Of a stretch of DNA of 26,433 nucleotides, positions 1 to 26,433 are shown piece by piece. Position 1 is the stretch's first letter. The number at the start of each line of letters is the position of its first letter. The translations under genes were made by a program, and so were the position numbers. The notes under the pieces are model-generated. The model was given only the letters and a program-made list of their open reading frames with translations. It was not told where the DNA came from and ran no database searches. The stretch covers positions 1-26,433 of IMG/VR virus record IMGVR_UViG_3300046004_000397. One strand, given 5' to 3'. The DNA comes from a virus.

Positions 1-2
1 AG

Positions 3-128
3 ATTAATCCAATTGCCCGTGAAGTACAAGATACCTTTGATGGTGTCTATGCAATGACCACAAGTTTTGTCCAAAGTCCAAATTCAGCTATTAATGGTCT
101 TATTGTCAGTGGTGATGCTGGTGTAGGT
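3..128. repeat. Terminal direct repeat, left copy (circular contig overlap)
   Basis: These 126 bases are identical to 26308-26433. The repeat lies inside the AAA+ ATPase gene, and joining the two ends gives one continuous reading frame. It is therefore best read as an assembly overlap of a circular or circularly permuted genome of about 26,305 bp, not as two biological repeats. The bases just outside (AG here, GA before 26308) differ by what looks like one A in a short run, which could be an end-of-contig error. Confidence 0.93.
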
Positions 129-785
129 AAAACATACACCGTAAAGAAAGCACTTCGAGATACAGGTCATCAGGCCAATGTAGAATATATCAAAGGTGGT
201 AAGATCACAGCCGCAAGTCTCTATGTTAAACTATATCTAAATCGTGCCAAACATCGTATTATAGTATTAGATGACTGTGATATCATACATCACGCAGAAA
301 AAAGACAAATTGTTCCAATGCTGTTAGGTGCTGTTGAATTAGGCCAAGCCGGCGAAGTTAGTTGGGAAGTAGCCCGTAAGAATCCACTTATGGAAGAGCA
401 TAATGTTCCTACTAGTTTTAAATTTGAAGGTAGTATTATTTGGATTACCAATGACAGCAAAGACAGCATAGCCAAGGCAGTACCACAATGGAAGAATGCC
501 TTGTTTAGTCGCTTTAACTTTGCTGAATGTGTGTTTACAGATGAACAGAAGTTTATGTATACCATGCACCTAGTAGAGAATCGAGATATGTTGGGTACGA
601 ATTGCCAAGAATATCCTGGTGGTTATCCAAATGCAATTATCTCCGAAGCTAGTGAATACATGAGCGACAACTATCGTAGTCTAGTAGAAGTAACACCTCG
701 CCAGGCCATTAAGATTGCAGATATCTTAAATACTAACAGTGATGTAAGTTTGCGTAAAATTATCTTACAACAGTTATGGAAATAA
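3..785 (+). CDS. AAA+ ATPase, 5'-truncated at window start (completed at 26269-26433)
   Basis: The frame is open from base 3. With the part at 26269 the whole protein is 273 aa. In full-length numbering a Walker A motif GDAGVGKT lies at 50-57, Walker B IIVLDD at 99-104, a sensor-1-like ITN at 161-163 and a possible arginine finger SRF at 182-184, close to the SRC finger of clamp loaders. A lid-like helical region follows to the end. AAA+ proteins of this size in phages are often replication ATPases, such as clamp-loader or helicase-loader types, but no partner identifies the role here. It is the first gene after the sigma70 promoter at 26172, so it is probably early. The last codons overlap one possible start of the next gene. 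The AAA+ assignment is secure and the role is open. Confidence 0.85.
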   Translation: MNPIAREVQDTFDGVYAMTTSFVQSPNSAINGLIVSGDAGVGKTYTVKKALRDTGHQANVEYIKGGKITAASLYVKLYLNRAKHRIIVLDDCDIIHHAEKRQIVPMLLGAVELGQAGEVSWEVARKNPLMEEHNVPTSFKFEGSIIWITNDSKDSIAKAVPQWKNALFSRFNFAECVFTDEQKFMYTMHLVENRDMLGTNCQEYPGGYPNAIISEASEYMSDNYRSLVEVTPRQAIKIADILNTNSDVSLRKIILQQLWK

Positions 786-787
786 TC

Positions 788-1492
788 ATGGATAATCACG
801 ATAAAGACGAATGGGGTAATATTGAATTACCAGGACTTACTGATGAGGAATTGTTCAGTAAGAGTTGGGATCATTCTGCTAGAAATTACGAACGATATGC
901 AGATCCTACTTTTAAGAAAAGACATCATGAAGCAATTATTAAGGCAACACAGTCGGAGGAATGGAAGAAAAATCATCTTGAAGCAAACCAACGAATGCGA
1001 ACTAAAGAATGGAATCTTAAACATTTAGAAATAATGAAAGAATTATATAAAGATCCAAATTGGATTGAAAATGTTAAAAAAGCAAATTCCTCTCCTGAAA
1101 GAAATGCTAAAATTAGTAAAGCATTATCAATAATAATACAAACACCAGATGGAATCTTTACAAGCAAGGAAGCTAAGGAATATTATGGATTATCTATTAC
1201 AGGAATAAGACATAGATGCAATACACTAGCAGATTGGAATGTAATTAAAGAAGGTTGTGTGTCAGAAAAAACTAAGCAAAAAATTAGTAAAGCTTCAACT
1301 TTAAGTGCTAACAAAAGATTGCAAACTTTAGCAGAAAAAAAAGGTTTTATTTGTACACCCTATGGCAAATTTTTAAGTGTGCGTGAAGCTTGGAGAATTG
1401 AAAAACAAAAAACACCTAATATTGAATCAAATAGTCACAATTGGTTTTTAAAACAAAATCTTAAAGATCCCTTAAATTATTATAAAAAATAA
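788..1492 (+). CDS. NUMOD-containing homing-endonuclease-like protein
   Basis: A 234-aa basic protein. Its first two thirds hold degenerate repeats ending in W/F-K-K-x-H (such as DPTFKKRHHEAI and SEEWKKNHLEA), then lysine-rich NUMOD3-like stretches (NAKISKALS, KQKISKAS). Between these is a NUMOD1-like DNA-binding segment, TPDGIFTSKEAKEYYGLS, and a second related one, TPYGKFLSVREAWRIE. These modules are typical of phage HNH or GIY-YIG homing endonucleases, but no clear catalytic HNH or GIY-YIG core is visible, so it may act only in DNA binding or be a degenerate nuclease. Codons are richer in A and T than in neighbours, which suggests a mobile newcomer. Start 788 is preferred over 776 because a weak GGA lies 7 bases upstream. 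It sits directly before the terminase genes, a common homing target. Confidence 0.6.
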   Translation: MDNHDKDEWGNIELPGLTDEELFSKSWDHSARNYERYADPTFKKRHHEAIIKATQSEEWKKNHLEANQRMRTKEWNLKHLEIMKELYKDPNWIENVKKANSSPERNAKISKALSIIIQTPDGIFTSKEAKEYYGLSITGIRHRCNTLADWNVIKEGCVSEKTKQKISKASTLSANKRLQTLAEKKGFICTPYGKFLSVREAWRIEKQKTPNIESNSHNWFLKQNLKDPLNYYKK

Positions 1493-1499
1493 TTAAATT

Positions 1500-1527
1500 A
1501 AACCCACTCTTAGCAGTGGGTTTTTTT
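1500..1527 (+). terminator. Rho-independent terminator
   Basis: A 9-bp perfect stem AAACCCACT / AGTGGGTTT with loop CTTAGC is followed by a run of seven T. It ends the AAA+/NUMOD transcription unit and lies just before the late-promoter-like box at 1533. Confidence 0.9.
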
Positions 1528-1532
1528 ATCTG

Positions 1533-1540
1533 CTAAATAC
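1533..1540 (+). promoter_or_regulatory. Late-promoter-like box CTAAATAC upstream of terS
   Basis: CTAAATAC followed by TTGT and then the ATG of terS. It resembles the T4-type late promoter TATAAATA and recurs at other unit boundaries (3268, 4959, 8018, 17063, 22394, 22542, 24928). If spacing follows T4 (box centred on -10), +1 falls on the A of the ATG at 1545. The gene has no Shine-Dalgarno, so a leaderless mRNA is possible. Confidence 0.5.
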
Positions 1541-1544
1541 TTGT

Positions 1545-2024
1545 ATGGATAATGACGCGAATATTCCCACCTCCGAAACGGAAGCACTATACATAGTAGA
1601 GTGTGAACCGCAGGAGTTCATGAAACCTATTATAGCCAGAGCTAAGACTGGTCCTAAGGCCAAACAGACTGTGGATGCTATCTATTCAGGTATACAAATT
1701 GGCCGTGATAAGATAGTAGTAGACCCAGAAGAAGTATTCAAACTTGCTCAACTTGGACTTAAGAATACAGAAATAGCCAACTATCTAGGTGTAACAGAAG
1801 AAAGCATATACTACAATTTTAAAGCAGACCTAGCAAAAGGCCGTGAACACTTAAAAATTACACTTAGACGAGCTATGCTACACAATGCCATTAGTAATAA
1901 CAATGCCGCAGTACAGATATTTCTCGCAAAAAATTGCCTCGGGATGTCGGATACACCTATCAACTCAGAAGACAATGCACCACTACCTTGGGTAGAAAAC
2001 AATACCCAAGATAAGGAAGATTAA
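1545..2024 (+). CDS. terS: Terminase small subunit
   Basis: A 159-aa protein with a helix-turn-helix at about 64-92 (PEEVFKLAQLGLKNTEIANY then LGVTEESIYY), followed by a charged helix and a segment (LRRAMLHNAIS, AAVQIFLAKNCLGMSD) typical of small terminase oligomerisation regions. Small terminases recognise the packaging site and regulate the large subunit ATPase during DNA packaging. The stop overlaps the ATG of the large terminase (TAATG), so translation is probably coupled. No Shine-Dalgarno precedes 1545. An alternative start at 1620 has GGAG only three bases away. The upstream box suggests leaderless expression from 1545. Confidence 0.85.
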   Translation: MDNDANIPTSETEALYIVECEPQEFMKPIIARAKTGPKAKQTVDAIYSGIQIGRDKIVVDPEEVFKLAQLGLKNTEIANYLGVTEESIYYNFKADLAKGREHLKITLRRAMLHNAISNNNAAVQIFLAKNCLGMSDTPINSEDNAPLPWVENNTQDKED

Positions 2025-3265
2025 TGAAATTAAGTAAATGTCAGGAGCTAGTCGCCCAAGATAACCACAGATTTAAAGTAGTTATCGCTGGGCGACGCTG
2101 ACGATTTGGAAAAACCTTTTTAGCTGTACGCGAACTATGCTATCATGCTCGTATGCCTAATCAAACAGTATGGTATATTACCTCAAGCTACCGAGCAGCT
2201 CGTATGATAGCATTCAAACCTCTCAAACAACGACTACTTGAGCTTAAATGGGTCAGCAAGATCAATGAAACTACCATGGAGATAACCTTAAAGAATGGTA
2301 GTGTGATTGCTCTTAAAGGGGCTGACAATCCTGATAGTCTACGCGGTGCTAGTCTTAGTTTTGTGGTAATAGATGAAGTAGCTGAAGTAGACAGTGAACT
2401 ATTTTATGAAGTAGTTCGACCTGCATTGTCAGATCAAGAAGGCGGCGCACTGTTCATTGGTACACCCAAAGGTAAAAACAATTGGGCCTATGACTTATAT
2501 ACACACTACGAAGAGTTTCCAGAGCACTGGGCTAGTTGGCAGTTTACTACATTAGAAGGCGGATTTGTCAAGCCAGAAGAGATTGAGTCAGCTCGTAGAG
2601 ATATGAGTGAGCGGCAGTTTAATCAAGAGTTCTGTGCTACCTTTGAAACATTTGAAGGTCGTGTAGCCTGGGCATTTGATCGTGATAAGAATGTTGTTAA
2701 GATTGATAATCCAAATGTCGATGTCTTACATATAGGAATTGATTTTAACTTTCAACCTATTACAGCCGCAATACATGTTAGACACAATGATGATCTATTT
2801 CAGATAGATGAGATAGTAATGCATAGTGCTAACACACAAGAACTCTGCGATGAAATAAAAAATAGATATCCACGCAGTAAGTTATTTGCCTATCCAGACC
2901 CAGCAGGTAATCAGAATCGTACTAGCGCCGGCGGACGCACAGATCATAGTATTTTAACTAATAATGGTCTAATTGTTAAAGCACCTCGCAGACATAACCT
3001 AGTAAAAGATCGTATTAACAGTTACAATGCTAGACTATGCTCAGGAGACAATGATCGTCATCTCTGGATTGATCCAAAATGTCGACACACCATTGAATCA
3101 CTAGAGAAATTTTGCTACAAAGAGGGAACACAGGTTCCTGCCAAAGGTGATTGGGACCACATGTTCGATGCGGCATCATACTGTGTTGACTTCCTATTCC
3201 CATTAGTTAAAGAAAGAATTGAAGACCCATATGCCGCTAGCACTTGGGGACACGCACTAGCATAA
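2024..3265 (+). CDS. terL: Terminase large subunit, interrupted by in-frame TGA at 2099-2101
   Basis: The packaging motor ATPase and nuclease. From ATG 2024 the frame encodes 25 residues ending in VVIAGRR, then TGA, then CGA and FGKTFLAVREL in the same frame. Removing six bases (CGCTGA or TGACGA) would give AGRRFGKT, the usual terminase Walker A. The unbroken part from ATG 2153 is 370 aa and lacks Walker A. It contains LKGADNPDSLRG, Walker B FVVIDEVAEVD, coupling motif FIGTPKG and nuclease acidic positions in HIGIDFNF, FAYPDPAGN and DHMFDAASY. Full length would be about 413 codons. The gene is either mutated or misassembled at one point, or decoded by skipping the stop. Family identity is certain and the decoding is not. 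Confidence 0.9.
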
Positions 3266-3267
3266 TG

Positions 3268-3275
3268 CTAAATAT
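3268..3275 (+). promoter_or_regulatory. Late-promoter-like box CTAAATAT upstream of portal
   Basis: CTAAATAT lies in the 35-base gap between terL and the portal gene, 25 bases before the ATG at 3301, and leaves room for the Shine-Dalgarno AGGA. It is one of the recurring TAAATA boxes in intergenic gaps. Confidence 0.45.
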
Positions 3276-3300
3276 ACATTGCACCATATAGGAAAAACAT

Positions 3301-4782
3301 ATGAATAACCTACAAGAATTATACCTACAGGTAACCAGTACTAATCAAGACTACAATGATAACAGTAAGCGTTGGAGATTCCTATTAGAATCCTACATGG
3401 GTGGTGAAGAATACCGTCAAGGCGCACACCTTAACCGTTATCAATTAGAAACAGACCGTGAGTATCAGGCACGCTTACTAACAACTCCCTTAGACAATCA
3501 TTGCCGTAGTGTGATCAATGTCTATAACAGTTTCTTATTTCGTAAAGAGCCAGACAGAGAATTTGGCAGTATCGAATATGATCCAGCATTACAAGATTAC
3601 TTAGAAGATGCTGATTTAGAAGGTCGCGACCTAGACTCAGTAATGAAAGAAGTAGCAACCTGGGCTAGTGTATTTGGAATGTGCTATGTGTTACTAAGTA
3701 AACCAAACATTGGAGCACTTACTCGTGCTGATGAACTAGCCGAAGGTGTTCGCCCATACATCAGTCTTATAACTCCTCTAACAGTTTATGATTGGACTTA
3801 TCAGCGTGCGGCTAATGGTCGTTACAGCTTGACTTACTTCAAGTATGTAGAAGATGTCAATGATCAAATCTCTACAATTATAGAATGGTACACAGATCGT
3901 ATAGTTAAAACTACCACTGACCGTAAGGCTAAGAAAGTTCTAAGTCAAGAAGAGGCTGTTAATGAACTAGGTCGTATCCCAGTGGTGATTGCCTACAATA
4001 GTCGTAGCCCAGTTCGTGGTTTAGGCATCAGTGACATTGGTGACATTGCTGATCAACAGAAAGCTATCTACAATGAACTAAGTGAAATCGAACAGTCTAT
4101 TAGATTAGACAGTCATCCAAGCCTTGTAACAGTAGAAGGCACTAAGATTGGTTCAGGTGCCGGTGCTATTATCTATATGGATGCCAGCATTGATCCAGGA
4201 CTTAAACCATATACCCTAGCTAACTCGGGTGCTGACATCTCCAGCATCTACACATCAATTCAAAACCGTATTAACGCAATCGACAAGATGGCCAACACTG
4301 GTGCAGTCCGCGCTACTGAATCACGCACTATGTCTGGTGTGTCAAGAGAAGTAGAATTTCAATTGCTGAATGCTAGACTAGCAGAAAAAGCCGACAACTT
4401 AGAATTAGCAGAAGAACAGTTATGGCAGTTATGGGCCTTGTATCAAGGTTACACATGGGATGGCGAAGTTGAGTATCCAGGTAGCTTTAATATTCGTGAT
4501 ACTGCTAATGAAATCGAACAATTAGTCAAAGCTAAATCAGCCGCAACTGATCCGCGTGTATTGGCATTAATAGACCATGAACTAGTAGAGTTCTTAGGTG
4601 AGGATAGTACTTTAGTATTGGGCACTAGCGAATACTTACCAGCAGAACAATTACCAGCAACGGAACCATTTGAGCCACATATTATGTGTGACCCCACAAC
4701 TGATATAGAATACATTGCTAGAACTGAAGAAGAACATTTGGCCTACATGGCTTTAGGTTATGTACATAAAGAGGAGAGCTAA
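3301..4782 (+). CDS. Portal protein
   Basis: A 493-aa protein with the pattern of DUF4055-like or related portal proteins: an N-terminal helical region (RWRFLLESYMGGEEYRQGAH), a wing-like segment with LDNHCRSVINVYNSFLF and DLDSVMKEVATWASVFGMCY, and a long central helix region (LGISDIGDIADQQKAIYNEL, then MSGVSREVEFQLLNARLAEK). Portals form the dodecameric ring at one head vertex through which DNA enters and to which the connector binds. Position directly after the terminase and before scaffold and capsid supports this. A Shine-Dalgarno AGGA lies about 8 bases before the ATG. Confidence 0.85.
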   Translation: MNNLQELYLQVTSTNQDYNDNSKRWRFLLESYMGGEEYRQGAHLNRYQLETDREYQARLLTTPLDNHCRSVINVYNSFLFRKEPDREFGSIEYDPALQDYLEDADLEGRDLDSVMKEVATWASVFGMCYVLLSKPNIGALTRADELAEGVRPYISLITPLTVYDWTYQRAANGRYSLTYFKYVEDVNDQISTIIEWYTDRIVKTTTDRKAKKVLSQEEAVNELGRIPVVIAYNSRSPVRGLGISDIGDIADQQKAIYNELSEIEQSIRLDSHPSLVTVEGTKIGSGAGAIIYMDASIDPGLKPYTLANSGADISSIYTSIQNRINAIDKMANTGAVRATESRTMSGVSREVEFQLLNARLAEKADNLELAEEQLWQLWALYQGYTWDGEVEYPGSFNIRDTANEIEQLVKAKSAATDPRVLALIDHELVEFLGEDSTLVLGTSEYLPAEQLPATEPFEPHIMCDPTTDIEYIARTEEEHLAYMALGYVHKEES

Positions 4783-4783
4783 T

Positions 4784-4837
4784 ATGGCATACGGTCGAAA
4801 GAAATCAGGTGGTAAGAAGCCACCAAAGAAATACTAG
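4784..4837 (+). CDS. Tiny Lys/Arg-rich protein (17 aa)
   Basis: The peptide MAYGRKKSGGKKPPKKY starts one base after the portal stop and has an excellent Shine-Dalgarno (GAGGAG, 4771-4776). It ends in TAG. Seven of 17 residues are Lys or Arg, so it may bind DNA or RNA or a head component. Short basic ORFs between portal and capsid genes occur in other phages, but no function can be assigned. The strong ribosome site is the main support. Confidence 0.5.
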   Translation: MAYGRKKSGGKKPPKKY

Positions 4838-4846
4838 GATCACAGG

Positions 4847-4963
4847 ATGAATCAACTCAAACAATTATTAAAAACATTAGTATCTCGATTAACTCAACCA
4901 TGGGTTAAATCAGTACCCCCTGTGACTAAGGCCAAAAGAAAGCCTAAGAAACAAACTGTATAA
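4847..4963 (+). CDS. Small basic protein (38 aa)
   Basis: It encodes MNQLKQLLKTLVSRLTQPWV followed by a Lys-rich tail ending AKRKPKKQTV. The N-terminal half could form an amphipathic helix and the tail is strongly basic. The start has only a weak AGGA-type signal (CACAGG) before it. It follows the 17-aa basic gene by nine bases, and its stop lies inside the TATAAATA box at 4959. Not recognised. It is a probable minor head or DNA-associated protein on context only. Confidence 0.45.
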   Translation: MNQLKQLLKTLVSRLTQPWVKSVPPVTKAKRKPKKQTV

Positions 4964-4966
4964 ATA
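4959..4966 (+). promoter_or_regulatory. Late-promoter box TATAAATA upstream of scaffold and capsid
   Basis: An exact match to the T4 late-promoter octamer, 38 bases before the scaffold ATG at 5005. An AGGGAGGCG ribosome site follows in the leader. It would drive scaffold and major capsid, the most abundant structural products. Confidence 0.55.
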
Positions 4967-5004
4967 AAGTATTAAATCAACTCTATAGGGAGGCGTGGAC
5001 CACA

Positions 5005-5688
5005 ATGACCACACAAGAAACATTGGCAGCAAATGAAGTAGCAACTGACACTACAGCAAACGAACCTAGTCAGGCACCAGCAGCAAGAATGTACACTCAA
5101 GAGGAATTTGATAATCACTTAGCCGGGTTAAAATCCAGCTTAACTAAAAAATTATTAAAACCCTACGAAGAGTTAGGCGATGTTAATGAACTTCGTCAAT
5201 TGAAAGAAGCAGCCACTAAGCGAGCTCAAGAAGAGCAATTGAAGCGTGGTGAATTCGAAACAATACTACAAGACCTTGCTAGCAAAAAAGATAGTGAAAT
5301 CCAAAAGCGCGATAGAGTAATTGAAACTTTTAAAGTAGAGCAACCTCTACTACAGGCCGCAAGCGAATTCCGCAGTGTGAATCCTGAACAAGTTCAACGC
5401 TTATTACGCCAAAGTGTCAGATTAAATGCTGAAGGTGAAGTTGAAGTATTAGATGATAAAGGTCAAGTAAGATACACGGATAAAGGTACTGCACTTCAAG
5501 TGAAAGACCTAGTTAAAGAATTCCTTACTACTAATCCTCATTTTGTACAACCAACACCTAGTACTACTAATAGTAGTCATAGCGTTAACTCCGGCAACAG
5601 ACCTTTGGATATTACTAAATTAGATATGAGTAACCCAGAAGACCGTAAAGTTTATGCGGAATACCGCAAGGCTACGGGAATTCGATAA
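5005..5688 (+). CDS. Capsid scaffold protein
   Basis: A 227-aa, highly charged protein with an Ala/Thr-rich disordered N-terminus, then MYTQEEFDNHLAGLKSSLTK, a long predicted coiled coil (residues about 60-115) and a Ser/Thr/Asn-rich linker. Its C-terminus ends in a short charged region (NPEDRKVYAEYRKATGIR). This composition, and placement directly before the major capsid gene, are characteristic of internal scaffolds that guide procapsid assembly. No protease domain is seen, so the scaffold may leave whole or be cut by another enzyme. Start 5005 follows GGGAGG. An assembly role is inferred from context and composition. Confidence 0.8.
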   Translation: MTTQETLAANEVATDTTANEPSQAPAARMYTQEEFDNHLAGLKSSLTKKLLKPYEELGDVNELRQLKEAATKRAQEEQLKRGEFETILQDLASKKDSEIQKRDRVIETFKVEQPLLQAASEFRSVNPEQVQRLLRQSVRLNAEGEVEVLDDKGQVRYTDKGTALQVKDLVKEFLTTNPHFVQPTPSTTNSSHSVNSGNRPLDITKLDMSNPEDRKVYAEYRKATGIR

Positions 5689-5722
5689 TATAAAATTTAA
5701 CTAATCTTAAGGAGATTATAAT

Positions 5723-6589
5723 ATGTCAGGTGGATCAACAACAACAAGTTTGAATGACTTACTTCCAAGTATCGTTCAAGAAGCTCTTTTCGTAGCATCA
5801 GAGCGTTCAATCATGCGTGGTTTGGTAAAGAACTACACATTGCCAGCACAATCAGGTAAAACTGTTACAGTGCCAATTTACCCTTTACAAACAGCAGCTG
5901 GCCTTACAGAAGGTACAGAGGCTACTCCGGGTGCAGTTTCTACTAGCTCAGCAGTATTGACTGTAGCTGAAGTAGGTCTAGCTACACAAGTGTCAGATTT
6001 GGCTCGTATGAGTTCAGCTACTAATGTAGTTGCTGATATCGGTCGACTATTTGGCGAAGCTATTGCTCGTAAAATGGACTTAGACCTAACAGCAAAATTT
6101 GCTGAATTCACTACTAATGTAGTTGGTAGTTCAAACATTGCTGCTATCTCAGCAAACATCACAGCAGCAGATGTATTCAAAGCTGTAGCTAAATTACGCC
6201 AATCAGGTGTTCCATCAAGCGATATCGTTTGTGTATTGGCTCCATCAGTTGCTTATGACTTGAAAGCTAACTTAACCAACACATTTGCTAACTCTAACCC
6301 AAACCTAGTTTCTAACCAAGCTATGTTAGAAGGTTATGTTGGTCAATTGGCTGGTGTAACAGTTTATGAAACAGCTAACTTGGCTAACAACGGCACAGCT
6401 GGTGACTATGTAGGCGGTGTATTCCACCGTGACGCATTGGGCCTAGCTATTATGCAGGACATCCGCATTGAGACACAACGCAACGCATTATTGCGTGGTG
6501 ATGACTTAGTTGCTTCAGCTATCTATGGTGTTGGTACACTTTATGAAGGCTACGGTGTTGCAATGAGTTTCGACTCAACAGTTCTTTAA
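5723..6589 (+). CDS. Major capsid protein
   Basis: A 288-aa protein with features of the HK97-fold coat family: an N-terminal helix (LNDLLPSIVQEALFVASERS), an extended E-loop-like stretch rich in Thr and Val (TVTVPIYPLQTAAGLTEGTE), a spine helix (VADIGRLFGEAIARKMDLDL) and a C-terminal domain ending IYGVGTLYEGYGVAMSFDS. It is preceded by a strong Shine-Dalgarno (TAAGGAGA). Codons favour A/T-ending forms with frequent GCT, GTT and ACA, in keeping with high expression. Its position after the scaffold gene confirms the assignment. Family identity is by fold pattern only and no search was run. Confidence 0.88.
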   Translation: MSGGSTTTSLNDLLPSIVQEALFVASERSIMRGLVKNYTLPAQSGKTVTVPIYPLQTAAGLTEGTEATPGAVSTSSAVLTVAEVGLATQVSDLARMSSATNVVADIGRLFGEAIARKMDLDLTAKFAEFTTNVVGSSNIAAISANITAADVFKAVAKLRQSGVPSSDIVCVLAPSVAYDLKANLTNTFANSNPNLVSNQAMLEGYVGQLAGVTVYETANLANNGTAGDYVGGVFHRDALGLAIMQDIRIETQRNALLRGDDLVASAIYGVGTLYEGYGVAMSFDSTVL

Positions 6590-6609
6590 TTTAATATAGG
6601 GAAAAGGTT

Positions 6610-7104
6610 ATGGCATTCATTAGATCAGGTACTACAATCCTCAGCTTTGCTGAGTATCAAGATGTTGTTCTTATGGATCAACGGCTATTCGACGAGAATG
6701 AAGGCCTAACCGACGAAGTTGTCGAAGATATATTAATTCGTAGCACTGAGCGAATTTTAACACAATTAAAAACTAGCAAATGGTACAGAGAACTAGCACT
6801 TTCAATGGGTGCTAGTGCTCTTACTATTCCATTAGTATCAGCAGCAAAGATTACTAGTCGTACCAACGACTTCACTGATCTAGCTGTTTACTATGGTTTG
6901 TATGAATACATTCTACCAAAGATAGCTGACTTTGGTTCAGAAGACAATGCCGAGCGTGTGAAGATAGAAGTTTATCGTAACAAGTACTCGAAATTATTTG
7001 ATGAACTATTAGCCGACGGATCATGGTATGATTATGATGCAGATGGCACGGTTGAATTGAGTGAGTTTCGTCCTGTACCTACTAACTATCAGAGAATACG
7101 CTAA
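6610..7104 (+). CDS. Head-tail connector protein (gp6-like adaptor)
   Basis: A 164-aa, mostly helical protein with an internal pattern (VVEDILIRSTERILTQLKTS, then AVYYGLYEYILPKIADF and ERVKIEVYRNKYSKLFDELL) seen in head completion or adaptor proteins that seal the portal. It sits between the capsid and tail terminator genes, where an adaptor is expected. Shine-Dalgarno GGGAAAAGG precedes the ATG. The last bases TAATG overlap the next start. The role is inferred mainly from order and size. Confidence 0.6.
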   Translation: MAFIRSGTTILSFAEYQDVVLMDQRLFDENEGLTDEVVEDILIRSTERILTQLKTSKWYRELALSMGASALTIPLVSAAKITSRTNDFTDLAVYYGLYEYILPKIADFGSEDNAERVKIEVYRNKYSKLFDELLADGSWYDYDADGTVELSEFRPVPTNYQRIR

Positions 7105-7505
7105 TGAGAGCAGATCTTATCGCATATTTGAAGACACAAAGTTTAGGCACAGTCTCAGTAGCCACAGAATTACCCTACGGTAAAGATGGCGAACCATTAT
7201 ATCTAAAGAACTTCAAACGAATCTATATTGACCGTGAACAAACAACACAGGAACCTTTGTTTAATACTTTAAATGGTGGTAGCGTGGTTGCTCAAACAAC
7301 TTCAGTGACAGCCTATTTAACAGTAGATGCAAAGACTAGCCTAGTAAATTATGATACTATTGTCGACTTGCTTAGGTCAGCACGAAATTTGGTAGCTATT
7401 GATGCTAACTTAGATCGTACTGTCAGTGTAGCCAAAAGCTACGAAAGCGATGCGCTAGTCTCGGAGTTTACTTTTGAATTTAAAGAAATACTAACAACAC
7501 AATAA
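7104..7505 (+). CDS. Tail terminator / head-tail joining protein
   Basis: A 133-aa protein beginning MRADLIAYLKTQSLGTVSVA. It alternates helix and strand as in the tail terminator (gpU-like) fold: an N-terminal helix, then strands (RIYIDREQT, VVAQTTSVTAYLTVDAK), a helix (YDTIVDLLRSARNLVA) and a final strand pair (SEFTFEFKEIL). Tail terminators cap the tail tube and join it to the connector. It lies directly before the tube gene, where they usually occur. The start overlaps the previous stop (TAATG). Confidence 0.6.
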   Translation: MRADLIAYLKTQSLGTVSVATELPYGKDGEPLYLKNFKRIYIDREQTTQEPLFNTLNGGSVVAQTTSVTAYLTVDAKTSLVNYDTIVDLLRSARNLVAIDANLDRTVSVAKSYESDALVSEFTFEFKEILTTQ

Positions 7506-7517
7506 AAGGAAAATGCT

Positions 7518-7970
7518 ATGACAACAAGTTATATACAATCAGCAGCAGGCTCTAGTAACCCAATCCTAACATTGTCTGTAACAGGTGCAGCAGGTAACTT
7601 AGTTATCCCTACACTACAAGATGTTACAATCAACAATGCTAACGATGTGTTTACTTGGTCTCAATTAAACGAATCAGCAAAATTACAAGTTGCTACAACT
7701 TCAACAAACTCAATCAGCACTAACATTGTAGTAGAGAACTTATCATTCTTTGGTAATGCTTCTGTAGCTACAGCAGGTGCGGCAAGTAAATTAGGTTTGT
7801 TAGGTTTATCAACTGCTAAAACAGAAGTTAACTTCTCAATCAACCTTGGTACTAAATCTATCAGCGGTGTTGGTTATGTTACTGGTTTAGCACCAACAGT
7901 ATCAGCAGACAGTCCAGTATGGGTAACACCAGTAACTGTAACTGTATCTGGTGAATACACAGTTGCTTAA
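7518..7970 (+). CDS. Major tail tube protein
   Basis: A 150-aa, beta-rich protein with strands separated by Asn/Thr turns (SNPILTLSVTGAAGNLVIPT, then VEVNFSINLG-like repeats) and a C-terminal VTVTVSGEYTVA. It is short compared with lambda gpV but fits minimal tube proteins. Shine-Dalgarno AAAGGAAAA precedes the ATG. The gene is followed by a strong terminator, consistent with a highly expressed gene at the end of the head/tube unit. The tail tube assignment comes from position before the assembly chaperones and tape measure. Confidence 0.7.
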   Translation: MTTSYIQSAAGSSNPILTLSVTGAAGNLVIPTLQDVTINNANDVFTWSQLNESAKLQVATTSTNSISTNIVVENLSFFGNASVATAGAASKLGLLGLSTAKTEVNFSINLGTKSISGVGYVTGLAPTVSADSPVWVTPVTVTVSGEYTVA

Positions 7971-7987
7971 TCGGCAATAACACAAAC

Positions 7988-8013
7988 AACAGGACCTCAG
8001 GGTCCTGTTTTTG
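7988..8013 (+). terminator. Rho-independent terminator after the tail tube gene
   Basis: A 9-bp stem AACAGGACC / GGTCCTGTT with loop TCAG runs into TTTTT. It separates the head/tube unit from the tail-assembly unit and is followed five bases later by TATAAATA. Confidence 0.9.
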
Positions 8014-8017
8014 TATG

Positions 8018-8025
8018 TATAAATA
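8018..8025 (+). promoter_or_regulatory. Late-promoter box TATAAATA starting the tail unit
   Basis: An exact TATAAATA immediately downstream of the terminator and 22 bases before the ATG at 8047. An AAGGAG ribosome site at 8034 falls in the presumed leader. This terminator-promoter pairing is the clearest example of the motif. Confidence 0.6.
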
Positions 8026-8046
8026 ACATTGTAAGGAGACTAACAG

Positions 8047-8223
8047 ATGTCAGACTTTTTCGACAGTAAAACAGATAAAGAGCTATTAGAGAGCTTGCTC
8101 GCAGAAGTCGCAAAAGCAACCAATGAGTTGCGATGCGCTGAACGCGATATCAAAAAGGCCAATGGCCGACTTCAATTTGCCGTAATGGCAATAAACGAAA
8201 TGATTAATAGACCAGGAGATTAA
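8047..8223 (+). CDS. Small coiled-coil protein (58 aa)
   Basis: A 58-aa charged protein beginning MSDFFDSKTDKELLESLLAE. Heptad-like spacing through AKATNELRCAERDIKKANGR suggests one long helix or coiled coil. The ribosome site AAGGAG lies 7 bases before the ATG, and the gene is the first of the tail unit. No known family was recognised. Placement just before the assembly chaperones suggests a tail-assembly accessory, but this is inference. Confidence 0.65.
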   Translation: MSDFFDSKTDKELLESLLAEVAKATNELRCAERDIKKANGRLQFAVMAINEMINRPGD

Positions 8224-8227
8224 CAGA

Positions 8228-8569
8228 ATGAAACTTTCGACTTTAGCAGCAAAACCACAATTATTATCAGTAGTAATCGACGACGAAGAAGTTAGAGCCG
8301 CATATGGCGAACCACTTGAGTTTTACATATGGGATCGCCAATCAATGGATACCTTTGTAAAATTAGCCACAATCGACTATACAAACTTTGGTGCCTTAAC
8401 TGAAATTGTAAAAGAATTAGTATTGGATGAGCTAGGCAAGCCAGTTATTCACGATGATGTAGTACTACCAAATAACATATTAATGAAAGCCATTAATGTG
8501 GTGGTAGAAACATTGGGAAAGTCAATAGCGGCACCCTCTACAACGACCAAGACAGAAGATTCCAAATGA
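8228..8569 (+). CDS. Tail assembly chaperone (gpG-like)
   Basis: A 113-aa acidic protein: MKLSTLAAKPQLLSVVIDDE, then LEFYIWDRQSMDTFVKLATI and a C-terminal helix (ILMKAINVVVETLGKSIA) with a Thr/Ser tail. The strand-then-W-D-R-Q-x-M-D pattern is common in small chaperones that coat the tape measure during tail assembly. It sits two genes before the next chaperone-like ORF and the tape measure, as G and GT do in lambda. Stop TGA overlaps the next start (ATGATG). Shine-Dalgarno AGGAG is present. Confidence 0.65.
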   Translation: MKLSTLAAKPQLLSVVIDDEEVRAAYGEPLEFYIWDRQSMDTFVKLATIDYTNFGALTEIVKELVLDELGKPVIHDDVVLPNNILMKAINVVVETLGKSIAAPSTTTKTEDSK

Positions 8570-8778
8570 TGTTAACTCTAGACTTTGTTGCTGAAAGATA
8601 TGGAGTACTTCCCAGTACTTTACTTCGAGATGGCAACAGTCTAGATATTGTAATTGCTGATCTTGCGCAGGGTTATCGTAATCGACAACAGGCAAAAGCC
8701 TCAGGAAAACCTGAAGCTAATCATGGCTTAACTGAAGAACAAATGCTGGCAATGGTTGAACAAACAAGGAATATGTAA
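8566..8778 (+). CDS. Tail assembly chaperone T-like protein
   Basis: A 70-aa protein, MMLTLDFVAERYGVLPSTLL then DIVIADLAQGYRNRQQAKAS, ending TEEQMLAMVEQTRNM. In siphophages this second piece is often made by a -1 frameshift as a GT fusion. It does lie in the -1 frame relative to the upstream gene, but no classical X-XXY-YYZ slippery heptamer is visible near the overlap (TTCCAAATGATG). Translational coupling through ATGATG is therefore the simpler reading. It recalls DUF-type chaperones with a short YGxxPSxLL helix. Confidence 0.6.
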   Translation: MMLTLDFVAERYGVLPSTLLRDGNSLDIVIADLAQGYRNRQQAKASGKPEANHGLTEEQMLAMVEQTRNM

Positions 8779-9051
8779 ATGGCTCAAGATAATATTACAC
8801 CTAGTTTAGCTAAAATTCAACAGCAACTTAATAAGTTACCTCAGCAGGCCTACGAAGTCTTTGTTGCTAATACACCCCAAAGGTCAGGTAATGCCCGTCG
8901 TCGAACACAACTTAAAGGTTCTACTATCGAAGCTAACTATGCTTATGCTACTAGACTTGATCAAGGCTATAGTCAACAGAAGCCTAAAGGTATGACAGAG
9001 CCTACTGATAAGTTTATACGGACACAATTAACAAAGATTATAAGGAAATAA
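8779..9051 (+). CDS. HK97 gp10-like tail completion protein
   Basis: A 90-aa basic protein. NTPQRSGNARRRTQLKGSTI and NYAYATRLDQGYSQQKPKGM match the core of gp10-type proteins, where the bound N-P/R-x-G-x-A-R and Y-A-x-R-L-D-x-G-x-S elements are typical. Such proteins act at the head-tail joint, although here the gene lies after the chaperones and directly before the tape measure. The C-terminal helix is FIRTQLTKIIRK. Its start follows the previous stop without a gap. Confidence 0.6.
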   Translation: MAQDNITPSLAKIQQQLNKLPQQAYEVFVANTPQRSGNARRRTQLKGSTIEANYAYATRLDQGYSQQKPKGMTEPTDKFIRTQLTKIIRK

Positions 9052-9052
9052 T

Positions 9053-11641
9053 ATGGCTGATTTAAATTATACCGTTGGTGTCAATACTCAATCTGCTCAA
9101 GCCGGACTTGAAAAGTTAAAAGGCACGATTAAGACTACCAGTGATAGCTTTGAAAAGTTTAGGAATCTATTTGCCGGTCTAGCACTTGCTTCATTTGTGA
9201 GAAGTGCTTATCAAGTAGCTGACAGCATCAGTGAAATTGGTCTAGCCAGTGGCATGGGCACACAATTTGTCTTGGGCTTTAGTCAGGCTATTAAAGCCAA
9301 TGGTGGCGAATTAGAATCAGCACAAGCATCATTTGGTAAGTTTGCACAACAAATCCAATCAGCCTTAGGTGGCAACAAAGATGTAATTAAAAGTTTCGAA
9401 TCTCTAGGCATTAGTCTAAATGATATTGCTACCTTAACAGATAAAGAAATATTTACAAAAACTATTAGTGGTCTAGCCAATATGGGTAGAGGTGCGACAG
9501 CAACTGCCCTAGCTCAAGACTTACTAGGTAAGAAAATGGCCAGTGTGGACTTTGCTGGTGTTAATCGCGGACTAAGTGAATATGTTCGTATCGCAGGCTC
9601 CAGTGCCGAAGCTGTAGATTCAGCAGGTGCGGCCAATGACAGCTTTAATGGAGCCATAGCTACCTTACAACAAGAACTACTTAAAGTATTAAAACCAATT
9701 AGTGACATGGTTGTTGCCCTTGGTGAAAGTGGTGAATCAATACGAAACTTTATCAGCATAGCAGTTAAAATTGGTATGGTAATTGCTACATTTACTGTAG
9801 TTGGTAAGGCCGCAAGAGCAGTAGGTGCTATTTTTGGTGAACTAAAAACTGCTGCGACAGCAGTTGGTAGTGTTGCAACAACAGTCACAAATGGCTTTAG
9901 AAATTTTGGTGCTATATTAGAAAATTTAAAATTAACTAGTTTAGCAGGCGGCTTTAGAGTTATTGGAAATCTATTAAAAGAATTTGGTAGTTGGGCACTT
10001 AAAAGTATCCCAGGTGTAGCCGCATTAGGTGTAGCATTAAGTTACATATGGGACAGTGCCAAAGGTGCGGTTACTGGTCTATTAGAACTAATGGGCATAT
10101 CATCTAAACAAGATAAGTCTATGGCTGATAGTGCAGCGGCCGCTAAGAAAGCCGCTGATGAGAAGATTGCCCAGCAGGTTGAATTAGCCAACAAACAAAA
10201 ATTATTAAATGCTCAGCGTCTTGAAGAAGAACAAAAATTACAAGATAAAATTAATGCAGGCGTAGCCAGTGAAAGATCTGGCATTGCCAGCAAACTCGAC
10301 GCATTAAAACTTAATAATGAAGAACAATTACGAGCATTTGAATTAACAAAATCACTTGTAGGCTTATCAGAAAGAGAGCGTGCAATTAAAGAAGCCACTG
10401 CCGATGTTGAAAATCGTCGAATTGGTAGTCTAGCTGAATTAACCACAAGACAAGCTGAATTACAAAGAACCATAGCTGAAGGTACTGGATCAGCTACTGC
10501 CGCACAAAAAGAAGCGGCCGCAGTGGCCAAGGCAGAGTTACCTTTAGTTGAAGATGCTATCAAGAGAGTTACTGCTGAATATGAAAGACAAATACCAGCA
10601 GTGCAAAAACTTGCCGCAGAAAGTTATGATGCTGCACAAAAACAAATTGCCGCAGAGAACTTAAAAGCATTTAGTGTAAGTGAAACAACTCGTGCTACTG
10701 ATGAATTACTTCGCTTACAAGATGAAATGGCAATGATGACATTGCCTGAAATAGATAGAAAATATAAAGAAATAGAAATCTCAGCTCGTAACAGTGCCAA
10801 TGCGGCAATTGCTGCTGAAAATGAGCGTCGTCGACTTGCTGGTTTAGGTGTAATGAGTGAAGCCGAACGAGCAAAATATGTTGAAGCTGCCTCAGCAGGT
10901 ATGAATCGACTTAAAGATCAAACTAAGGCAAACTTTGAAGCAAGCCGTAGTTGGAATACTGGTTGGAAGCGTGCATTTAATGATTATGTAGCCAATGCTA
11001 CTGATGCCGCAGCAAGAGCACAAAATATATTTGCCAAAGCCACTAAAGGTATGGAAGATATGATTGTAAACTTTGCTAAGACTGGTAAGTTTGAATGGAA
11101 ATCATTTATATCGATGATGTTAGAAGAACTATTACGCAGTCAGATACAACAGGTGTTTGCACAAATGATGGGTGGTATGCAAAATAGTATGTCAGGAGTT
11201 ACCGGTGGTGGTGGTAATCTATTAGGTGGCTTACTAGGTGGTGTTGGCAGTTTATTCGGCGGTGGTTCAAGTGCTGGAGCAACTCCTCCTTTCATGCCAA
11301 CCAGTACAGGTTCTAGCAATGTATTCGGTGATCTATTAGGTGGCATTGGGTCAGGTATTACTTCAGTGTTCTCAGGCATAGGTGATTTATTTGGTGGCTT
11401 CTTTGCCAATGGTGGTAACCTAGGTGCTGGTCGTTGGGGCATTGCTGGTGAAAATGGTCCAGAGTTAATTAGTGGCCCAGCTAGTGTAACACCCATGGGC
11501 AATGGCGGAGTTACTAATGTCACATACAACATTAATGCTACCGACGCAATGAGTTTTAAACAATTAGTGGCACAAGATCCAGGCTTTATTCATGCTGTGG
11601 TAATGCAGGGAGCTAAATCGATGCCAGGAACAAGGAGATAA
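9053..11641 (+). CDS. Tail tape measure protein
   Basis: An 862-aa protein, the longest of the tail unit. The N-terminus has ADLNYTVGVNTQSAQAGLEK, a common tape measure start. Two hydrophobic segments, at about 238-262 (VKIGMVIATFTVVGKAARAV) and about 318-331 (PGVAALGVALSYIW), precede a long Ala/Glu/Lys-rich coiled coil to about 610. The C-terminus has a Gly-rich stretch followed by FFANGGNLGAGRWGIAGENG, a signature of tape measures (FADGG...GENGPEL). Tape measures set tail length and pass into the host membrane on DNA ejection. By the lambda ratio of about 1.5 Angstrom per residue the tail would be roughly 130 nm. Confidence 0.92.
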   Translation: MADLNYTVGVNTQSAQAGLEKLKGTIKTTSDSFEKFRNLFAGLALASFVRSAYQVADSISEIGLASGMGTQFVLGFSQAIKANGGELESAQASFGKFAQQIQSALGGNKDVIKSFESLGISLNDIATLTDKEIFTKTISGLANMGRGATATALAQDLLGKKMASVDFAGVNRGLSEYVRIAGSSAEAVDSAGAANDSFNGAIATLQQELLKVLKPISDMVVALGESGESIRNFISIAVKIGMVIATFTVVGKAARAVGAIFGELKTAATAVGSVATTVTNGFRNFGAILENLKLTSLAGGFRVIGNLLKEFGSWALKSIPGVAALGVALSYIWDSAKGAVTGLLELMGISSKQDKSMADSAAAAKKAADEKIAQQVELANKQKLLNAQRLEEEQKLQDKINAGVASERSGIASKLDALKLNNEEQLRAFELTKSLVGLSERERAIKEATADVENRRIGSLAELTTRQAELQRTIAEGTGSATAAQKEAAAVAKAELPLVEDAIKRVTAEYERQIPAVQKLAAESYDAAQKQIAAENLKAFSVSETTRATDELLRLQDEMAMMTLPEIDRKYKEIEISARNSANAAIAAENERRRLAGLGVMSEAERAKYVEAASAGMNRLKDQTKANFEASRSWNTGWKRAFNDYVANATDAAARAQNIFAKATKGMEDMIVNFAKTGKFEWKSFISMMLEELLRSQIQQVFAQMMGGMQNSMSGVTGGGGNLLGGLLGGVGSLFGGGSSAGATPPFMPTSTGSSNVFGDLLGGIGSGITSVFSGIGDLFGGFFANGGNLGAGRWGIAGENGPELISGPASVTPMGNGGVTNVTYNINATDAMSFKQLVAQDPGFIHAVVMQGAKSMPGTRR

Positions 11642-11644
11642 GAT

Positions 11645-12004
11645 ATGTCATTCCAATGGATATTTGATAACGCAGAAACAATTAGTGTAAACAGTCGACC
11701 AACTGTATTACAAACAATTACAAGAAACAATACAGTTCGTGCTACTAACTTAGGTGGTGCAATTAATCGATACACAGTAAAGTTACCAGATGGTATTCCT
11801 TACAATCAGATATCGGCTAACATTACTGCCGCTGAAACATTAGGTCAACATACTTCTAGCAATGTAACAGTACGATTAGATGGTACAGTATATGATACAG
11901 GCAATGTTATCTGTACAAGTTTTCCTAACTGGACATTGTTTGGTGCTGGTAACATTAATCAAGTATCATGGGATGGCGCATTTACATTCTATGAGGTAGT
12001 ATAA
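11645..12004 (+). CDS. Minor tail protein
   Basis: A 119-aa, beta-rich protein (SFQWIFDNAETISVNSRPTV, TVLQTITRNNTVRATNLGG). It sits between the tape measure and the L-like hub gene, where lambda-type phages carry a minor tail or distal tail protein. No catalytic motif is seen. Shine-Dalgarno AGGAGA precedes it by 7 bases. The role comes from order only. The stop overlaps the next start (TAATG). Confidence 0.5.
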   Translation: MSFQWIFDNAETISVNSRPTVLQTITRNNTVRATNLGGAINRYTVKLPDGIPYNQISANITAAETLGQHTSSNVTVRLDGTVYDTGNVICTSFPNWTLFGAGNINQVSWDGAFTFYEVV

Positions 12005-12591
12005 TGGCTATTCAAGACCTATCAAGTTATTCCAGTATCTATGCCGCATTATTTGTGCGTATGGACATACCTGACTACGAAATACTTAGATACAGCACAC
12101 ACTTTGCCGCTTACACAGTTACAGAAAGTGATGGCACTTCACACAGTTATACAAACTTAGGTACACTGGTAGGTGTCACAGACAACACCTTTGGTATTAG
12201 AACTAATCCAGAAGAGATTACCATTACTATCTCAGGTGTGCCATTAACCAATGTTAGCATGGTGTTAGCCGAATCAATTAAAGGCAGTCGAGTAGAAGTG
12301 CGTCGTCAGTTCTTTACTGGCAATAACTATACAGCTATCAACACTCCAGTAGTCAAGTTTAAGGGAATAGTAAATAACTATAGTGTCGTAGAAGGTTGGC
12401 CTGAATCAGGAACTGTAGGCACTTGTACAATTGGCTTTCAATGTAGTACCCTAATAGATCTAATGGAAAAGAAAGTAGCCGGGCGCAGAACAAATCCTAT
12501 GGATGAGAAGACATACTTCCCTAGTGATTTAGCTATGGATCGTGTACCCACACTAGCAGGTAGTAGCTTTAACTTTGGCGCACCAAAATAA
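12004..12591 (+). CDS. Tail hub protein, gpL / DUF2163-like
   Basis: A 195-aa protein. The C-terminus carries a pattern typical of L or DUF2163-like tail proteins: STLIDLMEKKVAGRRTNPMD, then TYFPSDLAMDRVPTLAGSSF ending NFGAPK. A Cys pair region (GTCTIGFQCST) is close to where lambda gpL holds an iron-sulfur cluster, although only two Cys are visible, so a cluster is doubtful. It precedes the J-like gene as in lambda (L-K-I-J). Start overlaps the previous stop. Confidence 0.6.
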   Translation: MAIQDLSSYSSIYAALFVRMDIPDYEILRYSTHFAAYTVTESDGTSHSYTNLGTLVGVTDNTFGIRTNPEEITITISGVPLTNVSMVLAESIKGSRVEVRRQFFTGNNYTAINTPVVKFKGIVNNYSVVEGWPESGTVGTCTIGFQCSTLIDLMEKKVAGRRTNPMDEKTYFPSDLAMDRVPTLAGSSFNFGAPK

Positions 12592-12601
12592 GGATTAATA
12601 G

Positions 12602-13387
12602 ATGTCATTCATAGATAGCATTGTAGATGTAGGCAAGAGTGTATGGAATTCAGTTACTGGTGGAGGCATGGGTTCAACCATAGTCAACACTTTAATAACT
12701 GGCTATGCTCTCAATCAAGTTACTAAATCAATTAACAAAAGTTCAAATACTCAGGCTACACAGAGTCAAACAGCGCAGATAGAAACTGGTAATAAGATTA
12801 CCTTAAGTCCTACTAGTGAGAATAGAATACCTGTGGTCTATGGTGGTGCTATCTTATCCGGCATTATTACAGATGCTCGGATGTCAGCAGACAATCAGAC
12901 TATGACCTACTGCCTAACCATTAGTGAAGTAACTGGCACAAAGATGAGTGATGGAATAGCCAGCGAATTCCTATTTGAAGATGTCTATGCTAATGGCAAT
13001 AGAATTATATTCCGAGCCGACGGTGTTACTGCCAGTTATATGATAGATGCAGATGGCAATGTGGATCGGAGTATTGATGGATTAATTAAAGTTTACCTAT
13101 ACAAGGATGGCAGTATCCATCCAGCTATCTTAGATAACTATACTGCTGGTGCCACTGGATTAGCTTCTACTTACATGCCTGGCTGGACTACCTCACACAG
13201 TATGAATAACCTAGTATTTGCCATAGTAGAAGTAACCTACAACAAAACAAAGAATGTTACCAGCTTGCCTAATATCTCATTTGCCATACAAAACTCAATG
13301 ACCATGCCAGGTGATTGCTTATATGATTATATGACCAATACCCGTTATGGTGCTGGTATCCCCCCTACGGAGATTAAAGATGCATAG
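12602..13387 (+). CDS. Tail tip J-like protein, N-terminal part
   Basis: A 261-aa protein with MSFIDSIVDVGKSVWNSVTG, a hydrophobic segment (STIVNTLITGYALNQ) and the J-type core IPVVYGGAILSGIITDARMS and CLYDYMTNTRYGAGIPPTEI, which in whole J proteins leads into the next domain. Here it ends at TAG (13385-13387). The next frame begins at ATG 13380 and would continue with SLTELNNYS. Deleting one base in GCATAGTTT would keep the two parts in one frame. The gene is therefore a J-like protein split either by a frameshift or by deliberate division into coupled genes. J proteins form the tail tip and bind the receptor. Confidence 0.75.
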   Translation: MSFIDSIVDVGKSVWNSVTGGGMGSTIVNTLITGYALNQVTKSINKSSNTQATQSQTAQIETGNKITLSPTSENRIPVVYGGAILSGIITDARMSADNQTMTYCLTISEVTGTKMSDGIASEFLFEDVYANGNRIIFRADGVTASYMIDADGNVDRSIDGLIKVYLYKDGSIHPAILDNYTAGATGLASTYMPGWTTSHSMNNLVFAIVEVTYNKTKNVTSLPNISFAIQNSMTMPGDCLYDYMTNTRYGAGIPPTEIKDA

Positions 13388-15374
13388 TTTAACAGAATTA
13401 AACAATTATAGTATAACATCAATTGAGTATAATGATGAACGACCCGCAAGTTATACAACAGTGCCAAATATAAATGCATACCCTACTAGTCAAACAATTT
13501 ATGGAGATGAAGGATCAACTCATAAATTACCAATACCAGTCATATTTACTGATATAACAGCAAGTGATGGTATGACTTTAACAGTTAATGTTGCAGGACA
13601 CACAGGTGCCAATGTTTCATGGGGAACTTTGCCTGAATCAGCTATTGCTAGTAATCCGTCAACTGGAATTTATATTTTATCAAATATAATGACATTGGGC
13701 CGATGGAATTCTATTATATCTAGTAATCCAACAATTTATTTAGGTCCGGATGTCAGTGGTAATGTTAATTATACTGCTAATTTATCGATTAGTTCTGATC
13801 TTACAGATAAATTTAGCTGGACTGTTACCGCAGTGTTAAATGATTTTACTGAAATTAATACAAGTTCTTTATCAACTTTTTATTATATTCAAGATCATAT
13901 AAGTCCGCCACTTACATCTTTTAACAGTGGTTTACAAATTACTGATACAGAAAATCCCTCAGGCACATATCAGGTTAGATTATTACATACACCTCTTAAT
14001 ACAGGGACTTTTGTTAGTAATGGATCTGGAACAGCTACTAGTTCTTATACAGCTAATGTCCTGACCATTTCCGGAGTAAAAAGTTCAGTGAATAGTCATT
14101 TGGCTAATATTTCATTTTTACCTGCAACTACTGCAATTTTAAGTAATATTAGTTGTACATATGAAGTTAAAAATTTAAGTAGTAATACATATTCTTACGC
14201 TACACAAACAGGCGTAAGTTATGGATTTGGTAGTGATGTTGCTAATTTAGGATTAAGTAGAACCTATCCGTTAGATCAAGCTAGCTACGGAACACCATTA
14301 TTTCCTTACGACATTCCTTATATTGACGAAGTAACCGCATTTCCTTATATTAGTGATGCCAACACTAAATTATTATTAACCTGCAATTCGGCTACAGGCT
14401 TGACAGACAGTAGTCCTGATGGGGTCAGTCCTTCAACTCAAGCCAATGTTGTATTGGCTACTCAATATAATTCTCGTCTACAGTCTGATCTTAGATACTT
14501 ACCAGCTGAAAGAAAATATGGTGATAGTTGTTTAAAATTTAATTCAATAACATCAGATGCTATACTTTCTTATAGTGGTGCTAATAGAAGTAGTTATGGA
14601 ACTGCATGGACTATTGAATGTTCTTTTAAGATAAATGGGGTAGGAAATAATATGTCAAGTACTCGAGGGACTCCAAGTATATTCAAATTATTGCCGCATA
14701 ATATCGAATTTGATGGAGTTAAATTTATAATTCCGTTATCTAATGGCTCTACATGGTCTGGAACATATCAGCTTTCCCTACCGGATCGACTTAGACGATA
14801 TAGTCCTTTATATGTAGCCGGACCTACTGCTTGGGAACACATAGCAATATCATATAATAATGGTATGTTCTATTTTTATGCTGATGGTGAATTAATAGGG
14901 CAATATTCTTATACATTAAATTTACCAACTGGGGCATCGGCTACTGGCGGATTACAATTGGGATATAAACTTAACGGATATATGGATGGGATTAGATTTT
15001 CTAATGTGGCAAGATATACAGGTGAATCTATAAGTCAATTTAAAGAACCAATATATTCTGTTAATTATTCAGTAACTACATCAACTTGGGCTTCGGGTGC
15101 TAGTCCTCCTCGACCATCAAGTCTAGGACCAGCTATTATATCAACCAGTGTGTATTCAAATAATAGCTATTCATTTGGTGGTGTTAATTGGAATAACACT
15201 ACTAATTCTTATACTGGCCCTGTTGGATACATGGACTATAATAATTTAGTGGCTTATCACGATATATATATTGCAGTTGAGCCAACATATACATCACCTG
15301 TAAATGTCACTGTAACACAATATAAAAATAATGAATTTCAACTTTTAAAAACATTTATAGTAACAGGACAATAA
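13380..15374 (+). CDS. Inserted tail-tip module with LamG-like lectin domain
   Basis: A 664-aa protein. Its first residues (MHSLTELNNYSITSIEYNDE) look like the continuation of the J-type core. Residues 20-280 are repeated beta domains rich in Ser and Thr. About 310-560 is a LamG-like sandwich: LLLTCNSATG, WTIECSFKIN, AWEHIAISYNNGMFYFYADG and GYMDGIRFSNVARYTGE. Start 13380 is chosen over 13347 because GGAG (13369-13372) lies 7 bases upstream and the ATG overlaps the previous stop. Codons are richer in A/T than in flanking genes, suggesting transfer. The domain probably binds surface glycans of the host. It ends with TAATATG, coupling it to the next ORF. Confidence 0.7.
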   Translation: MHSLTELNNYSITSIEYNDERPASYTTVPNINAYPTSQTIYGDEGSTHKLPIPVIFTDITASDGMTLTVNVAGHTGANVSWGTLPESAIASNPSTGIYILSNIMTLGRWNSIISSNPTIYLGPDVSGNVNYTANLSISSDLTDKFSWTVTAVLNDFTEINTSSLSTFYYIQDHISPPLTSFNSGLQITDTENPSGTYQVRLLHTPLNTGTFVSNGSGTATSSYTANVLTISGVKSSVNSHLANISFLPATTAILSNISCTYEVKNLSSNTYSYATQTGVSYGFGSDVANLGLSRTYPLDQASYGTPLFPYDIPYIDEVTAFPYISDANTKLLLTCNSATGLTDSSPDGVSPSTQANVVLATQYNSRLQSDLRYLPAERKYGDSCLKFNSITSDAILSYSGANRSSYGTAWTIECSFKINGVGNNMSSTRGTPSIFKLLPHNIEFDGVKFIIPLSNGSTWSGTYQLSLPDRLRRYSPLYVAGPTAWEHIAISYNNGMFYFYADGELIGQYSYTLNLPTGASATGGLQLGYKLNGYMDGIRFSNVARYTGESISQFKEPIYSVNYSVTTSTWASGASPPRPSSLGPAIISTSVYSNNSYSFGGVNWNNTTNSYTGPVGYMDYNNLVAYHDIYIAVEPTYTSPVNVTVTQYKNNEFQLLKTFIVTGQ

Positions 15375-15375
15375 T

Positions 15376-17052
15376 ATGCCAGGATTATCAAGTGGTTACA
15401 CATACAGAATTAACGGCACCTTAAACACCACTGATGGTGTTTTAGCCAACATGGAAAAGTTAGCCAACAGTACCGCAAGTTGGATTAGTTTTGATATGTT
15501 TACCGGCAAGTGGGATGTCGTAATCAACAAGGCTGAATCGGTTAGTGCCGCATTTGATGACAGCAATATCATTGGCAGTATTCAACTGAATATCCTTGGT
15601 CTTAAAGACATGTATAACTCAGTAGAAGTACAATTTCCACACAGTGACTTAAACGGACAAAAAGACTATATTCGTATTAGTATTCCCGCTGAAGACAGAC
15701 TGCCAGGTGAGCCAGATAATAATCTAACCATTAACTATGAACTACTCAGTGATCCAGTGCAGGCACAGTTCCTTGGCTTGGTAGAGCTAAAACAATCAAG
15801 ACTAGACAAGACTATTGTGTTCCGTGCTGACTACAGCAAGATTAATATCCCAGCTGGCGCAGTCATCTCAGTTACTAATACGACATTCGGTTGGACAGCA
15901 AAAGAATTTCGCATTGTCACAGTAAAAGAAATATCAGATGGCGATGCCCTACACACAGAAATTACTGCCATTGAGTATGATGCTAATACCTACTCAACAG
16001 ATGACTTATATAGATATATCCGTAGCAATGCCACAGGTATTGTAACATTTGGTGCTATTGGGCAACCAGATGCTCCACAGGTAACTAAATTAGAAGGTGT
16101 TAGTCGTCCAGGTATTATTATCGAAGCTGATGTGCCAGGTGGATTAGTTAATGGTATGGAATACTGGTTGACTCGTGAAACTACTATAAGTTCCGATGAT
16201 CTAAGAAAGTATGATTTAATTGGCACTGTATATGGTACTGGCGGAACTAACCTTGTGCAAGGCGATACTGTTGAAATTGACTACGATACACTCGACACTG
16301 GTAACTTGTATGTTAAGGTTAGAGGTATCAACGGTGACATTACAGGTCCATATAGTACACCAAGTGGATTAATTAACTTTAATGCTAAACAGGTAACTGA
16401 TGCCATTGGTGGTAATACTGCGGTAAATGATAATACTGGTAATTCCATTGGTGGCTTGTTGGGCATGAATGGCTTAATGTGGTTATTGAATCAATTAATG
16501 TCAGGTGGCAATACCGGCAATACAGCGGCTACTATTAGTAGTTTAGGTTCATTATTTGGTATAACCGGTAATATTGCTAATACTGTAAGTGGCACATTAC
16601 AAGGTGTAGGTAGTGCCGCTCAAGCCGGAAATAAATTAATGATTATTGCTTCTGCTAATTCTGTAGCAGCTGTTGATGCTCCTCCAGGTGATAATACAAT
16701 CTACACTACAACTTTTACTCCTACTATATCTGGTACTTATAAAATGGATGTTATTGTAGATCAAAATTCTTCAGGGGCAATTGGCGGGCGTGGATCAGCT
16801 TGGGGAGAAGCAAGAGATGAAATTGCTATAAGTGTTGAAATATTAAATGGGGCTACTTCAATTGCTTATGCTAATTCTGGTGGTCCAGGAGCACAGTCAT
16901 GGATGGATTTTGCCGTGACTGCTATTTTTTCTTTAACTGCCGGTGTAACATACACATTACAATTTGGTACTTTAGTTAATACCGCATCTAATCCAACAAC
17001 TCATGGAAATTTTGACATTAGTTGGAACATATACACTGTTGCTATCGCATAA
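15376..17052 (+). CDS. Tail tip J-like protein, C-terminal part
   Basis: A 558-aa protein whose opening (SGYTYRINGTLNTTDGVLAN, then MEKLANSTASWISFDMFTGKW) and middle (VEVQFPHSDLNGQKDYIRIS, ELKQSRLDKTIVFRADYSKI, HTEITAIEYDANTYSTDDLY) follow the usual order of J-type tail tip proteins after the point where the N-terminal part stops. A fibronectin-like region and a Gly/Asn-rich linker follow. The last 130 residues form a separate beta domain with different codon style (many GCT, TCT, ATT), perhaps another exchanged receptor module. A weak AGGA precedes the ATG and termination upstream is two bases away, so it probably relies on translational coupling. Confidence 0.75.
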   Translation: MPGLSSGYTYRINGTLNTTDGVLANMEKLANSTASWISFDMFTGKWDVVINKAESVSAAFDDSNIIGSIQLNILGLKDMYNSVEVQFPHSDLNGQKDYIRISIPAEDRLPGEPDNNLTINYELLSDPVQAQFLGLVELKQSRLDKTIVFRADYSKINIPAGAVISVTNTTFGWTAKEFRIVTVKEISDGDALHTEITAIEYDANTYSTDDLYRYIRSNATGIVTFGAIGQPDAPQVTKLEGVSRPGIIIEADVPGGLVNGMEYWLTRETTISSDDLRKYDLIGTVYGTGGTNLVQGDTVEIDYDTLDTGNLYVKVRGINGDITGPYSTPSGLINFNAKQVTDAIGGNTAVNDNTGNSIGGLLGMNGLMWLLNQLMSGGNTGNTAATISSLGSLFGITGNIANTVSGTLQGVGSAAQAGNKLMIIASANSVAAVDAPPGDNTIYTTTFTPTISGTYKMDVIVDQNSSGAIGGRGSAWGEARDEIAISVEILNGATSIAYANSGGPGAQSWMDFAVTAIFSLTAGVTYTLQFGTLVNTASNPTTHGNFDISWNIYTVAIA

Positions 17053-17062
17053 TTTAATTTAA

Positions 17063-17070
17063 CTAAATAC
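17063..17070 (+). promoter_or_regulatory. Late-promoter-like box CTAAATAC upstream of the fibre module
   Basis: CTAAATAC followed by TAG lies 11 bases after the J-like stop and 65 bases before the ATG at 17135. The long leader it would produce contains the stem-loop at 17086-17112. Confidence 0.45.
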
Positions 17071-17085
17071 TAGCTACAACATGCA

Positions 17086-17112
17086 CTTGACCTAGTCTCA
17101 TATTAGGTCAAG
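17086..17112 (+). promoter_or_regulatory. Leader stem-loop upstream of the fibre module
   Basis: A 9-bp perfect inverted repeat CTTGACCTA / TAGGTCAAG with a 9-base loop. No T-run follows, so it is not a terminator. It would sit about 10 bases from the 5' end of an mRNA started at the 17063 box, where a stem-loop could protect the message or affect translation. The role is inference. Confidence 0.5.
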
Positions 17113-17134
17113 CTAACCCTTAGGAGGACATGAC

Positions 17135-17629
17135 ATGGCTGGTATCTTAAATTTTGATCAATACATTGGTGGTGCTGATCAAATCAAAATTGAACAAGTA
17201 TTTCCAAAAAATCAAAGAACACTAATTTACGATTTTAACCAAGATGTTACAGGTTGGACTTTTGAATTAGACCAACAGACTCTTGTAGTCGACACAATGA
17301 CTTTTAATCGTAACACAGGACAGCCTAATTTTGCCAATAGCCAAGTTATCGGATTCTTTCCTAAGGCAGAAATTACAGGCAATATTACTGTAACAGATAC
17401 TGCCAATGGTTTAGTCAATGTAACTTTCCCATCTAACATGTATACAGGTCCAATTATTCCTGATGCTCGTAAGAATGTGCCAATTACTATTGTGGCACTT
17501 ACCTGGACAGATGATCAAACTCCAGCACAGATTAACACACATCGTTGGGCCCTAGTACAATGCTGGGAACCAGATGTCACACCCGGCGATCCAATTACCA
17601 GCACTAACCCACTATACACTAGCCTATAA
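17135..17629 (+). CDS. Putative tail fibre or baseplate protein
   Basis: A 164-aa, beta-rich protein (ILNFDQYIGGADQIKIEQVF; WTFELDQQTLVVDTMTFNRN; ITGNITVTDTANGLVNVTFP). It shows no signal peptide, membrane segment or catalytic motif. It is the first gene after the leader hairpin and precedes the collagen-like fibre, so it is plausibly a fibre attachment or baseplate piece. Its strong ribosome site (AGGAGG) lies 8 bases before the chosen ATG. Another ATG at 17130 is out of frame. Confidence 0.45.
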   Translation: MAGILNFDQYIGGADQIKIEQVFPKNQRTLIYDFNQDVTGWTFELDQQTLVVDTMTFNRNTGQPNFANSQVIGFFPKAEITGNITVTDTANGLVNVTFPSNMYTGPIIPDARKNVPITIVALTWTDDQTPAQINTHRWALVQCWEPDVTPGDPITSTNPLYTSL

Positions 17630-17641
17630 GGAGCATAACAA

Positions 17642-19837
17642 ATGGGATATACCGTAAATATCACTGATGTTAGCAGTAATGTAGGCATCACAACCTCAAC
17701 TAACAATGTAGATGTAACTACTAATAGTCAGCCTATTAGTGTTTACTATAACAGTATCGCAATTCCTGCTGTAGATGGCAATTCGGCCACTATTAGTGTT
17801 GGCACAACCACAACAGGTTCTGCTGGTACTAATGCCAGTGTTACCAATTCAGGTACATCTTCAGCCGCAGTCTTAAACTTTGTTATTCCTCGCGGAGCAA
17901 CTGGCGATACAGGCGCTACAGGCGCAACAGGCGCACAGGGCATTCAAGGGAATGTTGGTGCTACCGGAGCAACAGGCGCAACTGGTAGTACAGGAGCTAC
18001 CGGGCCACAAGGAATACAGGGCATACAAGGCATTCAAGGAAATGTTGGAGCAAAAGGCGACACTGGCAATACAGGGGCCACCGGAGCACAAGGAACAAAT
18101 ATCAATCTTAAAGGTACTGTTAGTTCAGTGGCCGCACTACCAAGTTCTGGTAATAATGTATCTGATGCTTATATTATCTCTACCTCAGCCGCAGAACCCG
18201 AAGCTGGTAACTTATATGCTTGGAGCACAAGTTTAACCTGGGTTGATGTCGGGCAAATTGTAGGTCCAAAAGGTGATACAGGCGTTACCGGCGCAACTGG
18301 TGCTACTGGTGCAACTGGCCCACAAGGGATACAGGGCATTCAAGGCATACAGGGTAATGTCGGCGCAACTGGGGCTACTGGTCCACAGGGCATTCAAGGT
18401 AATGTTGGTGCTACAGGAGCACAGGGAATACAAGGTAATGTTGGCGCAACTGGTAGTCAAGGTCCTGTTTTTGGACAAGTATTAAATTACAATACTTCAA
18501 CCGGAACAACTGGCTGGGTAGAAGGTGAATTCCGCTATAATGGTAATACACCAAGTTCAGTTACGGCTGTGCGTATAGCATTAAGCATAACTAATCCAAG
18601 TTCTGTAGATTGGGTTAGCGGGTTAACAGCCAATGATATTCTTTATGTAACTACTTCAACCGGTAGTATTCTAAACACATTTAAGGTTACATCTGGAAGC
18701 AATATTGGTGATTATTATCAAATAACAGTAAGTGCAGGCACAGGTAGTGAACCTGGTTCTGGTGGAAATTATTATCTATGGTTTGCTAAAGCTGGAGCAC
18801 AAGGCATTCAAGGTGCTACAGGCCCACAGGGCATTCAAGGAAATGTTGGCGCTACTGGTGCTACTGGCGCAACTGGGCCACAAGGCATTCAAGGTAATGT
18901 TGGTGCTACTGGAGCCACAGGTGCTACTGGCGCAACTGGGCCACAAGGTAATGTTGGTGCTGCCGGAACTAGTATTAGTACAGCACAAATAGATCAAGAA
19001 ACTGGTAATTTAATTATTACTTTAACAGATGCTTCAACAGTTGATGCCGGACTTGCTATGGGTGATACTGGACCACAAGGAGCCACAGGTGCTACTGGCC
19101 CACAAGGACCACAAGGCATTCAAGGTAATGTAGGTGCTACTGGCCCACAAGGACCACAGGGCAATGTCGGTGCTACAGGTGCAACTGGTGCCAATGGATT
19201 AAGCACTCTAATTAGTGATACTAGTCCCGAACTTGGCGGCAACTTAGACTTAAATGGTTTTCAAATACAAGCCAGTGTTGGATCATTAATTCTTGGCAGT
19301 GATGATATTATTTTAGGTAGTGGCGATAGTGGTGTAACACCCGAAGTGGCTATTACTACTCTTGGTGGTCAAGGTCTAGTCTTTGATACTAATCAAGGAA
19401 CTAATAGTGGATCATTTACTATTAATTCAGGTACTAATGCTAATATTGAGATTACTCCTAATGGTACTGGCCGTACAGTAATTACCAATGGTACTACTAA
19501 TGGATTTAGTGTTGGTTATTTAGAAATGCCTCAGGTCTCCGCAGGCAATGTAACACTTGCTCTCAGTGACAGTGGTAAACACTATTATTCAACAGCCAGC
19601 AACCCAACTACTATTACTATTCCTAATAATGCCAATGTGGCATTTGCTACAGGCGCAGTGATTACTGTGGTTAACCAAGGCACTGGTAATATTACCATTG
19701 GTCGTCAAAATGCCGCTACCTTATACCTAGGTGGCAATGCTACATCAGCAAGTAGAACTATTACCACATATGGTGTTGCTACATTGCTTAAAGTAGCCTC
19801 TGACACTTGGTTTATTAACGGCACAGGAGTAGTATAA
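17642..19837 (+). CDS. Collagen-like tail fibre protein
   Basis: A 731-aa fibre. An N-terminal beta domain is followed by several Gly-X-Y collagen-like blocks of GATGATGPQGIQGNVG type. Two globular inserts interrupt them: a small domain at about 155-205 (SSVAALPSSGNNVSDAYIIS, LYAWSTSLTWVDVGQIVGPK) and a beta domain at about 278-382. A C-terminal head (LGGNLDLNGFQIQASVGSLI, then NPTTITIPNNANVAFATGAV) follows. Collagen-like stalks form trimeric triple helices in phage fibres, and the C-terminal head probably binds the receptor. The repetitive DNA is a hot spot for recombination and length change. It also creates many false reading frames in other frames. Confidence 0.88.
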   Translation: MGYTVNITDVSSNVGITTSTNNVDVTTNSQPISVYYNSIAIPAVDGNSATISVGTTTTGSAGTNASVTNSGTSSAAVLNFVIPRGATGDTGATGATGAQGIQGNVGATGATGATGSTGATGPQGIQGIQGIQGNVGAKGDTGNTGATGAQGTNINLKGTVSSVAALPSSGNNVSDAYIISTSAAEPEAGNLYAWSTSLTWVDVGQIVGPKGDTGVTGATGATGATGPQGIQGIQGIQGNVGATGATGPQGIQGNVGATGAQGIQGNVGATGSQGPVFGQVLNYNTSTGTTGWVEGEFRYNGNTPSSVTAVRIALSITNPSSVDWVSGLTANDILYVTTSTGSILNTFKVTSGSNIGDYYQITVSAGTGSEPGSGGNYYLWFAKAGAQGIQGATGPQGIQGNVGATGATGATGPQGIQGNVGATGATGATGATGPQGNVGAAGTSISTAQIDQETGNLIITLTDASTVDAGLAMGDTGPQGATGATGPQGPQGIQGNVGATGPQGPQGNVGATGATGANGLSTLISDTSPELGGNLDLNGFQIQASVGSLILGSDDIILGSGDSGVTPEVAITTLGGQGLVFDTNQGTNSGSFTINSGTNANIEITPNGTGRTVITNGTTNGFSVGYLEMPQVSAGNVTLALSDSGKHYYSTASNPTTITIPNNANVAFATGAVITVVNQGTGNITIGRQNAATLYLGGNATSASRTITTYGVATLLKVASDTWFINGTGVV

Positions 19838-20577
19838 TGAGTGGATTCGCAGGTATGGTATTCGCTAACCGCACTCCACCTGCGGTTAGTGGCAATACAG
19901 ATCCTTACTGGGCAAATGTAGGTCTATTAGTATCGGCTCGTAATGGCAATATCGAAGATTTAAGTACTAATGTACATACAATAACTAAAATGGGCACTGC
20001 GGCTAGTGTGGTAGTTTCCTCTGCCGCGGCTAAATTTGGCACTAATAGTATTAAATTTACAGCATCTGGTACTGGTTATGGGGCGGCGGCTTTAAAAGTT
20101 AATCAAAGCAGTACTTTTGATATTAGTTCAGGTAACTTTACCATCGAATGGTGGCACAATGCTTTTGCCGCTGGTAACTATATGGATCCATTTGGCTGGG
20201 GCAGTTTTACATTCCAGGGGTATACTACCAGTGATGCTTTTGCTTTTGAAGTCGACCAAAATGGTGCGTCACCATTGCAGGCTAGTTCGAGTTTTTATGC
20301 TACGGCAAGAAATACCTGGCATCACATAGCTATTGTTCGTGACAGCAATAATCTATTATTATTTGTTAATGGTATATTAAAACAAACGATCGCTTATTCG
20401 GTAACAGTCTATGGTCCTAATGTAAAACCATTGGCCATTGGTGATAATGATGCTAGTGGAACTTATACTACTAGTCAAACATGGAATGGTTATATAGATG
20501 AATTTAGAATTACCAAGGGTGTAGCTCGTTATACCGCAGATTTTAGTGTACCAACAGCTAGATTCCCTAACAGTTAA
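19837..20577 (+). CDS. LamG/concanavalin-like tail fibre protein
   Basis: A 246-aa protein with a LamG-type sandwich at about 30-235: VGLLVSARNG, FGTNSIKFTASGTGYGAAAL, GNFTIEWWHNAF, TWHHIAIVRDSNNLLLFVNG and WNGYIDEFRITKGVARYTAD. The order of segments matches the LamG region of the protein at 13380, so the two are probably related glycan-binding modules. It starts at the collagen fibre stop (TAATG) and is likely an adhesin or tip protein of the fibre. No signal peptide or membrane segment is seen. Confidence 0.75.
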   Translation: MSGFAGMVFANRTPPAVSGNTDPYWANVGLLVSARNGNIEDLSTNVHTITKMGTAASVVVSSAAAKFGTNSIKFTASGTGYGAAALKVNQSSTFDISSGNFTIEWWHNAFAAGNYMDPFGWGSFTFQGYTTSDAFAFEVDQNGASPLQASSSFYATARNTWHHIAIVRDSNNLLLFVNGILKQTIAYSVTVYGPNVKPLAIGDNDASGTYTTSQTWNGYIDEFRITKGVARYTADFSVPTARFPNS

Positions 20578-20590
20578 GAGGCTAACAGAT

Positions 20591-20800
20591 ATGAACTTAA
20601 AAATAACATACCAAACCAATCCGGGACTTAGTAGACCAGTAGTAGCCATTGCGGCCGCAGACTTGGGCTACTGGGTTTTGGATAGCACCGATGATACTAT
20701 GACTTTTCAAGGTAGTGACGATCAATTGACTGTAGAGGACTTCAAAAATTTAACTGATATCCTACCTACAGCATACATTACCAATTTAGAAATAGTATAA
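20591..20800 (+). CDS. Small protein of the fibre module (69 aa)
   Basis: A 69-aa acidic protein starting MNLKITYQTNPGLSRPVVAI, with LGYWVLDSTDDTMTFQGSDD and EDFKNLTDILPTAYITNLEI. Start 20591 is preferred over 20546 because the latter overlaps the previous gene and has no ribosome site, while AGAGG precedes 20591. It resembles small chaperone or fibre-associated proteins in size and position only. The stop overlaps the glycosyltransferase start (TAATG). Confidence 0.55.
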   Translation: MNLKITYQTNPGLSRPVVAIAAADLGYWVLDSTDDTMTFQGSDDQLTVEDFKNLTDILPTAYITNLEIV

Positions 20801-21597
20801 TGCTGAATATAGTCTGTCATTTTTATAATGAAGAATACCTACTTCCATGGTGGTTAACGCATCACAAGAAGTTTGTTCGACATGCTATAATGATAGACTA
20901 TAACAGCACTGACCATAGTCGTGAGATTATTCAAGAAATATGTCCTACATGGCAGATAGTCACCACTAGAAATAGTTACTTTGACAGTGCGGCCATAGAC
21001 CGTGAAGTAGAAGACTATGAAGCAGAATTGTCGGGTTGGCGTATGGCACTTAATGTTACAGAGTTTCTTTATGGCAATGTTGAGCAATTAGTTGACCTTG
21101 AACCCTGTCAAAAATTTGTCAGCAACTATGTATTTGTGGATCCTATGAACGATTTGGAACCTAGCTATCAAAAGCCATTACACGAACAGATCACCTGGGG
21201 CTATCATGAATCCTCGAGTCCTACACACAGACTAAACACAGGTGTTCGTTGTTCTAGAAGTATACACAACCATAAAATAAATTATCACCATGCTGGTGGC
21301 AGGCATTGGAGTCAACTAGCTAGCTTCGACGACCTAGCAATATTCTATTATGGATATGCCATACTCAATAAACAGAATCTAGCAAGAAAATTACAGATTA
21401 AAACAAAGATGTCTGCTGAAGAACTTAGAGCATGTGGCGGTAATCATCCTAACACACTCGGACAAAATCAATTTTTAACCAACATTGATCACTATCATAG
21501 ACCTCGTTGTGAAGATCTCAGTGAAAAAATAAAACCTATTATAGGATATAACTATGAACAAAATAAAAATAAACTTGCGGGGGCAAAACATGACTGA
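20800..21597 (+). CDS. Glycosyltransferase (GT2/GT92-like)
   Basis: A 265-aa protein beginning MLNIVCHFYNEEYLLPWWLT then HHKKFVRHAIMIDYNSTDHS, the N-terminal nucleotide-sugar-binding pattern of the GT-A families GT2_4 or GT92, where an E-E after the first strand and the DxxSTD-like motif are expected. A later His-rich stretch (INYHHAGGRHWSQLASFDDL) may hold metal or acceptor contacts. The C-terminus is charged. It is coupled to the gene before by TAATG and overlaps the next by 8 bases. In a fibre module it may glycosylate fibre or host surface sugars. The target is unknown. Confidence 0.7.
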   Translation: MLNIVCHFYNEEYLLPWWLTHHKKFVRHAIMIDYNSTDHSREIIQEICPTWQIVTTRNSYFDSAAIDREVEDYEAELSGWRMALNVTEFLYGNVEQLVDLEPCQKFVSNYVFVDPMNDLEPSYQKPLHEQITWGYHESSSPTHRLNTGVRCSRSIHNHKINYHHAGGRHWSQLASFDDLAIFYYGYAILNKQNLARKLQIKTKMSAEELRACGGNHPNTLGQNQFLTNIDHYHRPRCEDLSEKIKPIIGYNYEQNKNKLAGAKHD

Positions 21598-21865
21598 TAA
21601 TGAACTAATAGCAACTCTTGAAATAGAAGGAACTGATTTATATATTCATACTCAGTTATGCCATGCAAGATATGAACAACTTACAAATAAATTTATAGCA
21701 GTCGAACATAGATTTGATAGATTAGAAAAACTTATTATGGATGTTAAGGCTTCAGTTGAGACAATGAAGGCAGGAACACAAAAAGACTACTTAAATGCCA
21801 GTTTATATGTCGTTTATATACTAATGGGTGCCCTTGGTTTTTTACTGGCTAAATTCGTCATCTAA
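21590..21865 (+). CDS. Coiled-coil plus transmembrane protein, XhlA/holin-associated-like
   Basis: A 91-aa protein from ATG 21590 (MTDNELIATLEIEGTDLYIH). A coiled coil lies at about 28-60 (FIAVEHRFDRLEKLIMDVKA) and one C-terminal membrane segment at about 71-91 (SLYVVYILMGALGFLLAKFV). This layout resembles XhlA-type lysis accessory proteins. Position at the end of the late unit just before a terminator also fits lysis, but no endolysin was found next to it. Start 21590 has GCGGGGG upstream and overlaps the previous stop. The alternative start at 21554 adds 12 residues and lies inside the previous gene. Confidence 0.5.
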   Translation: MTDNELIATLEIEGTDLYIHTQLCHARYEQLTNKFIAVEHRFDRLEKLIMDVKASVETMKAGTQKDYLNASLYVVYILMGALGFLLAKFVI

Positions 21866-21888
21866 CTACTCAAAACGGCATCAAAACA

Positions 21889-21920
21889 AGGCATATTTCG
21901 CAAGTTTATGCCTCTTTTGT
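21889..21920. terminator. Bidirectional terminator between convergent genes
   Basis: A 7-bp stem AGGCATA / TATGCCT with an 11-base loop, followed by CTTTTGTT on the plus strand and by TGTTTTGAT on the minus strand. A longer imperfect inverted repeat encloses it: CAAAACGGCA (from about 21871) and TGCCGTTGAG (from about 21934). It lies between the + strand gene ending at 21865 and the minus-strand gene ending at 21906, so it can serve both. Confidence 0.55.
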
Positions 21921-22085
21921 TGTCGTAATTTTGCCGTTGAGATACTTTAGTACAAGTAATAATGGATGGTTTAAGTAACTTCCAATAGCCAATACCCCAC
22001 CACTAATTATAACCATAGTCCAGGTCACCAATTGTGTTACTAGAGCAATGATGCTAATAAGTACGATAAAGAATATGTTTTTCAT
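21906..22085 (-). CDS. Small membrane protein, two TM segments (59 aa)
   Basis: The only minus-strand gene. It encodes MKNIFFIVLISIIALVTQLV, then TWTMVIISGGVLAIGSYLNH, and PLLLVLKYLNGKITTTKEA with a charged C-terminus. Two hydrophobic stretches, about 3-20 and 23-38, would fit two membrane passes. Size and layout resemble holins or antiholins, but also host-membrane or superinfection proteins. No ribosome site precedes the ATG. A TAAATAC box is placed so that +1 would fall on the A of the ATG (see the promoter at 22089), the same geometry as terS. Confidence 0.5.
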   Translation of the reverse strand: MKNIFFIVLISIIALVTQLVTWTMVIISGGVLAIGSYLNHPLLLVLKYLNGKITTTKEA

Positions 22086-22088
22086 ATG

Positions 22089-22098
22089 AGTATTTACT
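22089..22098 (-). promoter_or_regulatory. Minus-strand late-promoter-like box AGTAAATACT
   Basis: Reading the minus strand, AGTAAATACT is followed by CAT and the ATG of the small membrane gene. Spacing from TAAATA to ATG (five bases between) equals that at 1533-1545, and both lack a Shine-Dalgarno. It overlaps the first bases upstream of the + strand gene at 22099. Confidence 0.4.
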
Positions 22099-22392
22099 AT
22101 GCAGAGAAACTCAACAATTTATATCGACTTTAGTGAACTAGGCTATCATGGTTATTACCCAGTAGATCGTTATTGGATGAACTTTCAATATAGTGTTGCT
22201 GAAGATTGGTATGAGAACTCGATCGACATAGATGAATTAGTTACAGACATCCAAGCTGATAGACTTGAACTTATTGTTAGAAGTGTGGGCAACGAAATGG
22301 ACACCAATTGGCTAGGTCACGCATTGGTCAATATAGCCATGTATGGACTTGTGGGACTTCGGAGACCAGAATTTTATCACAAGTTCGAATAG
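22099..22392 (+). CDS. Hypothetical acidic protein (97 aa)
   Basis: A 97-aa acidic, aromatic-rich protein: STIYIDFSELGYHGYYPVDR, YWMNFQYSVAEDWYENSIDI, then a helical part VTDIQADRLELIVRSVGNEM and WLGHALVNIAMYGLVGLRRP. No known motif is recognised. It has no ribosome site and stands alone between a divergent minus-strand gene and the candidate small RNA. It ends in TAG. Amino-acid make-up is that of a real protein, but the start is uncertain. Confidence 0.5.
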   Translation: MQRNSTIYIDFSELGYHGYYPVDRYWMNFQYSVAEDWYENSIDIDELVTDIQADRLELIVRSVGNEMDTNWLGHALVNIAMYGLVGLRRPEFYHKFE

Positions 22393-22393
22393 A

Positions 22394-22401
22394 AATAAAT
22401 A
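22394..22401 (+). promoter_or_regulatory. Late-promoter-like box AATAAATA upstream of the small RNA
   Basis: AATAAATA, an NATAAATA-type box, begins one base after the stop of the gene ending at 22392. No protein gene lies between it and the terminator at 22467, so a transcript started here would be a short RNA of about 90 bases. Confidence 0.4.
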
Positions 22402-22404
22402 TTA

Positions 22405-22498
22405 GTGTAGTGTCGAGTTAAGTCATTTCTAGGCATTACACCAGTAAAACTTTCTCCAAGTTTAGAATACCCTGTTTGCCCGAGCGGGGTATTTTTTT
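22405..22498 (+). ncRNA. Candidate small RNA with three stem-loops
   Basis: The stretch between the AATAAATA box and the terminator holds three stem-loops in a row: GTGTAGTG (22405) with CATTACAC (22434), one G-U pair; AAACTT (22447) with AAGTTT (22458), loop UCUCC; and the terminator hairpin. No ORF is visible. The UCUCC loop is complementary to GGAGA, the Shine-Dalgarno core of several genes here, so an antisense role in translation is plausible. This rests on sequence structure alone, and it could instead be a terminator leader with chance pairing. Confidence 0.45.
22467..22498 (+). terminator. Rho-independent terminator
   Basis: Stem ATACCC / GGGTAT with a loop that can itself pair (CCCG-AG-CGGG), followed by seven T. 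It ends the candidate small RNA and separates it from the sigma70 promoter at 22533. Confidence 0.8.
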
Positions 22499-22507
22499 GA
22501 GTCAAAA
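22495..22507. promoter_or_regulatory. Palindrome TTTTGAGTCAAAA, possible operator (copy 1)
   Basis: A 13-bp palindrome centred on G. It overlaps the T-run of the terminator and lies 26 bases before the -35 box at 22533. The same 13 bases lie in the core of the promoter at 25295. The shared T-run makes this copy weaker evidence. Confidence 0.35.
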
Positions 22508-22532
22508 TTCAGCCATAATCTAACCATTTTAG

Positions 22533-22561
22533 TTGACAATGCTAAATACTTTATATATAAT
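22533..22561 (+). promoter_or_regulatory. Consensus sigma70 promoter, early operon
   Basis: TTGACA (22533-22538), exactly 17 bases, TATAAT (22556-22561). The gene at 22600 starts 38 bases downstream with a CGGAG site. A CTAAATAC box (22542-22549) lies inside the spacer, so the region could also serve the late-type motif. Confidence 0.85.
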
Positions 22562-22599
22562 AAAAGTAATACAATATGTATCGTTCGGAGAAAAAGAAA

Positions 22600-22920
22600 A
22601 TGACAAAAATATTTGAAGACATCGACAGTCTAAGTGTTAATCGTGATATATGTAGTCCTTGGTTAAATGCTGATGACTATTGGCAATTAATTAATAGTTT
22701 TACCGTTAATGATTTAATTATGGCAGGTACTTGGTGGTTACCTAGGACTAAAGGTAAAATTACCAGCCAAGTATTTTTAGAAGCACAAGGCATATTATAT
22801 TGGTATCGAGAACACGGGTTACTAACCGATAAACAAAAAAGATGGTTAGCTAATTCAATTATTGAAAGTTGGCACTTAATCGATGTCAAATACCTCAGTG
22901 AAGTTTTATATGCCTACTAA
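22600..22920 (+). CDS. Hypothetical protein, early operon (106 aa)
   Basis: A 106-aa protein starting MTKIFEDIDSLSVNRDICSP, with Trp-rich middle (AGTWWLPRTKGKITSQVFLE) and helical C-terminus (KQKRWLANSIIESWHLIDVK). No known motif is recognised. It is first after the consensus promoter, which suggests an early host-takeover or replication role. Start 22600 is preferred to 22576 because CGGAG lies 9 bases upstream of it. Its end overlaps the next ORF. Confidence 0.6.
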   Translation: MTKIFEDIDSLSVNRDICSPWLNADDYWQLINSFTVNDLIMAGTWWLPRTKGKITSQVFLEAQGILYWYREHGLLTDKQKRWLANSIIESWHLIDVKYLSEVLYAY

Positions 22921-24043
22921 CTACCAACCCAACTTCAATGACCCACGAATTCAATTAAGAGCTCGCAGAGCTTTAGGGTTTGCTTTAGGTGTTTTAAATG
23001 AGACTCGCTCACATCAATGGAGCACAAGATATTTAGATACTTACTTCGGGCAACAACAAAATAAACTCAGTGGTTGGCTACGCAGTCAATTGGTTATAGT
23101 TACAGATGATCATTGGAATAAAGACACAGGTGTTTGTAAAAGTTATATATTGAATCGCACAGGTGCTATTGAGTTAGCCACTCTCTTAGAGGTGAAGGTT
23201 TTTGATAAACACCAACACATACCCTATTGTATTACAAGTCAAGAAAACATCATTAAAGAGTGGTGTCGCACTGAGTTTAGTAAGGAATTAGCTACAAAAG
23301 AATTCCCTTATGAAGAGAAAAGCAATAGGTATTGGCATCCATTACAAAATGTTCGTAGTCAATATCGACGAGAAGTTCTTGCTGACGCAGACTTAACCTA
23401 TCAATATGACATTGAATGCTGTGCTCCAACACTCATTATGTATAGGGCACATCAATTAGGTATGAGTGAATACTTATTTGCCATGCGAAGTTATCTTAAA
23501 CGCAGAACTGAAATAAGAGCAATGATTAGTCGTGACTTAGAAATACCCGAAGAAATAACCAAACGAATAATCAATGCCTTATTCTGTGGTGCTCGCATAG
23601 CAAGAAACAAAGACAGCGATATATTCCAATACCTCAATGAGGACCCAGCAAGACTTATTGCTCTAAGAGAACACCAGTACATACAGCAACTAAGAAAAGA
23701 AATAAAGCTGTGTTGGAGTTATATTGAAGCCAGTGCGGCATATGAAAAGAGATATACTATTACTAAGAAAGGAAATCAAAAGAGACAACCAATGAACTCC
23801 AAGAGGAAATGGGGTGTTTATTTTCAATTAGAACAGAAAGTAATGGCAGTAGTAAGAACTCATTTAGATATTACCAATAACAAATATTTCTTAGAACACG
23901 ACGGATGGACTTGCCAAAGAGCAATCGATGAATTGGCAGTAGAACAGGCAATAAAAGACTTAACTGGTTTCACGGTGAAACTAAATTTAGATAAACACCA
24001 ACACATACCCTATTGTATTACAAGTCAAAAAAAGGAGAAATAA
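22883..24043 (+). CDS. Possible palm-domain polymerase / replication protein
   Basis: A 386-aa protein without certain family. Three stretches fit in order the motifs of family A-like single-subunit polymerases: motif A YDIECCAPTLIMYRA with D176; motif B-like RAMISRDLEIPEEITKRIIN then ALFCGARIA (about 212-240); motif C FLEHDGW with H339 and D340, like the HD pair of DNA polymerase I and T7 RNA polymerase. It is much shorter than known members and has no exonuclease domain. DKHQHIPYCITSQ occurs twice, at 108-120 and 370-382, encoded by identical 39-bp DNA. With the AAA+ ATPase it is the best candidate for replication. The start may be 22910. A polymerase role is inference only. Confidence 0.5.
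   Translation: MSNTSVKFYMPTNYQPNFNDPRIQLRARRALGFALGVLNETRSHQWSTRYLDTYFGQQQNKLSGWLRSQLVIVTDDHWNKDTGVCKSYILNRTGAIELATLLEVKVFDKHQHIPYCITSQENIIKEWCRTEFSKELATKEFPYEEKSNRYWHPLQNVRSQYRREVLADADLTYQYDIECCAPTLIMYRAHQLGMSEYLFAMRSYLKRRTEIRAMISRDLEIPEEITKRIINALFCGARIARNKDSDIFQYLNEDPARLIALREHQYIQQLRKEIKLCWSYIEASAAYEKRYTITKKGNQKRQPMNSKRKWGVYFQLEQKVMAVVRTHLDITNNKYFLEHDGWTCQRAIDELAVEQAIKDLTGFTVKLNLDKHQHIPYCITSQKKEK
23204..23242 (+). repeat. 39-bp direct repeat, copy 1 (within the polymerase-like gene)
   Basis: Identical to 23990-24028 and in the same reading frame, encoding DKHQHIPYCITSQ. The two copies are 786 bases apart (a multiple of 3), so recombination between them would remove 262 codons in frame. Confidence 0.95.
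23990..24028 (+). repeat. 39-bp direct repeat, copy 2 (3' end of the polymerase-like gene)
   Basis: Identical to 23204-23242. It forms the last conserved part of the gene, ahead of a short KKEK tail and the ribosome site of the next gene (AAAGGAG), so the 3' end may have been copied from the internal site. Confidence 0.95.
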
Positions 24044-24044
24044 A

Positions 24045-24455
24045 ATGACAACGAAACTAAAATATTTAAAAACAAGAGTAATGGAACCTCGTGAAGGAGT
24101 CAAATACTCAACTACCTACTATCAACAAAACAGTGAACAAGCACAGGAGTCATTTACACATGTTCGGAATGTAGCTGAAGCAATTGTAGATGCCTGTGAG
24201 CGAGACCTAGACTTAAAGGACTGGGTTCAAACACCACTTAAGGCATTCCCACGCACTGGAGTTAAGCCTAACTACTCTACAGAAGATATTGTTAGTGACC
24301 TACTTAACCAATTAGACTCGGGCAAGGATATTCCATCAGGTATGATAGGGCGTTGGAATCGATTGTTTGAAGATACCCCTTGGGATATTGAACTTGAAGA
24401 ATATGTTAGCACCCGAGCAATTAATACTGGTTTGTTTAACAATTTATTCAAATAA
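24045..24455 (+). CDS. Hypothetical protein, early operon (136 aa)
   Basis: A 136-aa protein starting MTTKLKYLKTRVMEPREGVK. It is mainly helical with acidic patches (NVAEAIVDACERDLDLKDWV, STEDIVSDLLNQLDSGKDIP, WNRLFEDTPWDIELEEYVST). No known motif was found. A good AAGGAG site precedes the ATG, and it follows the polymerase-like gene after one base, so it is probably in the same transcript and may act in the same process. Confidence 0.65.
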   Translation: MTTKLKYLKTRVMEPREGVKYSTTYYQQNSEQAQESFTHVRNVAEAIVDACERDLDLKDWVQTPLKAFPRTGVKPNYSTEDIVSDLLNQLDSGKDIPSGMIGRWNRLFEDTPWDIELEEYVSTRAINTGLFNNLFK

Positions 24456-24462
24456 ATTAGCC

Positions 24463-24888
24463 ATGGCTCAAAATCAAATAATTATGTATATGAACGATCG
24501 ATTATTTAAACAACACCTCAGCAAGATAGCTCGCTGGTTTACTCCAATCATTAACGAATACAGTCACACAAAGAAACCAGCTGTTAATGCCAATCCTGAA
24601 TCAATTAATCCTACACTGGGGCCTATTATTGAAGAACTAACTATTCCACCCAGTCCCTGTGATTGGTGCGGCAAGATAGTCAATCAAGAAGCTACTTATC
24701 AACGAGTATTAGCTCAACCCCTAATGCCACCGGCTACTAAGTCTACTTGGGTTAGTCATTGTAAGACCTGTGGATTGTATAAAAATCCTGTAACTGAGAA
24801 GATGCAGAATTATTATCCTAAAGAAGTACCCACTACCAGTACTTGGTCAAAAAAACGAAGAGACAACTTCGAACGAAATAAACGATAA
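24463..24888 (+). CDS. Zinc-ribbon protein (141 aa)
   Basis: A 141-aa basic protein. CDWCGK at about 67-72 and HCKTCG at about 103-108 form two CxxC pairs that fit a zinc ribbon or treble-clef zinc site. The N-terminal part is a helix (MNDRLFKQHLSKIARWFTPI) and the C-terminal tail is basic (SKKRRDNFERNKR), which suggests nucleic-acid binding. Starts 24463 and 24484 are both possible and neither has a clear ribosome site. The ORF extends to 24367 but that start lies inside the preceding gene. The molecular role is unknown. Confidence 0.6.
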   Translation: MAQNQIIMYMNDRLFKQHLSKIARWFTPIINEYSHTKKPAVNANPESINPTLGPIIEELTIPPSPCDWCGKIVNQEATYQRVLAQPLMPPATKSTWVSHCKTCGLYKNPVTEKMQNYYPKEVPTTSTWSKKRRDNFERNKR

Positions 24889-24895
24889 CAATATT

Positions 24896-24917
24896 AGCCC
24901 TTAACGGGGCTTATATT
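24896..24917 (+). terminator. Weak intrinsic terminator
   Basis: Stem AGCCC / GGGCT (loop about 6) followed by TATATTTTA. It ends the early operon and is followed 11 bases later by a CTAAATAC box. The stem is short, so termination may be partial. Confidence 0.55.
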
Positions 24918-24927
24918 TTAATAGATA

Positions 24928-24935
24928 CTAAATAC
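24928..24935 (+). promoter_or_regulatory. Late-promoter-like box CTAAATAC upstream of gene 24956
   Basis: CTAAATAC, 20 bases before the ATG at 24956, with an AAGGAG site in the gap. The gene it serves lies between two sigma70-driven early groups, so its timing may differ from theirs. Confidence 0.45.
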
Positions 24936-24955
24936 ATTTAACAAGGAGAAATAAA

Positions 24956-25294
24956 ATGGCAAATCCAAAAACACTAACTAACCCTTATGGTGGAGGTCGC
25001 CCACCCGGACCACAACCACACCTAGTAAAATACCCCGGCATCCTAGCCACTCAGCGTCGTGCGTATGCTCGAATGAAGGCACAGGCTAAATTTCGCAGAG
25101 AACCTTTTACACTTACCTGGGATGAATTTTATAGTATATGGGCACCTGTATGGGAACATCGCGGTCGCAGTCTAGAACAACTATGTCTAAGTCGTATTGA
25201 CTGGACTGAAGCTTGGGAGATTAACAATGTGCAGATTATTACTCGCGAAGAACACTTTAAAATACAAGGCCGACAAAGCCAAGGACTAAAATAG
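24956..25294 (+). CDS. HNH-like hypothetical protein (112 aa)
   Basis: A 112-aa basic protein: QRRAYARMKAQAKFRREPFT then LTWDEFYSIWAPVWEHRGRS, ending LSRIDWTEAWEINNVQIITR and EEHFKIQG. The final R-x-D..W..N-x-x-I-I-T-R..H pattern resembles the C-terminal half of small phage HNH-type proteins, but the first catalytic His pair and zinc Cys residues are missing. A degenerate or divergent nuclease, or a DNA-binding protein, is possible. A strong ribosome site (AAGGAG) is present. The gene ends in TAG just before the next promoter. Confidence 0.45.
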   Translation: MANPKTLTNPYGGGRPPGPQPHLVKYPGILATQRRAYARMKAQAKFRREPFTLTWDEFYSIWAPVWEHRGRSLEQLCLSRIDWTEAWEINNVQIITREEHFKIQGRQSQGLK

Positions 25295-25323
25295 TTGACT
25301 TTTGAGTCAAAAGAGTGTATAAT
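25295..25323 (+). promoter_or_regulatory. Sigma70 promoter with 15-bp palindrome (operator candidate)
   Basis: TTGACT (25295-25300), 17 bases, TATAAT (25318-25323). The spacer holds CTTTTGAGTCAAAAG (25299-25313), a perfect 15-bp palindrome that overlaps the -35 end, where a repressor would block RNA polymerase. Thirteen of these bases also lie upstream of the promoter at 22533. A short hairpin ACTGC/GCAGT follows at 25334-25349, near the likely 5' end of the mRNA. Confidence 0.8.
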
Positions 25324-25365
25324 GAACACATACACTGCAATAACGCAGTTATAAAGGAGAGAGAA

Positions 25366-25500
25366 ATGAACATTATTACTATTACACCACTAACAGGTAG
25401 ATTTGTTCATAAACTAAACAGTTGGCAAGAACTGTATTGTTTTGTCAGAGCCTGTAAGAAAAATCAATATCGTTATTTTAAGGAGCAATCAGATGTTTAA
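25366..25500 (+). CDS. Small basic protein, early operon (44 aa)
   Basis: A 44-aa protein starting MNIITITPLTGRFVHKLNSW then QELYCFVRACKKNQYRYFKE. The start at 25366 follows an excellent AAGGAGAGAG site. An upstream ATG at 25315 lies inside the promoter -10 region and cannot be the start. The C-terminal half is basic and could bind nucleic acid. Its last codons overlap the ATG of the next gene (ATGTTTAA). No function is recognised. Confidence 0.6.
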   Translation: MNIITITPLTGRFVHKLNSWQELYCFVRACKKNQYRYFKEQSDV

Positions 25501-25702
25501 TGCACAAGCAATATTCAAAACAGAACAAGAAGGTAAATTTACCTCAGCTGGATTTGTAGTAGAAGTAGATTTATCATTTCCTGATTATAGTCTTGGTATA
25601 GATAAAACAAGTGAGCTATTTGAATTTATTAAACAGGGCAAATGTGATGGATTTGAAATAGATCTTGGCAATAATAAGAAACAACTCATAATAAAATCAT
25701 AA
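25493..25702 (+). CDS. Hypothetical acidic protein (69 aa)
   Basis: A 69-aa protein starting MFNAQAIFKTEQEGKFTSAG then FVVEVDLSFPDYSLGIDKTS. A strand-rich N-terminus and an ELFEFIKQGKCDGFEI helix-strand end suggest a small alpha/beta fold. AAGGAG lies 8 bases before the chosen start. An ORF start at 25442 lies inside the previous gene. The stop overlaps the next start (TAATG). Not recognised. It is an early-operon gene by position. Confidence 0.6.
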   Translation: MFNAQAIFKTEQEGKFTSAGFVVEVDLSFPDYSLGIDKTSELFEFIKQGKCDGFEIDLGNNKKQLIIKS

Positions 25703-25929
25703 TGAAACTACTCTTACTATTATTACTTGCGGCCAATGCCCAAGCCGAAACAAAGTATAACCCATATACTCGAAGCTATGATACAGCACAGTCTGCAAGT
25801 CAGACAATTCAACCTCGTTATAATCCATATACTACAAAATATGAAATGACCACACGAGATAGTCAACTGGTATACAATCCTTACAATACTAGCTATACCT
25901 ATGTGCCCAAGCCAGCCAAAAAGCCTTAG
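25702..25929 (+). CDS. Secreted protein with three YNPY repeats (75 aa)
   Basis: A 75-aa protein with a Sec signal peptide (MKLLLLLLLAANAQA, probable cleavage after AQA) and then three similar repeats: YNPYTRSYDTA, YNPYTTKYEMT and YNPYNTSYTYV. The mature part has no Cys and ends in a basic PKPAKKP. Such tandem Tyr/Pro/Asn repeats occur in some bacterial secreted proteins. Exported phage proteins of the early region often act in envelope changes or superinfection exclusion, but here the job is unknown. Coupled to the gene before it by TAATG, and overlapping the next ORF by 29 bases. Confidence 0.6.
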   Translation: MKLLLLLLLAANAQAETKYNPYTRSYDTAQSASQTIQPRYNPYTTKYEMTTRDSQLVYNPYNTSYTYVPKPAKKP

Positions 25930-26182
25930 TTATAGTCTAGACTATCCAGCCGAGCTTTGGGTTACCTATGCTAACCCAGCTATATCTGCCATTGCTGAAT
26001 TAAGAAAGCACAGTCAGGAACTAGATGACATGCTGGCTAACAGTCTAACCTACACTTGGACTACCACTTGGCAGACTAATCAAAACCTAGTGAGACTGGT
26101 AATCTACATTGAGTTTACTGAAGAACAGCTCAGTTGGATGTTACTCAAATACCCACAAAATAAACGAGTGGTTGACATCTAA
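25901..26182 (+). CDS. Hypothetical protein (93 aa)
   Basis: A 93-aa protein starting MCPSQPKSLSYSLDYPAELW then VTYANPAISAIAELRKHSQE. A helix with a coiled-coil look (DDMLANSLTYTWTTTWQTNQ) and a C-terminal helix (FTEEQLSWMLLKYPQNKR) follow. It overlaps the end of the YNPY gene by 29 bases in another frame and has no visible ribosome site, so the true start is uncertain. The stop lies inside the next promoter. No function is recognised. It would be co-expressed with its early-operon neighbours. Confidence 0.5.
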   Translation: MCPSQPKSLSYSLDYPAELWVTYANPAISAIAELRKHSQELDDMLANSLTYTWTTTWQTNQNLVRLVIYIEFTEEQLSWMLLKYPQNKRVVDI

Positions 26183-26200
26183 TAGGTTTAATGCTATAAT
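26172..26200 (+). promoter_or_regulatory. Consensus sigma70 promoter for the AAA+ ATPase
   Basis: TTGACA (26172-26177), exactly 17 bases, TATAAT (26195-26200). It overlaps the end of the preceding gene. The leader carries a small inverted repeat AGCAA / TTGCT (26214-26229) and a good AAGGAG site before the ATG at 26269. No TTTTGAGTCAAAA palindrome is present here. Confidence 0.85.
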
Positions 26201-26268
26201 ATGTTTGTAAGTTAGCAATCAAGGTTGCTGATCTACAACAACTTTTCAACTTTAAGGAGTTACATAAT

Positions 26269-26433
26269 ATGTCAACAATGACACAATCTAGTTTTACCTC
26301 AGTTAGAATTAATCCAATTGCCCGTGAAGTACAAGATACCTTTGATGGTGTCTATGCAATGACCACAAGTTTTGTCCAAAGTCCAAATTCAGCTATTAAT
26401 GGTCTTATTGTCAGTGGTGATGCTGGTGTAGGT
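26269..26433 (+). CDS. AAA+ ATPase, 5' part (continues at base 3 of the window)
   Basis: Start codon and first 55 codons of the AAA+ ATPase described at 3-785. ATG 26269 follows AAGGAG by 8 bases. The first 30 residues (MSTMTQSSFTSVRINPIARE then VQDTFDGVYA) are present only here. From 26308 the sequence is the terminal repeat and continues at base 129. The frame is unbroken across the join, which supports closing the contig into a circle. Confidence 0.85.
   Translation, partial: MSTMTQSSFTSVRINPIAREVQDTFDGVYAMTTSFVQSPNSAINGLIVSGDAGVG
26308..26433. repeat. Terminal direct repeat, right copy (circular contig overlap)
   Basis: Identical to bases 3-128. See the left copy. It lies within the AAA+ gene, giving a unit length of about 26,305 bp. 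Confidence 0.93.

Follow-up and report, generated by a model that had tools for sequence, protein, structure and literature searches.

Organization of the terL Locus

The stretch of DNA analyzed here (hereafter, the window) covers one IMG/VR virus record from end to end, 26,433 bases. Its terminase genes, terS and terL, overlap at the terS TAA and the terL ATG; features of the locus are collected in Table 1. The reading frame of terL was checked and runs GCT GGG CGA CGC TGA CGA TTT GGA AAA ACC at the site of interest, which bears out the claim of the first-pass annotation that an in-frame TGA (2099-2101) and six extra bases interrupt the Walker A motif. When six bases are dropped, the Walker A sequence AGRRFGKT is restored. 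Of 170 relatives retrieved by homology, 76 have this P-loop, more than any other; most of the rest are of the xGRR[F/W/L]GK[T/S] type, and the length of the loop is invariant in 160 unbroken relatives. Downstream of the TGA, terL is open to its TAA and is otherwise intact. The part downstream of the break alone scores 39.8 bits with the Terminase_6N profile (cut-off 22), and the product expected if the ribosome hopped over the six bases scores 60.6 bits. The gene qualifies as a terminase large subunit by profile and by Walker A, the latter being complete in the hop product only. Gene callers will report phages of this kind with a truncated TerL.

Table 1. Features of the terS-terL region of the window.
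Feature	Position	Strand	Basis or remark
terS, terminase small subunit gene	1545..2024	+	PHROG phrog_309 match, E 5.7e-6
terL, whole	2024-3265	+	ATG 2024; TAA 3263-3265
terL first part, 25 codons, MKLSKCQELVAQDNHRFKVVIAGRR, ends at take-off codon	2024..2098	+	in frame with rest of terL; conserved in carriers
Internal Shine-Dalgarno-like AGGAG, 3 nt before hairpin	2043..2047	+	invariant in alignment A1
Hairpin 5′ arm, GTCGCCCA	2051..2058	+	folds with 2089-2096
Inner stem 5′ arm, GATAAC, pairs with GTTATC at 2081-2086	2060..2065	+	same register in L018
Hairpin 3′ arm, TGGGCGAC; last base is first base of take-off codon	2089..2096	+	folding
Inferred take-off codon CGC (Arg)	2096..2098	+	break position compared with 160 unbroken relatives
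In-frame UGA, the gap	2099..2101	+	reading frame of terL
Inferred landing codon CGA	2102..2104	+	re-pairing here gives AGRRFGKT; CGA also in L018, L101
terL second part, from TTT (FGKT...), 386 codons and stop	2105..3265	+	PF03237 Terminase_6N; phrog_2 terminase large subunit

Outside this site, TGA is used normally in the window: it terminates two other genes, and the main ORFs, about 8,000 codons in all, contain no second TGA in frame. Reassignment of TGA was set aside on these grounds. A search of the window for tRNA genes found none, and a suppressor tRNA encoded by the contig was set aside as well.

Breaks at the Same Site in Related Phages

The comparison of homologous terL genes that the first-pass annotation had proposed was carried out, and the break proved common to several of them. 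Two IMG/VR contigs from other samples (L016 and L017) have 94% identical DNA and the same TGA. A degenerate scan retrieved L018 and L020, which carry the same CGC TGA CGA in a TerL 54% identical to that of the window downstream of the site, and L101, with CGT TGA CGA TGG in a TerL 60% identical; L004, 82% identical over a 370-residue query, has no insert. Homology search yielded L169 and L175 (CGT T AGA TTC), and a hairpin-based scan yielded L278 (CGA C AGA TTT). The last scan used a pattern of GGGCGNCGN, a gap, MGN and then the remaining P-loop, and it retrieved L303/L338 (CGT TG AGC TGG), L326 (CGC T AGC TGG), L331 (CGA AT AGC TGG), L313 (CGA TGAATA CGA TTT), L334/L348 (CGT TGAATA CGC TTT) and L312/L337 (CGA AGG CGA TTC). 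GGGCG and an MGN landing codon were built into the pattern that retrieved lineages F-K, and both features are therefore partly imposed there.

With the window included, 18 contigs from 11 lineages carry the break. It always separates the second Arg codon of the P-loop from the F/W codon; the extra bases number 4, 5, 6 or 9, and the frame changes in five lineages. In 163 complete relatives, no break was found in 63,773 codons after the site.

A scan of 85,000 prokaryote genomes (GTDB) for the TGA form gave 50 matches, none of them in terL; all 50 were dismissed as chance, as were the pattern matches L015, L019 and L100, which also lie outside terL. No carrier was found among cultured phages. 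Cultured Pelagibacter phages whose terL annotation is overlapping or short have an unbroken AGRRFGKT-type loop. One of the cultured Pelagibacter phages, HTVC026P (L351, 1183), has terL annotated from an internal start, so that Walker A is missing in the record; its DNA is unbroken, and it is merely misannotated.

A Hairpin Precedes the Gap

The hairpin of the window has a z of -3.4 relative to dinucleotide shuffles and of -3.7 relative to synonymous recodings. A stable hairpin precedes the gap in 11 of 11 lineages. Its 3′ arm is made of the Gly-Arg codons before the gap, the GGGCG found there pairs with an upstream stretch in every lineage, and the end of the hairpin coincides with the take-off codon or adjoins it. 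Folding energy over the 75 nt that lead up to the gap is lower in carriers than in 118 relatives without a break (Mann-Whitney P 1e-7). The synonymous-recoding z ranges from -1.4 to -5.5 in carriers, being weak in two lineages (L303, -1.5; L326, -1.4), and its mean is -3.4, compared with +0.1 in the 118 unbroken relatives (P 1.5e-7). Folding energies range from -9.9 to -21.6 kcal/mol in the five unbroken relatives that contain GGGCGNCGN, and every carrier reaches -22.6 or lower. Folding was computed on isolated RNA. The hairpin is not a by-product of the search, since it played no part in finding the window, L018, L101 and L169. A 5′ mRNA stem-loop under selection is a criterion for bypassing, and it is met.

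The 5′ arm is drawn from different codons in three groups of carriers (codons 10-12 in the group of the window, the start codon region in L313, L334 and L312), and the hairpin therefore seems to have arisen more than once. Eight of the 11 lineages have a Shine-Dalgarno-like GGAG or GGGAG just before the hairpin; L313, L334 and L312 have a GGAG next to the start codon. AGGAG occurs within the 75 nt that precede the gap in 7 of 11 lineages versus 5 of 118 unbroken relatives. A covariation count on five sequences was not significant by shuffling, though the given register pairs in 83% of cells versus at most 59% when slid. A constant distance of 5 nt from stem to landing codon was considered and dropped, as it holds in just 6 of 11 lineages.

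Take-Off, A-Site and Landing Codons

The take-off codon is CGU, CGC or CGA in all 11 lineages, which is the codon set read by tRNA-Arg(ICG). A CGN take-off codon was imposed by the search for most lineages, not for L169. Read in the zero frame, the A site holds a stop codon in eight of the 11 lineages (P 3e-9), UGA in six and UAG in two; the other three have ATA, AGG or CAG there. A stop or slow A-site codon is also expected for bypassing, and these counts satisfy that expectation. UGAC, present in the window, is a leaky stop context.

Landing codons are CGA, CGC, AGA or AGC. Take-off and landing codons could be read by the same tRNA (CGN to CGA/CGC) in the window and five other lineages, a pattern that is partly imposed; in the five lineages with AGA or AGC, tRNA-Arg(ICG) pairs at two of three positions only. 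Re-pairing at the landing codon would give xGRR[F/W]GKT in all 11 lineages.

Selection and History of the Break

For the window and L017, dN is 0.014 and dS 0.16 in the part downstream of the gap; for the window and L278, dN is 0.09 and dS 1.21 over 23 codons before it. To judge from these substitution rates, both sides of the gap are under purifying selection, with dN/dS of about 0.1. Between L313 and L334, dS is 0.19 before the gap versus 1.24 after it, the pattern to be expected if there is constraint on the RNA before the gap too. Given purifying selection on both sides and no breaks elsewhere in terL, decay is excluded, and the earlier statement that the rest of the gene, open to 3265, is intact holds.

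Seven changes of the trait are required on a tree of the downstream part, and six or more of them fall on well-supported branches. Broken L169 and L175 share nearly the same TerL after the site with unbroken L174 and L176, so that both kinds of allele co-occur with nearly the same downstream protein. The terL of L101 (L152) is a mosaic: identity to the window is about 60% over its first two thirds, and its C-terminal end, together with the start of the portal gene, is nearly identical. The seven changes, the L169/L175 and L174/L176 alleles and the C-terminal sharing of L101 point to a trait that moves or is gained repeatedly, and recombination probably helped.

A Proposed Stop Hop and Its Alternatives

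We propose, with good confidence though without protein, ribosome profiling or reporter data, that terL is expressed by programmed translational bypassing, i.e., by a hairpin-driven stop hop from CGC to CGA over UGA. After translating 25 codons the ribosome would stall: its P site would contain peptidyl-tRNA-Arg on CGC, and its A site would contain UGA, whose context, UGAC, is weak. The upstream hairpin, whose 3′ arm reaches into the take-off codon, could refold only as the ribosome moves forward; it is inferred to act by refolding, with help from the Shine-Dalgarno-like AGGAG at its base, and so to propel the mRNA through. The peptidyl-tRNA, inferred to be tRNA-Arg(ICG), would then re-pair with CGA six bases on, and coding would restart at TTT to give AGRRFGKT. 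Related phages would perform an equivalent hop over 4, 5 or 9 extra nt. Resumption at a non-overlapping codon, like the translational event itself, is inferred, in this case from conservation on both sides of the gap. The first-pass annotation had suggested the hop from CGC to CGA by a single tRNA-Arg(ICG), and this hop gains support, albeit from comparative evidence only and with no protein seen, from the 5′ hairpin of the 11 lineages (usually with a Shine-Dalgarno-like sequence), from take-off codons that are always CGU, CGC or CGA and from the 4-, 5- and 9-nt variants.

A near-cognate tRNA might instead decode UGA, and the readthrough product would be AGRR-X-RFGKT, with two extra residues in the P-loop. 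The UGAC context would allow this, and L312/L337 could simply be read through, since AGG replaces the stop there and would yield GRRRRFGKT. We nevertheless consider readthrough improbable: it leaves the 4- and 5-nt lineages unexplained, although they too have such a hairpin at this site, the invariant loop of 160 relatives would be lengthened, and the Pfam score is lower (54.6 versus 60.6 bits for the hop product). Readthrough or reassignment would require TGA to be used as sense elsewhere or the frame to be kept, and this is not met, as five lineages change frame. Just as doubtful is a ribosome that skips only the noncoding bases (UGA, U or C) and decodes the next Arg codon to give AGRRRFGKT. 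Such a product would still match GxxxxGKT, and eight of the 11 lineages have an Arg codon before F/W, in some cases AGA, with which tRNA-Arg(ICG) pairs only in part; yet the invariant loop would gain a residue, three lineages have AGC (Ser) at that codon, and in-frame skipping without re-pairing has no known precedent.

Removal of the extra bases from RNA or DNA before translation, by editing, splicing or excision, would likewise yield AGRRFGKT. It has no direct support and we hold it to be very improbable: gaps of 4 to 9 nt share no common sequence, the hairpin sits in translated codons, and an Rfam search for a group I/II intron or a known RNA element returned no match. The first-pass annotation had offered a 6-bp duplication or an assembly error as simpler options. 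Single metagenomic contigs can contain errors; however, independent samples contain the insert, as do terL genes whose proteins are 54-60% identical, which excludes an assembly error, and 18 contigs from different samples and 11 lineages with one site, purifying selection and no other breaks leave next to no room for an error or a nonfunctional mutant gene. Internal initiation was rejected for the window, where selection acts on the first 25 codons and the stretch from the TGA to the P-loop contains no in-frame ATG, GTG or TTG; it is not excluded in L278 and L326, where TTG/GTG is present in the new frame.

Comparison with Known Recoding Systems

Natural bypassing is described for T4 gene 60 and some yeast mitochondria, with terL of phage phiHau3 listed as a likely case; per the same 2016 review, no natural in-frame stop hop is known (PMC5009743). 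In T4 gene 60, the ribosome is stalled at take-off before a stop, a 5′ stem-loop folds behind it and gives direction, and re-pairing occurs downstream (PMC11194080). The stop hop proposed for the window resembles this system in its sense take-off codon followed by a stop, its re-pairing at a codon of the same tRNA, its 5′ stem-loop refolding behind the ribosome and its Shine-Dalgarno-like help (PMC11194080; PMC5009743). It differs in that the T4 gap is 50 nt with a frame change, whereas gaps in the window family are 1-6 nt, and in that T4 strongly needs a nascent-peptide signal and a take-off stem-loop, whereas the window terL has only about 25 residues before the gap and its hairpin abuts or overlaps the take-off codon.

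The terL of the Streptomyces phage phiHau3 is likewise a bypass candidate with a short gap and a Shine-Dalgarno sequence 5′ of it (PMC5009743). In the phiHau3 genome (L353, JX182369, 2602-2640) we read GGC TTACTCC GGT AAG GAC, inside Walker A (KGWG, then KDP), so that this published candidate falls at the same site as the breaks of the window family. Its relatives align unbroken as KGWGKDP, and 1,496 of 1,515 phage records span most of the unbroken form in one place. Unlike the window, phiHau3 has Gly at take-off and landing, UUA rather than a stop, a 7-nt gap with a frame change and a TerL of an actinophage family. Synthetic stop hops in E. coli differ in being artificial constructs. The +1 frameshift of prfB (RF2) shares UGAC in the A site and a Shine-Dalgarno-like sequence 5′ of the site; it is a one-base move to an overlapping codon without a hairpin, whereas the inferred landing codon in the window family is non-overlapping.

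We are fairly confident that the breaks represent an undescribed, repeatedly evolved class of very short, hairpin-triggered hops in the TerL Walker A of many uncultured phages, including the first natural in-frame stop hops. A literature search, which did not cover most subscription journals, found no paper describing this family of terL breaks. The gap could throttle or time TerL synthesis, or it could be a tolerated insertion by which a conserved site escapes a nuclease; why such gaps settle in the catalytic loop of the packaging motor is a question that the family raises. About 11 candidate lineages offer natural variation in gap length, codons and hairpin, and, with some unbroken alleles of nearly the same gene, this makes the rules of hopping testable.

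Additional Observations

In two separate clades, L069 (~1552) and L219 (~2170) have a P-loop reading AGA CGA TTT T GGC/GGT, with one extra T and no 5′ hairpin. These may be indels and nothing more, or a site of +1 frameshifting.

In T4, the gap of gene 60 is associated with a homing endonuclease. Just before terS, at 776-1492, the window has an ORF of 238 residues without Pfam, PHROG or phage matches, which by eye resembles the DNA-binding repeats of homing endonucleases; a search for homing endonucleases near carriers gave nothing definite. The ORF is absent before terS in L017, where a stretch matching window positions 25702-26166 lies directly before terS. This arrangement suggests that the ends of the window probably belong together on a circular or permuted map, with 1-1488 (positions 3-1488 being concerned) as putative extra sequence.

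Follow-up and report, generated by a model that had tools for sequence, protein, structure and literature searches.

A minimal family A polymerase with origin-like direct repeats in its own gene: a candidate phage primase-polymerase

Introduction

What does a protein of fewer than 400 residues with polymerase-like motifs do in a small phage genome in which no other replication enzyme is detected? The question is raised by a gene in the virus record IMGVR_UViG_3300046004_000397, the whole of which (positions 1-26,433, referred to as the window) was analysed. From the order of three motifs, the original prediction had proposed a divergent polymerase or a primer-making enzyme. Here we examine the gene, its predicted structure, its relatives and a pair of direct repeats within it, and weigh the roles that the protein may play.

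Results

The genome and the polymerase operon

The two ends of the record share a 126-nt exact overlap (window 1-128 and 26306-26433) that closes a circle of 26,305 bp, and the genome is therefore essentially complete. Pfam and PHROG scans of the window identified terminase, portal, major head and tape measure genes, and Rfam and tRNA searches of the window gave no matches. The features that surround the polymerase gene, together with an ATPase gene, are as follows.

22477..22491, + strand: terminator-like hairpin and T run on the upstream side of the operon (consensus match only)
22533..22561, + strand: sigma-70 promoter-like site, TTGACA-17-TATAAT (12/12), ahead of the two-gene operon (consensus match only)
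22576..22920, + strand: small upstream gene, 114 aa, overlapping the start of the polymerase gene
22883..24043, + strand: minimal family A polymerase gene; 386 aa in the called frame, 377 aa from the likely start at 22910
26269..26433, + strand: AAA+ ATPase gene (phrog_1250), 5' part, crossing the closure point of the circle
1..785, + strand: remainder of the AAA+ ATPase gene (273 aa for the whole protein)

The reading frame has the predicted length of 386 aa, and YDIECCAPT (residues 175-183), NALFCGAR (231-238) and EHDGW (338-342) all lie where they had been placed. Most relatives begin at 'M.Y.PNF.D', which is residue 10 of the called frame, so that, judged from this alignment, the true start is likely the ATG at 22910. 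A start at this position leaves an 11-nt overlap with the upstream gene. The upstream gene was considered as a universal SSB partner of the polymerase and rejected, being present in only 6/69 loci; the AAA+ ATPase, whose family was matched in 5/32 records only, was likewise discarded as a universal partner.

Among the 19 window ORFs, Pfam and PHROG named no polymerase, primase or helicase other than the gene under study, and the DNA_pol_A and DnaB_C models had no match in the window genome or in the 31 related records. The earlier claim that the genome carries no other replication enzyme apart from the AAA+ ATPase holds, in a closed circular genome, for the families tested, a negative that covers only the families searched, by a loose first look.

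Three other genes of the window deserve mention. A small HNH/endonuclease VII-like gene (24956-25294, weak phrog_1035 match) has relatives in 15/33 loci, mostly 3' of the polymerase. Positions 776-1492 encode a 238-aa protein without a PHROG family, in which repeat modules recall, by eye, NUMOD/HNH homing proteins. The 75-aa protein encoded at 25702-25929 has a signal-like start followed by YNPYT-type repeats.

Conserved catalytic motifs

The protein is divided into an N-terminal domain and a catalytic core that contains four motifs.

22922..23197, + strand: N-terminal domain, residues 14-105, winged-helix-like topology H-E-H-H-E-E-H in the model
23270..24007, + strand: catalytic core, residues 130-375, minimal palm and fingers (AlphaFold2 model and fold matches)
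23327..23347, + strand: motif 1, R149...Q155, template-strand Arg hairpin, conserved in 69/69
23405..23425, + strand: motif A, YDIECCA with D176; A181 at the place of the Pol I E710 ribose gate
23561..23590, + strand: motif B (O-helix), K227-x8-G236
23897..23905, + strand: motif C, H339-D340-G341

R149, Q155, D176, R212, K227, W278, Y313, E317, H339 and D340 are 100% conserved across the 69 aligned members, and G236 and G341 are kept in 68 of them. Motifs A, B and C, as originally predicted, are thus beyond chance. K227 lies 51 residues from D176, and its distance to G236 equals the K-x8-G spacing of the O-helix positions in Pol I and T7 RNA polymerase. Set against the O-helix pattern R-x3-K-x7-YG, K227 and G236 stand at canonical spacing; there is no Arg at K-4, and R212 is invariant instead. 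The O-helix Tyr is replaced in the phage clade and kept in the plasmid and SRB7757 relatives described below. Motif 1, R149...LQ155, resembles 'TGRLSS..PNLQNIP' of Pol I. The R149/Q155 motif, the winged-helix-like domain, the mobile-element and plasmid relatives and the direct repeats were not part of the original prediction.

The position of the Pol I ribose-gate Glu (D+5) is Ala (A181) in 64/69 members; DYSQIE is kept by 23/25 proteobacterial Pol I. The position of Pol I F762 is mostly Asn (N231 in the window), and that of Y766 carries no Tyr and is mostly A, C, Q, N or S. The missing ribose gate suggests that sugar choice may be relaxed in the clade.

A predicted family A palm

An AlphaFold2 model was obtained from 32 sequences (pLDDT 90.7, pTM 0.85). 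Foldseek against the PDB placed family A DNA polymerases first, with Pol I fragments at E 1.7e-4. When the model was superimposed with VIA-align, T7 DNA polymerase (1tkd) matched at Z 13.0 over 224 residues (3.9 Å), Klenow at Z 12.1, Pol theta at about 12 and yeast mitochondrial RNA polymerase at Z 11.0; the family A structural matches span Z 11-13 across 211-278 residues. Matches in BFVD include virophage replication proteins, phage replication proteins and uncharacterised phage proteins. In the model, D176 is located on the first palm strand (173-177) and D340 on the motif C hairpin (335-337 / 341-344), both expected palm elements. The original prediction was to be refuted by a predicted fold unlike a palm domain, or by D176 and D340 lying far apart; as far as the model allows, it passes this test, with a family A palm and both residues on palm elements. 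We regard the polymerase fold as very likely.

The assignment to family A is well supported by the motifs and the predicted structure, on which it rests because the profile comparison with canonical Pol I was not significant (hhalign, 1-27% from the phage clade). The value rose to 54% only if the comparison was rooted on a plasmid member, against phage-type PolA. The sequence link to Pol I is strongest via the Polaromonas plasmid members, in which SGRLY..LQN and K-x7-YG are kept. Pfam PF00476 (DNA_pol_A) did not match the protein, Pfam, PHROG and NCBIfam held no family for it or its relatives, and a PDB sequence search with the A1 and A2 profiles returned nothing meaningful.

The model further points to an enzyme that lacks exonuclease domains and has a thumb that is small or missing: ahead of the core it places only short helices (120-131 and 133-138). 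The N-terminal domain appears winged-helix-like: most of its structural matches, weak as they are at Foldseek E >= 0.18 and Z <= 4.8, are winged-helix proteins, plasmid initiator structures among them.

Relatives in phages, integrative elements and plasmids

In viral contigs the full profile was matched at 59 loci and the N-terminal domain at 53, the two sets partly overlapping, and 3 further loci were found in bacterial genomes. The loci were selected by presence of the polymerase, which is therefore common to all; the next most widespread gene occurs in only 15/33 loci, and the genomes around the polymerase thus differ much. Clade members are found in integrative elements of Caballeronia and Janthinobacterium, and 2 bacterial members adjoin tyrosine integrases.

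Distant, uncharacterised homologues are present on the Polaromonas plasmids pW9NP1 (WP_181377809.1) and pH8NP1 (WP_181374945.1), the catalytic core being homologous (tblastn E 5e-7, 26% identity). On pW9NP1 (L145:37-2497) the homologue, annotated as hypothetical, lies immediately upstream of repA, and three iterons are found in the region downstream of repA. RepA beside these homologues is a protein of its own. The plasmid proteins differ from the clade in having their own N-terminus of ~220 aa, a separate RepA and iterons, and in keeping the Tyr of K-x7-YG. A homologous catalytic domain was also detected in a 767-aa protein of Nitratidesulfovibrio phage SRB7757 (hmmsearch E 7e-13), which is larger than the clade proteins and comes from a 142-kb phage.

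Two loci depart from the usual arrangement. In one relative (L049:372-1565) the polymerase gene is split by a stop, with its second half in another open stretch. At L115:2923-3258 a lone N-terminal domain lies beside a large serine recombinase and is perhaps the remnant of an integrated element.

Judged against the open-access literature, the most fitting description of these proteins is a new clade within the minimal family A polymerases. With this undescribed clade, the small set of family A enzymes for which a priming role in DNA synthesis is suspected gains members that are smaller than most of the set and lack the usual ribose gate.

Direct repeats within the gene and at its end

Two copies of a direct repeat bracket the catalytic domain.

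23200..23247, + strand: direct repeat copy 1, 48 nt, with core TACCCTATTGTATTACAAGT at 23220-23239; encodes part of a disordered loop (residues 107-121)
23986..24033, + strand: direct repeat copy 2, with core at 24006-24025, at the gene end; 46/48 identical to copy 1

Copy 1 sits in a low-confidence loop of the model. When the span from the gene to 300 nt past the stop was searched, a direct repeat of at least 18 nt was present in 39/70 members, as against 95/951 control windows (10%). The geometry of one copy in the loop and one at the stop codon is seen in 29/70 members, the window included, with a spacing of 755-867 nt that is often no multiple of three; 10 other members have tandem repeats near or past the stop codon, and 31/70 have no repeat of at least 18 nt within this span. 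Two relatives show further units 3' of the gene: GCGCATATAGCTATGTGAATACATCTTTC-type repeats (L116:3650-3900; two copies, with a third similar by eye) and an iteron-like 24-nt unit in tandem (L033:11270-11390).

Between genomes, the last ~20 nt of the repeat are partly conserved (TAYCCTAKTGTANNACAAGTC), and the first ~25 nt, mostly rich in A and C, vary by genome. The two copies are nonetheless near-identical inside one genome. The element is translated in a different frame in the window than in most relatives and is therefore conserved as DNA. The core pattern was found in 11 stretches among 2.9 million viral contigs, and 10 of these carry the polymerase gene; the eleventh opens with a sequence matching the 3' copy of relative L016. 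Both strong copies in the window genome are at the polymerase gene, and none was found elsewhere in it.

The repeat sequence tracks the N-terminal domain when the catalytic domain is controlled for (partial r 0.24, p 0.003); the reverse comparison, with the N-terminal domain controlled for, gave a partial r of 0.15 (p 0.037). Linkage could contribute to this correlation because the first repeat copy adjoins the N-terminal domain. As at iteron-type origins, near-identical direct repeats are present at a putative replication gene and diverge between replicons.

Discussion

A proposed initiator and primase-polymerase

On balance, we favour the reading that the protein is a self-contained origin-binding primase-polymerase with origin-like repeats in its own gene. 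Good support exists for the polymerase fold, for a conserved active site and for the repeats, which are limited to the polymerase gene; we infer that the enzyme is catalytically active and makes primers, as well as its choice of sugar, its binding to the repeats, the origin and the dependence on the host. The N-terminal domain would bind the near-identical direct repeats inside the gene and at its end, which would be the origin. At these repeats the catalytic core would lay the first strand or primers, possibly with ribonucleotides since the Pol I ribose gate is absent, and elongation would be carried out by host replication proteins (DnaB, Pol III). A primer-making role is suggested by the TV-Pol and CcPol-MP precedents, by the absent ribose gate and by a genome in which no other replication genes were detected. 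An origin within the gene of its initiator has a parallel in lambda O, which acts at ori located inside gene O (PMC6022878).

Several observations count against parts of this proposal. The window has no DnaA box, and no consistent GC-skew switch was seen at the gene across relatives; both weigh against the origin reading. Identity extends across whole ~40-nt units, genome-variable parts included, which exceeds the needs of a protein-binding site and counts against the repeat-binding reading. The 31/70 members with no repeat of at least 18 nt, the weakness of the winged-helix matches and the fact that no SSB-like partner was identified also speak against the proposal. These bracketing repeats, alike within but not between genomes, raise the question of how their identity persists. 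A bolder form of the proposal, which we hold only tentatively and consider rather doubtful, is a one-gene replicon in which a single protein, joining an initiator to a minimal family A primase-polymerase, recognises the repeat pair bracketing the catalytic domain or primes there, probably with RNA or mixed primers, and in which the copies are kept identical by copying or base-pairing between them.

Alternative roles

The protein might instead be a T7-like single-subunit RNA polymerase for phage transcription, with the repeats as its promoters, but this seems unlikely. The Glu ribose gate is absent (A181), and T7 RNA polymerase has Gly at this position. Mitochondrial RNA polymerases match the fold at Z ~11, and on inspection the minus strand of the repeat, TAATACAATAGGGTA, is vaguely like the T7-type CACTATAGGGA; an RNA polymerase option was also raised for divPolA2 (Yutin et al. 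2024, PMC11348598). However, the genome holds just two strong copies of the element, both at the polymerase gene, so there is no late-gene promoter set, and the idea of genome-wide promoters was rejected on this ground. A perfect sigma-70 site already stands ahead of the operon, and the promoter-like strand would give transcripts antisense to the gene.

That the enzyme is the main replicative DNA polymerase, copying the entire phage genome, is likewise improbable. It is the sole polymerase detected in a closed genome, it has the fold of family A DNA polymerases, and CcPol sets the precedent of an enzyme that extends primers with dNTPs by itself (PMC7581432). Yet the clade enzyme would be without exonuclease domains, with a minimal thumb and no ribose gate, no phage DnaB-type helicase was found, and a replicative role is unnecessary if host Pol III elongates.

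A function other than genome replication, such as repair, DNA-end synthesis or counter-defence, would agree with the variable gene neighbourhoods and with divPolA2, which adjoins a full PolB and was suggested to act in repair (PMC11348598). We consider it quite unlikely, given the small genomes without other detected replication genes, the adjacent repA on the plasmid, and the limitation of the repeats to the gene, which suggests replication control. Instead of an origin, the repeats could be recombination sites on either side of a mobile cassette that carries the catalytic domain. This reading would suit copies that are near-identical per genome and often bracket the catalytic domain, but it is very unlikely and was set aside, since no empty sites were found, both domains occur together in 113 open frames, and N-terminal and catalytic distances are congruent (r 0.70). 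Of the two exceptions with the N-terminal domain only, one is a truncated contig and the other an apparent remnant.

The origin-binding primase-polymerase that we favour would give small phages seemingly without replication genes a plausible initiator and, with origin, initiator and polymerase within one gene, is a case that can be tested.

Comparison with known systems

The divPolA2 proteins of barbaviruses and Vibrio phages (Yutin et al. 2024, PMC11348598) are phage palm polymerases of 400-430 aa, likewise without exonuclease and thumb, and have the motif order GRxY..LQN..R and YD in common with the clade. They differ in motif C, apparently FDE rather than HDG, in the Glu retained at D+5, in adjoining a regular PolB and in belonging to larger phages. 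The one member compared, AUR84708, scored 1.2 bits against the clade catalytic HMM, which is not significant, with motif 1 and motif A set correctly in the alignment. The clade is not filed in divPolA2 because this sequence comparison gave no significant match. AUR84708 itself (L147:25469-26761, minus strand) has relatives in many Vibrio, Aeromonas and Rheinheimera phages, including ICP1, annotated as hypothetical among the matches listed.

The TV-Pol family (Iyer et al. 2008, PMC2579912), which includes Sputnik V13 and other virophage polymerases, is a predicted primase-polymerase family. Like the clade, it comprises enzymes of small viruses and mobile elements that are reduced to a minimal family A core with no nuclease domains, and it has the Arg hairpin and two palm Asp residues (here the invariant R149, D176 and D340). 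Among the BFVD fold matches to the clade protein, virophage polymerases rank with the best. RxxxK is absent here, K-4 being variable and the invariant R212 lying 15 residues before K227, and for this reason the clade is not filed in TV-Pol; no sequence link between the two was detected. TV-Pol is linked to a D5 helicase, resolvase or integrase. Here no helicase was named by Pfam or PHROG among the window ORFs, and integrases adjoin two bacterial loci. The N-terminal thumb of TV-Pol consists of two antiparallel helices; ahead of the core, the model shows only the short helices 120-131 and 133-138. The clade differs in its winged-helix-like N-terminus and the repeats in the gene.

For CcPol-MP (PolA-SSB), template-dependent, primer-independent synthesis is proven (PMC7581432, PMC10061031). 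It too is a standalone family A core from a mobile element, with an iteron-type origin nearby. CcPol, a proven primase, keeps the E710 and F762 equivalents (PMC7581432), whereas the clade is without both residues; it requires the SSB-like MP for priming, and no such partner was identified for the clade. The clade protein may work like the TV-Pol and CcPol enzymes.
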